DNA from: Thermoproteota archaeon
GTDB taxonomy: Archaea; Thermoproteota; Thermoprotei_A; EX4484-217-1
Length of the DNA: 64,000 nucleotides
Reading direction: 5' to 3'
Assembly: GCA_029258915.1 (NCBI GenBank)
Contig: JAPDJU010000005.1
Location: 62,001 to 126,000, forward strand
The position numbers were made by a program, and so were the translations under genes. This document shows, in pieces, positions 1 through 64,000 of the stretch. The notes beneath the pieces were generated by a model. The model was given only the letters and a program-made list of their open reading frames with translations. It did not search any database and had not been told where the DNA came from. Numbering within the stretch: the first letter of the stretch is position 1; each line of letters begins with the position of its first letter.

Positions 1-701
1 GCAAAAATCCTGCTATTACTGATAACTATGAAACCTATAAGAGGTGTTAACACACTAACGATACTTTCAATAGTCCATGGGAGATTGGGGATTATTGGAG
101 CTAAGTAGTAGTATCCTTTACTTATAATAATGAATATTATTGAGCAAGCAGCTCCACCCCAAAATACCAGGTATGTTAAGAAAAGGTTTAAAGCAAACAC
201 TGGCAGGAGCTCTGAGCTTAAATACTTTATAAGTTCAAGCCCGCCGGTTATGTAGGAAATACGAGCCATGTTAACATTTAAAAGTGTAAATAAAATTGAA
301 ATTCCCAGTAAGCTTGTAAAGCTTTGCACCGTTTTAGATGTTTTTTGTACAATAAATGTTCGAGCATATTCAAAACCAAGGGTTTTAGTAAGGAAAAAGT
401 ACATGTTAAATAGTAAACCATATATGCTCATAACATATGGTGAAAGCCCGAATCCTACAGCTAAACCTAAGAAGTTTCTTATAAAGATAGAAATAGTTGC
501 TATAATAATTACTAATGGTATCAATTTTTTACTTGAAAAAATACTAGCTCTAATGTTCGGATACGAGATAATGAACATAGCTATCCATACTACGGGAGGT
601 ACAAGATAGGCGGCTGTACCTCCTAGTTTTATAACATTAGCTAGTATGAAGCTTAGCATTAGTAGTAATGGTAGAACTATTTTAGCTGTCTTGGGGAACA
701 T
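1..701 (-). CDS. Polytopic membrane protein (N-terminal part), possible SipW-like signal peptidase
   Basis: Not in the ORF track because it runs off the left edge. I translated 233 open codons from an ATG at 701, preceded by a good ribosome site (GAGGAGGG). The visible part is almost entirely hydrophobic, with about six or seven membrane segments, and contains GFGLSPYVMSIYGLLFN followed by GFEYAR. To me this resembles the membrane domain of long archaeal S26-type signal peptidases. No catalytic Ser/Lys pair is visible, but the C-terminus is missing. It is the last gene of a minus-strand set with three proteins carrying SipW-type signal peptides, which fits a dedicated peptidase. Membrane protein: sure; peptidase: inference from context and a remembered family pattern. 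Confidence 0.6.
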   Translation of the reverse strand, partial: MFPKTAKIVLPLLLMLSFILANVIKLGGTAAYLVPPVVWIAMFIISYPNIRASIFSSKKLIPLVIIIATISIFIRNFLGLAVGFGLSPYVMSIYGLLFNMYFFLTKTLGFEYARTFIVQKTSKTVQSFTSLLGISILFTLLNVNMARISYITGGLELIKYLSSELLPVFALNLFLTYLVFWGGAACSIIFIIISKGYYYLAPIIPNLPWTIESIVSVLTPLIGFIVISNSRIF

Positions 702-735
702 TAATAGTTTCCCTCCTCTACACTGTTCAGCAACG

Positions 736-1320
736 TTATAGTGATGTTTTTATTGAAAAAACTACATTTAATTCGCCAGTACCATGATAGCCTCTATTTA
801 TCATTAACCTAGTTAGAATAAGAACTTTTTCTCCAGGACTAAAGGATACTGGCAAACTAGAGTTATGAGGTAAAGGTAGGCTTCCGCAGCAGACCATGTT
901 TTGTAAATTATGTCTTCCATGAATTCCGTAATAGAATAGCTTATAGTGAAAATGTTCCCTAATTTCACTGCTTCCTTCAGTAATTATAACATTAGTTCTA
1001 AGAATTCTTGCAGGAAGTGTTCCTCTATTGCAAACTACTATACCTACCCATCCAACCCAGCCTGGATGAAGATTTTCAAGGCTTATAGATAAAGCATTTC
1101 CATCTTCGCTAAGCTGAGCTGTTACATTACAGTGATGACAGCAGGTAAGTACTTTGTAATAGCAGATTCTAGTATCAAATTCTCCCATCGACATTCTCAT
1201 ATTTACGTTTAATGTTTCAGACCATAGGGCATAGGCAGTATTACTTAATACTATAAAAGATAAAATCATAACTAAAAGAACATATATGTAATGTGTTAAC
1301 TTAGCTCTCACCTTAAACAC
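736..1320 (-). CDS. TasA/archaeal bundling pilin-like secreted protein (third paralogue)
   Basis: A 194-residue secreted protein. A hydrophobic N-terminal segment (about residues 12-32) ends in SNTAYA followed by LWSETLNVNMRMSMGEFD, the same boundary as in the next two genes. The body looks beta-rich and has unusual Cys/His groups (TCCHHC, VCCGS). It is the most divergent of the three paralogues. Start is GTG at 1320; an in-frame GTG four codons later (VRAKLTHY) is an alternative. It lies 35 bp after the stop of the neighbouring paralogue and before the truncated membrane protein, so the four genes are probably co-transcribed. Likely a minor subunit, tip or anchor of an extracellular filament; that role is inferred. 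Confidence 0.6.
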   Translation of the reverse strand: MFKVRAKLTHYIYVLLVMILSFIVLSNTAYALWSETLNVNMRMSMGEFDTRICYYKVLTCCHHCNVTAQLSEDGNALSISLENLHPGWVGWVGIVVCNRGTLPARILRTNVIITEGSSEIREHFHYKLFYYGIHGRHNLQNMVCCGSLPLPHNSSLPVSFSPGEKVLILTRLMINRGYHGTGELNVVFSIKTSL

Positions 1321-1358
1321 CTTTTAATGAAGTAAATAAAAAAAGAGATTATGTTTTT

Positions 1359-2066
1359 TCACTCCTCGTAATATATCGATTCATTCCACTGTACTGCTAC
1401 AAGTTTTACTGAAATAACATATTCCGAGTTTTCACTGGCGGGCTGTAATACTATGATTCTCCAGCTGCTTTCTAACCCGTCTCCAGGATCCATTTGGACG
1501 CCGAGAAGATTGTAAAGCTGTATTAGTACTTCGGGTTTGCAGTCTCCATCAGCATCAAGAAATACGAGGTCGTTGGTTTCAATTTCGTCTTTTGTAAGTA
1601 TTGTTCCATTAACAACATAGTAGTCTATAAATATTGGTATCGTACCTACGTTATCTACTTCTAAGCTAAACCAAACCATGTATCCTGGATATCCATTGTG
1701 TATTTTAACATATGCAGTATCATTATCTCCATCTCCATCACTATCTACAGTCCATGCTGTAGCCCATGCGCAGTCTTTATCTAACTGCACCCAATATAGG
1801 TCACCGCTAATTACGGCTACCCAGCCTTCACCTGTATAGCTGAAATTTTCACACGTAGGCCATGTATCAGGTGTACCATTATAATCTTTGATTCCGGGTG
1901 GTGGTACTTCATCACCAGTGTATATTCTAACAATTTCAGCATCTACTTCTCCTGTGTTTACTGTCACATTTACTTTTAACGTTTCACTCCACATAGCAAA
2001 AGCAATACTGATAGATGATATTAGCACTAGAAAAATAGGAAGTATTATTAGTTTCTTAGGATTCAT
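1359..2066 (-). CDS. TasA/archaeal bundling pilin-like secreted protein (second paralogue)
   Basis: A 235-residue secreted protein with a SipW-type signal peptide (MNPKKLIILPIFL...SIAFA) and a mature start MWSETLKVNVTVNTGEVD. Acidic loops DSDGDGDND and DADGDC look like calcium-binding turns. In TasA, camelysin and the Pyrobaculum AbpA pilin, a jelly-roll domain polymerises by giving its N-terminal strand to the next subunit; the signal peptide and beta-rich body here fit that fold, but I could not run a structure comparison. A 67-bp stretch spanning the signal-peptide end and first strand is identical to the gene upstream, while the rest has diverged. The gap to the upstream gene is 25 bp, so an operon is likely. 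Confidence 0.65.
   Translation of the reverse strand: MNPKKLIILPIFLVLISSISIAFAMWSETLKVNVTVNTGEVDAEIVRIYTGDEVPPPGIKDYNGTPDTWPTCENFSYTGEGWVAVISGDLYWVQLDKDCAWATAWTVDSDGDGDNDTAYVKIHNGYPGYMVWFSLEVDNVGTIPIFIDYYVVNGTILTKDEIETNDLVFLDADGDCKPEVLIQLYNLLGVQMDPGDGLESSWRIIVLQPASENSEYVISVKLVAVQWNESIYYEE
1940..2006. repeat. 67-bp identical repeat, copy 1
   Basis: These 67 bases are identical to 2565-2631. The copy lies inside the second pilin-like gene and codes for the end of the signal peptide and the first mature strand (FAMWSETLKVNVTVNTGEVD). The bases directly on either side already differ, so identity stops sharply. Confidence 0.95.
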
Positions 2067-2091
2067 TATATTTTTGCCTCAGCGTATTTTA

Positions 2092-2694
2092 CTATGGAAC
2101 TTCGTTCCACTGTGCAAAGGTCATCTGTAGTTCGAAGAAGTATGTTGAGTTTTCTGTTGCGTTCTGTTTTACATGTATACAGAGTTCATATGTATCGAAG
2201 CTTCCAGGATCTATTTGTGTTCCATCATTATCAGGATCATAAGCTAATCCTAAATGAACATTAATGTCGGCTTTTCCATCATTGTCCAAGTCTAGATCAT
2301 ACCATGTGCAGCATGTTATTGGAATAACTGTTGTATCAAATTTTATAGATGCATTTAAGAATTTCACAGGTATTGTCCCTATGTTAGAAACGTTACCATA
2401 AATACCTACTTTATAGCATGGATAAGCATTATCTATAGTAACATTAAGCTTTATGAGATCATTTTCTGTATCCCATTCTTCAGGCTCAACAGTTACCGTT
2501 GTAACATCAAGAGGCACTTCAGGTTTTTCAATAGTATCATTACTCCAATAGTCACTCCACTCGACATCTACTTCTCCTGTGTTTACTGTCACATTTACTT
2601 TTAACGTTTCACTCCACATAGCAAAAGCAATTCCCATAGATGCTAACATTACGAGGGCTATAAAAACTCCTATTATAGATTTTCCTATATTCAT
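2092..2694 (-). CDS. TasA/archaeal bundling pilin-like secreted protein (first paralogue)
   Basis: The ORF track begins at 2778, but the likely start is the ATG at 2694: it gives a compact signal peptide (MNIGKSIIGVFIAL...GIAFA) and has AAGGTG upstream. The predicted product is 200 residues, with mature start MWSETLKVNVTVNTGEVD. Loops DLDNDGKADIN and DPDNDGTQ look like calcium sites, and there is a CC pair (ITCCTWYD). It is the first gene of the minus-strand set and probably the main subunit of an extracellular filament like archaeal bundling pili. The family link rests on the signal-peptide pattern and domain style, not on a search. Confidence 0.65.
   Translation of the reverse strand: MNIGKSIIGVFIALVMLASMGIAFAMWSETLKVNVTVNTGEVDVEWSDYWSNDTIEKPEVPLDVTTVTVEPEEWDTENDLIKLNVTIDNAYPCYKVGIYGNVSNIGTIPVKFLNASIKFDTTVIPITCCTWYDLDLDNDGKADINVHLGLAYDPDNDGTQIDPGSFDTYELCIHVKQNATENSTYFFELQMTFAQWNEVP
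2565..2631. repeat. 67-bp identical repeat, copy 2
   Basis: Second copy of the 67-bp block, at the same relative place and in the same frame within the first pilin-like gene. Identity in an otherwise diverged pair suggests recent gene conversion or strong constraint on this segment. Confidence 0.95.
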
Positions 2695-2868
2695 ATCATT
2701 ACACACCTTGTTTAATCTAGAGTTAAGTATTATCTTAAAAATACGTTGTGAAGTAACGTTACTGCACGGTAAAACCATATCTCTGAACTAGAACAGTCTT
2801 ACATGAAAAACACTTATTCTAACAGTAAAAATTTAAATGGTAAAAACCTATTCTACCTCTTGGCTAGG

Positions 2869-2945
<77 letters not shown>

Positions 2946-3035
2946 ACACTTACTCTACATAATACTATATAATTGCTATTCAAAAATACATCATTTTTAG
3001 AACTTAAATTACGTTTAAAATATGCTTAGCTTGAG

Positions 3036-3224
3036 CTAAACTACTCTTATCTTATTTACTTTCTTGTTTTGCCATGAGTATCTTCTTATTCTTTTTGATC
3101 TGCCGAAACCGCATGCAGCGCAGTATCCTTTGGCAACATTGAAAGAATGTCTTCCACATCTTCTGCATCTAATATGTGTTTTGCTCCTACCATGTTTTCC
3201 AAAAGATGTTGTCCCCTTTACCAT
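3036..3224 (-). CDS. rpl37e: Large ribosomal subunit protein eL37
   Basis: 62 residues, the usual length of archaeal L37e. It is very basic and has the zinc-binding pairs CRRC (about 19-22) and CAAC (about 34-37) with the conserved start [19 protein letters not shown]. It binds 23S rRNA in the large subunit. The gene lies 32 bp after the LSm gene on the same strand, the standard archaeal LSm-L37e pair, so they are almost certainly co-transcribed. Confidence 0.95.
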
Positions 3225-3256
3225 AATGAGCCCCTCTATTATTCCTTAAAATTATT

Positions 3257-3514
3257 TTACATAGGTATGGGTACGGGGGATATGAGTACTACGTTGTCTC
3301 CTCTGATTATTATTGTCCCTAATTTTCTAATTTTACCATTGCTTTTAACTTCTTCTGCATTTTCTAAAACTAAGTTTAAGTGTTGGTCATAGCTTTTCAA
3401 AATTCCACGTATTTCCCTACCGCCTTTAAGCTTTACGAGAACTATATTGCCAAGAGACTCGCTCAACAGTCTCTTCGCCGATTCTGCCAAAGTCGAAAAT
3501 GCACCTCCTAGCAA
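3257..3514 (-). CDS. LSm/Sm-like archaeal RNA-binding protein (SmAP)
   Basis: 85 residues with both Sm motifs: Sm1 [18 protein letters not shown] with [15 protein letters not shown], and Sm2 [17 protein letters not shown]. Archaeal LSm proteins form heptameric rings that bind U-rich RNA and take part in RNA processing and tRNA maturation. It is upstream of eL37 in the conserved two-gene operon. The first ten residues precede the conserved helix and could be shortened by a later start. Confidence 0.95.
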
Positions 3515-3547
3515 AGAATCTTACCCTTATACTGTTCCAATGTACGG

Positions 3548-3557
3548 TATATATAAA
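3548..3557 (+). promoter_or_regulatory. TATA box of the PUA-protein gene
   Basis: TATATATAAA at 3548 predicts transcription starting near 3580. That is downstream of the start given in the ORF track (3499) and supports a later start at the TTG 3607. Confidence 0.55.
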
Positions 3558-3606
3558 GTTACTTAGGTTTAAAAATGTAATCCCCCAAATATCTAATGGG
3601 GGTAGC

Positions 3607-4098
3607 TTGGGCTGTATTAGACATGCTCTTTCAAAGAAGGAACGTAAATTACTGATAAAGGAAATAAATGAAAAATATCCATTTCTAAATCTAAGTTTAA
3701 AGAAAACCTTAGAAATAGGTATATGTAATGGCTACACTGTTTACTTTTATGATGGCAAACCGTTTATAGTTAAAATAGACGATAAGCTTATACCATTACT
3801 CAAATATCTTCTAAAAATGAAAACTGAAGACATTAAAATACCTAAAGTTGTTATTGATATGGGTGCTGTAAAGCATATATTAAACGGCGCCGATGTTATG
3901 GCTCCTGGAATAGTTAATGTCAAAGGGTCGTTTAAGAAGAATGATATAGTACTTGTTATTGATGAAAAGTATCGGAAACCTATAGCTGTAGGTTTAGCTC
4001 TCTACGATTCCACTGAAATATCTAGCATGAGGAGAGGTAAAGTCTTACTTAACATGCATTTTGCTGGTGATAAAATTTGGAAACTAAGCTACTCTTAA
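3607..4098 (+). CDS. PUA-domain RNA-binding protein (MCT-1/DUF1947-like)
   Basis: The track ORF starts at 3499, inside the divergent LSm gene and upstream of the TATA box at 3548. I prefer TTG 3607, which has GGGGGTAG just before it and removes 36 non-conserved residues, giving 163 residues (LGCIRHALSKKERKLL...). An N-terminal alpha/beta domain is followed by a C-terminal PUA domain with PKVVIDMGAVKHILNGADVMAPGIV, typical of archaeal MCT-1/Tma20-like proteins. It probably binds structured RNA such as tRNA or rRNA; the exact target is unknown. It converges with FttA and overlaps its 3' end by 15 bp. Confidence 0.82.
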   Translation: MGCIRHALSKKERKLLIKEINEKYPFLNLSLKKTLEIGICNGYTVYFYDGKPFIVKIDDKLIPLLKYLLKMKTEDIKIPKVVIDMGAVKHILNGADVMAPGIVNVKGSFKKNDIVLVIDEKYRKPIAVGLALYDSTEISSMRRGKVLLNMHFAGDKIWKLSYS

Positions 4099-5982
4099 AC
4101 TGTCCATAATACGTGGAGTATGTGCTTCAAAACCCATTCTTCTAACAGTATTTGCTAATGCTAAAACTTTGCTTTCTTCACCATGTATTAATATGACTTT
4201 TTCAGGCTTAGGTGAAATATTGTTTAAGAATGCTAGAAGCTGTCTTCTATCAGAATGACCTGAGAAACCTTCAATACTAAACACTTTAAGCTTAATTTTA
4301 AGTACTTCAACCTTACCTTCAGGAGTAAACGTAACAATCTCTCTTTGACCATCTTTAATTTTTCTACCTAAGGTTCCTTCAACTTGGTAGCTTACAAAAA
4401 TTAGCGCATTTTCTTCATCTCTAGCCATCATTTTTAAGTACTCTACGGATGGACCTCCAGTTAACATGCCTGATGTTGCCAAAACTATTGCTGGTTCATC
4501 GGAATCTATTATTGCTCTTCTTTCATCCCTATGTTCTACTTTCCTAATATATTCTGCTTCAAAGGGATTTTCCCCTTTATATATAGACTCTTTAACTTCT
4601 TCTGAAAGTAATTCAGGATAGACTGCATGTATTGAGGTGACTTCATCTATCATTCCATCAACATATATTGGAACTTTAGGTAAAAGCCCTTTATTTATAC
4701 CGTTTATTAGCACGAGCATTACTTCCTGTCCTCGTCCAACAGCAAAAACAGGGATAAGCACTTTACCTTTTTTCTCTACAACTTTCTTAACTTTATCAAT
4801 AAGTTCTCTTTCTGCATCATCTCGTGAAGGTAAATAGTCTGTTCCATAAGTACTTTCCATAATTAACGTTTCTACTCTCGGAAACTTATCATTAGCGCGA
4901 GGTAAAAGCCTTGTTCTACCGTATTTGAAGTCACCTGTAAAAACTATGTTATGGAGTCCTTCGCCTATATGTAAATGTACCATTGCTGATCCTAAAATAT
5001 GTCCCGCATTGTAAAGTGTTACTCTAATATCTGGTGCTATGTCTGTTACTTCGCCGTAATTTAGCGGTATAACATGTAATAGCATTTTCCTAATCTCTCT
5101 TATACTGTACGGGATGTACTTATTTTCTCTTTCAGCTATTTCTAAAAGGTCTTGAAGCATAAGTACCATGAGATCTCTTGTTGCTTTGGTTGTGTATATG
5201 GGTCCTTCATATCCGTATTTAAACAAGTAAGGCACTAAACCACAGTGGTCCAGGTGCGCATGTGTAACTATGACAGCATCTAATGTTGTAATATCAAAGT
5301 CTGCAAGGTCAAATCTAGGATAAGCGTTTATCGGGCTTGCTGCTCCTGGGTTTAATCCTACGTCGAGAAGTACTTTGCTTTCAGCTGTTTCAACAAGTAT
5401 TGCTGTCCTACCTACTTCCCTAAATCCCCCTAATGCTGTTACTCTCACATATGTACTTTTAAACAAAGGCGATCTATGTATTCTATGACCTATACTTCTT
5501 AGAATGTTTAGCCTATATTCGCTTTTAGCTAAAAGTATTTGTAAAACACTTGTTAGGGTTTTGGTTTCTTTCGGTGGAGCTCTTACAATATTTGGTCTCC
5601 AACCTGTTTCTAACAATATTTTTCTAAGAAGGTTGCCTCCTTTGCCAATGACTAGACCTGGTTTTGCTGTTTTTATTATTATCTCTCCAAGTGTATGGTC
5701 GAATTCTATGCTCTTAATGTCTGCTTCTTCAGGTATTATTTTCGTTATTATTTCGCGAGTTTCATTTTCTGATTTTCTAACTGAAGGATCTGTTCTTATG
5801 ACTACACGTTTCTTTATTGTTTTAGCTATTTTCTTTATTACATCAGAGCTTCTAATTACGGCTTCAACATTTTTTACATAAACAGCTACTTCTGGCCCCT
5901 CAAGTTCTATCTTAGTTATTTGGGCTTTTAAGGGCATTAAGGAAACAATGGTGTTTTTTATTTGTTCATAAACGTTTATCAT
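4084..5982 (-). CDS. fttA: Transcription termination factor FttA (aCPSF1), beta-CASP ribonuclease
   Basis: 632 residues with the full archaeal CPSF architecture: two KH-type N-terminal domains (VIGKGGN at about 112-118), a metallo-beta-lactamase domain with HAHLDH at 241-246, a beta-CASP domain, and the C-terminal part with SGHSD and LIHGEE. FttA cuts nascent RNA at U-rich sites, removes RNA polymerase and acts as a 5'-3' exonuclease, like eukaryotic CPSF73. All expected metal-binding motifs are visible. It follows a proteasome beta gene with a 13-bp gap, so the two are probably co-transcribed. Confidence 0.96.
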   Translation of the reverse strand: MINVYEQIKNTIVSLMPLKAQITKIELEGPEVAVYVKNVEAVIRSSDVIKKIAKTIKKRVVIRTDPSVRKSENETREIITKIIPEEADIKSIEFDHTLGEIIIKTAKPGLVIGKGGNLLRKILLETGWRPNIVRAPPKETKTLTSVLQILLAKSEYRLNILRSIGHRIHRSPLFKSTYVRVTALGGFREVGRTAILVETAESKVLLDVGLNPGAASPINAYPRFDLADFDITTLDAVIVTHAHLDHCGLVPYLFKYGYEGPIYTTKATRDLMVLMLQDLLEIAERENKYIPYSIREIRKMLLHVIPLNYGEVTDIAPDIRVTLYNAGHILGSAMVHLHIGEGLHNIVFTGDFKYGRTRLLPRANDKFPRVETLIMESTYGTDYLPSRDDAERELIDKVKKVVEKKGKVLIPVFAVGRGQEVMLVLINGINKGLLPKVPIYVDGMIDEVTSIHAVYPELLSEEVKESIYKGENPFEAEYIRKVEHRDERRAIIDSDEPAIVLATSGMLTGGPSVEYLKMMARDEENALIFVSYQVEGTLGRKIKDGQREIVTFTPEGKVEVLKIKLKVFSIEGFSGHSDRRQLLAFLNNISPKPEKVILIHGEESKVLALANTVRRMGFEAHTPRIMDSLRVA

Positions 5983-5995
5983 ATTTGCAATCCCC

Positions 5996-6646
5996 TTAGC
6001 TTACTAAAATCTTCTTTAGTTCCTCCTTGCTGAATTCCTTATAACCGTCTTTAGTTACTGCTACTACATCTATTCCCTCGCCTGAAGCTACATCCCTTTT
6101 CATAGCGGCATTAATTGCTTTCATCACGATGGAAACTGCTTCTTTTAAGCTTAAATCTTCTCTGTATGAAGATTCAATAATGCTTATAGCTATAGGGGAC
6201 CCTGAACCTGTTGCAACATATTTTTCCTCAGTTATTGTCCCAAACCAGTCTAAAGTATATATTCGCGGCTCTGTATCATAACCTGCTACGATTAACTGCA
6301 CTATATATGGTAATATCCTTGATCTAGAGAATATTATGTTTGAAAGAATAGAAGCCATGCTTCTAATCATTAAATCCTTATTTGCTGAAAGTTTATAGTA
6401 TTCTACTTCCGCCTTAACCATATCTGCTAGCATTTGAGCGTCTGCTACAAGCCCTGCTATAGTTAAAGCTGCCCTATCATCTATTTTAGCTATTTTCTTT
6501 ACCTTCTTATGTGCAATATAATAGCCTGCTGTAGCTCTCTTATCTGCAGCTAATACTACACCGTCTTTAAACTTAATAGCTACTGTCGTTGTCCCATGCA
6601 ATACTTTGTTTTCTATTCTAGGTTCAGTATTCTCTATTCTAAACAT
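5996..6646 (-). CDS. psmB: Proteasome subunit beta (catalytic)
   Basis: 216 residues. A short propeptide (18 residues ending LHG) precedes TTTVAIKFKDGVVLAADKR, so self-cleavage would expose Thr19 as the nucleophile. Mature positions Asp17 and Lys33 are present, as are GSGSP and RDVASGEG. It is the active protease subunit of the 20S particle. A second, non-catalytic paralogue is encoded at 15.4 kb; no alpha subunit gene lies in the window. Confidence 0.96.
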   Translation of the reverse strand: MFRIENTEPRIENKVLHGTTTVAIKFKDGVVLAADKRATAGYYIAHKKVKKIAKIDDRAALTIAGLVADAQMLADMVKAEVEYYKLSANKDLMIRSMASILSNIIFSRSRILPYIVQLIVAGYDTEPRIYTLDWFGTITEEKYVATGSGSPIAISIIESSYREDLSLKEAVSIVMKAINAAMKRDVASGEGIDVVAVTKDGYKEFSKEELKKILVS

Positions 6647-6779
6647 TGTTTCACCGGGTGAAAGACCTAAATAACTACAGTCCCATTTATTTAGACCGTA
6701 CTTAGAAATAATCTACCAGCCGTGTTACCATATCACAGAATTACAGCTATATAAGATTTGTTGTCCTTAAAGAAAATGT

Positions 6780-6788
6780 AGGAGGAGG
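6780..6788 (+). promoter_or_regulatory. Strong ribosome binding site of egsA
   Basis: AGGAGGAGG lies about five bases before ATG 6794. The TTG at 6791 used by the ORF track is too close, so ATG 6794 is the better start. Confidence 0.7.
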
Positions 6789-6793
6789 TTTTG

Positions 6794-7858
6794 ATGAAAA
6801 CCCCGCTATATACCCATGTTATTAAGCTTCCCAGAAAAATAGTTATAGGTAAAGGTGTTAGAAAGAATATTCCTCAATATTTAAAAGCACTGGAACTAGG
6901 TAAGAATGTTCTAATAGTTACTGGCCCTAATCTTATTAAATTATATGGTAAGGAAATAATTCAGATCTTAGAAGATGGTAGATTTAATGTAAACTATATT
7001 GTAACTAAGAGCACTAACATAAACTATTTGAAAACGTTAATGGAGAATGTAGCCTCTGAAAAGTACGATGTAATCTTAGGATTTGGTGGAGGTAAATCTA
7101 TAGACACAGCTAAATATGTTGCTACAAACATAAGCAAACCTTTTGTAAGTGTTCCTACAGCTGTTTCCCACGATGGCATAGCCTCTCCCTTTGCATCTAT
7201 TAAAGGACTTGAAAGACCTATATCAATCAAAGTCGAAGGTCCTATAGCCATAATAGCGGATACGGAAATCATTGTTAAAGCACCATATAGACTTTTAGCT
7301 GCAGGTGTAGGTGATTTAGTAGCTAAGTTTACAGCAGTGTTGGATTGGAAATTAGCGCATAAGTTAAAAAATGAATACTATGGCGACTATGCTGCATCAT
7401 TAGCTCTGCTTTCTGCAAAACATGTAATAAACTATGCCTCAATAATACGTAGAGGAACAGAGGAGTCAGTAAGAATAGTCATTGAAGCACTTATAAGCAG
7501 TGGTATCGCAATGCATATTGCTGGCTCTTCAAGACCTGCTAGTGGCTCAGAACACCTATTCAGTCACGCACTAGACATTGTGGCTCCCAAGCCTGCATTA
7601 CATGGTGAACAGTGTGGAGTAGGAACCATAATGATGGCTTATTTGCACGGCAAAAACTGGAGAAAAATAAAGAAAACGCTCAGAGAGGTGGGTGCTCCTA
7701 CAACGGCTAAAGAACTGGGTATAGATGATTACCATATAATCAAGGCTTTAACAATAGCACATAAGATTAGACCTGAAAGATATACTATACTCGGAGAAAC
7801 GGGGCTAACTTGGAAAGCAGCCGAAAACTTAGCTAAAAAAACAGGTGTTATTAGCTAA
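6794..7858 (+). CDS. egsA: Glycerol-1-phosphate dehydrogenase [NAD(P)+]
   Basis: About 354 residues; makes sn-glycerol-1-phosphate from dihydroxyacetone phosphate, the first step to archaeal membrane lipids. Visible motifs are GFGGGKSIDTAKYVA (dinucleotide loop), PTAVSHDGIASP, and zinc-site histidines in SGSEHLFSHALD and LHGEQCGVG. The track starts at TTG 6791; ATG 6794 has better spacing to the ribosome site. It stands alone and diverges from the proteasome gene. Its presence confirms an archaeal genome. Confidence 0.96.
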   Translation: MKTPLYTHVIKLPRKIVIGKGVRKNIPQYLKALELGKNVLIVTGPNLIKLYGKEIIQILEDGRFNVNYIVTKSTNINYLKTLMENVASEKYDVILGFGGGKSIDTAKYVATNISKPFVSVPTAVSHDGIASPFASIKGLERPISIKVEGPIAIIADTEIIVKAPYRLLAAGVGDLVAKFTAVLDWKLAHKLKNEYYGDYAASLALLSAKHVINYASIIRRGTEESVRIVIEALISSGIAMHIAGSSRPASGSEHLFSHALDIVAPKPALHGEQCGVGTIMMAYLHGKNWRKIKKTLREVGAPTTAKELGIDDYHIIKALTIAHKIRPERYTILGETGLTWKAAENLAKKTGVIS

Positions 7859-7887
7859 TCTAACGGACTGTATTTAATATACTATCT

Positions 7888-8352
7888 ATGGTGAGAAGAA
7901 TGGTTAAGCGGAGAATTCTAATAACGCTTATCTCTTCAGAGAATGCAAGAAAAGGCTATAAATTTTTATTTGAAGGTACATTGATGAACGAGTGTAAGGC
8001 ATGTCCTCTTTCAAGGATTTGCATAGGCAACCTTGAAAAAGGCAGAGTTTATGAGGTCATAAATATTAGGAGGAAAAAGCATAGATGCAAAGCATTTAAC
8101 ATAGATCTAGTTGTAGTTGAAGTTAAAGAAACAGAAATAGAAGCTGCCATACATACATCGTTAGCTATGGAAGGAGCAATAATAACTTTTAAACCTGTAA
8201 ATTGCTCTAATACTTCATGCAATTACTATGAACTATGTAACCCTATAGGTTTGAAGAATGGAGATAAGTGTAAAATAATTAAAATATTTAAGAAATTAGA
8301 ATGTCCAAGGAAATTACCTTTAACTAAAGTGCTTATCAGCCGGTATCTTTAG
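7888..8352 (+). CDS. UPF0179 family protein
   Basis: 154 residues with the cysteine pattern of the archaeal UPF0179 family: CKACPLSRIC near residue 32, a Cys in HRCKAF, and CSNTSCNYYELC near residue 110. These could bind a metal or iron-sulfur cluster. No function is established to my knowledge. The start may be ATG 7888 (MVRRMVKRR) or the next in-frame Met four codons later. Its 3' end overlaps the convergent FKBP gene by 17 bp. Confidence 0.85.
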   Translation: MVRRMVKRRILITLISSENARKGYKFLFEGTLMNECKACPLSRICIGNLEKGRVYEVINIRRKKHRCKAFNIDLVVVEVKETEIEAAIHTSLAMEGAIITFKPVNCSNTSCNYYELCNPIGLKNGDKCKIIKIFKKLECPRKLPLTKVLISRYL

Positions 8353-9076
8353 TTTTTTCTTTCTCCTTAACACTTACTGGTGTTTCAGGTAATTTTATAC
8401 TATGCTTTTCCACGAACTCAACTGTAGGAGATAATGGAACATATTTTTCTATTTCCTTAACTACTGCTTGTTTAACATACTGTATGTTTTCTATAAGATA
8501 TGTTTCCTTAGGCATTTCAATTCTTATGGTGCCTTCAGCAATATTTACTACAAACTTTTCTGGCGGTACACTTCTTAGTCTCCTATGAAGTAAATACTTT
8601 ATTTTCTCTAATAGGTCATCTATTTTCTTTATAATTTTAACATTGTAAACTAGTGTTTTACCTGCAAGTGGATGGTTAAAGTCTACTATGACTCTCCCAC
8701 CTGTAATGTTTCTAATAGTTGCCATAACTCCATTGATTTCAACTACCTCACCAACTTTAGGGTATATGCCGCGTCTAGTGAAATTTCTTAGAGGCATGAG
8801 CTTTACTTTGTTCGGATCTCTTTTTCCATATGCTTTTTCCGGCGGTACTTCAATTGTTTTTTCATCGCCTACATTTAATTTAGCCAGTTCTTCTTCAAGA
8901 CCCTCTACAATCCTATGTTCCCCTACAATTACAAGTAATGGCTCATAGACTTTTTCTTCACTATATTTTCCATGTTTCTTTGCAACATCAGCTGATGTAG
9001 TATCTATTAATTCGCCTGTTTCTTTAATTCTAGCTGTATAATCTATTAGTACGAAATCGTTTTCCTTAAAAGTCAT
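8336..9076 (-). CDS. FKBP-type peptidyl-prolyl cis-trans isomerase (long archaeal type)
   Basis: 246 residues. It starts with the FKBP pattern NDFVLIDYTARIKETGELIDTT, continues with GLEEELAKLNVGDEKTIEVPPEKAYG, and has the inserted flap plus NHPLAGKTLVYNVKI typical of SlyD-like enzymes. An extra C-terminal domain of about 90 residues is normal for long archaeal FKBPs. It acts as a folding catalyst and chaperone in the cytoplasm. No signal peptide. Single gene between convergent UPF0179 and the NIP7 gene. Confidence 0.93.
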   Translation of the reverse strand: MTFKENDFVLIDYTARIKETGELIDTTSADVAKKHGKYSEEKVYEPLLVIVGEHRIVEGLEEELAKLNVGDEKTIEVPPEKAYGKRDPNKVKLMPLRNFTRRGIYPKVGEVVEINGVMATIRNITGGRVIVDFNHPLAGKTLVYNVKIIKKIDDLLEKIKYLLHRRLRSVPPEKFVVNIAEGTIRIEMPKETYLIENIQYVKQAVVKEIEKYVPLSPTVEFVEKHSIKLPETPVSVKEKEKTKDTG

Positions 9077-9142
9077 TTTCCATACACCTTACTATACTTT
9101 GTAACTAGTTACTGGTTTTATATGTTCTTTGATTTAAATTTT

Positions 9143-9694
9143 TTAATATCCTTTTCTTAAATACCATCCTTTATCTATTACATTCTTGCATACGATTAAG
9201 TTATTATTTTTGATATTTTTTAGGTTCTTAACAGTTAACTTACATAACCCTATGACATTTTCATGCGAATCAACCACTACAACTATTCTATGTAAGGGTT
9301 CGTATATTCTTAGTATGCTTTTTAACATTATGTCCCTACCATAACTAAATAGTAATGCTGCATGATTATCGATCATTATCGCATTTCTTTTAGTTAGTCT
9401 AAACATTTTCTCACATATTTCTATGCTTGGTCTAAATTCTTTACCGTATATTCCTGCAAATATGCCTGCACAGTATGGCTCTTTATTTAAGATAGGCTTT
9501 ATTTTGTTGAAAATGAATTTAAATTGTTCTTTAGAAACTATGAAAACTTCCTGTCTAGGGCCACCTTTCGTTATCAGTAGTTCTTTCGATTTAAAGAATT
9601 CTTTTACTTTTACCGAGCCGAACATTTGTGATAATTTGCTTAAAATCTTATCCTTGTCTTTCTCAGTTATAGGTACGAATGTGAGTTTAGTCAT
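9143..9694 (-). CDS. NIP7-like pre-PUA/PUA protein (UPF0113)
   Basis: 183 residues. The middle carries the family pattern RNAIMIDNHAALLFSYGRDIMLKSI, and the C-terminal half is a PUA domain (VVVDSHENVIGLCKL). Eukaryotic Nip7 works in 60S and 27S rRNA processing; the archaeal protein probably binds rRNA. It follows the m5C methyltransferase gene with a 6-bp gap on the same strand. In eukaryotes Nip7 and the related Nop2 methyltransferase act in the same pathway, which supports a joint role in ribosome assembly. Confidence 0.87.
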   Translation of the reverse strand: MTKLTFVPITEKDKDKILSKLSQMFGSVKVKEFFKSKELLITKGGPRQEVFIVSKEQFKFIFNKIKPILNKEPYCAGIFAGIYGKEFRPSIEICEKMFRLTKRNAIMIDNHAALLFSYGRDIMLKSILRIYEPLHRIVVVVDSHENVIGLCKLTVKNLKNIKNNNLIVCKNVIDKGWYLRKGY

Positions 9695-9700
9695 TATTTT

Positions 9701-10708
9701 CTACCTTATCTTTCTAAGCTTACATATAAAGAAGCCTTCAGTTTCATGTTTATGCGGATAGAGTCTTAGACACTTTTCAATGCTAGGGTTAAGAGTCATA
9801 CCAAAGACGTCACTATAGCCTTTATCTCCTACATTTAATTCTATTTTTTCTAAGACTAGTTTGTCTTTATACGTATTGAGAACCTCGTTAATTACGAACT
9901 CGTTTTCCTCTGGTGCTATAGAACACGTTGAATAAACTATTTCTCCTCCAGGCTTAGTTACTTCATAAGCTATTTTAAGCAGTTTTAGCTGCTTAGCTGC
10001 CATAAGGTAAAAGTCTTTTATTTTTCTTTTTCTCACACTTTCGGGATCTATGGATATTAGACCTTCACCACTACAAGGAGCATCTAGAAGCACTTTCGTA
10101 AATGTGTTTTTTAACATACTTAACTCTTCAACATTAGTCCTTATCACTATAGCATTTTCAATACCCATTCTTGAAAGATGAGATCTTAATGTTCTTGCTC
10201 TCTTTCTACTTATATCCACAGCAACAATTACTCCCTTGTTTTGCATTAATTCTGCTAAATGCGTTGTTTTACCTCCAGGAGCGGCACACATATCTAGTAC
10301 CGTGTCTTTAGAAGCTGGTTTAAGTAATATAGGAGGTAACATGGACGCTGGATTTTGTATGTAATAAAAGCCATATAGATATTCTAACGTATGTCCTATT
10401 TTCTCCTCGCCTTCAATAACCCAGAAGCCGTAATCTATGAAATCTATTTTCTTTAATCTTATACCTTTACTTTCTAGTAGTCGCCGTAATTCATTACATC
10501 CTATTTTCAATCTATTACATCTTATAGCTTTTCTCAATCCTTTACCTGCTGTTGTTAAAAGCTCTTCCGCTTCGCTGTAGCCTAACATTTTAACATATCT
10601 TTCAATAATATATGCTGGAAAATCATATTTTTCAGCTAAATGTAAAGCTTGCAGAGAAGGTTCTATATAGTTCAGATTAACATTGAATGTCTTGAAAGGT
10701 ATGTTCAT
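9701..10708 (-). CDS. NOL1/NOP2/Sun family RNA m5C methyltransferase
   Basis: 335 residues. The SAM-binding loop DMCAAPGGKTTHLAE is near residue 200, followed by DAPCSGEG with the motif IV cysteine and STCSIAPEENEFVI with the catalytic motif VI cysteine. An N-terminal RNA-binding region precedes the Rossmann domain. It methylates cytosine C5 in tRNA or rRNA; the target cannot be told from sequence. It is the first gene of a two-gene operon with the NIP7 homologue. Confidence 0.94.
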   Translation of the reverse strand: MNIPFKTFNVNLNYIEPSLQALHLAEKYDFPAYIIERYVKMLGYSEAEELLTTAGKGLRKAIRCNRLKIGCNELRRLLESKGIRLKKIDFIDYGFWVIEGEEKIGHTLEYLYGFYYIQNPASMLPPILLKPASKDTVLDMCAAPGGKTTHLAELMQNKGVIVAVDISRKRARTLRSHLSRMGIENAIVIRTNVEELSMLKNTFTKVLLDAPCSGEGLISIDPESVRKRKIKDFYLMAAKQLKLLKIAYEVTKPGGEIVYSTCSIAPEENEFVINEVLNTYKDKLVLEKIELNVGDKGYSDVFGMTLNPSIEKCLRLYPHKHETEGFFICKLRKIR

Positions 10709-10749
10709 AGCTTATCTATACTAATTTCTCCTGGGAGGTAAAAATAAAA

Positions 10750-11274
10750 GTGATTGAAAAAGAAATCAAATTAAAATTGTTAGATGAAGGCAAAATTAGC
10801 GTACTAGAAAAGTATATTGAAAAGAAAGGAGGCATCTTCCTAGGCAAATACAGTATTGTAGATGAATACTTCTCCCACCCATGCCGAGACTTTAAGCAAA
10901 CCGATGAAGCATTAAGGATACGGATCATAAACAACAATATTGAATTAACATATAAAAGTTCCAGAGCCGCAAATATTCCGAAAATTAGGGAGGAATTCAC
11001 TGTGAAAGTGAATAATTATGAGGTTTTAAAAACAATACTTTTAAAACTAGGCTTTAAACCTATAACCAAAATAACTAAGCATAGAAGAATGTTTATTCTT
11101 AATGGCGATGTTAAAATATTCATAGATAATGTAGATAGACTAGGTTACTTTGTTGAGGTTGAAACCGAATTAACTGAGAAAATACTAAATTTTATTGGTA
11201 TTCTGAAGGAGGCAGGTGTCGAGTGGAAATTGGAGCATAAAACATATTTGGAATTATATTTGGAAACGGTATAA
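10750..11274 (+). CDS. CYTH-domain protein (class IV adenylyl cyclase/thiamine triphosphatase-like)
   Basis: 174 residues from a GTG start. The CYTH signature ExExK is seen at the N-terminus (EKEIKLKL), followed by VDEYF, ALRIRIINN and later FIDNVDRLGYFVEVE. These charged strands form a tunnel that binds triphosphates with metal ions. Archaeal members have been linked to adenylyl cyclase or inorganic/thiamine triphosphatase activity; I cannot say which applies. It diverges from the methyltransferase gene 41 bp away and converges with the phosphoesterase. Confidence 0.87.
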   Translation: MIEKEIKLKLLDEGKISVLEKYIEKKGGIFLGKYSIVDEYFSHPCRDFKQTDEALRIRIINNNIELTYKSSRAANIPKIREEFTVKVNNYEVLKTILLKLGFKPITKITKHRRMFILNGDVKIFIDNVDRLGYFVEVETELTEKILNFIGILKEAGVEWKLEHKTYLELYLETV

Positions 11275-11275
11275 T

Positions 11276-11953
11276 TTAAAAAGGCGGGGTAAATCTGTCT
11301 AGTTTTACAACTATGCGTCTTTCTACGCTTACTATTAGCTCAGCATAATATCCTCTTCTAAATGGGCCTGGATTTATTATTAACGTAGTTTTTACGTTAT
11401 CGATACCTAAGCCAGTATGTACGTGCCCACAAATTACTGCTAATGGTCTTTTCCTTTCTATAAAACTTCTAAGTTCAACGCTTCCAATATTTCCTCTTAG
11501 CGGATCTTTATCGACCTTAGTGCCGTAAGGTGGTATGTGCGATAAGATTATACACTTTTCAATTTTATTTGAGCCTACTTCCTCTCCTAATCTCTCTACA
11601 TGAACCTTAACTTTTCTTTCCATAGGTATTTTTAGTTCGTAATCTAAAGAAGGTGGTAGACCATAAATTATGTTTTCATCTACGTTGAAAGGGGTATGTT
11701 CTAAGTTAAATATGTTATTCCTTATAGTGTTCTGCGGTTTTTCTGGATCAGTTTCTCCTCTAACGTACAAGATTTTAACCTCTATGTTTGATAGTGCTTT
11801 AATTATTCTATTGAATGTTACTTTATCTCTATCCGTTGCAATATCGCCTGCTACAAAAATGTAATTTATAGCATTTTCTCGTATGTAACTAATTAGTTTT
11901 TTTAAGTATGTTAATGAACCATGGATATCTGCAATAGCTACAGCTTTAAACAC
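11276..11953 (-). CDS. Calcineurin-like metallophosphoesterase
   Basis: 225 residues with the metal-binding set of the superfamily: ADIHG (about 8-12), GDIATD (about 36), LSHIPPYGTKVD and CGHVHTG. The group resembles small archaeal Icc/YfcE-like phosphodiesterases. The substrate is unknown. It ends 1 bp from the convergent CYTH gene; both act on phosphate esters, but they are on opposite strands so no operon. Confidence 0.85.
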   Translation of the reverse strand: MFKAVAIADIHGSLTYLKKLISYIRENAINYIFVAGDIATDRDKVTFNRIIKALSNIEVKILYVRGETDPEKPQNTIRNNIFNLEHTPFNVDENIIYGLPPSLDYELKIPMERKVKVHVERLGEEVGSNKIEKCIILSHIPPYGTKVDKDPLRGNIGSVELRSFIERKRPLAVICGHVHTGLGIDNVKTTLIINPGPFRRGYYAELIVSVERRIVVKLDRFTPPF

Positions 11954-12006
11954 TGCTCTACACAGTTAATTACTAGGTTGTATAGGTAATAATAAAGGTT
12001 AGTACT

Positions 12007-12819
12007 ATGAGTTCAAGAAATAAGGTAATAGGTTTAATCACTGATTTTGGAACCAAAGACCCTTATGTTGCTATAATGAAAGCCGTAATTTTAAACATAA
12101 ACCCTTATGTTACAATAGTTGATATTTCACATGGTATTGAAAAGTTCAACATCGTTGAGGCTTCGTTCATTTTAGCTTCTGCGATTAAGTATTTTTCCAA
12201 AAATACAATATTCGTTGTAGTCGTCGATCCAGGGGTCGGTTCGGAAAGAAAAGCCCTTATTATTCGTACAAAAAATCACGTACTCATAGGGCCGGACAAT
12301 GGTGTATTAGTTAATGCCGCAGTAGAGGATGGTGTAGAATGCGTATATGAAGTATCTAACAAAGATTTCCTTATGAAACCTATTTCGCATACCTTTCATG
12401 GAAGAGACATATTTGCGCCCATTGCAGCATATTTGTCACTAGGTGTACCTCTTGAGATGCTAGGTAGGAAAATTAGCTTTAATGATATAGTTAAGCCTGT
12501 TTGGTTTACATATAGAGTGTCTGAAGACCATGTTGAAGGATACTTTGTATACTTTGACGGTTTTGGTAATGCTTCAACAAATATTCCTGCTAACAAAGTA
12601 AGTTGGCTTAAGTATAGATCTAAAGTTAAAATTATAGTGTATGGTAAAGCCACCTTAGAAACGAGATTTTTAAGGTTCTTTGGAGAGGTCAGTGAAGGAG
12701 AAACTTTGCTTTTAGTAAACAGTTTTGGTTTCTTAGAGTTAGCTGTTAATTTAGGTTCGGCTAGGAAGAAATATAATTTAAAGTATGGTGATAAAGTAGT
12801 TATAGAGAAAATGGAATAA
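12007..12819 (+). CDS. S-adenosyl-L-methionine hydrolase (DUF62, SAM hydroxide adenosyltransferase)
   Basis: 270 residues. Starts with GLITDFGTKDPYVAIMKAVI and has VVDPGVGS and FHGRDIFAPIAAYLS, the catalytic Asp, Arg and His motifs of the DUF62 family related to fluorinase. Archaeal members split SAM to adenosine and methionine using a hydroxide. The NMN adenylyltransferase gene follows after 16 bp and RtcA overlaps that, so the three form a likely operon with no obvious shared pathway beyond adenosine chemistry. Confidence 0.92.
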   Translation: MSSRNKVIGLITDFGTKDPYVAIMKAVILNINPYVTIVDISHGIEKFNIVEASFILASAIKYFSKNTIFVVVVDPGVGSERKALIIRTKNHVLIGPDNGVLVNAAVEDGVECVYEVSNKDFLMKPISHTFHGRDIFAPIAAYLSLGVPLEMLGRKISFNDIVKPVWFTYRVSEDHVEGYFVYFDGFGNASTNIPANKVSWLKYRSKVKIIVYGKATLETRFLRFFGEVSEGETLLLVNSFGFLELAVNLGSARKKYNLKYGDKVVIEKME

Positions 12820-12835
12820 TAAGAGGTTAAAGACG

Positions 12836-13360
12836 GTGATAAGGGGAATTTATATTGGTCGATTTCAACCCCCACATTTAGGCCATGTTTATGCTATTAC
12901 AAAGGTTCTTGATGAAGTTAACGAGCTAATCATAGGTGTTGGTAGTGCACAAATAAGCCATACTTTAGATAATCCTTTTACCGCAGGTGAAAGGCTTCTC
13001 ATGCTAAGATTGGCCTTAATGGAATATAACATTGATTTATGTAAAGTTTACATAGTACCAATACCTGATATAGGGATGAACTATGTTTGGGTTAAATATG
13101 TTTCTATGCTTGTTCCTCCGTTTCATATAGCCTACTCTAATAATCCATTAGTACTTAGGCTTTTTAAGGAAGCAGGTTATCTTGTTAAAAGAATACCCAT
13201 GTACGATAGGAGTAAGTATAGTGGTAAACTTATTCGTAAACTAATGTTAACAGGTGGACCATGGGAGAAACTTGTACCTAAATCCGTTGCATCTTTTATA
13301 AAGGAAATAGGTGGTGTGGAAAGACTAAGAGAAATTTCCGGGTCAGATGAGGTCATATAG
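12836..13360 (+). CDS. Nicotinamide-nucleotide adenylyltransferase
   Basis: 174 residues from GTG 12836 (GIYIGRFQPPHLGH), with the HxGH nucleotidyl-transfer motif at once after the start and the C-terminal SGKLIRKLM, the archaeal counterpart of ISSTxxR. It joins NMN and ATP to NAD. Length matches archaeal NadM. A separate NAD synthetase is encoded at 46.1 kb, so both last steps of NAD formation are in the window. The 3' end overlaps a possible RtcA start. Confidence 0.94.
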   Translation: MIRGIYIGRFQPPHLGHVYAITKVLDEVNELIIGVGSAQISHTLDNPFTAGERLLMLRLALMEYNIDLCKVYIVPIPDIGMNYVWVKYVSMLVPPFHIAYSNNPLVLRLFKEAGYLVKRIPMYDRSKYSGKLIRKLMLTGGPWEKLVPKSVASFIKEIGGVERLREISGSDEVI

Positions 13361-13361
13361 A

Positions 13362-14420
13362 ATGATAGTTGTTGATGGCAGTTTTGGTGAAGGCGGCGGA
13401 CAAATTTTAAGAACAACTTTAGCTCTTTCATCGCTTCTTCTTAAACCAGTTAAGATAATTAACATTAGAGTTAAAAGAAGTAACCCTGGACTGCAAATGC
13501 AACATATTACTGCAGTAAAAGTGCTTGCCACGCTAACTAATGCTAATTTTAAGGGTCTGTATAAAGGCTCCACGGTTTTAGAATTCATACCTAAGGAGAG
13601 AAAATTCGGTTCATTTGAGTTCAATATAGGAACAGCAGGCAGTATTTCTCTAGTTCTTCAAGCATCACTACCTGTTATGCTACTTGCACCGGGAATTGTT
13701 AAGCTTAGAATTAGAGGAGGCACCGATGTTTCCTGGAGTCCTCCTATTGATTACATTAAAAATATTTTAGTTCCTATACTTGAAAGAATGGGTGCTAAAG
13801 TTACAGTAAATGTTATAAGAAGAGGACATTATCCTAGAGGAGGAGGAATAGTTGAAGTCCATACAAGGCCTATTAAAAACCTTAAACCTATCTCATGTAT
13901 TGATAGAGGAAGAATTATAGAAATCAAAGGTATTTCGCATGCTGTTAGGCTGCCTGAACATGTAGCTAGAAGGCAAGCAAGTGCAGCTAGGAAGTTTCTT
14001 GAAGAACACGGTTTTCGTAGAATAAGCATTGACTTAGAATGGTATGAGCCTAGGAAAGATCCACATCTAGGCCCAGGAAGCGGAATAGTATTGTGGGCTA
14101 TAACTGAACATAGCATTATAGGTGCTGATGCGCTTGGTGCACCAAGAAAACCAGCTGAAGTTGTTGGTAGGGAAGCCGCAGAGAAGCTTATTAAGGCTTT
14201 AAACACGGGAGCATGTTATGACAAACATCTAGGCGATATGATCGTTCCGTTCTTAGCCATGGCTAACGGTGTTTCAACAATAACAGCCTCAGAGTTAACA
14301 ATGCATGCTTTAACAAACATAGAGGTAGTTAAGAAGCTAGCAGAGGTAAGTATTGAAGTTAAAGGAAATCTGGGTGAACCATTTAAATTAACGGTTAAAG
14401 GGCTAGGTTTTAGCCCATAA
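13362..14420 (+). CDS. rtcA: RNA 3'-terminal phosphate cyclase RtcA
   Basis: The track start (13347) overlaps the upstream gene; ATG 13362 starts directly at the conserved MIVVDGSFGEGGGQILR and is preferred, giving 352 residues. The enzyme uses ATP to turn RNA 3'-phosphates into 2',3'-cyclic phosphates via an adenylated His; the likely His is in CYDKHLGDMIVPFLA near the end. Other motifs are RGGTDVSWSPP and HYPRGGG. Its 3' end overlaps the convergent DUF504 gene by 18 bp; DUF504 (MJ1316 domain) has been proposed to recognise RNA cyclic phosphate ends, so the neighbours fit. Confidence 0.95.
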   Translation: MIVVDGSFGEGGGQILRTTLALSSLLLKPVKIINIRVKRSNPGLQMQHITAVKVLATLTNANFKGLYKGSTVLEFIPKERKFGSFEFNIGTAGSISLVLQASLPVMLLAPGIVKLRIRGGTDVSWSPPIDYIKNILVPILERMGAKVTVNVIRRGHYPRGGGIVEVHTRPIKNLKPISCIDRGRIIEIKGISHAVRLPEHVARRQASAARKFLEEHGFRRISIDLEWYEPRKDPHLGPGSGIVLWAITEHSIIGADALGAPRKPAEVVGREAAEKLIKALNTGACYDKHLGDMIVPFLAMANGVSTITASELTMHALTNIEVVKKLAEVSIEVKGNLGEPFKLTVKGLGFSP

Positions 14421-14663
14421 AACTCTTCCTTCTTGGCTAATTATCCTAGTTATCCTATGAAACGGTACTACTTTTTCTCTTTCGCCACATTTAACTGTAA
14501 TGTACCAGCCGCCAATAGATACTATGTCTTTAACATAGATTTTCTTAATAACTTCTCTACTGTTTTCTCTATGCTTATATTCAATAACATGCTCTTTATT
14601 ACGTTTATACTTTGGATCCCATAATAACCTGTTTAGTGTTTCCCTGATTGCAGATTTCTTCAT
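14403..14663 (-). CDS. DUF504/UPF0248 (MJ1316) domain protein
   Basis: 86 residues covering one whole MJ1316 domain: TLNRLLWDPKYKRNKE near the start, then YVKDIVSIGGWYITVKCGEREKVVPFHRI and a final VLWAKT. The domain has been proposed to bind RNA ends with cyclic phosphates and is found next to or fused with RNA repair enzymes. Here it is convergent with rtcA and overlaps the TFB-like gene upstream by 59 bp, an unusually long same-strand overlap that suggests translational coupling or a later true start. Confidence 0.87.
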   Translation of the reverse strand: MKKSAIRETLNRLLWDPKYKRNKEHVIEYKHRENSREVIKKIYVKDIVSIGGWYITVKCGEREKVVPFHRITRIISQEGRVLWAKT

Positions 14664-15300
14664 TTACAAAAGCACCATTTTTAGATAGTATCAGTCTTAG
14701 GTTTTCGTATAAATCCTTATACTTTTTTAGTACGTTATAAGCTTTCCTTAAGTTCACTATGCTTATACCGAACCTTTTAGCTACACCTGTAAAACTAGGT
14801 CTAATGCCCTTGTTTATTTCTGTATAAATAATGGTAGCTAAGGCTAGTTTTACTCTATCTGTTCTTGAAGCTACTCTCGGATACTTTGCAAATTCCTTAA
14901 GTATTGTTTCAAATACCTTATCGCTGCTAAGTATTTCTTTTTTAATTTCCTCCGTTTTCTCGTTGATGATCATTTTAACCATTTTCACTTTGTAACCTTT
15001 ATAAGCTAACATCATTGCTTCATCCTTTACTCTTAGACCGGGTCTTAGCCGTGAATATTTTTTAACTAATTTTTCATAGTTACGATAAGCGTAATTTATC
15101 CTTTTTATTTTAGTTTCATAGCCATACAGTGTAGCGCTGTGTTTACGTGAGTTGATGTTCCTCAGATCAGTTGACTGCTTAGGTAAAGGAGTATAGTCAT
15201 ATATTCTATCTAATACTATACCACAGTTAGAACAAACTACGTGACCTTCCGTAAAACACCATACTAACTCATTACATTTACAGTAGGGGCATTCATTCAC
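14605..15300 (-). CDS. Short TFB/TFIIB-like transcription factor
   Basis: 231 residues against about 300 for a normal archaeal TFB. The N-terminal zinc ribbon is clear (CPYCKC near the start, then VVCSNCGIVLD), and the B-finger region with RKHSATLYGYE follows. The C-terminal part has one degenerate cyclin-like repeat (RTDRVKLALATIIYTE...FTGVAKRFGISIVNLRKAY) rather than two full ones. It is unlikely to be the main TFB and may act like the accessory TFB3 of Sulfolobales. Overlaps the DUF504 gene downstream by 59 bp. Confidence 0.78.
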   Translation of the reverse strand: MNECPYCKCNELVWCFTEGHVVCSNCGIVLDRIYDYTPLPKQSTDLRNINSRKHSATLYGYETKIKRINYAYRNYEKLVKKYSRLRPGLRVKDEAMMLAYKGYKVKMVKMIINEKTEEIKKEILSSDKVFETILKEFAKYPRVASRTDRVKLALATIIYTEINKGIRPSFTGVAKRFGISIVNLRKAYNVLKKYKDLYENLRLILSKNGAFVNEEICNQGNTKQVIMGSKV

Positions 15301-15396
15301 TAAATAGCACCGAGAGGTACGTCATAGTTAGGGTTTAAAAAGAAGACCGTATCTAATCTTCGTTCCCGGAGAGTGTATCGAAACTATTCTCTGCTA

Positions 15397-15407
15397 AATT
15401 ATAAATA
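15397..15407 (+). promoter_or_regulatory. TATA box of the second proteasome beta gene
   Basis: AATTATAAATA lies about 45 bases before the GTG start and would give a short leader. The surrounding bases resemble other archaeal promoters in the window. Confidence 0.5.
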
Positions 15408-15450
15408 CTTCTAGTACGTGATTGGGTTTAGGAAGAGGTGCTAAGTTCAA

Positions 15451-16050
15451 GTGGCTAGAGGATATTTTGGTGCTACAACAATTGGTATAAAGTGCAACAA
15501 CGGTGTAGTTCTGGCTTCTGAAAGGAGAATGTCTTATGGAGGATACATTCTAAGTAAAAGAATTAAAAAGGTCTTTAAAATAACAGACAAACTAGCGGTA
15601 GCCTTTGCTGGCCTATTTGCAGATATGCAAGCTTTGGCTAGGTTTCTAAAGGCTGAAGTTAAATTTTATGAATTAACAACAAGCAAGCCTATGAATGTTA
15701 AATCTGTTGCAAAAATACTTTCAATAATTCTTTATAGCCAAAAATATATGCCGTATCTATCTGAAACCCTTGTAGGAGGAATAGATAACGAAGGCTCACA
15801 TCTCTTCATACTGGATCCTTTAGGTTCAGTTATTGAAGATGACTACGCTGCTATTGGTACCGGTGCGCCCATAGCTATAGGTATCATTGAAAGCCTATAT
15901 AAGAAGGAAATAGATCTTGACAATGGTAAAAAACTAGCATATCGTGCCGTAAAAGCTGCTATAGAAAGAGATGCAGCATCAGGCGATGGTATAGACCTAG
16001 TATCTATTTCAGAGAAAGGCATATTTGAAGAGTTTAAGCCATTAGCATAG
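15451..16050 (+). CDS. Proteasome subunit beta paralogue lacking the catalytic Thr
   Basis: 199 residues from GTG. Aligned to the active subunit at 6 kb, the mature N-terminus TTTVAIK becomes ATTIGIK, so Thr1 is Ala; Asp17 is Glu; Lys33 is kept; GSGSP is GTGAP. The remaining fold (SERRMSYGG, RDAASGDGIDL) is intact, so this is a structural, non-cleaving beta subunit. Thermoproteota often have an inactive and an active beta in one particle, with the inactive one affecting assembly and heat stability. It heads a plus-strand run with endonuclease V and RibK. Confidence 0.9.
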   Translation: MARGYFGATTIGIKCNNGVVLASERRMSYGGYILSKRIKKVFKITDKLAVAFAGLFADMQALARFLKAEVKFYELTTSKPMNVKSVAKILSIILYSQKYMPYLSETLVGGIDNEGSHLFILDPLGSVIEDDYAAIGTGAPIAIGIIESLYKKEIDLDNGKKLAYRAVKAAIERDAASGDGIDLVSISEKGIFEEFKPLA

Positions 16051-16067
16051 ATTTAGGGTATGTTTTT

Positions 16068-16712
16068 GTGAAGAGGCTTGACTTCAAGAAAGCTAAGATA
16101 GTTCAGGAAGAGCTTTCAAAACGTGTAATAGTTGAAGATAAATTTATTTTCCCTCCTAAATCGATTGCTGGTTTAGATATATCGTATAGGAAAGGTAAAG
16201 CTGTAGCATGCTGTGTCATATTGGACTATGAAACGTTAAATGTTACTGAAGTACGTTTAGTTAAAGAAGAAGTAAGGGTGCCTTACGTTCCAACGTTTCT
16301 AGCATACCGTGAACTACCATATTACGTTTACCTATGTTATGATTTAAAAAATAGAAATGATATCGTAGTATTTGTTGATGGGCATGGCTTAGCTCATCCG
16401 AGAAAAATGGGTATAGCTTGTCACTTAGGCGTTACGTTAAACATACCAACAGTAGGTGTAGCAAAAAAGCTACTCGTAGGAAAGATAAAGACTATAAATA
16501 ATAAAAAATACTTAGCCTTAAATGATGAAATAATAGTAGCAGTTATAATTGAAAGAGAGAAACATGGCCCAATATATGTTAGCCCCGGTCATAGGGTCAG
16601 TTTAAAAACCGCGGAAAAATTAGTACTAAGAACGCTAACCAGCAAGCACAGATTACCTAAACCTATACAATTAGCTCACTTTTATTCTAAAAAAGAAAGT
16701 AAGAGGATATAG
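16068..16712 (+). CDS. nfi: Endonuclease V
   Basis: 214 residues from GTG. Motifs are SIAGLDISYRKGKAVACCVI with the first catalytic Asp, FVDGHGLAHPRKMGIACHLGV with the second Asp and His, and YVSPGHRVSL near the C-terminus. It nicks one base 3' of deoxyinosine in DNA and probably also acts on inosine in RNA. It lies 17 bp after the proteasome paralogue and 3 bp before RibK, so an operon is likely. Confidence 0.94.
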   Translation: MKRLDFKKAKIVQEELSKRVIVEDKFIFPPKSIAGLDISYRKGKAVACCVILDYETLNVTEVRLVKEEVRVPYVPTFLAYRELPYYVYLCYDLKNRNDIVVFVDGHGLAHPRKMGIACHLGVTLNIPTVGVAKKLLVGKIKTINNKKYLALNDEIIVAVIIEREKHGPIYVSPGHRVSLKTAEKLVLRTLTSKHRLPKPIQLAHFYSKKESKRI

Positions 16713-16715
16713 GTT

Positions 16716-17423
16716 TTGGCTTCGAAAAAGAAATGGTATGAAACTAAAGAAGAATTGGAAACACTAAAAATACTGCTCACATTAGCTAAGCTAGGTGCTT
16801 TAAATAAACACGTAACATTATCAACAAGAAATCTCGCCAAAATATTAGGTTTTTCGCAGCAATCTTCTTCACGTAAATTAAAGAAACTAGCAGAAGAAGG
16901 CTATATCTCGCGTTTAGTTTCACCTAGAGGAGAAGAGGTAAGAATAACTAGAAAGGGATTAAGCTTAATAACTAAATACCATGAAGAACTAAGTAATCTG
17001 CTTAAAACAGTAAGCCTAGGCACAGTAATGTTGAAGGGAACAGTAATTAGAGGTCTAGGTGAAGGCAGGTATTACTTACTACTGAACGGATATGTGGATC
17101 AGATAAAGAAAAAGCTAGGCTTTAAACCATATCCTGGCACACTTAACTTAAAATTAAAAACCATGAATGATATAGTTAAGAAAGCAGAGCTTCTAAAAAC
17201 ACCTGGAATAATTATTGAAGGATTTAGTAATGGATTAAGAACATATGGTCGCGTTAAAGCATTTAAGGCAAAGATAAATAATGTAGAAAATGTTGCAGTA
17301 ATATTACCGGAGAGAACAAGCCACGGTCTTGATGTTCTAGAAATTATAGCGCCTTTCAACATTAGGAAGAAATTAAATCTCAAAGATGGCGATGAAATCA
17401 CTGTTACTGTTTACTTACAATAG
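16716..17423 (+). CDS. ribK: CTP-dependent riboflavin kinase with N-terminal winged helix
   Basis: 235 residues from TTG. Residues 1-90 form a winged-helix DNA-binding domain (NLAKILGFSQQSSSRKLKKLAEEGYISR). The rest is the archaeal riboflavin kinase fold with GLGEGRYYL, YPGTLNLKL and LPERTSHGLDVLEIIAP. It makes FMN from riboflavin with CTP. The fused helix domain suggests it may also regulate its own or other flavin genes, as proposed for RibR-type proteins. It converges with the FAD synthase-like gene, overlapping by 13 bp; together they cover riboflavin to FAD. Confidence 0.93.
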   Translation: MASKKKWYETKEELETLKILLTLAKLGALNKHVTLSTRNLAKILGFSQQSSSRKLKKLAEEGYISRLVSPRGEEVRITRKGLSLITKYHEELSNLLKTVSLGTVMLKGTVIRGLGEGRYYLLLNGYVDQIKKKLGFKPYPGTLNLKLKTMNDIVKKAELLKTPGIIIEGFSNGLRTYGRVKAFKAKINNVENVAVILPERTSHGLDVLEIIAPFNIRKKLNLKDGDEITVTVYLQ

Positions 17424-18100
17424 TTCTTAACAACGCTTTCTATGATTTTAGAGCTGCTACAACATGGATATATGTTAAACTTTTCTTTTACACGTATTAT
17501 AGCTATATTTTTTAGTCCTCTTTTCTTAAGTTCTTCCTTAAGTTGTTTTTCATCAACTTTTTGATCAGGTCCAAGAACTATTATATCAGGTTTTACTGTT
17601 TCCACTGTTTTTAAAATGTCATCTTTATCTCCTAATATTGCTTCATAAACTCCTTTAATGTTCGAAATAACGTAAAGCCTTTGTTTTTCATCAATTATAG
17701 GCCTTTTGCCCTTAAACTTGACAACATTTGAATTACGTGCTACAACAACATAGACTTTACCATACTTGGCTGCTTCTTTTATGAGAAATATGTGACCAGG
17801 ATGTATAATGTCGAAGGTCCCTGCTAAAAACACTTTCTTTGGAACATGCTTACTAGGCCATGTAAAATCTATGAGCTTCATTAATTTTAAAGCGTCTAGA
17901 ATTCCTTCAGCATACGAGGAGCATACAATACTATCAATGTATGATTCCTTTTCAAAATAGTATTTTGCATCTTCAAAATATCTCTTAGCTTCTTCTACAG
18001 CTTCAATAACCTTTTCATTTTTAAATGATATGTTTAATGTCCTGAATGCTTCCTTTAAATTCGCTATATACTTTAATGCTCTCTCCTTGATTTCAAACAA
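17411..18100 (-). CDS. DUF357-cytidylyltransferase fusion, probable archaeal FAD synthase (RibL)
   Basis: 229 residues. Residues 1-85 are a helical DUF357 domain (YFEDAKYYFEKESYIDSIVCSSYAEGILDAL). The rest is a nucleotidyltransferase with HPGH at about 98-101, VVARNSNVVKFKGKRPI and the C-terminal SSSKIIES. It resembles RibL, which joins FMN and a nucleotide to give FAD; the RibK gene next door strengthens this. A different cytidylyl transfer substrate is possible. The fusion is common in archaea. Confidence 0.85.
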   Translation of the reverse strand: MFEIKERALKYIANLKEAFRTLNISFKNEKVIEAVEEAKRYFEDAKYYFEKESYIDSIVCSSYAEGILDALKLMKLIDFTWPSKHVPKKVFLAGTFDIIHPGHIFLIKEAAKYGKVYVVVARNSNVVKFKGKRPIIDEKQRLYVISNIKGVYEAILGDKDDILKTVETVKPDIIVLGPDQKVDEKQLKEELKKRGLKNIAIIRVKEKFNIYPCCSSSKIIESVVKNYCK

Positions 18101-18119
18101 ACTTCACACCTTAAACTAA

Positions 18120-18896
18120 CTATTCAATGGAAAATCTTCTTAAAGCCTCCTCCTCTATGAAGTGAAGCTTGCCTGGAATTATTATGACGTGAGGTGGTTT
18201 ACTGAAGTCCATGGTTACAAGTTTTCTAACAGGACCATATACGCATTTCTGGTTTTTTGAAGAAGCTCTAGCTATAACTAAAACTTTTTCGTTGTCTTTA
18301 ATAACATTCTCTCTACGTTTAGCTTCAATGCTTAAAAGTATTTTGAGAGCGTCATTTGCAGACATGAATACTCCTTTTTCAGCATCTAGGTCAAGCAGTA
18401 AGAGTGTATGTAGTTCTCTCTCTTTGTTTTCTTTAATAACATTGTAGGGATACTCAAACGTAATGTTGTCTTTAGGGTAAACTACGGTAGCTGTTTTACC
18501 GAATTTATAAGCCATTAAACCTGAGCAGCTTATGGCAACAGAGTATATTGAGATACCATGGACAATTCTTATTTCAATACCTCTCTTAACGGCTTCTAAC
18601 AATAACACTATATGTGTTGTCGCAATGAAAGGGTCACCTATAACAGCAAAGGAAACATTTAGTCCCTTATTTAGCGCATCAAATATTATTTTTCCATTTT
18701 CTTCCTCAATCTCATACCTAGCAATCTGTCTAATAGGTTTGCCCAGGAGAGAACCTAGAGATTTAACAGTTATATCTTCACCAACACTGGTATAGCTATC
18801 TAGAAACACTACGTCGGAGTCCTTCAGAACTTCTAATGCCTCTAATGTTAGATGTTTAAGTTTTAACCCTAAACCTACAAAAGCAAGCCAAACCAT
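18120..18896 (-). CDS. dphB: Diphthine synthase
   Basis: 258 residues of the tetrapyrrole methylase fold. Motifs: LAFVGLGL at the start, DSYTS, VIGDPFIATTH, VHGISIYSVA and VFMSANDALKILL. It transfers methyl groups from SAM to the modified His of elongation factor 2, a step toward diphthamide. It lies 19 bp upstream of the FAD synthase-like gene on the same strand, probably one transcript. Confidence 0.95.
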   Translation of the reverse strand: MVWLAFVGLGLKLKHLTLEALEVLKDSDVVFLDSYTSVGEDITVKSLGSLLGKPIRQIARYEIEEENGKIIFDALNKGLNVSFAVIGDPFIATTHIVLLLEAVKRGIEIRIVHGISIYSVAISCSGLMAYKFGKTATVVYPKDNITFEYPYNVIKENKERELHTLLLLDLDAEKGVFMSANDALKILLSIEAKRRENVIKDNEKVLVIARASSKNQKCVYGPVRKLVTMDFSKPPHVIIIPGKLHFIEEEALRRFSIE

Positions 18897-18988
18897 ACTT
18901 TCACTCTATACTAAAGATTATAATAAATGTTGATGGCTATGGTCTTATTAAGATTAACGTACGTGTACATGACCCATTATTATTTTTA

Positions 18989-19069
<81 letters not shown>

Positions 19070-19136
19070 AGTTCTTCGTAGCTACTTTAGTTTAACCGAT
19101 ATGTTTAAACTTTTCTAATTACTAATTTGGAGGGGT

Positions 19137-19150
19137 GGAAAGCTTTATAT
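19137..19150 (+). promoter_or_regulatory. BRE/TATA promoter of the RNA polymerase operon
   Basis: GGAAAGCTTTATAT combines a purine-rich BRE with a TATA box. It predicts a start near 19175 and a short leader before rpoH. Confidence 0.65.
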
Positions 19151-19204
19151 CTTTCAATTTAGTGTGTGCTTTTCTGATACTGTGGATTCAGTTTACCGTA
19201 TCAG

Positions 19205-19456
19205 GTGTATGGTGTGGTACGTAAAGTTAAAATATTGGAACACGAATTAGTCCCTAAACATGAAGTATTATCTCCCGAAGAAGCATTAAAAGTGCTTAAG
19301 AAACTCGGTATTACACCAGATAAACTCCCGTGGATTAGAGCTTCAGATCCTGTTGCTAGAGCTATTAGAGCTAAACCTGGAGACATTGTTAAGATTACAC
19401 GTAAAAGTCCGACAGCAGGAGAAACCGTGGTTTACAGATACGTTGTCCCGGGTTAG
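19205..19456 (+). CDS. rpoH: DNA-directed RNA polymerase subunit H (Rpo5)
   Basis: 83 residues from GTG, the normal length of archaeal Rpo5, homologous to the C-terminal part of eukaryotic RPB5. Conserved parts are [27 protein letters not shown] and [18 protein letters not shown]. It sits at the downstream jaw of the enzyme. First gene of the rpoH-rpoB-rpoA1-rpoA2 operon, with a clear promoter upstream and 11 bp to rpoB. Confidence 0.96.
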
Positions 19457-19467
19457 GTGATTAGAAA

Positions 19468-22400
19468 ATGGGTTTAGAAAGTAAAAATATGATTAGTATT
19501 GAAGACCGTTGGGCAGTAATGAAGGCTTTCTTTGAAGAGAAAGGACTTGTAAGACAGCAGTTAGACTCATACAATGACTTTGTTGTTAATAAGCTTCAAG
19601 AAATAGTTGACGAACACGGAATACTTGAAACGGATATTCCAGGTTACTATATAAAATTCGGTAAAATAAAAATTGGAAAACCAATGGTTAGAGAAGCTGA
19701 TGGTAGTAAAAAAGAAGTAACACCTATGGAATGTAGAAGAAGAAATCTAACATATGCTGCACCTATAAAGCTTACAGTAACACCTGTTGAAAACGGTATC
19801 GAGGATAATCCTATAGAAGTAGTTATAGGAATGCTTCCAATAATGCTTAAGTCTGTTAAATGCGTTTTACATGGTCTTTCCGAAGAAGAACTAGTTAAAC
19901 TGGGAGAAGACCCTTATGACCCTGGAGGATATTTTATAATTAACGGTTCTGAAAGGGTAATTGTAACTCAAGAAGATCTAGCAGTAAATAGAGTTTTAGT
20001 TGACGTTTCGACTACAGGAACCACTGTAACTCATATAGCTAAAGTTTTCTCAGCAACATCAGGATATAGGGTACCTGTGGTTCTTGAAAGGTTAAAAGAC
20101 GGTACATTAATGGTTTCTTTCTCAGCGGTACCGGGTAAGATACCGTTTGCAATAGTGATGAAAGCATTAGGTATGGAAACAGACAGGGATATAGTACTAG
20201 CTGTTTCGGTAGATCCGGAAATACAGAAAGAAGTCCTTCCATCGCTTGAACAAGCTGCAGCTATTAAAACAGCAGAGGATGCTTTAGACTTTATTGGAAG
20301 CAGAGTGGCGATAGGTCAAACACGTGAAAATCGTATTAAAAGAGCGGAAACTATAATTGATAAGTATTTCCTCCCGCATCTCGGCTCAACACCTGAAGAT
20401 AGGAAAAAGAAGGCATTTTATCTTGGACAAATGGCATGTAAGCTTATAGAGTTAGTTCTTGGCCGCAGAAAACCTGATGATAAAGACCACTACGCCAATA
20501 AGAGACTAAAACTTGCAGGAGACCTTTTAGCACAACTCTTTAGAGTAGCCTTTAGAACGCTTCTCAGAGACTTAAAATATCAAATTGAAAGAACCCATGT
20601 TAGAGCAAGAAAAATGAACATACAAGCCCTTGTTAGACCCGATGTTGTAACTGAAAGATTGAAGCACGCATTAGCAACAGGAAACTGGGTTGGCGGTAAA
20701 ACAGGTGTAAGTCAGCTTTTAGATAGAACAAATTACATATCAGCACTTAGCCATTTAAGAAGAGTGGTTTCACCATTAAGTAGAAGTCAACCACATTTTG
20801 AAGCAAGAGATGTTCATGGAACACAATGGGGTAGAATATGTCCGTTTGAGTCGCCGGAAGGACCTAACATTGGTCTGGTTAAAAACCTAGCTCTAATGAC
20901 ATATATTTCAGTTGGTGTTAATGAAAGAGATGTTGAAAATGTACTCTACAGGCTTGGTGTTACAAGAATAGAGGAGGCACATAAAATAGGGAACATGACA
21001 GGGGCTAAGGTTTTCTTAAACGGTAGGTTAATAGGTTTCACCAATGAACCTGAAAAGCTTGTTGAAACAATAAGAGCGCTTAGAAGACAAGGAAAGCTAA
21101 GTCATGAAGTAAACATTGCACATTATAAAGACCAATATATTAATGAAATCTACGTAAATTGCGATTCAGGTAGAGTTAGAAGACCATTATTCGTTGTTGA
21201 AAATGGCCAATTACTTATTAAACCTGAATATGTGGAAAAAATTAGGAAAGGAGAATGGAAATTTGAGGATCTAGTAAAACAAGGTTTAATAGAGTACCTC
21301 GATGCAGAAGAAGAAGAGAATGCATTGGTAGCATTAAACCCTGAAGATTTAACTCCAGAATACACGCATATGGAGATTTGGCCTCCCGCAATTTTAGGTA
21401 TAGCAGCTTCAACAATACCCTATCCTGAACATAATCAGTCACCAAGAAATACGTATCAGTCAGCTATGGTTAAACAGGCCTTAGGCCTTTATGCGGCAAA
21501 TTATCAGATAAGATCGGATTCAAGATCTTATCTGCTTCATTATCCTCAGAGACCGCTAGTACAAACAAGGACATTAGACGTTATAGGCTATAATAATAGA
21601 CCCGCAGGGCAAAACATGGTCGTAGCTGTAATGTCGTTCACAGGCTACAATATAGAAGACGCTATAATATTAAGTAAGGCAGCTGTGGAAAGAGGTTTAG
21701 CAAGAGCAACGTTCTTTAGATTATATGAAGCGGAAGAAGCAAAATATCCTGGAGGATGGGAGGATAGAATAGAGAAACCAGAACCCGTTGTTAGAGGTTA
21801 TAGAGGAAAAGACGCTTATAGGAAACTAGGTCCTGATGGAATAGTAAACCCTGAAGAAGAAGTTTTCGGAGGAGAAGTATTAATAGGGAAGACAAGTCCG
21901 CCAAGGTTCTTAGAGGAGTACAGGGAGTTAAGCCCTGAAATTTTGCGAAGAGAAACATCTGTAGCTATGAGGCATGGAGAAAAGGGAATAGTTGACTCGG
22001 TAATGATAACAGAAACTGTTGAAGGAAATAAGCTAATTAAAGTAAGGGTTAGAGACCTTAGAATACCGGAGTTAGGAGATAAATTTGCTTCAAGACATGG
22101 ACAGAAAGGCGTTGTAGGCTTACTTATACCTCAGGAAGATTTACCATTCACTGAAGATGGAATAACACCTGATTTAATAATTAATCCTCACGCATTACCT
22201 TCAAGAATGACCTTAGGGCAAATGATAGAATCTATAGGAGGAAAAGTAGCTGCTTTAGAAGGAAAGTTTGTTGATGGGACACCATTCTACGGTGAAAAAC
22301 CATACAAACTAGAAATAGAACTTCTAAGAACAGGATATAGGGCAGACGGAACAGAAACTATGTACGATGGCAGAACAGGCGAGATATTAAAAACACCGAT

Positions 22401-22818
22401 ATTTATAGGGATAGTTTACTATCAAAGATTATACCATATGGTAGCAGATAAAATACATGCAAGAGCAAGAGGACCTGTACAAATACTTACAAGACAACCA
22501 ACAGAGGGAAGAGCAAGGGAAGGAGGATTAAGATTCGGTGAAATGGAAAGAGACTGCCTTGTAGGTCATGGAGCGGCCGTTCTTCTAAAAGAACGTTTAC
22601 TCGACAGTTCAGATAAAACAATAGTATATATTTGTGAAAACTGTGGCATGATAGGATACTATGTAAGAGATAGATTCATATGTCCTCTTTGTGGCGAAAA
22701 AGGAAAACTACACCCTGTTGAAATGTCATATGCGTTTAAGCTTCTACTTCAAGAATTAATGGCTATGTGTCTTTATCCAAGGCTTGTTTTGACGGATATA
22801 TTTGAAAGAAAGAGGTGA
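19468..22818 (+). CDS. rpoB: DNA-directed RNA polymerase subunit B (Rpo2)
   Basis: 1116 residues in a single chain, so rpoB is not split into B' and B'' as in many Euryarchaeota. Visible landmarks are GGYFIINGSERVIVTQED, SRSQPHFEARDVHGTQWGR, GYNIEDAIIL, GDKFASRHGQKG and the C-terminal GLRFGEMERDC with a zinc ribbon CENC...CPLC. These contribute to the catalytic centre and clamp. There is no intein. Second gene of the operon. Confidence 0.98.
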   Translation: MGLESKNMISIEDRWAVMKAFFEEKGLVRQQLDSYNDFVVNKLQEIVDEHGILETDIPGYYIKFGKIKIGKPMVREADGSKKEVTPMECRRRNLTYAAPIKLTVTPVENGIEDNPIEVVIGMLPIMLKSVKCVLHGLSEEELVKLGEDPYDPGGYFIINGSERVIVTQEDLAVNRVLVDVSTTGTTVTHIAKVFSATSGYRVPVVLERLKDGTLMVSFSAVPGKIPFAIVMKALGMETDRDIVLAVSVDPEIQKEVLPSLEQAAAIKTAEDALDFIGSRVAIGQTRENRIKRAETIIDKYFLPHLGSTPEDRKKKAFYLGQMACKLIELVLGRRKPDDKDHYANKRLKLAGDLLAQLFRVAFRTLLRDLKYQIERTHVRARKMNIQALVRPDVVTERLKHALATGNWVGGKTGVSQLLDRTNYISALSHLRRVVSPLSRSQPHFEARDVHGTQWGRICPFESPEGPNIGLVKNLALMTYISVGVNERDVENVLYRLGVTRIEEAHKIGNMTGAKVFLNGRLIGFTNEPEKLVETIRALRRQGKLSHEVNIAHYKDQYINEIYVNCDSGRVRRPLFVVENGQLLIKPEYVEKIRKGEWKFEDLVKQGLIEYLDAEEEENALVALNPEDLTPEYTHMEIWPPAILGIAASTIPYPEHNQSPRNTYQSAMVKQALGLYAANYQIRSDSRSYLLHYPQRPLVQTRTLDVIGYNNRPAGQNMVVAVMSFTGYNIEDAIILSKAAVERGLARATFFRLYEAEEAKYPGGWEDRIEKPEPVVRGYRGKDAYRKLGPDGIVNPEEEVFGGEVLIGKTSPPRFLEEYRELSPEILRRETSVAMRHGEKGIVDSVMITETVEGNKLIKVRVRDLRIPELGDKFASRHGQKGVVGLLIPQEDLPFTEDGITPDLIINPHALPSRMTLGQMIESIGGKVAALEGKFVDGTPFYGEKPYKLEIELLRTGYRADGTETMYDGRTGEILKTPIFIGIVYYQRLYHMVADKIHARARGPVQILTRQPTEGRAREGGLRFGEMERDCLVGHGAAVLLKERLLDSSDKTIVYICENCGMIGYYVRDRFICPLCGEKGKLHPVEMSYAFKLLLQELMAMCLYPRLVLTDIFERKR

Positions 22819-22826
22819 GGTAAACT

Positions 22827-25475
22827 ATGGTTGAAGCTCCTAAAAGAATTAAAGCAATAAAATTCGGCTTACTTCCTCCTGACATTATAAGGAAAATGTC
22901 TGTAACTGCCATAGTAACAGCTGATACCTACGATGAAGACGGTGCACCTATAGATGGAGGGTTAATGGATAAAAAGCTTGGTTCAATAGAGCCTGGTCAA
23001 AGATGTCCTGTTTGTGGAAACACCATGGGAGAGTGTCCAGGACACTTTGGTCATTTGGAATTAGCCAGACCAGTTATTCATGTAGGCTTTGTTAAGCTAA
23101 TTCATAGCCTACTTAAGGCAACATGTCATAGTTGTGGCAGAGTACTTATACCTCAAAAAGATGTTGAAAGATATTTAAGATTACTTAGGAAATTACAAGC
23201 AAAATGGCCTGCATTAGCCAGAAGACTGAATGAAGATTTATTGAAAAAAGCATTAAAAACTACTACATGTCCTCACTGTAAAGCTAAGCAGTACAAGATA
23301 AAGCTTGAAAAACCGACAACATTCTATGAGGAAAGAAAAGAGGGTGTAAGAAAACTAACACCTATAGAAGTAAGGGAACGTTTAGAAAAAATACCTGATG
23401 CTGATGTGAAACTTTTAGGTCTAGATCCTGAAGGTGCTAGACCCGAATGGATGGTCTGCACTGTTTTACCCATACCACCAGTTACTGTTAGACCATCAAT
23501 ATTTCTCGAATCAGGTATTAGAGCGGAAGACGATTTAACCCATAAATTAGCTGACATTGTAAGAATTAATGAGAGATTAAGAGAAAATATTGAGGCAGGG
23601 GCTCCCGAATTAATAATAGAAGACCTATGGGATCTATTACAGTACCACGTAACAACATATTTTGATAATGAAGTGCCCGGAATACCTCCTGCAAAGCATA
23701 GGTCAGGGAGACCATTACGAACTCTTGCGCAAAGACTTAAGGGTAAGGAAGGTAGGTTTAGAGGACATCTCTCGGGAAAGAGAGTGGATTTCTCAGCTAG
23801 AACGGTAATTTCCCCCGATCCTAACATAAGCATAAATGAAGTAGGAGTACCAGTAGAAGTAGCAAAAATACTTACAGTGCCTGAAAAAGTAACTCCATGG
23901 AACATGGAAGAGTTACGTAAACTTATTCTAAACGGTCCATACAAATGGCCTGGAGCAAACTACATAATAAGACCTGACGGTAGAAGAATAGATTTAAGAT
24001 TCGTAAAAGACCGTAAAGCATTAGCTGAAACAATAACTGTAGGCTACACTGTTGAAAGACACTTAAGAGATGGTGACATTGTTCTATTCAATAGGCAACC
24101 ATCACTGCATAGAATGTCCATTATGGCTCATAGGGTTAAAATTCTTCCAGGTAAAACGTTTAGGCTAAACCTTGCAGTATGTCCGCCATACAATGCTGAC
24201 TTCGATGGAGATGAAATGAATCTCCATGTGCCGCAGAGTATTGAGGCAAGAGGTGAAGCAAGAACATTAATGCTTGTTCAAACACAAATTCTTTCACCAA
24301 GATATGGCGGACCAATAATAGGAGCCTTACAAGACTACATTTCTGGAGCTTACTTGCTTACACTTAAATCAACTCTACTAACTAAGGAGGAAGTAGCCGA
24401 GCTTCTAACAATAGGCAAATACGAAGGAGAAATACCGGAGCCAGCAATACTTTCACCAAAAGAATATTGGACAGGTAAACAAATTTTCAGCCTATTCCTA
24501 CCTAAGGACTTCTCATTTATAAACAAAACAAGCACCTGCATTAAATGTGAAACCTGTTTCTACGAAACATGTCCCTACGACGCATACTTAGTTATAGTAA
24601 AAGGACAATTAGTAACAGGTGTTTTAGATAAGAAAGCTATTGGAGCCCAGGTAACTGAAAGCATGCTACACAGACTTATCAAAGAATATGGAGAAGACTA
24701 TGCTAGAAAGTTCTTAGATAACGTATTTAGAGTTTTCTTAAGATATATAGAGAAACACGGCTTCACCATGAAACTTGACGACGTAATAGTTCCCGAGGAA
24801 GCAATTAAAGAAGTTGAAAACATACTTAAGGAAGCAGAAAGAAGAGTTTACGAACTTATCGACGAATTCAAGAAAGGAGAACTTGAACCAATACCTGGAA
24901 GGACTCTTGAAGAAACATTAGAACTTAGAATAATGGAGGTGCTTGCAGATGCAAGAGACAAAGCAGGAGAAATTGCTACAAAATACTTGAAAAGAACAAA
25001 CCATGCATATGTAATGGCAATGACAGGTGCCCGCGGAAACATACTAAACTTAACACAAATGTCAGCAACACTAGGCCAACAGTCTGTTAGAGGACAAAGA
25101 ATAGTGCGAGGATACACTAAGAGGACGCTACCACACTTTAAAGCTGAGGACCTAGGCCCAGCACCTAAAGGGTTTGTATATGGAAGTTTTAGTAGAGGTC
25201 TATCACCAGTAGAAATGTTCTTCCATGCAGCAGGGGGAAGAGAGGGATTAGTAGACACGGCAGTTAGGACATCACAAAGCGGATATATGCAGAGAAGACT
25301 TATAAATGCGCTCCAAGACCTAAAAGTCGAATACGATGGAACAGTAAGACTACCAGAAGGACACATAGTACAGTTCAGATACGGAGAAGACGGAGCTGAT
25401 CCTTCAAGAACAGATCATGGAAAAGCAGTTAACGTAGACAGAATAATTCAGAAAATACTAAGCTCAGAGGCGTAA
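22827..25475 (+). CDS. rpoA1: DNA-directed RNA polymerase subunit A' (Rpo1N)
   Basis: 882 residues, the N-terminal part of the largest subunit. N-terminal zinc sites ([17 protein letters not shown] and CHSC...CPHC), [10 protein letters not shown] and the catalytic [14 protein letters not shown] are all present, along with the bridge/trigger start [14 protein letters not shown]. Near residue 571 is [13 protein letters not shown], spaced almost like a ferredoxin cluster site; related cysteines occur in other archaeal A' subunits as I recall. It is separated from rpoA2 by 5 bp, so the largest subunit is split. Confidence 0.98.
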
Positions 25476-25480
25476 ACATT

Positions 25481-26668
25481 ATGGCTTCACAAAAACTTTT
25501 AGAAAAGAAAATAAAGAAAATAGAAAAATTGCTTCCTAAATCCATAATAAACGAACTTTTAGCTAAGCTAAAAGACCTTGATATATCTGAAGATAAGCTA
25601 AACAAAATAATCAAGGAAGTAGTTAAGGAATACAGATACGTAGAAGTAGACCCCGGCGAAGCTGTAGGAACAGTAGCAGCACAGTCTATAGGTGAACCTA
25701 GCACTCAAATGACATTAAGAACATTCCACTATGCTGGTGTTAGAGAATTAAACGTAACTTTAGGCTTGCCTAGATTAATCGAAATAGTTGATGCTAGAAG
25801 AGAACCATCAACACCAATAATGACCGTTTACCTTGACGAGGAACACAGATACGATAAGACTAAGGCAATTGAAATGGCTAGAAAAATAGAATATACAACA
25901 ATAGAAAATGTCGCTAAAACTATAGATGTGGACTTGTTAACAAGTTCAATAATAATAGTTTTAGATAAAGAAATGATGAAGGATAAAGGAGTGACGTTAG
26001 AACAAATAATTAAAGCCCTTGAAAGGTTGAAAATAGGTAAAATCACAATTGAAGAAGAACAGATAAGAATAAGTATACCTCAACAAGAAGCTGAAGGCAT
26101 AGTAAAAATAAGTAAATTAAATAAATTAAGAGAAAAAGTAACTAACGCTAGAATAAAGGGTTTAAAGGGGGTAAAAAGAGCTATAGTGCAAAAGAAAGGC
26201 AATGAGTACGTTATTATAACAGATGGTTCGAACTTTTCAAATGTACTTTCAATAAAAGGCGTAGATCATAGAAGAACAATAACAAATGATATCCATGAAA
26301 TAGAAAAAGTATTAGGAATAGAAGCAGCAAGGATAGCAATAGTTAATGAAATAATGAAAGTACTAGAGGATCAAGGTTTAGATGTAGATATTAGGCATAT
26401 TCTCCTAATAGCAGATATGATGACGAGAACTGGAAGAGTAAGACAAGTGGGAAGACATGGTGTTAGCGGCGAAAAACCAAGTGTACTAGCTCGTGCAGCA
26501 TTTGAAGTAACAGTAAAGCATTTACTTGAAGGAGCGGCTAGGGGCGAGATAGATGAGCTTAAAGGCATAACAGAAAATGTTATTGTAGGCCAAATTATAC
26601 CTTTAGGTACAGGTATTGTAGAATTATACATGAAGCCATCGTTTAGCAAGAAGTCAGAGTCTAAATGA
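25481..26668 (+). CDS. rpoA2: DNA-directed RNA polymerase subunit A'' (Rpo1C)
   Basis: 395 residues, the C-terminal part of the largest subunit. [31 protein letters not shown] is the trigger-loop region, and [42 protein letters not shown] is near the C-terminus. Forms the active centre with A'. The gene is 5 bp after rpoA1 and 18 bp before eL30. Confidence 0.98.
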
Positions 26669-26686
26669 TATTTAGGTGATTTCGCC

Positions 26687-26998
26687 ATGTCTCTTTCTTT
26701 CGAATCAGAACTGAGAATGGCTATAAAAACAGGTAAGGTTAAATTTGGATCTAAAGAAGCAATAAGAGCAGCTAAACTAGGTAAGGCAAAGTTAATAGTT
26801 ATAGCTGAAAATGCTCCCAAAGAATTAAAAGACGATATAATTTATTATTCAAAACTTTCTAAAATCCCTACTTACATATATAAAGGTACGTCTGTAGATC
26901 TTGGCACTTTATGCGGCAAACCCTTCATGGTAGCAGCAGTAATAATTTATGATGAAGGAGAATCTAGAATATTAGAGTTTGTTGAAAGCGGTGGATAA
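26687..26998 (+). CDS. rpl30e: Large ribosomal subunit protein eL30
   Basis: 103 residues of the L7Ae/L30e fold, with [22 protein letters not shown] and [21 protein letters not shown]. Binds a kink-turn in 23S rRNA. Its place between rpoA2 and nusA is the standard archaeal order. The downstream nusA start directly follows its stop. Confidence 0.95.
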
Positions 26999-26999
26999 C

Positions 27000-27434
27000 G
27001 TGCCTGAAATAAAACTTACCGCAGAAGAGATGAGATACATAGCCTTGTTTCAAGACTTAACACGTGCAACTGTAAGAGATTGTATAATAGATAATGATGA
27101 GAATAGAATAATATTCTTAGTTAAACCTGGAGATATGGGATTAGCCATAGGGAGAAATGGTGTAAATATCAAAAGGTTAAAGAAGCTTTTAGGGAGAAAC
27201 ATAGAGGTTGTAGAGCATGCAGACTCTATCGAAGAACTAGCTAAAAACGCCCTAGCTCCAGCAAGGGTACTTAACGTTAAAGTTTTCCAAACACCTTCAG
27301 GAAAGAAAAAAGTTATAGTTACCGTAAATCCTCAAGATAAAGGAATAGCCATAGGCAAAGCCGGAAGAAATGTAGCAAGAGCACGAATGATTCTTAAAAG
27401 ATACTTCGATATAGACTCAGTAATCGTAACATAG
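27000..27434 (+). CDS. nusA: Transcription factor NusA (KH-domain form)
   Basis: The track ORF begins inside eL30 (26979), but GTG 27000, one base after the eL30 stop, starts right at PEIKLTAEEMRYI and is preferred (144 residues). Two KH domains are seen: GLAIGRNGVNIKRLKKLLG and GIAIGKAGRNVARARMIL. Archaeal NusA lacks the bacterial N-terminal and S1 parts and probably binds nascent RNA. Translationally coupled to eL30. Confidence 0.94.
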   Translation: MPEIKLTAEEMRYIALFQDLTRATVRDCIIDNDENRIIFLVKPGDMGLAIGRNGVNIKRLKKLLGRNIEVVEHADSIEELAKNALAPARVLNVKVFQTPSGKKKVIVTVNPQDKGIAIGKAGRNVARARMILKRYFDIDSVIVT

Positions 27435-27492
27435 AATATGCTAAAATTTAAAAACTCCAGAATATTACTAAAGTTAAGGGTGGTAAGTAAAG

Positions 27493-27936
27493 GTGCCTGG
27501 AAAGAAGTCTCCATATGGTCTCTTTTCAGCTAGGAAGTTAAGGAAGAAGAGATTAAAATTTAGATGGAGCCAAAGAGAGTTTAAGGTACGTATGCTTAGA
27601 ATAAAAGAGCGTTTTGACCCATTAGAAGGAGCACCTATGGCTAGAGGTATAGTGCTAGAGAAAGTAGGTGTAGAATCTAGACAGCCAAACTCAGCTGTTA
27701 GAAAATGTGTTAGAGTGCAGCTTATAAAGAACGGGAAAATAGTTACAGCGTTTTGCCCTGGTGATGGCGCTTTAAATTTCATAGATGAGCATGATGAAGT
27801 AGTAATTGCAGGAATAGGTGGTACAAGAGGAAGATCTATGGGTGACCTACCCGGTGTTAGATACAAAGTAATCGCAGTAAACGGTGTTTCACTAGACGCA
27901 TTATTAAAAGGTAAAAAACAAAAGCCAATAAGATAA
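27493..27936 (+). CDS. rps12: Small ribosomal subunit protein uS12
   Basis: 147 residues from GTG. Conserved core [37 protein letters not shown], then [40 protein letters not shown]. It lines the decoding centre. In most archaea S7 follows at once; here an opposite-strand DUF151 gene separates them and converges with S12, leaving a 4-bp gap. Confidence 0.97.
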
Positions 27937-27940
27937 AGCC

Positions 27941-28405
27941 TTATCTATGTCTATGTGTTATTTCTTCCTGGTGTCTAATTAGCTCATCTGCTACGTAGAT
28001 TTCACTGCCAATTATAAGTGCTAAATATATTGCATGGCTTGGTATCATTCTTTTCCTAATAATTGCCCCATCAACACTAATTTCCATGGTGGCAGTATAT
28101 AGCATTGTTTTCCTATTTAAATAATCTACGTAAACTGCTCTAACTCTTCCTTTAAGCGTTTCTTTAAATTCACTTGTTATCATAGGTAATATGTCAAATA
28201 AGCTTTCTCTATCAACATCATAATCTTCTCCCTGTACTCTATTTATTGCAATAACTACTTCGTAAGGAACATAGTATAGATTAAATTGCCGTCCATCTTC
28301 TAAATGGCAGGAAATGACGGGCGTATAAGGTGGCGTAGGTAAGAGAAATGCTTCGACCTTAACAACCTTTATCATTCTATTCACTACATTCACCTTAAAC
28401 TTCAC
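27941..28405 (-). CDS. DUF151 (bifunctional nuclease, BFN-like) protein
   Basis: 154 residues. The DUF151 pattern is seen in VRAVYVDYLNRKTMLYTATMEI and RKRMIPSHAIYLALIIGSEIYVADELI. The family is named after a plant DNase/RNase, but activity in archaea has not been shown to my knowledge. A second Met (MIKVVKVEAFLLP) ten codons in is a possible start. It lies on the opposite strand between S12 and S7, an unusual place in the ribosomal cluster. Confidence 0.85.
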   Translation of the reverse strand: MKFKVNVVNRMIKVVKVEAFLLPTPPYTPVISCHLEDGRQFNLYYVPYEVVIAINRVQGEDYDVDRESLFDILPMITSEFKETLKGRVRAVYVDYLNRKTMLYTATMEISVDGAIIRKRMIPSHAIYLALIIGSEIYVADELIRHQEEITHRHR

Positions 28406-28486
28406 ATACTTTATCTATCCACGTTAAACATATAAACTTGTAAGTATTATTAGCTGATACGAATACTCCCATATTAGGGTTACGCT

Positions 28487-29077
28487 ATGCCGAGAAAAGC
28501 AGTAATAAAGACAAAGGAAATAAAACTGTTTGGAAAATGGAGTTTCGAAGGAGTAAACATTAGAGACCCTAGCTTAAAGAAATACATTTGTCTTAAACCC
28601 GTATGGTTACCATATACTGGAGGAAGACATGAACATCGAAGATTCGGGAAATCGGAAATACCGATAGTTGAGCGTCTGATAAATCATTTAATGAAGCCGG
28701 GTAGGAATGCTGGTAAGAAACATTTAGCTTACAATATTGTAAAGGTAGCTTTTGACATAGTATACTATAAAACCGGCGAGAATCCATTACAAGTTCTCGT
28801 AAGAGCAATCGAAAATGCTGCACCAAGAGAAGAAACAACAAGAATAGTATATGGTGGTATAGTATACTTTGTAGCAGTTGACGTAGCTCCTCAGAGAAGG
28901 GTTGACCTAGCATTAAGACATATAACTGAAGGAGCTAGAAGATGTGCGTTTAATAATCCTAAACCTATAGAAGAATGCTTAGCGGATGAAATAATTTTAG
29001 CGTCCAGATATGATATGAAAAGCTACGCTATATCTAAGAAAGAGGAAACAGAGAGAATAGCTCTAAGTGCGAGGTGA
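28487..29077 (+). CDS. rps7: Small ribosomal subunit protein uS7
   Basis: 196 residues, normal for archaeal S7. Conserved segments [42 protein letters not shown] and [16 protein letters not shown]. It organises the 30S head. It restarts the cluster after DUF151 and so needs its own promoter; AT-rich bases lie upstream at about 28440-28460. Confidence 0.97.
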
Positions 29078-29089
29078 AGTGGATTTTAC

Positions 29090-29104
29090 GAAAACCTTAT
29101 ATTT
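29090..29104 (+). promoter_or_regulatory. BRE/TATA promoter of EF-1alpha
   Basis: GAAAACCTTATATTT about 70 bases before the GTG start of the EF-1alpha gene, resembling the rpo promoter. It would give this highly used gene its own start between S7 and EF-1alpha. Confidence 0.6.
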
Positions 29105-29170
29105 ACGACTTTTAGTTCATACCACACGGACTCCTCCAAATAGGTGAATATGCTACGAGGTGTGAGTTAA

Positions 29171-30490
29171 GTGTCTAAAGAAACAAAACCTCATCTAAAC
29201 TTAGTAGTAATAGGTCACGTGGATCACGGTAAAAGCACGTTAACGGGGCATTTACTATTTAGAGCAGGGTTCATTGACGAAAAGAAGCTAAGGGAAATAG
29301 AGGAAGAAGCTAAGAAGAGAGGGCAGGAATCATTTAAGTTTGCATGGCTGCTAGACAAGCTTAAAGAGGAAAGAGAAAGAGGATTAACAATAGATCTGTC
29401 ATTTATGAGGTTTGAAACGAAAAAATATTACTTTACAATAATCGATGCACCAGGCCATAGAGACTTCGTAAAGAACATGATTACAGGTGCTTCACAAGCA
29501 GATGCAGCATTACTAGTAGTTTCAGCTAAAAAAGGAGAGTACGAAGCGGGAATGAGCCCTGAAGGACAAACAAGAGAACACATAATATTAGCTAAAACCA
29601 TGGGTATCGACCAAGTCATAGTAGCAGTAAATAAAATGGATGATGTAACGGTAAATTGGAGCAAGGAAAGATTTGAGCAAATAAAATCCGAAGTTTCAAA
29701 GTTCATGAGAGGTTTCGGTTTTAAAGTAGAGAAAATACCGTTCATACCCGTATCAGCATGGACGGGAGATAATGTTATGGAGCCAAGCCTGAAAATGCCA
29801 TGGTATAGGGGGCCAACGTTAATAGAGGCCTTTGACTTGTTAGAAGTACCACCTAAACCAATAGATAAGCCATTAAGAATACCAATACAGGACGTATATG
29901 TCATTACTGGTGTTGGAACAGTACCTGTAGGCAGAGTTGAAACAGGTGTTCTTAAGGTGGGAGATAAAGTAGTATTTATGCCAGCTGGTAAAGTTGGAGA
30001 AGTACGTTCAATAGAGATGCACCATGTAAGAATACCAAAGGCATTACCAGGAGACAACATAGGATTCAATGTAAGAGGTGTTTCTAGAAAAGATATTAGA
30101 AGAGGACATGTAGTAGGGCATTTAACTAAGCCACCAACAGTAGCTAAAAGCTTTAGAGCCAGAGTCATTATACTATGGCATCCAACAGCAATAGCAGCAG
30201 GATACTGCCCAGTTATTCACGCTCATACAGCAAGTGTTTCATGTAGGCTAAAAGAAATTGTAGCAAAAATCGATCCAAGAACAGGTAAGGTAATAGAACG
30301 TCAGCCAAAAATGCTTAAGAAAGGAGAAGCCGCCGTAGTAGTTTTTGAACCCATAAAACCAATGGTCATAGAAAGGTTTAAGGAAATACCACAGCTAGGA
30401 AGATTCGCAATAAGAGACATGGGCAGAACTATAGGAGTAGGTGTAGTAGAGGATCTAGAATCAGTTAAAGTAGAAATAAAGGCGAAGTAA
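29171..30490 (+). CDS. tuf: Translation elongation factor 1-alpha
   Basis: 439 residues from GTG. GTPase motifs [25 protein letters not shown] and the effector region with [14 protein letters not shown]. Delivers aminoacyl-tRNA to the ribosome. Full-length with both beta-barrel domains. Forms a unit with S10 (59-bp gap). Confidence 0.98.
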
Positions 30491-30549
30491 AAAACGGTAA
30501 ACTTAAACTTTTTCTCTTAAACAAACATATTTCAGTAAGGTGGCTATTA

Positions 30550-30858
30550 TTGGTTTCAAAAGCAAGAATAAGACTTTGGAGCACAAATGTCCATAATCTA
30601 AACTATGTATGCGAACAAATAAAGGAAATAGCTAAAAAAACAGGAGTAAAAATGAGAGGCCCAATACCATTACCAACAAAAAGACTAGTAGTTCCTGTGA
30701 GAAAATCCCCATGCGGCGAAGGAAGTAAAACGTGGGATAAATGGGAAATGAGAATACATAAGAGAATAATAGATATAGTAGCAGACGAAAGAGTAATGAG
30801 ACACATAATGAGAGTAAGAGTGCCAGAAGACGTATACGTAGAAATAGAACTTATATAG
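30550..30858 (+). CDS. rps10: Small ribosomal subunit protein uS10
   Basis: 102 residues from TTG. Motifs [57 protein letters not shown] and [15 protein letters not shown]-type end. Last gene of the str-type cluster; tRNA-Ser follows. Confidence 0.97.
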
Positions 30859-30962
30859 TCTATACTATTAAACGTAAAAGCCTTAGTTTAAAATAAGAAC
30901 TTCTAAGTTAAAGAGTTTAATTTAAATAATCAAATGCTAAACTTGGTTTCTAGATATAAAAT

Positions 30963-31051
30963 GCCGGGGTGCCCGAGTGGACTAAGGGGCTGGCCTTGAG
31001 AGCCAGTGGGGCATGGTCCCCGCGCGGGTTCAAATCCCGCCCCCGGCGCCA
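30963..31051 (+). tRNA. tRNA-Ser (TGA)
   Basis: 89 bases with acceptor GCCGGGG/CCCCGGC, anticodon stem CTGGC/GCCAG around CTTGAGA (anticodon TGA), a long variable arm (class II), T loop TTCAAAT, discriminator G and encoded CCA. No intron. Confidence 0.97.
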
Positions 31052-31426
31052 AAAACTCATTACTTCCTGAAAATGTTAAAAAGCATCTTAGTAGTTACAT
31101 GACGCTTGCATTCCTAAACCGTCCCCAGAAGACTAAAGAGAACCGATAAAGCGGTTCTAGCAAGTGTAGATACACTTGGCGTTACCAGTAGAGTAGGCAA
31201 CAACGTATTTTTCATTAGAAAATATAGCAAATAGAAGTATAAGAGAACATTTTAATCACGGTGTTTTTCTACGAAATAGAATAGAACCTTAATACTTATT
31301 CTAGGATACAATAATTGTTATCTCATTGTTTAGACTTACATGAAAACTAAGTTTCAAGTTATAAGTTAGCGTGGTTACATGTAAGCTTATTAGTATTATG
31401 TACCACAGTATTCACGTTGGTATATA
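31052..31426. other. Intergenic stretch with two small hairpins and a possible decayed reading frame
   Basis: No intact gene. Two hairpins follow each other: GAACCG/CGGTTC at 31140-31157 and CAAGTGTA/TACACTTG at 31161-31178. Around them, plus-strand frames read PENVKKHLSSYMTLAFLNRP and, after a one-base shift, DKAVLASVDTLGVTSRVGNN, which look protein-like but match nothing I know. It lies directly after a tRNA 3' end, a usual place for integrated elements, but I see no repeated tRNA end in the window. Confidence 0.3.
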
Positions 31427-32530
31427 ATGTTAAGTATGAAGGAAATTAAAGTTAAGGGGTCAGTAACAGACTATGTAAGTTTTTATAATGAAATTCTAAA
31501 AAACATTGACGACAAAGCTATTAAAGTAATTACTAAGAAATTTATTGAACCAAGAAAAGTTTCTCCTTCGGTTGAAAGAAGGTTAAAGGAGAAAACCCTG
31601 TTTAGAATAATAGCCTATGTAATTCCAAGAAACATAGACTTGAGAAGCGATAAAGGAATATCTATGGAAATCCGCTCAGTTACCAATCCCTCTATTGCCT
31701 ATGTTGAAGAAAAGAAAATTGCTCTATTTTTAAGAGTCAATACTGTAGGATCACGTTTCGATCGTACCTTCATAGCTTCTAGCGTGCTTAACTTAGATAA
31801 ATTAGAAGGTAGTTTAAAAGTTAAAGCTAGGCCTCTACTTTATGCTGTAATGCCATACGAGAGTGTTGAAGATCCCAGAGTAAACCCTGAAGATATGCAG
31901 GAACTTTATCATGTAAGAGCTCTTTACCTTAAAAGGGAGAAAAGTGTCATCACAACTATAGTTAGGCTTAACGAAAAAATTGAGCCTATTAGCTTAAAAG
32001 TCTTAGTTTTTGAAAGCAAAGGCAGATACTTTCTATTAAGAGACTATAGAGATACTTTTGCTCTTAATAACAAAACCATGGTTATAAGACCGTATTTAAG
32101 AGAACTAGATAGCGGCGGAATCTTTATAGCTCCTAGAAAGGATAACGTTATCTTTTTCGATGAAATGAAAGCTCCACCTGAACTACAGCCAAGAAATAAA
32201 GAAACAAAAACAGGAGGCAACTGCCCAGTTAAGATATCTAATAACGAATATCTTCTACTATATCATGTTGTCGACCGCCATGGAATATACTATACCTATG
32301 CTGCTCTCCTCAATAAGAGCGGCGAGTTAATTGCAGCCAGTAAAGAACCAATATTAGCCCCATTAATAGGAACATATTGTGGACAAAGACCTTCAACGAT
32401 CTTCGTCTGCGGCGCTATAGTATACAAAGATAAGCTTATAGTAGCTTCTGGAAGAGATGATGAAATTACAGTCTTATACTCTAGTTCATTGCAGAAAGTA
32501 CTTGACTCTCTAACATATATTCATGGCTAA
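31427..32530 (+). CDS. GH130-like five-bladed beta-propeller glycosidase/phosphorylase relative
   Basis: 367 residues without signal peptide. It has the GH130 layout: YESVEDPRVNPEDMQELYHVRALY in the first half, then GGNCPVKISNNEYLLLYHVVDRHGIYYTYAALLNKSGELI and IVYKDKLIVASGRDDEITVLY near the end. GH130 enzymes act on beta-mannosides, often as phosphorylases. Here the usual phosphate-binding residues cannot be checked by eye, so hydrolase, phosphorylase or non-enzymatic are all open. Stands alone with no sugar genes beside it. Confidence 0.6.
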   Translation: MLSMKEIKVKGSVTDYVSFYNEILKNIDDKAIKVITKKFIEPRKVSPSVERRLKEKTLFRIIAYVIPRNIDLRSDKGISMEIRSVTNPSIAYVEEKKIALFLRVNTVGSRFDRTFIASSVLNLDKLEGSLKVKARPLLYAVMPYESVEDPRVNPEDMQELYHVRALYLKREKSVITTIVRLNEKIEPISLKVLVFESKGRYFLLRDYRDTFALNNKTMVIRPYLRELDSGGIFIAPRKDNVIFFDEMKAPPELQPRNKETKTGGNCPVKISNNEYLLLYHVVDRHGIYYTYAALLNKSGELIAASKEPILAPLIGTYCGQRPSTIFVCGAIVYKDKLIVASGRDDEITVLYSSSLQKVLDSLTYIHG

Positions 32531-32652
32531 GCCGTGAAATACTAAATCAATTCTCTTTAACTAACGTATTTTTTACACATCAATGTAGAGAAAACACGTA
32601 AATGAAAAATAAGGGTAATTTATGTAGTACCATCAATAAGTTGTTTTACGTC

Positions 32653-32934
32653 TTAGGTTAATTCTTTAACTTCTTTTTCTCCTGCTTCTAATTCTTTTAC
32701 CTGTTCAGGATCAAGCATCTTAAGTAAAGCCAAGAATTCTCCAACGTGTGTTTTTTCTTCTTTAGCAATATCTTCAAAAACTTTCTTAACTTTTTCATCA
32801 TCTATTGTCCTAGCGAATTGACGATATAGATTTATAGCATCAAGTTCAGCTATTATAGCTAACCTTAAGGCTTCAATCATTTCCTCCCTAGTAAATTTCT
32901 TAGTCACTAAATCTAAAGGATTCTTAGACATCAA
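32653..32934 (-). CDS. EncFtn-type ferritin-like protein (encapsulin cargo family) without a shell gene
   Basis: 93 residues; the track starts at a TTG, the next codon is ATG 32931. The helix pair carries ALRLAIIAELDAINLYRQ and IAKEEKTHVGEFLALL, giving metal residues Glu30, Glu60 and His63 as in encapsulated ferritins. The tail LDPEQVKELEAGEKEVKELT closely resembles the ferritin domain fused to the encapsulin shell in Pyrococcus as I remember it. These small proteins form decamers that oxidise iron inside a shell, but no encapsulin gene is in the window. It lies 96 bp after a ZIP metal transporter on the same strand. Confidence 0.82.
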   Translation of the reverse strand: MMSKNPLDLVTKKFTREEMIEALRLAIIAELDAINLYRQFARTIDDEKVKKVFEDIAKEEKTHVGEFLALLKMLDPEQVKELEAGEKEVKELT

Positions 32935-33030
32935 TTATTACACCCATAGGGGATAATCATCAGACATGTTATTAAACTATAATGAAAATAATTTAGAAAT
33001 CAGACCTTATACTCGGAGTATATACTGCTT

Positions 33031-33693
33031 TTAACTTGTAAGCATATTATCCAGAATTAACATAATAAGGAAACCTATGATTAAGCCTATGCTTGCATGT
33101 TTTTCATGACCTAAACGGTGACTTTCAGGTATTATTTCGTTGCTTATAATGTAAATCATAGCACCTCCAGCAAATGCCATAGCGTATGGTAGTAGTGTAC
33201 GAGATACTGTAACAAGATAGGCTCCTAAAATTCCAGCTATAGGCTCTACGAGTCCCGTAAGTAATGCTATTGTAAATGAATACTTCGCTGTATATTTCAG
33301 TGTAGATGTAAGAGCAAAAGCAACAGCAAGACCTTCGGGAGCATTCTGCATTCCTATAGCTAAGGCTAGTGTTATAGCTTCTCTAGCATCCCCTGAGCCA
33401 AAACCTACACCTACTGCTAGTCCTTCAGGTAAATTGTGTATTGTTATTGCGAAAACAAAGAGCCATATACGTCTAATCCTTAAAACAAGACGGCCCTCTA
33501 CACCTTTAACTAAATGTTCATGAGGTAAATACTCATTCGCTAGAAATATAGCTAAAACGCCTAAAACAATCCCTATTAAAGTAGTATAAAGCCCTCCAAT
33601 ATCTAGGGCAGGTATTATTAATGAAAAGAAACTTGCAGCAAGCATTACTCCCGCACTAAACCCCAATAATGTATCTATAAACTTCTGAGACAT
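33031..33693 (-). CDS. ZIP family metal (zinc/iron) transporter
   Basis: 220 residues from ATG 33693, with eight-helix ZIP features: AITIHNLPEGLAVGVGFG and ALAIGMQNAPEGLAVAFAL hold the metal-binding His, Asn and Glu of helices IV and V. The start is probably too late. In the same frame, upstream codons read EVLLRYPILGGFVGSFLAGL and run to ATGLGALPIFFFKK, the expected first helix, but there is no ATG, GTG or TTG before the in-frame stop; an ATA near 33798 would be the start. Either a rare start codon or a mutated gene. It imports divalent metal into the cytoplasm. Confidence 0.88.
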   Translation of the reverse strand: MSQKFIDTLLGFSAGVMLAASFFSLIIPALDIGGLYTTLIGIVLGVLAIFLANEYLPHEHLVKGVEGRLVLRIRRIWLFVFAITIHNLPEGLAVGVGFGSGDAREAITLALAIGMQNAPEGLAVAFALTSTLKYTAKYSFTIALLTGLVEPIAGILGAYLVTVSRTLLPYAMAFAGGAMIYIISNEIIPESHRLGHEKHASIGLIIGFLIMLILDNMLTS

Positions 33694-33840
33694 TTTCTTG
33701 AAGAAAAATATAGGTAAAGCACCTAATCCTGTAGCAAGACCTGCTAAAAAACTACCTACAAACCCGCCTAAAATAGGGTATCTTAGTAAAACCTCTATTA
33801 TATCAGTTAACAGTTCAAAACACCAGAGAACACAGTTTGA

Positions 33841-33936
33841 CTATTGTTTAAACCTTTCTTCATTCCATACATTACCTCTTCCATGGTATCCTAAGGTTTC
33901 CCAATATCCATCAACATAATGATCAGTGAAGATTAT
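33841..33936 (-). pseudogene. 3' remnant of an unidentified gene cut by the TnpB element
   Basis: In the minus frame ending at TAG 33841-33843 there are 31 codons, [20 protein letters not shown] and so on to [10 protein letters not shown]. The mix of aromatic, acidic and Gly residues looks like the C-terminus of a real protein, but I cannot name it. The frame enters the right end of the TnpB element, so the 5' part is lost. It is also the likely guide-matching flank of the element. Confidence 0.4.
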
Positions 33937-34080
33937 GGTTTCAACCCGTTTAGCCGTTTACCTCTACTCACGCATTTTGTATATTTTTGTTTTGGTGCAT
34001 GTCGTGGGTAGAGGTTTTACCCTCTGAGCGGGGTTCATTAGCTTCACCCCGACTTTACAGGGTTTCAGGGCAAACAGCAT
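33917..34080 (-). ncRNA. Predicted omega-RNA (reRNA) of the TnpB element
   Basis: TnpB proteins use an RNA made from the 3' end of their gene and the element's right end, with the adjacent flank as guide. Here the tnpB 3' end runs into ...AACGGGTTGAAACC, after which the flank ATAATCTTCACTGATC would be the guide. Boundaries are inferred from the family and not from a folded structure. Confidence 0.35.
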
Positions 34081-35228
34081 GGTGCCCCCCATCTGAAGGT
34101 ATCTCTTCTCAAGATTAATTACAGCTATAATATCTCTACCAGAAGTGTAGTTGCATTTGGGACAAGCCATTTGTCTTGGGGCATTGCCCCGCATGAGAGG
34201 TGAGCCACAAATAGGGCAAGTAGAAGATGTTTTCCTAGGATTAACTAGAGCATAAGGTACATCATATTCCATACATTTGTCAATAATAGTATTTAGTAAT
34301 CCTCCGAATCCAGCTTGGTAGATCCTATGCTTTAACATCTTACTGTTAATTCTTGTGATCATATTGTTTGGTGTTTTCTTCGGTAGATTCTCTAGTACAA
34401 TTATTGCTTTTAATTCCTTAGCTGTTTTAACTATGAGGTTAGCTACTTGATAACGAATATTTCTCTTACGCTCTTTCTCTCTAGTAGCTCTAATTATCTT
34501 TTTAAATAGTTTAGGTAGTTTTTGTTGATATTTTTCTTGAATTCTCCTTCTATGGTTGTGATAGCCTACTACTATTTTCTTGAAGTTGGTTTTAACTATG
34601 TAGACTTCGCTGCCTACCTTGAATGTAACATTATCCTCATTAATGTCTACTGGGATAACAGCTTTAGATTCATAGGGCTTATATTCCTCCTTTCTAAACG
34701 TTAAGATTAACTCAACTTTACTACTATTTAACTTTAGTTTTGATTCACCGGGTAGATTCCATTCAGAGTTATTCATGTACTTCCAAAACAGTTTATGAGG
34801 TCTAATACCTAGTGTTATCCGTCCCTTATGGGTGGCGATTTTAACTTCTGAATATCCGTTAAGCTTCCAAAGGTGGTCGACAAGCCATAATGTCACCCTC
34901 TTTATTTCTGGTTTCTCTGTGTAGGTTAATCCTTTCCTCTTAAGTTTAAGAAAGCTCTTAACCCTAGTAGTAGCATCTTGACATACGGTATAAGCATAAT
35001 GACTGGGTAATCGTGGATATGTGTTTCTAAGCTCCCTATATAGTTTAGCTTTAAGCTTAGTGAAGGATTTAATGTTATTTTCTAATGCATAGTCTAATAT
35101 GTACTCTAACATAGACTTATACATAAAATAAACTTCCATTAATACCGCTAGATTCCTACCAGATATTATGCATTCTACCTTAACTGTTCTAGTTAGCTTC
35201 AAAATAAAACGCTACATCCTATGGTTTC
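33937..35228 (-). mobile_element. IS200/IS605-family element carrying only tnpB
   Basis: A tnpB gene with no TnpA. The octamer ATGGTTTC (plus strand) occurs at both ends, at 33936 and 35221, and is followed on the inside or outside by similar bases (TATGGTTTCAACCC and TATGGTTTCTGCCC). Gene remnants lie on both sides. Exact ends are uncertain by several bases. Confidence 0.6.
33964..35202 (-). CDS. tnpB: TnpB RNA-guided nuclease (IS200/IS605 OrfB)
   Basis: 412 residues and apparently intact. An N-terminal helical/WED-like part is followed by a RuvC domain with Asp in IPVDINEDN (about 187), Glu in IVLENLPKK (about 284) and Asp in SGRDIIAVINLEK (about 373), and a zinc finger CPIC...CPKC between the last two. 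All three catalytic acids are present. TnpB cuts DNA matched by its omega-RNA and helps keep the element. No TnpA is present, so it would depend on a transposase supplied elsewhere. Confidence 0.93.
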   Translation of the reverse strand: MKLTRTVKVECIISGRNLAVLMEVYFMYKSMLEYILDYALENNIKSFTKLKAKLYRELRNTYPRLPSHYAYTVCQDATTRVKSFLKLKRKGLTYTEKPEIKRVTLWLVDHLWKLNGYSEVKIATHKGRITLGIRPHKLFWKYMNNSEWNLPGESKLKLNSSKVELILTFRKEEYKPYESKAVIPVDINEDNVTFKVGSEVYIVKTNFKKIVVGYHNHRRRIQEKYQQKLPKLFKKIIRATREKERKRNIRYQVANLIVKTAKELKAIIVLENLPKKTPNNMITRINSKMLKHRIYQAGFGGLLNTIIDKCMEYDVPYALVNPRKTSSTCPICGSPLMRGNAPRQMACPKCNYTSGRDIIAVINLEKRYLQMGGTMLFALKPCKVGVKLMNPAQRVKPLPTTCTKTKIYKMRE

Positions 35229-35231
35229 TGC

Positions 35232-35487
35232 CCCTCTATTAGAGGTCAAAAGCATGTAAAAGAACTTATTAGCTTTAAAAGGTAGTAAAAGTGTGCTTGT
35301 TTTCATAGCAGCATTACCTTATGTTAAGGTATTTAAACCTAATAAGTCAGCTGATGAGAGAATATATGAGCTGATAAAGAGAGCAGCTAAAGTAGGTGTC
35401 ACTATAAAGTCTATAAGCATGTTCTTTAATCCTAGAGATTTTACAGTGTATTTAGATAACTTAGATTTGAAAGTTGTTCTGACTTAA
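35232..35487 (+). pseudogene. sfsA: 3' remnant of sfsA (sugar fermentation stimulation protein A family)
   Basis: The track gives a 64-residue ORF from GTG 35293 (LVFIAALPYVKVFKPNKSADERIYEL), which matches the C-terminal part of SfsA. Upstream in another frame I read SIRGQKHVKELISFK, the preceding SfsA motif, ending at a stop; the two join only with a one-base frameshift near 35275. The first two thirds of the gene are missing, and the TnpB element begins right at the break. So this is a truncated, frameshifted remnant. Confidence 0.7.
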
Positions 35488-35536
35488 GATTAAATATTTA
35501 AGCAATCGTATGAGATTAACGTTTAGGTGCTTGCTC

Positions 35537-35848
35537 ATGGAGACCTTGAGAGAAAGAATAAAGAGGCTCCTTATTGAAACAGAATTCCCCTTATCTGTTG
35601 ATGAAATTGCATTTAGTTTAGGGTTAGATCCTAAAGATAAAAACATAATATATGAGCATTTAAAACATATTGCAAAGACCATTAGGAGGGAAAGTCGAGG
35701 AGAACTTATGCTATACATGATACCTCCGAAATGTAGAAACTGCGGTTACATCTTTAAGAGTCTAAATAAACCTAAGAAGCCAAGCAAATGTCCTAAATGT
35801 TATTCACAAAGAATAGATGCTCCTAAATTTATTATTGAAAGAGTATAG
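35537..35848 (+). CDS. Transcriptional regulator with HTH and zinc ribbon
   Basis: The track starts at 35510; ATG 35537 (METLRERIKRLL) starts at the first conserved helix and gives 103 residues. The N-terminal half is a winged helix (FPLSVDEIAFSLGL...IYEHLKHIAKTIRR), and the C-terminal half a zinc ribbon CRNC...CPKC. This matches the archaeal group of predicted regulators with HTH fused to Zn ribbon. The target is unknown. Converges with archaemetzincin, overlapping by 17 bp. Confidence 0.82.
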   Translation: METLRERIKRLLIETEFPLSVDEIAFSLGLDPKDKNIIYEHLKHIAKTIRRESRGELMLYMIPPKCRNCGYIFKSLNKPKKPSKCPKCYSQRIDAPKFIIERV

Positions 35849-36413
35849 CAGAAGAGCCTATTTCTACACCTGCACTTCTAAGTTTTAAGGAACAGTTTCT
35901 GCAAAAAGCAGCGGACTTATAATCCACATCAACTATTGAATTACTAAAGCTCATAACACATTTCTTGTTTGTACAATGCTCTAAACCAAAGGTATGGCCT
36001 AGTTCGTGCATACACTCCTTAACTATTCTTTCAAAGTATTTTTCATTATTAGGTCTAAACCCGTAAAATTCCGGTTTCAGTCTTGGTAAAAAAACTGCAG
36101 CTATACCTTTAAATGGGTCTGCTAAGCCAAATACGAAATTTAACGGTTCAACATAAGCATCGAACCCGCAAAGCCCTAATATTCTATCGTAGTTTAGAAA
36201 TTTTACTTTCCCATAAATCCAATCTAAAATTCTGCTAGCTAAATATTGTCCTCTTCTCCAATCATAGTATGTGAGAGGCGGTGTAAGATTTTCAGTTGAA
36301 ACATCAGCTTCCACGTTGAATTTGTCCTTAAGCACTTCAACTAATCTTTTAAGAATATTAAATTCTATGAAGCCACATGGCTGGATAAGTAAGGTAAAGT
36401 TCTTTCTTGACAT
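35832..36413 (-). CDS. amzA: Archaemetzincin
   Basis: 193 residues. The metzincin motif HELGHTFGLEHC lies at 136-147, followed by the family-specific cysteines CVMSFSNS and FCRNC, a zinc site found only in archaemetzincins. A metalloprotease, probably cytoplasmic since no signal peptide is seen; natural substrates are unknown. The Met-turn is CVMSF. Confidence 0.95.
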   Translation of the reverse strand: MSRKNFTLLIQPCGFIEFNILKRLVEVLKDKFNVEADVSTENLTPPLTYYDWRRGQYLASRILDWIYGKVKFLNYDRILGLCGFDAYVEPLNFVFGLADPFKGIAAVFLPRLKPEFYGFRPNNEKYFERIVKECMHELGHTFGLEHCTNKKCVMSFSNSIVDVDYKSAAFCRNCSLKLRSAGVEIGSSAILFQ

Positions 36414-36484
36414 GGAATCACTAATGATAAATGTTTAAATTTAAAAATTTATAGCTTACCTCTTTTAGAAGAAATACAGAGAAT

Positions 36485-36494
36485 AATTTTAAAT
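36485..36494 (+). promoter_or_regulatory. Possible TATA box of rtcB
   Basis: ATTTTAAATG about 40 bases before the ATG of rtcB, in an AT-rich region between divergent amzA and rtcB. Confidence 0.4.
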
Positions 36495-36530
36495 GCGTGA
36501 ACAACCAATACTGAGCTATAAGGTGGTTGC

Positions 36531-39377
36531 ATGGTTACGTTAAAAAAGATAAGCGAACTCATATATGAAATTCCTAAAGGTTCAAAGCCAGGCATGAATG
36601 TTCCAGCTAGAGTATATGCTGACGAACTATTACTACAGAAAATGAGAACAGATAGAACACTTATCCAAGCAGCTAATGTAGCTTGTTTACCTGGAATAGT
36701 AAGGTATAGCTATGTGATGCCCGATGGTCATGAAGGATACGGTTTTCCAATAGGTGGTGTTGCTGCTTTCGACCCCGACAAAGGCGGTGTCATTAGTCCT
36801 GGAGGAGTCGGCTACGACATTAACTGTCTTCCTCCGGGAACAAAGGTGCTAACTTCTTTAGGATATAAAGTGAATATTGAAGAACTAGCCATAGACGATA
36901 CAATAGTGTCCATAAGTAAGAAAAGTAAGGTAAAAGAAGAAGGTGATGTAGTCTTACTTATGTCAAGATATGAAACTACGATATACGAGATTAAGACGAA
37001 ATCTGGTTTTACGCTGAAAGCTACAGGCGACCATCCGATACTTACTAGAAAGAAGGGTATGGTAAAAGCTGACGAATTAGAAGAAGGTATGGAAGTGGCC
37101 ATATATCCGTTTGAAGGGGTAAACTACGAGAAACCAAAAGAGTTCACCATAGTAAGCAGTGATAAACTACCTTATACTTTAAAAAAGGAACTTAAGAAAC
37201 GTGGTCTTTTACCTCTAACTAGTGGAAACGCGAAATTACCCTACATACTTAAAATACTTGGTTACGTTTTAGGCGATGGTACAATTAATGGTAAGCAACT
37301 AGAAATATATGGTCGCAAAGAGGATTTGGAAGAAATAAGGAAGGACTTAGAGAAACTAGGCTATAAGGCTAAAATTTATTCTCGTAAGAAAACATGTAAG
37401 CTTAAAGGATATACGTTTGAGCATCAGGAATATGTACTAAAAGTTTCTGCAAAAAGTTTAGCGAAACTCCTAACAGTTTTAGGATGTCCTGAAGGTAATA
37501 AGTCTAGAGCTAGATACGGTGTACCATGGTTTATATTTAAACTGCCCCTGTGGATGATTAGGCTATTTTTAGCAGGATATTTTGGAGCAGAACTTTCAAA
37601 ACCTAAGACAATTAACGGCTATAACTTTTATATGCCAGAGTTAAAGATAGTGAAGATTAAAAAGCTTGAGAAAAATGCTTGGGAGTTCTTAGAAGGCATT
37701 AAGAAGCTTCTAGAAAAATTCGGAATAAAAGCAGTAGTAAGAAAGGCATATGAAAATAGGGACAAGGTTTGTTTAAGATTACTAGTAAAATCTAATCCTG
37801 AAAACCTTATTAAGCTATATTCAAAAATAGGCTACGAATATAACAGTTTAAGGAGAAGATTAGCTAACGCTGCCATAGTTTACTTAAAATTAAAGCAGAA
37901 AATTGTTGAAGAAAGAAGGATTTTAAGGAAAATACTGAAAGAAGAACATCTCCAGGGTATATCACTAACTATTCTCGTATCGGAATATTGTGAAAAAGTT
38001 AATCAAAGGTTTATTGAAAGAAGCGTGTATTCGGGCGTGGAGGACGCTAGAATACCTAAGAGTATGATAAGGTTTGAAGAACACGTTAGGTCTAAAGTTG
38101 AAGGAGACATAGTATACGATGAAGTTGAAGAGATAAAGGCAAAACGCTATAATGGGCCAGTTTACGACATTACCGTTTCAAATGAAAACCATAACTTCAT
38201 AGCTGACTCTTTTGTCGTTTCAAATTGTGGTGTTAGGCTTCTAAGGACAAATCTTATGCTAGATGATTTAAAACCTAAAATGAGGGAGCTTCTTGACACT
38301 TTAGCTAGAAATATACCTTCAGGTGTTGGTAGAGGAGGCCTTATAAGAATATCTATTAGCGAGCTTAACAGGGTACTTCTTGAAGGAGTAGACTGGGCTG
38401 TAGATAGAGGATACGCTTGGCCTGAAGATAGAGAACATATTGAAGAAAAAGGACACATGCCCGCAGCAGACCCTGATAAGGTGTCTTTAAGAGCTAAGCA
38501 GAGAGGGGCACCACAGCTAGGAAGTTTAGGTAGTGGGAATCACTTCTTAGAAATACAGATAGTTGAAGAAATATATGATAAGAAAGCTGCCAAGAAAATC
38601 GGTATTGAACGTGTAGGCCAAGTAGTGGTAATGGTACATACAGGTTCTAGAGGCTTAGGTCACCAGGTGGCTTCAGACTATTTACGCTTAATGGAGAGAG
38701 CTATGAGAAAGTACGGTATAAGGGTTCCAGATAGAGAACTTGTTTCAGTACCTTGGAATAGTAGAGAAGCACAAGACTACTTTGCAGCTATGAGTGCAGC
38801 AGTAAACTATGCTTTCACCAATAGAGCTTTAATAACATATTGGGTTAGAGAATCATTCAAACGAGTATTTCATGAAGATTTCGATAAGCTGGGTCTTGAA
38901 TTAATATACGATGTTGCCCATAACATTGCTAAAATAGAATACCATAAAGTGAATGGTAAAAGAAAGAAGCTCATAGTCCATAGGAAAGGAAGTACTAGAG
39001 CTTTTCCTCCAGGCCATCCTGAAATACCTAAGGATCATAAAGACATAGGCCAAGTTGTTTTAATACCTGGCTCTATGGGTACAGCAAGTTACGTGCTTTT
39101 AGGTGTAGAAACAGGTGAAGAAGTATTTTACTCCACATGTCATGGTAGTGGACGATTACTTTCAAGAGCAGCAGCGGTTAGAAAATATAGAGCAAGCGAA
39201 GTAATTAATGCACTAAGAAAAATGGGTATAGAAGTCAGAGCAGCATCCAAGAGAGTTGTGTCTGAAGAAGCTCCAGGAGCATATAAACCATCAGATGCGG
39301 TTGTAAAAGTGGTTCATGAAGCGGGCCTTTCGAGGGTCTTATTAAAGCTAAGGCCTTTAGGAGTTGTAAAAGGCTAG
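36531..39377 (+). CDS. rtcB: tRNA-splicing ligase RtcB with an intein
   Basis: 948 residues, of which 467 are an intein, leaving a normal 481-residue RtcB. The N-extein ends GGVGYDIN and the C-extein starts CGVRLLRTNL, so splicing restores the conserved DINCGVR with its manganese-binding Cys. Further active-site motifs are GSLGSGNHFLEIQ, HTGSRGLGHQV, YDVAHNIAK and the guanylylated His in TCHGSGRLLSR. RtcB joins 2',3'-cyclic phosphate and 5'-OH RNA ends, in tRNA splicing and repair, using GTP. Without splicing the enzyme cannot work. No archease gene is seen next to it. Confidence 0.97.
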   Translation: MVTLKKISELIYEIPKGSKPGMNVPARVYADELLLQKMRTDRTLIQAANVACLPGIVRYSYVMPDGHEGYGFPIGGVAAFDPDKGGVISPGGVGYDINCLPPGTKVLTSLGYKVNIEELAIDDTIVSISKKSKVKEEGDVVLLMSRYETTIYEIKTKSGFTLKATGDHPILTRKKGMVKADELEEGMEVAIYPFEGVNYEKPKEFTIVSSDKLPYTLKKELKKRGLLPLTSGNAKLPYILKILGYVLGDGTINGKQLEIYGRKEDLEEIRKDLEKLGYKAKIYSRKKTCKLKGYTFEHQEYVLKVSAKSLAKLLTVLGCPEGNKSRARYGVPWFIFKLPLWMIRLFLAGYFGAELSKPKTINGYNFYMPELKIVKIKKLEKNAWEFLEGIKKLLEKFGIKAVVRKAYENRDKVCLRLLVKSNPENLIKLYSKIGYEYNSLRRRLANAAIVYLKLKQKIVEERRILRKILKEEHLQGISLTILVSEYCEKVNQRFIERSVYSGVEDARIPKSMIRFEEHVRSKVEGDIVYDEVEEIKAKRYNGPVYDITVSNENHNFIADSFVVSNCGVRLLRTNLMLDDLKPKMRELLDTLARNIPSGVGRGGLIRISISELNRVLLEGVDWAVDRGYAWPEDREHIEEKGHMPAADPDKVSLRAKQRGAPQLGSLGSGNHFLEIQIVEEIYDKKAAKKIGIERVGQVVVMVHTGSRGLGHQVASDYLRLMERAMRKYGIRVPDRELVSVPWNSREAQDYFAAMSAAVNYAFTNRALITYWVRESFKRVFHEDFDKLGLELIYDVAHNIAKIEYHKVNGKRKKLIVHRKGSTRAFPPGHPEIPKDHKDIGQVVLIPGSMGTASYVLLGVETGEEVFYSTCHGSGRLLSRAAAVRKYRASEVINALRKMGIEVRAASKRVVSEEAPGAYKPSDAVVKVVHEAGLSRVLLKLRPLGVVKG
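36825..38225 (+). other. Intein in RtcB with LAGLIDADG homing endonuclease
   Basis: Residues 99-565 of the host protein. Starts CLPPGTKVLTS (block A), has ATGDHPILT with the block B His, endonuclease motifs LGYVLGDGTIN and IRLFLAGYFGAE, and ends HNFIADSFVVSN before Cys+1. Two odd points: the second endonuclease motif has Gly where an acidic residue is usual (FGAE for FDAE), and the residue before the final Asn is Ser, not His. It may splice well while the nuclease is weak or dead. Confidence 0.93.
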
Positions 39378-40030
39378 GACTTAAGATATTTTTCGACAAG
39401 TTCAACTAAACACTTTAATTCATCACAGCATAGGTATATTGTTGCATTTTTACCTAAACTCTGATTACAAGTCCAAGCAATGGATAAACCTACTCTCTTA
39501 AAAACCGGGACATCGAATACGCTATCACCAACATATATTATTTCATTTAAATTGAAACCATTTTTCTTAGCCCATATAAATAAGACCTTATCTTTATCAA
39601 GCAATGGTACTTTAGGTTTACCACCTGCTTTAAGATAACCCTTTTCATCAAAAGTTAGACTGTTAGCTAGAAAATAATCTACATTAAGAGCTTGAGCTAC
39701 ATGCTCAGCTAAAATATCGATCCCTGAAGTTATAATTGCAGTTTTTAACCCTAACTTCTTAAGCTCTGCAATAGCTTCTTTAGCATCACTAGTTAATGAT
39801 GTTCTAAGTAAGACCTTTGCTATTTCAGGCCTAGATATGGTTTTTTCTTTCTTTTTTAGCCAAAGCAAAGTATCTAGAAACATGAACTCCTTGTAAGTTA
39901 TTTTTCCTTCAAGATATGCTCTAAAATTGTTCATAGCATTAACATGAAAATATGAGTGTAAAACCTGCCAGCTGCTATCTTCTTTGATCAGAACACCGTC
40001 CATGTCAAATACTATAAGCTTATATGGCAT
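39374..40030 (-). CDS. HAD-family phosphatase (phosphoserine phosphatase-like)
   Basis: 218 residues. Motif I FDMDGVLIKEDSSW, motif II IITSGID, motif III Lys near GGKPKVPLLDKDKV and motif IV YVGDSVFDVPVF. The helical cap resembles SerB-like enzymes. It follows a class II aldolase gene with a 6-bp gap, so its substrate may be the aldolase's phosphorylated sugar rather than phosphoserine. Overlaps the rtcB stop by 4 bp, convergent. Confidence 0.86.
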   Translation of the reverse strand: MPYKLIVFDMDGVLIKEDSSWQVLHSYFHVNAMNNFRAYLEGKITYKEFMFLDTLLWLKKKEKTISRPEIAKVLLRTSLTSDAKEAIAELKKLGLKTAIITSGIDILAEHVAQALNVDYFLANSLTFDEKGYLKAGGKPKVPLLDKDKVLFIWAKKNGFNLNEIIYVGDSVFDVPVFKRVGLSIAWTCNQSLGKNATIYLCCDELKCLVELVEKYLKS

Positions 40031-40036
40031 TTGTGT

Positions 40037-40642
40037 TTACCCTAAGAATTTTTCAGCAATAGACTTGATAAGTAGCATTTTAGCGTTTCGCTCGACGATT
40101 AAAACTCTATGCAGTGCATCTTCTATGGTTTCACCTACACCTACAACCCCATGTCCTCTAAGGATAATTAGAGAATTAGGTCCTCTTAAGCTATTAGCTA
40201 CTGCTTCAGCTAACTCTAAACTTCCCGGAGGTAGTCTAGGTATTACAGAGATACCATCAGGTATGTAGTATTTAGTTTCAGCTGTGGTTTCTAATAAAAC
40301 TTCATCTACGTTAGCTATAATATCCGTTAGAGCTATAGTTAATGGGTTATGTGCATGAACAACAGCTTTAATATCGTCAAGTTTTAAGTATATGAGTTTA
40401 TGCATCTTGTATTCTACGGAAGGTTTAAATCCCTTAACACTGCTCCACCTATCGTTAAAGTACACTACAACTAGGTCGTCCGGTTTTAAGCTGCTTTTAG
40501 ATACATGGCTGGGTGTTATAATGAAGTAGTTTTCTGCGAACCGATAACTTACATTTCCATCGTAAACTTCGATTAAACCTCTCTCAAAGAGAATACGTGA
40601 AGCCCAAACTATTTTCTCTTTAGCTGCACCTATAGTTTCCAT
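40037..40642 (-). CDS. Class II aldolase (L-fuculose-phosphate aldolase-like)
   Basis: 201 residues. Zinc histidines are in VHAHNPLTIAL and LRGHGVVGVG, the acidic catalytic residue probably in TTAETKYY. NVSYR and ITPSHVSKSSL are the phosphate-binding parts. Family members cleave fuculose-1-phosphate or related sugars to DHAP and an aldehyde; archaeal ones may supply lactaldehyde or work in 5-deoxysugar salvage. It lies between a small zinc-ribbon gene and the HAD phosphatase in one likely operon. Confidence 0.87.
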   Translation of the reverse strand: METIGAAKEKIVWASRILFERGLIEVYDGNVSYRFAENYFIITPSHVSKSSLKPDDLVVVYFNDRWSSVKGFKPSVEYKMHKLIYLKLDDIKAVVHAHNPLTIALTDIIANVDEVLLETTAETKYYIPDGISVIPRLPPGSLELAEAVANSLRGPNSLIILRGHGVVGVGETIEDALHRVLIVERNAKMLLIKSIAEKFLG

Positions 40643-40646
40643 AGTT

Positions 40647-40781
40647 TCAACCTAACACCTTAACATTAGTAGATCCACAATAGGGGCATTTGATTTTTTC
40701 CTCGTCCGTACTCTTTACTGAAAAATATCCTCCTCTCCCTTTCTTAGCGCAATCTCTACATTGATATCTGGTTCCTGCCAA
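40647..40781 (-). CDS. Small zinc-ribbon protein
   Basis: Not in the ORF track. From TTG 40781 I read 44 residues, LAGTRYQCRDCAKKGRGGYF up to IKCPYCGSTNVKVLG. Two CxxC pairs (CRDC and CPYC) form a classic zinc ribbon. A ribosome site (GAGGTG) lies about ten bases upstream, and its stop is 4 bp before the aldolase start. Function unknown; it could bind RNA, DNA or a partner protein. Confidence 0.7.
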   Translation of the reverse strand: MAGTRYQCRDCAKKGRGGYFSVKSTDEEKIKCPYCGSTNVKVLG

Positions 40782-40863
40782 CTATCTTAGCACCTCGACC
40801 TTATAATACCATTAGGTGGGGAGTTTATAAATACTACTTTAGAAGAAAAGGCTAATAGCTTAA

Positions 40864-41829
<966 letters not shown>

Positions 41830-41945
41830 TAAAATAGGCTTACAGTGATCGTATTATGAGGTACTGTTGTTTATAAAGCAATCTATGAGCAAATATAAAA
41901 TATTAGAAGCTATAATAGCTCTAAAAGCTAAATGGTGCTGTAGTT

Positions 41946-43556
41946 ATGGGTAGAAATACAAGAGAAGCCTTTAGAAGCCTTAGTGCAGCAGAGTTCTTCT
42001 ATAGAAATAGGGAAATTGCCGGCTTCTCTAATCCGAGTAGAGCACTTTACCAAACTGTTAGGGAGTTAGTGGAAAACGCCTTAGATGCTTGCGATTCTCA
42101 CGAAATATTACCCTCATTATATATCGGAATTAAGCTTGTAGACCCTATAAAATCCTTCTATAAGGTTACAGTATCGGATAATGGGATAGGCGTTCCACCA
42201 TACTACGTACCTTACGCTTTTGGCCAAGTGCTCTTTGGCTCCAAATATAAGCTAAGACAAACTAGAGGAATGTTTGGTTTAGGAGCGAAAATGGCCATAT
42301 TGTATGGGCAGTTAACGACAGGTAAACCTGTTGAAGTAGAAACAACACCTTTGGGCAGCCGCTACAAATATTACTTTAAAATCATGGTGGATATTAAGAG
42401 AAATGAACCAATAATTATTGAGCAGAGGGTAAGAAAACTTAAAAAGAAAACTCATGGAACAACGGTTTCAGTAACTATAGAAGGTGATTGGTCTAGGGCT
42501 AAGAACAAGGTTTACGAATATATTAAAAGGACTGCCATAGCTACGCCTTACGCTAACATAACTTTCGTCCCTCCAGACAATAGTGAAGTTATAGTTTATA
42601 AACGGGTGATAGATAAAATTCCACCACCACCTAAAGAAGTAAAGCCCCATCCTCATGGTGTAGATATTGAAATGCTGAAAATGCTTATATCCTCATCTGA
42701 AGCAAGTACGTTGAAAGAATTTTTAGCAGAATCTTTCCAAAGCATAGGGCTTATAACAGCTGAAAGATTTCTCAGAGATATAGGATTCGACCCTAACATG
42801 TCACCTGAAAAACTTACAACGGAAGGAATTAAAGCGTTAGTTAGCGGCCTTAAAGAATATAAGGACTTTAAGCCTCCTAGAACCGATGCATTATCCCCGC
42901 TTGGAGAAGAACTTATAGTAGCAGGGCTTAGAAGCGTTCTTGAACCGGAATTCGTGGCAGCAACTACTAGGAGGCCTTCGGCTTATTCAGGCCACCCATT
43001 CATAATAGAAGTAGGCATAGCCTACGGAGGAAAAATACCCTCAAAAGATGAACCACAACTTTACCGTTTCGCAAACAAAATACCACTACTCTACGATGAA
43101 AAAGCCGATGTTTCATGGAAAATAGTTTCAAACGTAATAGACTGGAAAGCTTATGGTGTAGAATTCCCAGCCCCATTAGTAGTTCTTGCTCATATATGCA
43201 GCACCAAAGTACCGTATAAGGGGGTTGGTAAGGAAAGTATAGCTGAAGTTCCCGAAATAGAAAAAGAAATAAAGAATGCAATTAGAGAAGTAGCAAGAAA
43301 ACTGAGAACATACATATTAAAGAAGAGAAGGGAAGAAGAACTAAGAAAGAAAGCAATAACTTACATTAAATACATACCTGAAATAGCAAGCAGCTTAGCA
43401 GCACTTAGTAGACCGCCCACCGCTGAAATTAACGGCGGAGGATTAACAGCCAAAGAGATAGAAATAATGCTTCTACACTTAGTTAAGCATAAGCTCGAGA
43501 AAATAGGTATAATACTTGATATCGAAACTTTAAAAGGAAAGGTTAAAACTAGGTGA
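41946..43556 (+). CDS. top6B: DNA topoisomerase VI subunit B
   Basis: 536 residues. GHKL ATPase motifs LVENALDACD, DNGIGVPP and RGMFGLGAKMAI, then the H2TH and transducer domains with the switch Lys region near GGGLT. Together with subunit A it relaxes supercoils and separates DNA by double-strand passage. 4 bp before top6A, one operon. A type IIB enzyme fits a non-thaumarchaeal TACK genome. Confidence 0.97.
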   Translation: MGRNTREAFRSLSAAEFFYRNREIAGFSNPSRALYQTVRELVENALDACDSHEILPSLYIGIKLVDPIKSFYKVTVSDNGIGVPPYYVPYAFGQVLFGSKYKLRQTRGMFGLGAKMAILYGQLTTGKPVEVETTPLGSRYKYYFKIMVDIKRNEPIIIEQRVRKLKKKTHGTTVSVTIEGDWSRAKNKVYEYIKRTAIATPYANITFVPPDNSEVIVYKRVIDKIPPPPKEVKPHPHGVDIEMLKMLISSSEASTLKEFLAESFQSIGLITAERFLRDIGFDPNMSPEKLTTEGIKALVSGLKEYKDFKPPRTDALSPLGEELIVAGLRSVLEPEFVAATTRRPSAYSGHPFIIEVGIAYGGKIPSKDEPQLYRFANKIPLLYDEKADVSWKIVSNVIDWKAYGVEFPAPLVVLAHICSTKVPYKGVGKESIAEVPEIEKEIKNAIREVARKLRTYILKKRREEELRKKAITYIKYIPEIASSLAALSRPPTAEINGGGLTAKEIEIMLLHLVKHKLEKIGIILDIETLKGKVKTR

Positions 43557-43560
43557 AACT

Positions 43561-44736
43561 ATGAGCATGCTGCCCTATGACATAGATTATAAGCAGAGGT
43601 TAGAAGCGGCAAAAATCCTTCATGAAGCATTTATAAAACTCGTAGAACAAATAAAGAAAAAAGAAAATCCAACATTAGTTTTCCCTAAAAGAACACTAAG
43701 CAATACTATATATGATGAAGAAAGAAAACTACTGCTTCTTGGCCGTGAAACACAAAAAAGAAGATTCTTAGACGTAAATGAAGCAAGAAAATTTATGCAA
43801 ACACTACTTATGGCTAAAATAATTTATGATTCTCTAATAAGCAACGAATACCCTACAATTAGAGACCTGTATTATAGAGGAAAACATAGCATAATATACT
43901 ATGATCATAAAGGTAGGAGAAGAGAGGAAAACACATGGGATGAACAAAAAGAATCGGATGCAATAATTAGAGATATAGAAGTAATTACAGGTCTTCTAAG
44001 GGAAGACATGCTTATTCTTAGTAAAGAAAAGGGTAAGCTCGTTGGTAAAATAAAGCTGAAATCCGGAGGAGATATAATTGATGCTTCAAAAATGGGTCAT
44101 GGAGCTTACGCTTTAGAACCGACACCAGATTTAATAGAGATAATTGACGTAGATGCTGACTTCGTACTTGTTGTTGAAAAAGACGCTGTTTTCCAACAAT
44201 TACATAGATATAGATTTTGGGAAAAACATAAAGCCCTTCTAATAACAAGTGCAGGGCAACCTGATAGAGCAACGAGAAGATTTGTAAAAAGATTAAATGA
44301 AGAATGCGGGTTACCGGTATACATACTTACAGATGCTGATCCTTATGGATGGTACATATACTCTGTATTTAAAATAGGCTCAATAACACTATCCTACGAA
44401 AGCGAAAAACTGGCAACACCCAAAGCAAGGTTTCTTGGAGTAAGTATGACGGACATTTTCGGCGAACGCGATAAAAAAGGCAAGCTTATAAAACAACCCT
44501 ACTTAAGCAGTAAAGAGCGCAAGAACTTTATAATCAAAGCAACGCCAAGAGATATAAAAAGAGCTAAAGAACTTCTGAACTATAAGTGGTTCCGGACAAA
44601 GCAGTGGAAGAAAGAAATACTCACATTCATTAACAAGAAGGTAAAACTAGAAATTGAAGCATTAGCAAGTAAAAGCACAAAGTTTCTTGCAGATGAATAT
44701 ATTCCTGAAAAAATAGAGAACGGATGGATCGACTAA
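43561..44736 (+). CDS. top6A: DNA topoisomerase VI subunit A
   Basis: 391 residues. Catalytic Tyr in TIRDLYYRGKH (about 105), Toprim Glu in VVEKDAVFQQL and the acidic pair in YILTDADPYGWYIYS. It is the DNA-cleaving subunit and the relative of Spo11. Ends 4 bp into the convergent membrane gene. Confidence 0.97.
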   Translation: MSMLPYDIDYKQRLEAAKILHEAFIKLVEQIKKKENPTLVFPKRTLSNTIYDEERKLLLLGRETQKRRFLDVNEARKFMQTLLMAKIIYDSLISNEYPTIRDLYYRGKHSIIYYDHKGRRREENTWDEQKESDAIIRDIEVITGLLREDMLILSKEKGKLVGKIKLKSGGDIIDASKMGHGAYALEPTPDLIEIIDVDADFVLVVEKDAVFQQLHRYRFWEKHKALLITSAGQPDRATRRFVKRLNEECGLPVYILTDADPYGWYIYSVFKIGSITLSYESEKLATPKARFLGVSMTDIFGERDKKGKLIKQPYLSSKERKNFIIKATPRDIKRAKELLNYKWFRTKQWKKEILTFINKKVKLEIEALASKSTKFLADEYIPEKIENGWID

Positions 44737-45287
44737 TATTTTAACTTTTTAATTTTCTCTATTTGATAAACAATAGCTCTTGCTATAGGGTAGTTAAAGA
44801 GGACAACGTGAGTAATATTGTAAATAGCTGTTACAAGTAATATGAAGAGTAAACCTACAGTATAATTTGAACTTATCGACAATATGAGATCTCTAAATAA
44901 TGTTATGAGAACAATAATGTTAACTACAGTCATTACCAGTGCTCTAAATAAAGATGAAAACATCACACAGAATATCTCCTTTCTCTTCATTTTAAAAGCA
45001 ACATGAAAACCAATAAGCATCGAAATTACTGCTGAAAATTTCATAAACGGACCTATAGGTATGAATTCTCCTCTAAACAATAAGAAAATAAAGTGAATTA
45101 CAGCAACTAAAACACTAACCCTAAAATTAAATGAAAAATACGCTATAAGAGAAGGTATTTCAGAAGGATCAAACACTAAATACGAAAAAGGGGGAGGCAT
45201 TCTAAGTAATGTACTAGCACCAGACAGAGTTAACAATGAAGCTAAAGCAGCTAAAACAGCAGCACCAGCTATATCCTTAGACCTCAT
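44733..45287 (-). CDS. ECF transporter substrate-binding (S) component, riboflavin-type
   Basis: 184 residues with about six membrane helices. YLVFDPSEIPSLIAYFSFN is the S-component pattern seen in RibU-like proteins, and FIPIGPFMKFSAV fits the next loop. It would bind a vitamin and work with shared T and ATPase units, none of which are in the window. Riboflavin is the best guess by motif, but the vitamin specificity of S components is hard to read from sequence. Confidence 0.7.
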   Translation of the reverse strand: MRSKDIAGAAVLAALASLLTLSGASTLLRMPPPFSYLVFDPSEIPSLIAYFSFNFRVSVLVAVIHFIFLLFRGEFIPIGPFMKFSAVISMLIGFHVAFKMKRKEIFCVMFSSLFRALVMTVVNIIVLITLFRDLILSISSNYTVGLLFILLVTAIYNITHVVLFNYPIARAIVYQIEKIKKLKY

Positions 45288-45398
45288 GTTACCTTACCTC
45301 CGGGCTAAGAAGAATATACACAGTAATTAAATTTAAGAGTAGCTACTCAAAATTGAGTAAGTCTAATTTATAAATAACATTAAGAATATTTGAAAAAT

Positions 45399-46142
45399 AT
45401 GGTGATAAAAATTCTTCCACTTAAACTACCTAGCAAGGAGCTTATAAGGAGGTTATCTGTTAAGGACTTAGCAAAAATAATTGACCATACGATACTGAAA
45501 CCTAATGTCACATTGGACGATGTATTTAAAGTATGTGAAGAAACTTTAAACTATGGTTTCGCTGTAGCTATGATACCGCCACTATACGTTAAAGATGCAT
45601 TAAAGAAGTATCCTGAGTGTAAGATAGCTACAATAATAGGTTTTCCTCTTGGTTACCAAAGTTTAAAGATCAAGCTGAAGGAAGCAGAAGAAGCATTAAA
45701 CAATGGTGCTTCTGAAATAGATATGGTAATGAATATCTCAATGTTTAAAACAGGTAATAAAGAATATGTTTTAAACGAAATAAGTGAAATTGTAGACTTA
45801 GCCAAGAGTGTAGGTAACATTATTGTTAAAGTCATTATAGAAACAGGTTATCTAAGCGATAATGAAATCATAGAAGCTTCAAAAATAGTTAAAGAGGCAG
45901 GAGCAGATTATGTAAAATCATGTACAGGATTCGGTCCTAGAGGAGTAACACTACATGACGTTTATTTAATGTATAATGCTGTTGAAGGTAAAATAGGCGT
46001 TAAAGCCGCTGGAGGTATAAGACATGCAGAAGATACTTTAGCTTTGATTTCTGCTGGAGCTTCAAGAATAGGTACAAGCAGTGGGGTACGTATTATTGAA
46101 GAATATAAAAAACTTAGGTTTAAGTATGGATTTTTAGACTAA
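45399..46142 (+). CDS. deoC: Deoxyribose-phosphate aldolase
   Basis: About 247 residues from ATG 45399 (the track uses TTG 45390). IIDHTILKPN at the start, IGFPLGYQ, ASEIDMVMNI, Schiff-base Lys in ADYVKSCTGFGPRG and the second Lys in GVKAAGGIR. Splits deoxyribose-5-phosphate into glyceraldehyde-3-phosphate and acetaldehyde. Converges with nadE. Confidence 0.95.
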   Translation: MVIKILPLKLPSKELIRRLSVKDLAKIIDHTILKPNVTLDDVFKVCEETLNYGFAVAMIPPLYVKDALKKYPECKIATIIGFPLGYQSLKIKLKEAEEALNNGASEIDMVMNISMFKTGNKEYVLNEISEIVDLAKSVGNIIVKVIIETGYLSDNEIIEASKIVKEAGADYVKSCTGFGPRGVTLHDVYLMYNAVEGKIGVKAAGGIRHAEDTLALISAGASRIGTSSGVRIIEEYKKLRFKYGFLD

Positions 46143-46144
46143 CC

Positions 46145-46951
46145 CTAATATCTTAGCTTAGGATGAGGTGGTAACGCTCTCTTATGTTCAGTAACTTTTA
46201 TTCTATTTAAAATACTCTCAATATCTTCTACGTTTAAACCTACTTTTTCAGCTATTTCATTTATAGATAGCTTCTTATCAAAATATCCGTAAAGTACCTG
46301 GTCTATTATTTCATAACTAAAACCTAGCTCTTCTATAGCTAAATGGTCTTTCCATAAACCTGGCGAAGAAGGTTTTTCACATATTCTCTTCGGCAAACCT
46401 AGATAGCATGCAAGTTTTCTTACCTGTGTTTTGTACAGATCAAGGATTGGGAAGAAGTCTGCTGCACCATCACCATGCTTCGTAAAATATCCTAGCAAGT
46501 ATTCGCTTCTATCACTTGTACCAGCTACTAGTCTTTTTAAAGCATTAGCATGATGATATAGAATGATCATTCTTATTCTAGCAATAATATTACCTTTAAC
46601 TACTTTGTCAGTATATCCTATAAGCCATGGAGAACTATTAATTACTACGTCAACACATTTGTCGATATTTATCATCTTATATTCTATGTTTAACATTTTA
46701 GCTACACTAATAGCATCCTCAACATCAACCCTAGATGTTCCACTATGAGGCATTATAAGGGCCAACACATTCTCTCTGCCAAGGCTTTTAACAAGTAAAG
46801 TAGCGGTTACTGACGAGTCAACTCCACCACTTAGTCCTAAAACAACACCTTCAACATTGGAGGAGTATGCGTAATCTCTAATGAAATCTACTATTTTTCT
46901 TTCAACCTTACTATAGCTTACAGTACTGGTTAGCTCATCTAGTAGGCTCAA
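46145..46951 (-). CDS. nadE: NH3-dependent NAD+ synthetase
   Basis: 268 residues. The ATP-pyrophosphatase P-loop LGLSGGVDSSVTATLL is near residue 38, with GTSDRSEYLLGYFTKHGDGAADF and YKTQVRKLACYLGLP further on. No glutaminase domain, so free ammonia is used. Completes NAD from deamido-NAD. Last gene of the likely moaA-moaC-flippase-nadE run on the minus strand, 31 bp after the flippase-like gene. Confidence 0.95.
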   Translation of the reverse strand: MSLLDELTSTVSYSKVERKIVDFIRDYAYSSNVEGVVLGLSGGVDSSVTATLLVKSLGRENVLALIMPHSGTSRVDVEDAISVAKMLNIEYKMINIDKCVDVVINSSPWLIGYTDKVVKGNIIARIRMIILYHHANALKRLVAGTSDRSEYLLGYFTKHGDGAADFFPILDLYKTQVRKLACYLGLPKRICEKPSSPGLWKDHLAIEELGFSYEIIDQVLYGYFDKKLSINEIAEKVGLNVEDIESILNRIKVTEHKRALPPHPKLRY

Positions 46952-46982
46952 ATAATCACCAAGCTACTATTTGAGAGGGCAT

Positions 46983-47828
46983 CTATTTAGAACTTCTCAG
47001 CGTTCCTAACTTCTTCATGGGGACTAGCGTATATAGGAAGCATATTAAGGTTAAAATATAGTATGCAATAATTCTCCACAATACAACACCTGCACCCGGC
47101 TTAACTATAGACATCCCTATTTCCATACCTAAAGCACCAGCAGGTAACGGTATAATACCTAAAGATAGTGCGTAAAGATATGCTACCAATGCTTCAAAAG
47201 GCTTAAGAGGAATACCTACAGCCAAATACGCTAAATATATGGAGAATGAAACAAGCAATATCCTAAGCAATGTTAGCGCTACAGATGCTGCGAGTTTAAA
47301 ATTATCAACCTTAAAATCAAGATCAGCTAACGATGGCTGCATATACTTAATAATACCAGTTCTTTTCAAGAAACCTTCCACTATAGAATACACTTTTCTC
47401 CGTTTCAGAAAAACAGTAAGCCAAACCAATATGTTAAAAGAAGAAAAAAATATTGGAACAGCAGAGAGCATATTTTCCCTAAAAACAATGAAGAATATGG
47501 CTGAAACTATAGCTAAAATGTTAGGTATGAAAACATCAAGCAGTATTTCAAAGAGAACAATATTCGTTGATATTTTACTATTTCTAGTGACCATCGAAAT
47601 AGCGAAGAACCTAATAATCTCGCCACCACTATGTGTAGGAGAAATATTTGATAAAAACTGGGAAGAAAACCATATAGCTAAGCTGTTTTTAAATCCTAAG
47701 TTCTCTTTAAGAACAATTAACCTTAAAGATGCTATAATAAGAGAAGCTATCATAGCTAATAATGATAGCAACACAAGACTAGGATTAGCTTTTAACAGTA
47801 TTTTAAGGTCCACATTAAGGATAAACAC
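46983..47828 (-). CDS. Flippase-like membrane protein (UPF0104, LPG synthase TM family)
   Basis: 281 residues from the GTG used in the track, with about seven helices. SNISPTHSGGEIIRFFAI and LGIIPLPAGALGMEIGM are the family motifs. The true start is probably earlier: the frame continues upstream as IRELQKFYSLKNSILASL to VTAVLIFYV, adding the missing first helix, and begins at an ATA/ATT (47912/47909) with AAAGGTG just before it and overlapping the moaC stop. That would be a rare start codon. Family members are linked to lipid or polysaccharide export; substrate unknown. Confidence 0.8.
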   Translation of the reverse strand: MFILNVDLKILLKANPSLVLLSLLAMIASLIIASLRLIVLKENLGFKNSLAIWFSSQFLSNISPTHSGGEIIRFFAISMVTRNSKISTNIVLFEILLDVFIPNILAIVSAIFFIVFRENMLSAVPIFFSSFNILVWLTVFLKRRKVYSIVEGFLKRTGIIKYMQPSLADLDFKVDNFKLAASVALTLLRILLVSFSIYLAYLAVGIPLKPFEALVAYLYALSLGIIPLPAGALGMEIGMSIVKPGAGVVLWRIIAYYILTLICFLYTLVPMKKLGTLRSSK

Positions 47829-47908
47829 GTAGAAAATAAGAACAGCTGTAACAATGAGTGATGCTAAGATAGAATTTTTTAAACTATAAAATTTCTGTAG
47901 TTCACGAA

Positions 47909-48352
47909 TTATTTTTCACCTTTAAGTTTAGCTAAAACTCTAATATCGGTTATTGTTGTTTCCGGATATTGTCCTCTCTCGTCTTTCTCATATTTTTTAA
48001 CCATATCCCAAATGGTAAGTAATGCCGCCATGACACCTGTAAGGGCTTCCATTTCAACACCAGTTTTAGCTGTTGTCCGCACTTTTACAGTTACTTTAAC
48101 ATAGCTATCATATATGTTAAAATCTACATCCACATGAGTTATCGGTATCAGATGACATAAAGGTATTATTTCCGAGGTCTTTTTTACAGCCAGTATAGCG
48201 GCTATGGTTGATGATGAAAAAACATCTCCCTTCTCTACTTTACCTTCTCTAATAAGCTCGATAGTCTTTTTTCTTAGAAATATTTTACCCGAAGCTATGG
48301 CTTCTCTAAAAACTTCAGGTTTTAAAGATACATCTACCATTTTAACTTTCAT
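47909..48352 (-). CDS. moaC: Cyclic pyranopterin monophosphate synthase MoaC
   Basis: 147 residues. MVDVSLKPEVFREAIASGKI at the start, IPLCHLIPITHVDVDF and KTGVEMEALTGVMAALLTIWDMVK. Second step of molybdopterin formation, after MoaA. Its start overlaps the moaA stop by 4 bp (ATGA), so the two are translationally coupled. Confidence 0.97.
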   Translation of the reverse strand: MKVKMVDVSLKPEVFREAIASGKIFLRKKTIELIREGKVEKGDVFSSSTIAAILAVKKTSEIIPLCHLIPITHVDVDFNIYDSYVKVTVKVRTTAKTGVEMEALTGVMAALLTIWDMVKKYEKDERGQYPETTITDIRVLAKLKGEK

Positions 48353-49341
48353 TGTTCTATCCTCTCTTGAGCTTTAAAACCTATTATGCTTACTTGCTTC
48401 TCACTTTTATAGTATGGCTCACGCATATTGTTGGCTTTAACTATCATTTCCTTTATCTTTTCGACTTTACGTTCTTCAGAGTAACTGTTATTTTTCAAAA
48501 TACTTTCCAACCCTATACTAGGTTTAACAAATAAACATGTTTTAATAAACCCGTTAGCTGTTATTCTTAGCCTAGTGCAGTGCATGCAAAAGTCAGGGTT
48601 ACATACTGGTCTAACAAACTCGATAACTGCATTGTCTACATAGTATTGTGGTCTATTATGCATAAGCTTCCTGTAAACAACTTTTACTGCTCTTTCTTTA
48701 ACCTTCTTTTCAAAGGGTGAAAGGTCTGTATGAAGTTTTTCAAAGTTCCTATATCCAAGTCCTTCAGGCTGTAGTTCTATTACTTGAAGAATAACATTTA
48801 GTTTTCTAGCTAGTTCTATAAATTCTTCAAACTCGTCTTCATTAAACCCTTTTAGTAGAAGATAGTTTATTTTAATAACGTCGTAACCTACATTTACTGC
48901 TTCCTCTAAACCATTTAAAGCCTGGTTTAAACCGTCAACACCTGTTATTTTCCTATAGGTCTCTCTCCTTAAACTTGGAATGCTTATATTGATTCTTCTT
49001 AAACCTGCTTCTTTAAGTTCATAAGCATATTTTGCCATGTAATATCCATTAGTTGTCATTGCTAAGTCTAAGGGCTTCAACTTGTTAAGTAAGCTCACTA
49101 TTTCAACTATATCGTTTCTTAGTAGAGGTTCTCCACCTGTAAGCTTAAACTTTCTAATACCTAAATCAGAAGCAGCTTTAGCTATAAGATATATTTCATA
49201 AGGGCTCAGCTCTTCAGAAGAATTCCTTATGAAAGAAAATTCTCCCTCCCTATGACAATATATGCAATTATAATTACACCTATTGGTAACAGAAAGTCTT
49301 AAGTGAAGCAAAGGCCTTCCAAACCTATCTACTAACATCAC
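48349..49341 (-). CDS. moaA: GTP 3',8-cyclase MoaA
   Basis: 330 residues; ATG 49338 is the likely start, one codon after the track's GTG. Radical SAM motif CNYNCIYCH near residue 28 and the C-terminal cluster CNPDFCMHCTRLRIT...CLF. KLTGGEPLLRNDI binds SAM. Converts GTP to the first pterin precursor. A complete moaAC pair suggests molybdenum or tungsten enzymes in this organism. Confidence 0.97.
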   Translation of the reverse strand: MMLVDRFGRPLLHLRLSVTNRCNYNCIYCHREGEFSFIRNSSEELSPYEIYLIAKAASDLGIRKFKLTGGEPLLRNDIVEIVSLLNKLKPLDLAMTTNGYYMAKYAYELKEAGLRRINISIPSLRRETYRKITGVDGLNQALNGLEEAVNVGYDVIKINYLLLKGFNEDEFEEFIELARKLNVILQVIELQPEGLGYRNFEKLHTDLSPFEKKVKERAVKVVYRKLMHNRPQYYVDNAVIEFVRPVCNPDFCMHCTRLRITANGFIKTCLFVKPSIGLESILKNNSYSEERKVEKIKEMIVKANNMREPYYKSEKQVSIIGFKAQERIEQ

Positions 49342-49449
49342 TAAAAACCCGTCACACTACATTCTCATATAAGCCTAGAGCTAAATATCCTTAACTCCCA
49401 AAATATACTGGAGACAAACATACCGAAGCCTGTAAACAGGTGAAAGCAA

Positions 49450-49830
49450 ATGCCTGAAATAGTTAAAGTAACATCAATAGACCCTAAAGAACTAGCTAGG
49501 CTAGCTAAAGAATTCGAAGAAAAACTAAGAATCCTAGAAAAAGAACTAAACAACTACCTTTCAAAATACGGATTCGAAATAAGCTACCACTACGAACTAA
49601 ACATAGTCAAAATCTCAAACAAAGACGTAGAAAAAATCCAAAAACTCACCAAACGCAAGCCAATCCTAATATTCCCAGTTATCAAAACAAAACCGAAAAA
49701 AGAAATATTCGACGCCTTCATCCTAGAAAACGGAAGCATATTACTAAGAAACACCATAATAGAGAAAAGCAAACTAAAAGAACAATATTATATACTATCA
49801 AGAAAAGGCCTTCAAGAATATGAGAGTTAA
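49450..49830 (+). CDS. Hypothetical protein, Lys/Glu-rich with coiled coil
   Basis: 126 residues. Residues 12-45 are a likely coiled coil (ELARLAKEFEEKLRILEKEL), followed by a beta-rich part with KRKPILIFPVIKTKPKKEIF. No known domain seen. Many codons end in C (AAC, TAC, TTC, ATC), unlike its neighbours, so it may be acquired. It has no same-strand partner nearby. Confidence 0.6.
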   Translation: MPEIVKVTSIDPKELARLAKEFEEKLRILEKELNNYLSKYGFEISYHYELNIVKISNKDVEKIQKLTKRKPILIFPVIKTKPKKEIFDAFILENGSILLRNTIIEKSKLKEQYYILSRKGLQEYES

Positions 49831-49886
49831 ACATGTAAAATAATAATATTGAAAAATAAAAATATAAGAGTTAAATTGCTATGCTT

Positions 49887-50027
49887 CTACCAACCGTCAG
49901 ATTCTAAGGGATCTCCTTTCATTATGCCTACAAGAAGGGCAGCTGCAAGTATAGATAGCCTTAATGCTAACATGGTCTTTGTGGGGTCTTTGTATAGGAT
50001 CTCAATAATTTTTGACATTTTTTCCAT
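49887..50027 (-). CDS. Possible small single-pass membrane protein
   Basis: Not in the ORF track, which shows a plus-strand shadow. From ATG 50027 I read 46 residues: MEKMSKIIEILYKDP, then a hydrophobic segment (LALRLSILAAALLVGI) and a polar tail. The ribosome site is weak. It could be a small membrane peptide or chance. Confidence 0.35.
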   Translation of the reverse strand: MEKMSKIIEILYKDPTKTMLALRLSILAAALLVGIMKGDPLESDGW

Positions 50028-50190
50028 TGTTATCAACCACGTAAAATTTAGCATATGTACCAATAGAGTTTTTTATTATGGCAGGTGACAAACTATTGAA
50101 AATTTTAAATAAATACAACGGTAAAATTTATTTTAGAGCTAAGCATCAGGCATCGGTATTATAGGCATTTATTGCAATAGGGTTTATATA

Positions 50191-51426
50191 TTGAAGAAAA
50201 TGTTAACTCCAAAGGAAGTAGCATTAAGCATGGGGGTCTCCTACTGGACAGTGTTGAGAATGATCAAAAAAGGTGAAATAAAAGCACTAAGAACCCCAGG
50301 AGGCCATTATAGAATACCTATATACTCCTTAGAACACCATACTGCCATAACCCTTCAAAGCAAGGTCCATAGAGAGAAGCAAGCAATAGAAAGAAATATT
50401 GAAGCATTTAAGAGGTATTTTACACCAGATCTAGCTAAAATATTAGAGGTAATACAGTCCTATCAAGGATTACCAACGATATCAGACTTAGCTAGAGCAT
50501 TGAACTTGCATGTCTCTTCTATTTGGTATAAAATTAGAAGACTTAGAACTGGCGGCTTTGCCTTCGGTGCGGATATTGATCATTATAAACTCGGCCTTAC
50601 TGTGCTTCTGGTTTTCTTAAATAGAATAATAAGTATAAACGATATTCCAAGTGTTTTCTTAAGATACTATGCGCCTATAGTGCCTAAAGGATTATTTTTG
50701 GTTTATTACTTACCCTTAACATATAACATCGAAGACATCTTAAAGTTACTCCCTGAACAACATCTTGAACAATGCTGGATAATTGAAGGAACATATAGTT
50801 CAAAACCTAAATACACATTATATTATAATTTTAAAGAAAAAAGAGTACTATTTGACTGGTCATTAATGGAAAAAAGATATTATGAAAAATTAGGTAAAGT
50901 TATTTTTACAGAGCCTGAGAAGCCATCAAGAATAGATTTAATAGATTTATTAATTGCCAAGGAGCTTGAAAAAAATCCATTTATTAGTTTAAGAAATATT
51001 CAATTAAAAATTAAAATGCATGGTATTAACATTAGATATAGCAGAGTTCTTAGACATTTTAAAAATCATTTACTAGGTAGAGGTGTAATTAGGGGTATAA
51101 GACTTAGGTTGGTACCCTTACCTTCAGAATATAACACACTATTTATAGCTAGAGTGCATGGTAATAGCTCTTCATTATATGCTTTGATTTCTTCTCTCCT
51201 TGAACACCCAGCGTTCACTACTGCTAGTATATCATTCAAAACGAATCAAGTCTTTATCGGTGGTGTGGTTCCATTTACGGAGATAATTACATTAACTACT
51301 TTCATTGAGTCTCTAAAGGGTATAAAGGAGGTTGAGGTGAAGCTCTTAGACAGAGAGAGAAGAATGGCTTTTACTATACCTTATGCGCGTGAATTCTATC
51401 ATGGAAGATGGGTTTTGCGTTTTTAA
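50191..51426 (+). CDS. Regulator with excisionase/MerR-type HTH fused to further winged-helix domains
   Basis: 411 residues from TTG. Residues 1-45 are a classic excisionase-type helix-turn-helix (MLTPKEVALSMGVSYWTVLRMI...GGHYRIP). A winged helix follows (TISDLARALNLHVSSIWYKIRRL), then a region like Lrp/AsnC effector repeats and a second winged helix (ISLRNIQLKIKMHGINIRYSRV). This double arrangement is not one I know as a named family. Likely a DNA-binding regulator of neighbouring or mobile genes; target unknown. The next orphan gene is 82 bp downstream. Confidence 0.65.
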   Translation: MKKMLTPKEVALSMGVSYWTVLRMIKKGEIKALRTPGGHYRIPIYSLEHHTAITLQSKVHREKQAIERNIEAFKRYFTPDLAKILEVIQSYQGLPTISDLARALNLHVSSIWYKIRRLRTGGFAFGADIDHYKLGLTVLLVFLNRIISINDIPSVFLRYYAPIVPKGLFLVYYLPLTYNIEDILKLLPEQHLEQCWIIEGTYSSKPKYTLYYNFKEKRVLFDWSLMEKRYYEKLGKVIFTEPEKPSRIDLIDLLIAKELEKNPFISLRNIQLKIKMHGINIRYSRVLRHFKNHLLGRGVIRGIRLRLVPLPSEYNTLFIARVHGNSSSLYALISSLLEHPAFTTASISFKTNQVFIGGVVPFTEIITLTTFIESLKGIKEVEVKLLDRERRMAFTIPYAREFYHGRWVLRF

Positions 51427-51508
51427 GTAAATTTTTCAGTGCAAATGTTGGCAAATATAAAATAACTTTCTAATATGACTTTAACTTTCTTTATCTCAGT
51501 GAAAGAAT

Positions 51509-51850
51509 ATGGAGGCTTTGTGTTACTTTAATGTGCAGAAGGGGTTGAAGATATATTCGGCATTGCGGGAGCTTCTTGAGGAAATAGATTTAGATGATAA
51601 TATAATTGCTGCGTTAGATAATGCTTTCTTCTATCTGTTTAATGGAAATTTAGATTTTGAATCTAAAAGGTTTATTTTGAGATTTATATTCTATGTTTTT
51701 TCAAAGTATTGTAATGATCCTCTACTGACTCATCAAACAGTAGAAGAGGAAGTGTTGTTTGAAAAAATAATTAAGGAACCTAATTCCATCCATGGTTTAA
51801 TGGCTAGCAAAAGGAATAGTTCAGCTAAAAGATCCTTATCATACATATAA
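51509..51850 (+). CDS. Hypothetical small helical protein
   Basis: 113 residues, mostly helical (ALRELLEEIDLDDNIIAALDNAFFYL, RFILRFIFYVFSKY) with a basic tail (ASKRNSSAKRS). No known motif. Codon choice is rich in T-ending codons. It follows the excisionase-HTH regulator and may be its partner. Not recognised. Confidence 0.5.
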   Translation: MEALCYFNVQKGLKIYSALRELLEEIDLDDNIIAALDNAFFYLFNGNLDFESKRFILRFIFYVFSKYCNDPLLTHQTVEEEVLFEKIIKEPNSIHGLMASKRNSSAKRSLSYI

Positions 51851-51874
51851 AAAAAATATTTGGAAATAAAGTAG

Positions 51875-53116
51875 CTATACTTGTTCAGCTAATTCTCCTA
51901 CTAGCTTAGCTATTCTTTTCACACCTTCATCTATTAAGTTAGGCTTTGCCATTGAGAAGTTTAGCCTTATAACGTTTCTTCCCTCTTCCCCTAAGAAGAA
52001 CCGTGCTGCAGGTATTACAGCTACATCGTATTTCTCAAGTAGAACATCCGCAAATGCGTAGCTTTCTATTTTCTCCGGTAACCATAGTAGAATGAACATA
52101 CCTGCTACTGGTCTTGTATGTTTTAATTCAGGTAGATGCGTATCTAACGCTTTAAGCATTAAGTCTCTCTTATGCTTATATGCTTCAATTGCTCTCATTT
52201 TAATATCTCCAAACATTTTTCTCCTTAGAACCTCAAGGACTATGTACTGTGAAGGTACAGGAGCACACATGTCCATAGGTTGCTTGCTATACCTTACCTT
52301 CTCTATTACTTCTTCGGGTGCTTCTAACCATCCTACTCTAAGCCCCGTACCTAACACTTTGCTAAATGAGCCTGCATAAATTACTCTTCCTTCTTTATCC
52401 ATAGATCTTAAAGGTTTTACCGGGACTTCTTCGTAAACTAAATGGTTATAGGCCGTATCTTCGACCACTAAAATATCGTACTTTGAAGCTATTTCAAGTA
52501 AATGTTTTCTTCTTTCAAGGTTCATAGTTATTCCTGAAGGGTTTTGGCCTGTTGGAATAGTGTATATGAGCTTAACCAGTCTCCCTTTGTTTTTGAGTTC
52601 TTTAATTTTTTCTTCAAGCTTATCTGTTCTCATACCTTTTTCATCCATTTCTACACCGGTAAGTTGGACGCCATAATGACGCCAGCAAAGCAACGTATTT
52701 ACATATGATGGATTTTCTGTTATGACAATGTCTCCTGGTTCAAGAAGTACTCTAGCAACAATATCTAATGCTTGTGAACCCCCAACAGTTACAATAACTT
52801 TCTCATATGATGTTTCTACTCCTTCATATTCTTTCATGAACTTTGCTATTTCTTCTCTTAAATCTAAAACTCCTTCAGCAGGAGCATAATTTACTATCTT
52901 AGGAACTTTTCTGAAAATTTCAGCTGCTAAATTAGCGTAAATGTCTCTAGGCAATACTTCTGGGTCGGGTTCTCCAGCGGCAAAGGATATTATCGGTTTT
53001 ATTTTTGACTTGTAAGCTATCTTGGCAACAGCCTCTCTTACAGGTGATGGGTACATATAGTTTATTCTACTAGCGAAAAACTTTCCATAATCCGGTTTTC
53101 CCATAAGAAACACCAA
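51875..53116 (-). CDS. Class I/II PLP-dependent aminotransferase (LysN/2-aminoadipate type)
   Basis: 413 residues. ISFAAGEPDPEVLP, NYAPAEGVLDLREEIAKF, YTIPTGQNPSG and the PLP Lys in AGSFSKVLGTGLRVGWLEAP. This matches the MocR/LysN-like branch common in archaea, with broad activity on aromatic, branched and aminoadipate amino acids. Alone on its strand, with convergent orphan gene. Confidence 0.93.
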   Translation of the reverse strand: MVFLMGKPDYGKFFASRINYMYPSPVREAVAKIAYKSKIKPIISFAAGEPDPEVLPRDIYANLAAEIFRKVPKIVNYAPAEGVLDLREEIAKFMKEYEGVETSYEKVIVTVGGSQALDIVARVLLEPGDIVITENPSYVNTLLCWRHYGVQLTGVEMDEKGMRTDKLEEKIKELKNKGRLVKLIYTIPTGQNPSGITMNLERRKHLLEIASKYDILVVEDTAYNHLVYEEVPVKPLRSMDKEGRVIYAGSFSKVLGTGLRVGWLEAPEEVIEKVRYSKQPMDMCAPVPSQYIVLEVLRRKMFGDIKMRAIEAYKHKRDLMLKALDTHLPELKHTRPVAGMFILLWLPEKIESYAFADVLLEKYDVAVIPAARFFLGEEGRNVIRLNFSMAKPNLIDEGVKRIAKLVGELAEQV

Positions 53117-53223
53117 CCTAGACTAGTACCACTTACTATATTTAACTGAACATACCCATAATACTTACTCTACTTACAGTTAATTAATAATCTCTATAAG
53201 TAACTATAAAGAACAGGTAATTT

Positions 53224-53736
53224 CTAAATAAGAGTATGTTTTAAACTCTTGAAGAATTTTATGAGAAAAACATCATCTTCATAAGCTCTTAAAATTCTAA
53301 TTAGTTTATTTGAAAACTGCATTCCAAACATGTCATATAGTTCATACCATCGGTATTCTTTAAAACCTAGTTTCTTAAAGAACAACCTAGCTTTAATATT
53401 GTTAGAAGTTGTAGATGCAGCAGCTATATATGCATTATTTTCTAAAAAATGTTCTTCAGCTTTTCTAACAAGACTTCTACCTACACCTATTCCCTGGTAT
53501 TTACGTTTAACACCGATATAATATATTGCACCAATTTTTACCTCATCTATATTACTTAGAAAGAACTGAATAAAACCTACAAAATCATCATGTTCTACAT
53601 TTCTTGCAACATAGGTTTTAGTGAATCCTAGAGCTGAAAAAATCCACAGTCTATGCCGTTCATTAAATATTTCGCTCACAAGCTTTTTAAAATCTCTAAG
53701 CCTATTAGGTTTCAGTTTTTCTATAATGATCTCCAT
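53224..53736 (-). CDS. GNAT family N-acetyltransferase
   Basis: 170 residues. Acetyl-CoA loop YQGIGVGRSLVRKAEEH is clear, with YIGVKRKY before and ARLFFKKLGFKEYRWYEL after. Substrate unknown. Its start overlaps the M28 peptidase stop by 16 bp, so both are likely in one transcript. Confidence 0.87.
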   Translation of the reverse strand: MEIIIEKLKPNRLRDFKKLVSEIFNERHRLWIFSALGFTKTYVARNVEHDDFVGFIQFFLSNIDEVKIGAIYYIGVKRKYQGIGVGRSLVRKAEEHFLENNAYIAAASTTSNNIKARLFFKKLGFKEYRWYELYDMFGMQFSNKLIRILRAYEDDVFLIKFFKSLKHTLI

Positions 53737-55469
53737 ATTTTTCTCAACCTTTCTTCTAAAATTTCAGGAATCCTTTCTAAATTAGTTGAAGTTCTCTTTT
53801 CTAAACATTTAAGCAAATCAGCTAGGCTCCTGTGAACAACATCCCTATTCCCTAATTCTAAGTGCTTCATCAAGGGCTTTACTCTAATAAGAGGAACTAC
53901 TTTCTCTTCCCCTGAAATTATAACTTCACCTGGTATTTTCTTTAAAATAGTTACTACATTGTCGAAGTAGCCTTCAGATATTATGGTCAATATTTTACGA
54001 ACATGGCTAATGCATTTTTTTAAATAAATGTATTCGGGAAGGAATTTTTGAATTAATGGACTATATGATGTTCTATAGTCTCCTTCATGTATAGGTTTAA
54101 TAAGTTCAGAGGTTATAGCCATACTTAAGACTCTGATACCATATTTTTCCATTAGATTTCTATATTTCATAAGAATATGAGGTTTAATATTGCCTTTCCG
54201 TATTTCACTTTCTAAAATTTTCTCTAACACTTTCACATTTACAGAAGCATCTAATGCATGTTTTTCACTTATAAGATTATGGATAATTTTATGAGATAAT
54301 GTAAATGCTTCTTTAACAGTATTTGAATCAAGGCATTCTAAAACATCCTTATCTGTATGGTATATGTCCATTACATTTCTTATGGTATTTATTGTTGCTG
54401 ATGGTAAGCCTAAGGAGCTAAATGAGTAACTATCAAAGTATGGGCTATCTAACTCAAGAAATACGCGGTTTACTTTTCTACTTAAAAATTTTAGGTATTC
54501 GAAACCTGAAGCAGAAATTACTATTTTACCCTTACCTACGACATCCCAGTTGTAGATAGCGTATATTGTGTCTAAACCGTATTTTAAAGCTACATTCTTT
54601 ACGTACCATCTTGAACCATATGACCAATACCATTCCGTAAAATATGGTGCACCACATTCTTCTGCTCCAAAACTTATGATTCTAACTTCACGAAGTAATT
54701 TTTGTCTCTTTATTTTTTCAGCTTCCCAAAGTAGGAAGGCTACTCCTAATAAATCGTCAGAAACCCCTGAAAACCAGTGGTCATGATGTGCTGTTATCAG
54801 TATTTTTTCCTTCTCACATGAGCCATTAAATATTGCTTCAACAGTTTTTCCTTCGGCTTCGAAATCTATTTTAACGTTAGTTTCTATTTCAACACTTACA
54901 CTATCGGTGTTTATCATTTTCCTTAGTTTTAATCCGTCCTCGTATCTGATACCTAAAGCAGGTATCGGAGGAGGTATAGATGGGTTATAAGAATATCCGT
55001 ATGTGCCTTTTACAACTATCCTCCTAAGTCTGGAAGGGTAGTTATCTATTAAAACCAGGCCTAAAGCGCCATGTTCTATGGCTTCTAAATATTGGTGTTC
55101 GGCTTCATCGGGATCTTTTGCCCATTCTGTTAACACTATTTTACCTTCAACATCAACTTTACTTTCTCTAATACCAAATTCCCTAACGTACACCATATTT
55201 CCTTCAACATGAGATCTAGGTGTGTAAGGGAGAGCTGCAGCTTTAATTAGTTCTTCCTTACTTTTATTTTTCACATAAAGTTGGGAGCCATTATCAATCC
55301 ACATAGTTACATTAAAACCATGTATTTTTACTTCATCCGCATAGCTTTGAAGTTTATCAAGTATGTATTTTACAATTTTTTCCTCCCGCCGGCTTCCTGA
55401 AACTATTTCACCGAATTTCCTAAGCTCATTTACGAGCTCAAATGCTTCATTTAGGAATTGCATTTTCAA
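53721..55469 (-). CDS. M28 family aminopeptidase-like protein with PA domain
   Basis: 582 residues. Metal motifs of M28 are visible: TAHHDHWFSGVSDDLLG (His and bridging Asp), SFGAEECGAPYFTEWYW (Glu pair) and a later DVMDIYHTDKD (His). A PA-like insertion (about residues 95-165) lies before it. The C-terminal 200 residues are helical. No signal peptide, so probably cytoplasmic. Peptide substrates unknown. Confidence 0.88.
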   Translation of the reverse strand: MKMQFLNEAFELVNELRKFGEIVSGSRREEKIVKYILDKLQSYADEVKIHGFNVTMWIDNGSQLYVKNKSKEELIKAAALPYTPRSHVEGNMVYVREFGIRESKVDVEGKIVLTEWAKDPDEAEHQYLEAIEHGALGLVLIDNYPSRLRRIVVKGTYGYSYNPSIPPPIPALGIRYEDGLKLRKMINTDSVSVEIETNVKIDFEAEGKTVEAIFNGSCEKEKILITAHHDHWFSGVSDDLLGVAFLLWEAEKIKRQKLLREVRIISFGAEECGAPYFTEWYWSYGSRWYVKNVALKYGLDTIYAIYNWDVVGKGKIVISASGFEYLKFLSRKVNRVFLELDSPYFDSYSFSSLGLPSATINTIRNVMDIYHTDKDVLECLDSNTVKEAFTLSHKIIHNLISEKHALDASVNVKVLEKILESEIRKGNIKPHILMKYRNLMEKYGIRVLSMAITSELIKPIHEGDYRTSYSPLIQKFLPEYIYLKKCISHVRKILTIISEGYFDNVVTILKKIPGEVIISGEEKVVPLIRVKPLMKHLELGNRDVVHRSLADLLKCLEKRTSTNLERIPEILEERLRKIWRSL

Positions 55470-55813
55470 TAGTACTCACGCTCTAAACTATAGACTACTA
55501 TGGAAATACTTTTTGGCTTCTATCAGTTTTCTTTCTTTTTCACGGAATTTAAACCACCATAGGCTAAAATTCTGTTTCCAAGGATGTTAAGCTTCTAAAA
55601 AGTTTTATGCTGAGGAAAAGGGCTGGATCATTCGTTATCAAATAAGAAGTAAAGATTTCTGAAGAGCTATGGTTAAGATTAATCTAAATACTTCCTAAAT
55701 ATTCTAACTTTTACTACTTGCTTGTTCAGTTAATTATGCCGTATAGCGTGAGCTAATAATATAAAAATATAGTAAAACGTCTTAAATAGTTGCAGAAGCG
55801 GGTGAAGTTTTAG
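55470..55813. other. Intergenic stretch between divergent genes
   Basis: 344 bases between the divergent M28 and D-threonine aldolase-like genes. It is AT-rich and presumably holds both promoters. I see no open frame of note, no tRNA and no clear repeat. Confidence 0.5.
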
Positions 55814-56962
55814 GTGCTGGAGATATATGAGCTACCTACACCTATAGTATTAGTTGACCTTGATAAGTTGGAGAGAAACGTCTATACTATAGCTAATAAG
55901 ATAAGATCTAAGGGTAAGATTCTATGGCCCATGTTTAAAACAACAAAGTCAACTTTCATAGCTAGACTACAGGAAAAAGCTGGTGCTGAAGGGTTTCTAT
56001 GCGGTAGTGTAGCAGAGGCTGAAACATTAGTTAATAAAGGCATAACTAATACTGTAATGCTAGCTTACCCTACAGTTGATAGTGGGGAACTAGATAGAAT
56101 TGCAAATCTTGTTGAGAGAGATGTAAGGGTTATAATAAGAATTGATAATGTAAGGCTTGCAAGTCTTATAGATAGGAGCTTTCATAGTAAAGGGTTAAAA
56201 ATAGAATACTGTATTAAGGTTGATGTAGGTTATCAAAGGCTTGGCGTTAGACCCGAAAATGTAGGTTCGTTTGCCTGGAAATTGAGAAGATTTTCTAGTT
56301 TAGAATTTATAGGTATAGTTACACATCAAGGAAATGCTTATAGTGCTAGGAATCCCTTGGAAGTTAGACATATAGCTAAACGTAGTGCTAAGCTCATGGA
56401 GGTAACATTAAAGTTTCTTAAAAGATACAGCTTGGAGCCGGAAATCGTAGGAGCTGGTTCAACACCCACACTTAGATTTGACATAGAGGAACCCATATAC
56501 ACCCATCTATTTCCCGGTAATTACGTATACTATGATAGAACACAAGCACTAGTATATGGATCAGCAAAGATCGAAGATTGTGCCTTAACAGTACTTGCGA
56601 CAATTATCTCAGTACCTGAGCATTCAAGTGGCAATGTAGCGGTGATTAATGCTGGTAGTAGATACTTTGATAAGGAGATCAGGGGTGGTTTAAAAGGGTA
56701 CGGTCAATTAGTAGAGTATCCTAAGGTAGTAGTTAGTAGAGTATCTCAAGAAATAGCATTACTAGATACTAGTATGGAGAAGGTTGAGGTAGGTGAAAAG
56801 GTTAATATAATTACTAATCACTCATGCTATACAAATAATGCGGTTAACATCCTCATAGGACATAGAAATAGAAGAGTTACAAACATAATACCCATAGATG
56901 CCAAGGAAGACATCGATATTGAGAAGAGGCTATTAAGCATAAATATTTTTAAAAGAAGATGA
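55814..56962 (+). CDS. D-threonine aldolase/D-serine dehydratase-like PLP enzyme
   Basis: 382 residues from GTG. N-terminal alanine-racemase-type barrel with ELPTPIVLVDLDKLERNV and PLP Lys in WPMFKTTKS; the C-terminal domain has TNHSCYTNN, the His/Cys metal site of D-serine dehydratases and D-threonine aldolases. It would split or deaminate D-amino acids. Which substrate is unclear. Confidence 0.87.
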   Translation: MLEIYELPTPIVLVDLDKLERNVYTIANKIRSKGKILWPMFKTTKSTFIARLQEKAGAEGFLCGSVAEAETLVNKGITNTVMLAYPTVDSGELDRIANLVERDVRVIIRIDNVRLASLIDRSFHSKGLKIEYCIKVDVGYQRLGVRPENVGSFAWKLRRFSSLEFIGIVTHQGNAYSARNPLEVRHIAKRSAKLMEVTLKFLKRYSLEPEIVGAGSTPTLRFDIEEPIYTHLFPGNYVYYDRTQALVYGSAKIEDCALTVLATIISVPEHSSGNVAVINAGSRYFDKEIRGGLKGYGQLVEYPKVVVSRVSQEIALLDTSMEKVEVGEKVNIITNHSCYTNNAVNILIGHRNRRVTNIIPIDAKEDIDIEKRLLSINIFKRR

Positions 56963-57211
56963 GAAAGAAATTCTGATCTAAACCTTTTTGACCATAATAA
57001 TATACGTAACGAAAGCATTCATGTTAAGTCAAGGATTGGCAGTCAGCTGAGACAGATTATTAAGGGATTAATGAACAGTTACAGGTATAGTGTTAACCGT
57101 AAGAATACTATTCCCCCTAAAGATAAAATGGGCCTCTTAGGATCTAATGGAGCTAGTAAAATTGCAGCAGCAAAAACGCTTCAAGAGGTAAATAAATTTA
57201 GTATGCAGTGA
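56963..57211 (+). pseudogene. Decayed coding remnant with repeat copy A and degenerate P-loop-like sequence
   Basis: An open frame of 82 codons follows the stop of the previous gene but has no start at its head. It includes GSQLRQIIKGLMNSYRYSVN, which is shared with the remnant at 59.2 kb, and later KMGLLGSNGASKIAAAKTL, which looks like an ABC-type Walker A with key residues lost (GLLGPNGAGKT expected). It lies directly before the KaiC-like gene. Confidence 0.45.
57043..57102 (+). repeat. Diverged direct repeat, copy A
   Basis: About 44 of 60 bases match copy B at 59208-59267, starting with the identical TCAGCTGAGACAG. Differences are spread so that the protein reading is kept (QLRQ..K/R.LMN.Y...V). 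Confidence 0.75.
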
Positions 57212-57256
57212 GAAAATATGTACGAAAAAGGGTAATCGATTTCGAGGTATGTAATC

Positions 57257-58636
57257 ATGATGGAAAGACCTGATTTAGTTTCAACGGGTGTAAAGGCTCT
57301 TGATGAGTTACTTGGTGGAGGACTGCTCCGTGGAAACATTGTGCTTGTTGCTGGTCATCCAGGCTCGGGTAAGTCAACTCTTGGAGCACAATTTCTATAC
57401 TATGGAGCAGTCGAAGAGAATGTGCCCGGCATCTACGTATCCTTTGCTGAGGGTAAAAGAGAGTTTTACTACCATATGAAACAGCTTGGAATGAATTTTG
57501 AGAAATTGGAGAAGGAGGGTAAGTTTAGGTTTATTGAGGGGCTTTCAGGAGTTTCACAAAGTGTCATACACGAGTTAATTAGCATTATAGCAAGCGTTAT
57601 CGAGGAAGTAGGAGCGAAGAGAATAGTCTTAGACCCTATAACAGCTCTGCTTATGTATTTTAAGGAAGAAGAAGCTAGGGTGTTCTTTAGAGAGGTATTG
57701 ATGAGGCTTCTCAAGCCACTTAACATGACAGCATATTTCATCGCAGATCTCCCTCATGGAAGAGAGGTTATAGGATTTGGCTTTGAAGAGTTTCTTGCAG
57801 ATGTAGTTATAAGGCTTGTATATGAGGGAGTTCCTGGAACAGAGCTTGTGAGGAGAAGAATGATTGTTCAGAAATCAAGATATTCTCCTGTTCCAAGGTA
57901 TGCGTATGATTTTGAAATAGGTAAAGACGGGATAAGGGTGTTCACCCCTGTTGAGCAGGTCCCTCTCGGAAGCTATGAGCTTAAAAGGGTTCCAACAAGA
58001 ATTCCTGGATTAGATAAAATGCTTGGAGGAGGATTACTGAAAAATAGTCTAACAATTATTAGTGGTTCTAGTGGAACCGGAAAAACCATTATATCCATGA
58101 GGTTTGCAGTCGAAGGTGCTCTTAAGGGAGAACGTGTCCTTTACATATCTTTCGAAGAATCAGATAAACAACTTAAAAGAATGCTTAACACAATGGGTTT
58201 TAACTATGAGAAGCTGAAAAACCACTTAATAATACTATATAGGACTCCAAGACTTCTTACCATAGGTCAGATAATGAACGAAACCACCGAGATTCTTAAG
58301 AAGTACAAGCCTTCAAGGTTAGTTATTGACGGAATCTCAGCCTTAGAAAGAATGTATCGCGACCCAGCAACACTTCATGCAATAATAAAAGCTATAGCAG
58401 CTCTCTGCAAATCTTATGGAGTTACAGCAATCATGACTTCTCTTAGGAATGTCTTGAAAGGTGAAGAGGCTGGTTACAGTACGATAGCTGATACATTAAT
58501 AGGGTTAGACTTTGAGCGAAAAGGTAGCAAGCTTCAAAGAGTTATTGCAGTTCTAAAGATGCGAGGGTCTCTTCACGATACCAATATTCGAAAGATAGAC
58601 TTTGATGAACGGGGGAGGGTTGTGGTTCATGACTGA
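57257..58636 (+). CDS. KaiC-like double RecA-domain ATPase
   Basis: 459 residues with two KaiC domains. Domain 1: GHPGSGKSTL (about 33-42), Walker B RIVLDPITAL. Domain 2: GSSGTGKTII (about 270), catalytic FEES, Walker B RLVIDGISAL. Both P-loops are complete. Archaeal KaiC relatives serve in signalling, not in a clock with KaiA/KaiB, which are absent here. The partner gene overlaps its end by 8 bp, and diverged repeats flank the pair. Codon use differs from the surrounding housekeeping genes. Target unknown. Confidence 0.9.
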   Translation: MMERPDLVSTGVKALDELLGGGLLRGNIVLVAGHPGSGKSTLGAQFLYYGAVEENVPGIYVSFAEGKREFYYHMKQLGMNFEKLEKEGKFRFIEGLSGVSQSVIHELISIIASVIEEVGAKRIVLDPITALLMYFKEEEARVFFREVLMRLLKPLNMTAYFIADLPHGREVIGFGFEEFLADVVIRLVYEGVPGTELVRRRMIVQKSRYSPVPRYAYDFEIGKDGIRVFTPVEQVPLGSYELKRVPTRIPGLDKMLGGGLLKNSLTIISGSSGTGKTIISMRFAVEGALKGERVLYISFEESDKQLKRMLNTMGFNYEKLKNHLIILYRTPRLLTIGQIMNETTEILKKYKPSRLVIDGISALERMYRDPATLHAIIKAIAALCKSYGVTAIMTSLRNVLKGEEAGYSTIADTLIGLDFERKGSKLQRVIAVLKMRGSLHDTNIRKIDFDERGRVVVHD

Positions 58637-59003
58637 TGAAGTTAAAGGTGATGAGATTAGGTTAGTTGAAGAGTTCCTAGAAACAGCGTTTAACTCAATA
58701 TTCAGTAGCTCACTCTACACAGTTTTAGACTACCATGTAAGAAGAATTGCTGGTACTAGCCTTGCTAAGCTCATACTTGAAAAGCCAAGAGAGGTCTTTA
58801 GGGCCCTTACCATGATAATGAACGAAGACAAATATGCAGTAGGATTACTGGAAAGAACACTGGAAAAACACATTGAACAAGTTCTTAAACGCCCGGTAGG
58901 TGGGGAGCTTTTTGAAGCAATTGTGAATGACGATGCAGAGAGAGTTAAACAGATACTAATAAGACTTGCACGAGAATATATGGCAAAAGTTAGAAGCGTT
59001 TAG
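58629..59003 (+). CDS. Small helical partner of the KaiC-like ATPase
   Basis: The track begins at 58602 inside the KaiC gene; ATG 58629, overlapping its stop (ATGACTGA), is preferred and gives 124 residues. All-helical: LVEEFLETAFNSIFSSSLYT, then KPREVFRALTMIMNEDKYAV and LLERTLEKHIEQVL. The shape recalls the NitrOD5-type sensor domain found beside archaeal KaiC genes, but similarity is weak. Overlap implies coupled translation and a direct interaction. Confidence 0.7.
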   Translation: MTDEVKGDEIRLVEEFLETAFNSIFSSSLYTVLDYHVRRIAGTSLAKLILEKPREVFRALTMIMNEDKYAVGLLERTLEKHIEQVLKRPVGGELFEAIVNDDAERVKQILIRLAREYMAKVRSV

Positions 59004-59205
59004 CCCTTATCTTTAGGAATACTGGTTGCTCCTCTTTACTTTCAATACGTTACCAGCACATGCTCTGTATGCTTCATCGATATAATTAGCTGAGATACTC
59101 ACTCTTACTAGTAATCACCTAGTACAGTACTCTTTAGTAAAACAGGTATGACAAACGTATTTAAGATACTTTAAATTTTTAAGACCATGTCTGATCATCA
59201 GTTAT

Positions 59206-59280
59206 AATCAGCTGAGACAGGTATTTAGAGAGTTGATGAACAGATACGGACATGGAGTTCACCATAAATTAATTATCTAG
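59206..59280 (+). pseudogene. Coding remnant with repeat copy B
   Basis: Reads NQLRQVFRELMNRYGHGVHH then KLII and stop, homologous to the remnant at 57 kb. No start. The first 60 bases (59208-59267) are the second copy of the diverged direct repeat, so the KaiC pair lies between the copies. Confidence 0.5.
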
Positions 59281-59459
59281 GGGAGGGATAAAACACTTCC
59301 CTTTCCCAAAACCATAAACAATTTTGAATTACACACCACCTACTTACTACTATAATATTTTACAGATATATTGTAGTGTACATGCAGATGGTGTATGGAA
59401 CTCTTTAAATCTTCAGAAAAATTAAACTAGAAAGAAAAGATGTAATTTGAGAGGTAGGT

Positions 59460-59636
59460 GTGAGAAAGATTCCTATCTTCAGGAAAACAAAGGATGATGT
59501 ATTTGTAAAAGTTGGAAGAGTCAATGAAAAATTTTGAACACCTCAAAGACTCGGACATAAAGAAGATAGAAGCAGTATAGTACAAGAAGACTACTACGAA
59601 GAGGAAAAGAAAATATACGAATACAAAGCAGAATAA
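59460..59636 (+). pseudogene. Small gene with one in-frame stop (TGA)
   Basis: From GTG 59460, with a good ribosome site (GAGAGGT), the frame reads RKIPIFRKTKDDVFVKVGRV and NEKF, then TGA at 59535-59537, then TPQRLGHKEDRSSIVQEDYY and on to EYKAE with TAA at 59634. Apart from the single TGA it would be a 58-codon charged protein. The track lists only a minus-strand shadow. Confidence 0.5.
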
Positions 59637-59680
59637 CACGACTTTATAAACAGACTTAGCACAACTTATTTAAACTCGTG

Positions 59681-59833
59681 TCACTTCTCACTATTTCTAA
59701 TCATTCCTTTTTGCGGTTCGATCCCCAATAGCATCATTGCAGAGTTCACATTAGTTCTAAGGTTTCTAATTATAGGATTCAGGGAAATAACAAAAGGTTT
59801 AGAAAATGAGGGGAGAAAACAAAAACCCACTTC
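59681..59833 (-). pseudogene. Minus-strand coding remnant
   Basis: A 50-codon open frame without a convincing start, ending NPIIRNLRTNVNSAMMLLGI then EPQKGMIRNSEK and stop. The basic, ordered tail looks like the C-terminus of a DNA-associated protein, but I do not recognise it. It begins right after the stop of the next remnant upstream. Confidence 0.35.
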
Positions 59834-59964
59834 CTATTTATTAGCTTCCATAAACTTCATCATACTCACTATTTGATTCACTTTACATCCTAATGACTCT
59901 CCTTCTCTTCAATTATTATCACATTATCCCCTTTAGCTTTATAAAAGTTCACTTTAATTTCCAT
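59834..59964 (-). pseudogene. Frameshifted small gene remnant
   Basis: From ATG 59964: MEIKVNFYKAKGDNVIIIEE, then a frameshift joins GESLGCKVNQIVSMMKFMEA and NK stop. The two halves in neighbouring frames look like one small protein of about 44 residues. Not recognised. Confidence 0.4.
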
Positions 59965-60100
59965 GTGAGAAGTTATGTGAATAAAAACTATGTGAAATAC
60001 TCATTAAGTGAAATCGTGGGCAAAGGAGAAAACCTGTTTCGTGAGGAACATCAATAATATACTTGAATAGTAAGAATATTTGATATATGGGTGCGGGAAA

Positions 60101-60778
60101 ATGAAAAATCTCGATAAAATGATTGATGTGATATTGCTTCTTCCTGCAGTAGTATGGTTTCTCAATGGAATACTCAGTCTATTAACAAATGGTTTATATA
60201 GTTATACGTATTTAATTCCACTCCCTTTCAAAATCCATACATTTACACTGATCTCAATCACTACATTCTACCTGACTACGTATCTTGTCATCAAACCTCA
60301 CAAACCAGTCAAAAACTTCTTGATTGCTTTCTTACTTATCTTCCTTTCCATGGCTGTTTATGAGTTCGTTTATGGAATTTTTATGATCAATACCCAAATG
60401 TCTGCTCCGCATTTTTTGGGTCCACCCCCACCGTATCCCCGTTATCGAATGCTGCCGTTCGGTCCGTTCGAAGGAAGTATAATAGCTCTCCTCATTGGAA
60501 CCCCCCTACTATTTTTCCTTAACCGACGATTCCATTTTTTAACCAAAAGCAGAAACAGAATTCTCCTCTTCCTCACGTGCTTTTTAAGTTTTATTGCAGT
60601 CATGTCAATACTTGGTTATACAGGCTTCTTTGCACAAGTAGACCTTTGGCTAAAGGGACAAACTACAAAAGACCCGCACAATCCATTATGGATTCTATCA
60701 AAGTTTCTCTCTGTCTGGATGTTTTTCCCACTTCTTGATTTTGATTTTAGACTTTTCCAGAAAAGTGGGGAAGCGTAA
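60101..60778 (+). CDS. Hypothetical multi-pass membrane protein, probably acquired
   Basis: The track starts at TTG 60080; ATG 60101 (MKNLDKMIDVILLLPAVVW) is preferred, about 225 residues. About six hydrophobic segments; a Pro-rich loop (FLGPPPPYPRYRMLPFG) lies between helices. Codon use is much richer in C and CTC/CTT than its neighbours, pointing to transfer. Stands alone in a decayed region. No family recognised. Confidence 0.6.
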   Translation: MKNLDKMIDVILLLPAVVWFLNGILSLLTNGLYSYTYLIPLPFKIHTFTLISITTFYLTTYLVIKPHKPVKNFLIAFLLIFLSMAVYEFVYGIFMINTQMSAPHFLGPPPPYPRYRMLPFGPFEGSIIALLIGTPLLFFLNRRFHFLTKSRNRILLFLTCFLSFIAVMSILGYTGFFAQVDLWLKGQTTKDPHNPLWILSKFLSVWMFFPLLDFDFRLFQKSGEA

Positions 60779-61405
60779 GTTTTGAATACACCTTCTAAAA
60801 ACATTGATACTGACCTTTAATGAAAGCGAAAATATTGGAGAACTGGTGAGTAAAAATAAATAATGTATTGTCGACATCATAATTTTCTAATGTATATTTT
60901 ATCCTAAAAGTGGAGAAGATGGTATTTTCTCTATGTTCTCCTTTATCACTCTATTGATGTACTCTCATTAATAATCACCCCCCGGGGGCTCATAAACACT
61001 TGATATTACGTCATGCTTTCTAGCTATATCTATAATGGGAGGTGATATGAGTTTAAGTATGTGTGTCACTATTCCTATAGTCATGGACCTGGCTTCTGCA
61101 CCCGTATTAGAGCTAAGCTTAGTGAAGAGAAGTTTATCTATCTCTCTAGCTAGATTTCATAGAAATGGTCTTCAGAGTCTAAGAAGCTTGATTTTAGAAG
61201 ATTAATGCTAGGATTAATTTCGTTAATTAACTATGAAAATCAGCTGAGACATGTGCAGTCATCTTATCCTTTTTCCCGTGTTCATCATCTGTAACGTATT
61301 TTTAGTTTCATAAAGATTTTTAGTTTCCTTTTATCCTACATATGCTTAGATGATGATACGACGGTCTTCGGAGCTGTAGCTGTGAAGTATCTTTCTCTTC
61401 GCTGA
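60779..61405. other. Decayed region between the membrane protein and glmM
   Basis: 627 bases without an intact gene. A 12-base GC-rich palindromic run (CCCCCCGGGGGC) lies near 60978. The plus frame reads CHYSYSHGPGFCTRIRAKLS, stops, then KWSSESKKLDFRRLMLGLIS and NYENQLRHV, which contains the short third copy of the repeat start (61240-61251). Probably another broken gene. Confidence 0.45.
61240..61251 (+). repeat. Short third occurrence of the repeat core
   Basis: TCAGCTGAGACA, in the same reading (NQLR) as copies A and B. Only the first dozen bases match, so it may be a further decayed copy or chance. Confidence 0.4.
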
Positions 61406-62797
61406 CTAAACTATTTTCACACCCTTCTTCTCAGCAACTTCTTTAAGTATTTTTAGTGTTTTCTGAAATATTTCTTGAAGTCTTTTTTCCTTTCTTGCTT
61501 CTGCATATATTCTTATTTTAGGTTCTGTTCCTGATGCTCTAACGAGAACCCATGATTTATCCGACATGTTTAATCTTAAACCGTCTATTGTCAGTTCCGA
61601 TTCGTATTCTTTAAAAACCTCTCTCATTCTATCATGTACTTCACTTACTATCTCATATTTTAGTTCTTCAGGTACTTTATATGAAGCTCTTATTTGCGGA
61701 TATTCAGGTATTTCTTTAAGTAGTTTCTCTATTGTTACACCTTTTTCCAGCATTTCCTTTGTTAATAATGCTGCTTGATATATTCCGTCAACCCAATAGC
61801 CCCAATCTGGATCTATGAGTTTCCAAGGTTCAGCAGCCATTACGGCTTTTTCTCCATACTCCAGCAGTTTTTCATGCGTTTTACCTAATTTTGCTCTTTC
61901 AACTCTTCCACCATATTTTTCAACGATTTCATCTATGACAAAAGAAGTATCTATGGATACAATGACTACTCCTTCGCCTTTCTCTTTAAGTTTAAGCATA
62001 GCATAAAATGCTAATAGTCTATCATTAAGAATGAATTTTCCATTGCTTGAAAGCGCAGCTAGCCTATCTGCATCGCCGTCATGAGCTAGTGCTGCATCTG
62101 CCTTTAATACTTTAACATGTTCTCCTAATTCTTTAAGTACATCTGGTCTTGGTTCAGGGATTCTTCCTGGAAACATGCCATCATAATGGCAGTTTATTGT
62201 GACAACGGATGCTCCTAATTCTCTAAGTATTATAGGTGTAATGTTCGATGCAGCTCCATTAGCGCAATCAATGACTATTCTTGCTTTTTTCTTAACCTTT
62301 CCAGGTCTGAGTTTGAAAATAAGCTCTTCCATGTAATTGTTAACTATTTCAGGATAGTACTCTAGTTTTCCAACAGAATCCCATTTAGCATAGTTAAACT
62401 TCTTACTGAATATTATGTCCTCCAGTTTTCTCTCCATGGAAACCGTGAACTCCATACCTTTACCGTTAAAACATTTAATACCATTATCTGGTGGAGGATT
62501 ATGGCTTGCAGTGATTATTACACCTGCATTAGCTCTCAGTGCAGGTATAGAGTAGGCGAGTATTGGCGTCGGTACCAAACCTAGGTTTATAACATCTACT
62601 CCTCCTGCCATAAGACCTGAAGAAACTATTGTTGCTAATAAGGGTGATGTTAACCGAACATCATGCCCAACTGTTGCTAAACCTTTTCCCTCTAAAAATG
62701 TTGCTAAAGCCAAACCTACTTCATACGCTATTTCAGGCGTAATTACTTTCCCATATTCTCCACGAATACCAGCTGTACCAAAAAGTCTTTTACGCAT
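61406..62797 (-). CDS. Phosphoglucosamine/phosphomannomutase
   Basis: 463 residues. LFGTAGIRGEYG at the start, phosphoserine loop VIITASHNPPPDNGIKCF, metal loop AHDGDADRLA and the C-terminal VRASGTEPKIRIYAE. Interconverts hexose 1- and 6-phosphates for glycan precursors. Archaeal members of this group often use both glucosamine and mannose phosphates. Single gene, divergent from tatD. Confidence 0.94.
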   Translation of the reverse strand: MRKRLFGTAGIRGEYGKVITPEIAYEVGLALATFLEGKGLATVGHDVRLTSPLLATIVSSGLMAGGVDVINLGLVPTPILAYSIPALRANAGVIITASHNPPPDNGIKCFNGKGMEFTVSMERKLEDIIFSKKFNYAKWDSVGKLEYYPEIVNNYMEELIFKLRPGKVKKKARIVIDCANGAASNITPIILRELGASVVTINCHYDGMFPGRIPEPRPDVLKELGEHVKVLKADAALAHDGDADRLAALSSNGKFILNDRLLAFYAMLKLKEKGEGVVIVSIDTSFVIDEIVEKYGGRVERAKLGKTHEKLLEYGEKAVMAAEPWKLIDPDWGYWVDGIYQAALLTKEMLEKGVTIEKLLKEIPEYPQIRASYKVPEELKYEIVSEVHDRMREVFKEYESELTIDGLRLNMSDKSWVLVRASGTEPKIRIYAEARKEKRLQEIFQKTLKILKEVAEKKGVKIV

Positions 62798-62890
62798 TTA
62801 GTTATACACCAAGATAACATATTTTAGTTCTCCATACTAAAGGTTTAACACAAAGTAAACTATAGAGCTAACAAGTATGAGTGATAGATA

Positions 62891-63655
62891 ATGATTGATG
62901 TGCACTGCCATATACATGATGAAGTATTTGATAATGATAGAGAAGAAGTTATTAGCAGAGCTAAGGAAAAAGGAGTAAAACATATAATAATTTCTGCAAT
63001 AAAACCTGAAGAGGTTTCTAAAGCATTAAACATTGTCAATAGCTTCAAAGAATATATGAGCTTAACTATAGGTCATGATCCCGTAATTGTAAGTGATGAA
63101 GTTTTTGAAGAACAGCTTAAGAATGTAAAAAAGTACTTGGACATTATCGTAGGTATTGGTGAAGCAGGTTTAGACTATTACTTCGTTAGAGACCATGGTG
63201 AAAGAGATAGGCAAAGAAGGATTTTTGCCTTATGGATTAATGTTGCTAAGGAACTTGACTTACCCCTTGTTATCCATTCTAGGAGTGCTGGAAAATACGC
63301 AATAGAAATTCTTCTTGAACAAAAATACTTTAACGTGGTTATGCATGCTTACGATGGTTCTGTGGGCTGGGCTATTGAAGCAGCTAAACATGGTGTGTAT
63401 TTTTCAATTCCGCCAAGTGTAATATTCAGTATTCAAAAACAGAAGCTTGTAAGAAAACTGCCCTTGGAAAACCTACTTTTAGAAACAGATTCCCCAGTCC
63501 TCTCTCCTATCAGAGGAGAGAGAAATGAACCTGCAAACATAGTATATTCAGCTATGAAAATTGCCGAAATAAAAAATATTTCATTAAGTAAGGTTATCGA
63601 CGCTACTATTGAAAACACTTTAGATGTTTTTAAAAAGTTAAAGCTACAAATTTAA
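62891..63655 (+). CDS. TatD-like metal-dependent deoxyribonuclease
   Basis: 254 residues. Metal motifs IDVHCHIHDE, GEAGLDYYF, LVIHSR and LLETDSPVLSP. TatD enzymes remove nucleotides from single-stranded DNA in repair. Its 3' end overlaps the convergent phosphodiesterase by 26 bp. Confidence 0.92.
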   Translation: MIDVHCHIHDEVFDNDREEVISRAKEKGVKHIIISAIKPEEVSKALNIVNSFKEYMSLTIGHDPVIVSDEVFEEQLKNVKKYLDIIVGIGEAGLDYYFVRDHGERDRQRRIFALWINVAKELDLPLVIHSRSAGKYAIEILLEQKYFNVVMHAYDGSVGWAIEAAKHGVYFSIPPSVIFSIQKQKLVRKLPLENLLLETDSPVLSPIRGERNEPANIVYSAMKIAEIKNISLSKVIDATIENTLDVFKKLKLQI

Positions 63656-64000
63656 CATCCATGGTCTTTACGTTTAAGATGGCTACTGTTGGCTCACCGC
63701 TAAGGTAGCCGCATGCTTCTCCAGGATTTATCAGTAAAGTGTTTTTAACTTTCTTTAATTCTTTTCTATGGGTATGGCCGAAAACTACAACATCAAACAT
63801 ACTGCTTTTCGCTAAAGCCTCAATAATAACATTTGAAGTACCATGAGTTATAGCTATTTTCTTGCCGTCAGTATTTATTGTAGCTATTTCTGCTTCTAAA
63901 CGGATATCATACTTTTTTGCAAGTTCAAGCAGCATTTTTCTTTCCCCATCGTTATTACCAAAAACCCCTATTACCTTAATACCCCCTTTAGCTATTCTTT
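63630..64000 (-). CDS. YfcE/MJ0936-like phosphodiesterase, cut by the window edge
   Basis: The track ORF ends at 63935, but the same frame stays open to the window end, reading KGGIKVIGVFGNNDGERKML, so this is a partial gene lacking its start. The motif GNNDGE, the His in ITHG, and FGHTHRKELKKVKNTLLINPGEACG are the metal-binding and C-terminal motifs of small phosphodiesterases. About 123 residues are visible. Substrate unknown. Confidence 0.9.
   Translation of the reverse strand, partial: RIAKGGIKVIGVFGNNDGERKMLLELAKKYDIRLEAEIATINTDGKKIAITHGTSNVIIEALAKSSMFDVVVFGHTHRKELKKVKNTLLINPGEACGYLSGEPTVAILNVKTMDVKFVALTF

Follow-up and report, generated by a model that had tools for sequence, protein, structure and literature searches.

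Do three adjoining genes of a Thermoproteota archaeon, each encoding an exported protein with the motif WSETL just after its signal, build one extracellular filament, and to which known kind would it belong? The question is raised by the first genes of the window, by which we mean the whole stretch of 64,000 nucleotides analysed here (G000:C1:62001-126000, from a genome of 1.6 Mb that is 99.7% complete). The initial annotation had described three adjoining minus-strand genes whose hydrophobic signals end in A-x-A before M/L-W-S-E-T-L. This description is borne out for genes A, B and C, with the signal ends AFA/MWSETL in A and B and AYA/LWSETLNVN in C (the slash marks the cut). Calcium-type loops had been seen in two of the genes, and loops of the DxDxDG type are indeed present in A and B; a fourth gene, D, runs off the left edge as described and is polytopic in its N-terminal half (Table 1). 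The spacings, continuing to the gene after D, are short (25, 38, 34 and 15 bases), an arrangement as in an operon. An alternative start of A at 2778, giving 228 aa, was rejected, since the signal and a GGTG site agree with the start at 2694.

Table 1. Features of the cluster, in window positions unless a contig or locus is named.
Feature	Position	Strand	Remarks
Subunit A, AbpX-like	2092..2694	-	200 aa; signal cut after A25 (AFA/MWSETLKVNVTVNTGEVD)
Subunit B, AbpX-like; carries an insert and two DxDxDG loops that are conserved	1359..2066	-	235 aa; signal cut after A24
Third subunit C	736..1320	-	194 aa, GTG start; Cys/His-rich loops (CCHHC, CC)
D, SipW-type signal peptidase, N-terminal polytopic half	3..701	-	runs off left edge of window
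D, whole gene	G000:C1:61508-62701 = L009:9508-10701		397 aa
Identical 67-base tract, copy in A	2565..2631	-	signal end, cleavage site, donor strand
Identical 67-base tract, copy in B	1940..2006	-	signal end, cleavage site, donor strand
Calcium-type loop DSDGDGDND of B	1719..1745	-	conserved in B family
Calcium-type loop DADGDCKPE, second in B	1530..1556	-	conserved in relatives
Calcium-type loop DLDNDGKAD of A	2266..2292	-	in insert that most relatives are without
Calcium-type loop DPDNDG, second in A	2221..2238	-	read from sequence

The window is placed inside a longer contig, and D could therefore be read past its left edge. As the annotation had anticipated, the cut gene is a full signal peptidase, the last third of which matches TIGR02228 (E 4e-24, over the cut-off) and, at E 2e-17, the SipW model of Bacillus. 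The catalytic dyad, however, is not the Ser/Lys pair that had been expected. The motifs SGSMQP, VHRI and GDANKEPD of the peptidase domain, which lies beyond the window, carry the SGSM, HR and GD(x)N features of SipW/ER-type S26 enzymes, and S277, H315, D334 and D340 are invariant among 14 homologues. With the SGSM serine, the HR histidine and two aspartates all invariant, D is an ER/SipW-type Ser-His peptidase. One other match to the model of its peptidase domain in the genome (G000:C4:84802) is likely the housekeeping signal peptidase.

The gene after D encodes a DUF5305 protein (PF17231, 1.6e-13), a family named in no paper found in the literature searched. SipW and DUF5305 apparently form a general pair, a polytopic SipW followed by DUF5305 being found also in Thermoplasmata (L010), Dehalococcoidia (L011) and Bacilli-type genomes (L013, L014, L015, L025, L026). 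To the left of the cluster lie an integrase-like gene seemingly in pieces (L009:3934-4714; G000:C1:55934-56714) and, beside a tRNA-Arg, a fragment like the N-terminus of a DNA cytosine methyltransferase (L009:7961-8179), both assigned by look only; they are possibly the remnant of an inserted element.

The nearest solved relative of the subunits is AbpX of Pyrodictium abyssi. Residues 27-176 of A match the AbpX chain 9sj2_C with E 7e-10 and B matches AbpX with E 4e-5 (both phmmer), and AbpX is matched at E 1e-19 by a 43-sequence profile of the A family that was built without it. C reaches AbpX with E 0.01 only; profile-profile comparison ties it to the A family (E 2e-14) and to the B family (E 3e-12), and C is thus homologous to the AbpX kind through A and B. 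A related genome (G048, locus L071) encodes AbpX itself, identical in 163 of 163 residues and followed by a homologue of D. The precursor reads TYA/QWSETL and the deposited AbpX chain starts at that Q. The start of the chain therefore coincides with the A-x-A boundary of the precursor, and the cleavage site inferred for A, B and C matches that of their solved relative. In a second AbpX entry, 9rhp, the chain is circularly permuted and carries QWSETLSLSATISTG at the C-terminus instead; we read it as a self-complemented construct, the move of QWSETLSLSATISTG to the C-terminus marking this segment as the donor strand.

TasA, ABP and the ABPx of Pyrodictium abyssi are all described as donor-strand-exchanged fibres (PMC11952670). 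A kinship with AbpA and TasA had been proposed for the cluster; the filament kind is supported, but neither protein is reached by sequence. Searches with profiles of 13 and 43 sequences found no AbpA chain among PDB matches up to E 10 and no sequence match to TasA, and the Peptidase_M73/TasA models (PF12389, TasA/camelysin) matched none of A, B and C. Models of the PF12389 type scored weakly in one B relative (0.15) and in one bacterial SipW-linked relative (0.0018). Reached by neither profile, AbpA and TasA were rejected as sequence relatives of the three subunits. Matches to flagellin (0.05) and ammonia monooxygenase (0.004-0.08) were likewise rejected, because they cover short stretches and lack support from the signal or the gene context.

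The calcium loops of B are kept across its relatives, and FG-GAP_3, a calcium-loop motif model, scores in 11 of 13 members; those of A sit in an insert that most relatives lack. We note that the A gene of G042 (L069:5000-5598) contains an in-frame TGA stop in the assembled sequence, with B and SipW open, and that several subunits bear a C-terminal extension (L065:6876-8132, L068:6008-7516, L092:3909-5300, L104:1724-3115). An SdrD_B-like adhesin domain occurs in the L092 extension and in one B relative; the extended proteins would be decorated filament subunits.

Structure models contributed little. The alignments were limited to sequences from the window and related loci and were consequently thin, and AlphaFold gave a pLDDT of 67.8 (moderate) for B and 57.1 (poor) for C. 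Residues 28-37 of B, just after the cut, have low confidence in the monomer model, which is compatible, weakly, with a free donor strand. Foldseek searches with these weak models yielded no convincing match, the hits being generic beta-sandwiches with TM-scores of about 0.15-0.4, and AbpX was not in the top 50; the TasA fibre 8aur, at rank 39 for C, was treated as no evidence.

The cluster recurs across the archaeal class. A, B and C can be aligned along their length, and the A family is found in 66 of 197 genomes; this mutual homology and spread argue that the cluster is not due to chance. At 55 of the 64 best A-family places the same strand carries a long polytopic SipW no more than 6 kb away, downstream in 54. 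Of the nine places without one, at least four are at contig ends, and G104 and G112 appear to be truly without it. Conversely, an A gene stands beside 55 of 59 long SipWs, and a long SipW beside 28 of 36 DUF5305 genes. Among the loci read across the class the order A-B-(third)-SipW-DUF5305 is recurrent, and A adjoins B in nearly all of them. Six loci also have a winged-helix gene, roughly 200 aa long, just upstream of A (L064:3532-4242, L066:9473-10084, L067:4291-4893, L069:4348-4950, L070:4330-4932, L111:4730-5353), identified in L067 as HTH_45 (PF14947, 3.7e-17) and in the others by look only; in the window no winged-helix gene adjoins the cluster.

Set beside known systems, the locus is closest to that of AbpX (Pyrodictium abyssi, 9sj2, 9rhp), which shares homologous subunits, the mature x-WSETL start and an adjoining polytopic SipW-type peptidase. 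The AbpX locus, however, lacks DUF5305 and has a single subunit gene, whereas here there are three subunit genes and calcium loops, and A and B, unlike AbpX, have a C-terminal QWNE strand. AbpA of Pyrobaculum calidifontis has the same proposed mechanism and an archaeal surface setting, according to papers that cite it (PMC9674648, PMC11952670), but is reached by no profile here, and a relation would be by fold only. The TasA/TapA/SipW system of Bacillus subtilis resembles the present one in its SipW-type peptidase, an aromatic P2' residue, an N-terminal donor strand and an accessory protein sharing that strand (PMC9674648, PMC10151520, PMC10269814); it differs in offering no sequence match and in its gene order, and D has an extra polytopic half and a DUF5305 neighbour. 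The thread of Sulfolobus acidocaldarius (Saci_0406) is another archaeal filament with donor-strand complementation and a putative cap gene beside it, but its subunits belong to another family and the part of the paper available notes no dedicated SipW (PMC9715654).

It is in the donor strand, too, that A and B of one genome are especially alike. In the window they share 67 identical bases over the signal end, cleavage site and donor strand, and the codon is shared at 20 of 20 identical residues inside this tract but at 28 of 54 outside it. Identical tracts of 58 and 55 bases occur at the same place in two other genomes, and wherever A and B share a stretch of at least 20 bases it lies at the donor strand (10 of 10 genomes). 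In a co-variation test over 36 genomes (window excluded, permutation within families), which was prompted by the window pattern and in part by sequences inspected beforehand, with segments chosen by motif, the A-B identity of the donor segment was 0.600 within a genome versus 0.470 with other genomes of the same family (p < 5e-5). The corresponding values were 0.472 and 0.460 for the core segment, and 0.364 and 0.359 for the C-terminal strand. The own-genome excess spans W-4 to about W+16, is gone beyond W+18, and persists without the most extreme genomes; positions W+6 to W+13 alone give 0.649 versus 0.530 (p < 1e-4).

We consider it likely that the operon A-B-C-SipW-DUF5305 makes an extracellular donor-strand filament like that of AbpX. 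The three subunits would be exported by Sec and cut after A-x-A by the Ser-His peptidase D, exposing a mature N-terminus x-W-S-E-T-L. The strand from about W to W+16 would then leave its own domain and complete the beta-sandwich of the next subunit, so that the proteins polymerise into filaments that may bundle. A and B would copolymerise as body subunits, either alternating or mixed, since a single groove has to accept the strand of each, and C would be a subunit of the TapA sort, minor or terminal. The calcium loops of B (and A) may bind calcium and stabilise the fold, and DUF5305 may anchor or assist at the membrane. A filament with up to three subunit types had been suggested at the outset: three types are there by anatomy, and that they share one filament is what we infer. 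Since the Pyrodictium abyssi AbpX locus has a single subunit gene, not every such filament needs B and C.

Might the three proteins instead be calcium-binding components of the cell surface or S-layer, exported but not polymerising by donor-strand exchange, and resembling AbpX only in fold and signal type? No filament has been observed, and SdrD_B-like adhesin domains are found in some relatives of B and of the third gene. We nevertheless regard this as very unlikely, given that the homology begins at the first mature residue, the W being part of the donor strand in AbpX, and that the SipW pairing is that of the TasA and AbpX loci. Nor do we think it probable that the shared strand reflects only recent gene conversion between neighbours, devoid of functional meaning. 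The identical tracts of three genomes and the codon agreement within the window tract are what conversion would leave, but in the other genomes (window and L103 left out) the same-codon share at identical residues is no higher in the donor strand than in the core (0.469 versus 0.505). Most of the A-B similarity is therefore kept at the protein level, with DNA conversion in a few genomes, and these codon counts led us to reject conversion as the sole cause for most genomes.

A more serious, though still rather unlikely, alternative is that A and B assemble into homopolymers of their own or are used at different times, and owe their similar strands to common descent and a common peptidase. AbpX does form a filament alone, from a locus with one subunit gene, and the cleavage-site positions W-4 to W+5 also co-vary within genomes; selection by the common peptidase could explain part of the co-variation, that nearest the cut. 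Sensitivity of LepB to TasA residues maps to P3-P4' (PMC10269814), however, and the excess reaches W+6 to W+13, past that zone, before stopping at W+18, which makes the common peptidase a harder explanation there; A, moreover, adjoins B in nearly all loci. The simplest functional reading of these sequences would be that one and the same acceptor groove has to accommodate the strands of both A and B. We tentatively propose a mixed pilus, in which A and B may keep an interchangeable donor strand through protein-level co-evolution and occasional gene conversion, and the third gene may encode a plug on a replaceable body that caps or starts the filament.

This role for the third gene draws on its variation. 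At many loci a gene between B and SipW has the same signal and W-strand. In the window it is C, with the donor strand type of A and B and without their C-terminal QWNE strand; C-type genes with Cys/His-rich loops are found also at L093:1516-2157, where the gene adjoins B, L099:3523-4140 and L100:3714-4313. The clustered loops of these proteins follow the donor strand (CCHHC, CTGCCHGC, CCGCCCCHH, HHHCGC) and are a possible metal or disulphide site. Elsewhere the W-strand is joined to an unrelated PRSKGYW...LKAQLLAVWLN body (L072:6168-6770, L075:3826-4464, L078:3584-4174, L081:3098-3661, L109:3429-4037, L110:2185-2781), in which the signature YP...NxGTxP is absent and which, in the proteins tested, had no Pfam and no meaningful NCBIfam match. 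Such a protein has a donor strand without an acceptor domain and could consequently stand at only one end of a filament. In Bacillus, TapA has N-terminal residues resembling those of TasA and is the proposed giver of the first donor strand (PMC10151520, PMC9674648). The third gene, be it a Cys/His-rich relative or an unrelated body fitted with a donor strand, suggests a terminal subunit, and C of the window would be such a terminal or minor subunit.

In sum, the cluster is, as judged from its sequences, of a known kind, that of AbpX/TasA-type donor-strand filaments, and would be set apart by its multi-subunit make-up and co-evolving donor strand. Descriptions of TasA/ABP-type filaments mostly show a single body subunit, joined in Bacillus by TapA. 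The widespread archaeal version provides a parts list of two conserved body subunits, a variable third, a peptidase of its own and a DUF5305 partner. The shared, evolving plug sequence of A and B suggests a mixed thread, and their donor strands bear on how filament composition may be controlled without a chaperone-usher machine.
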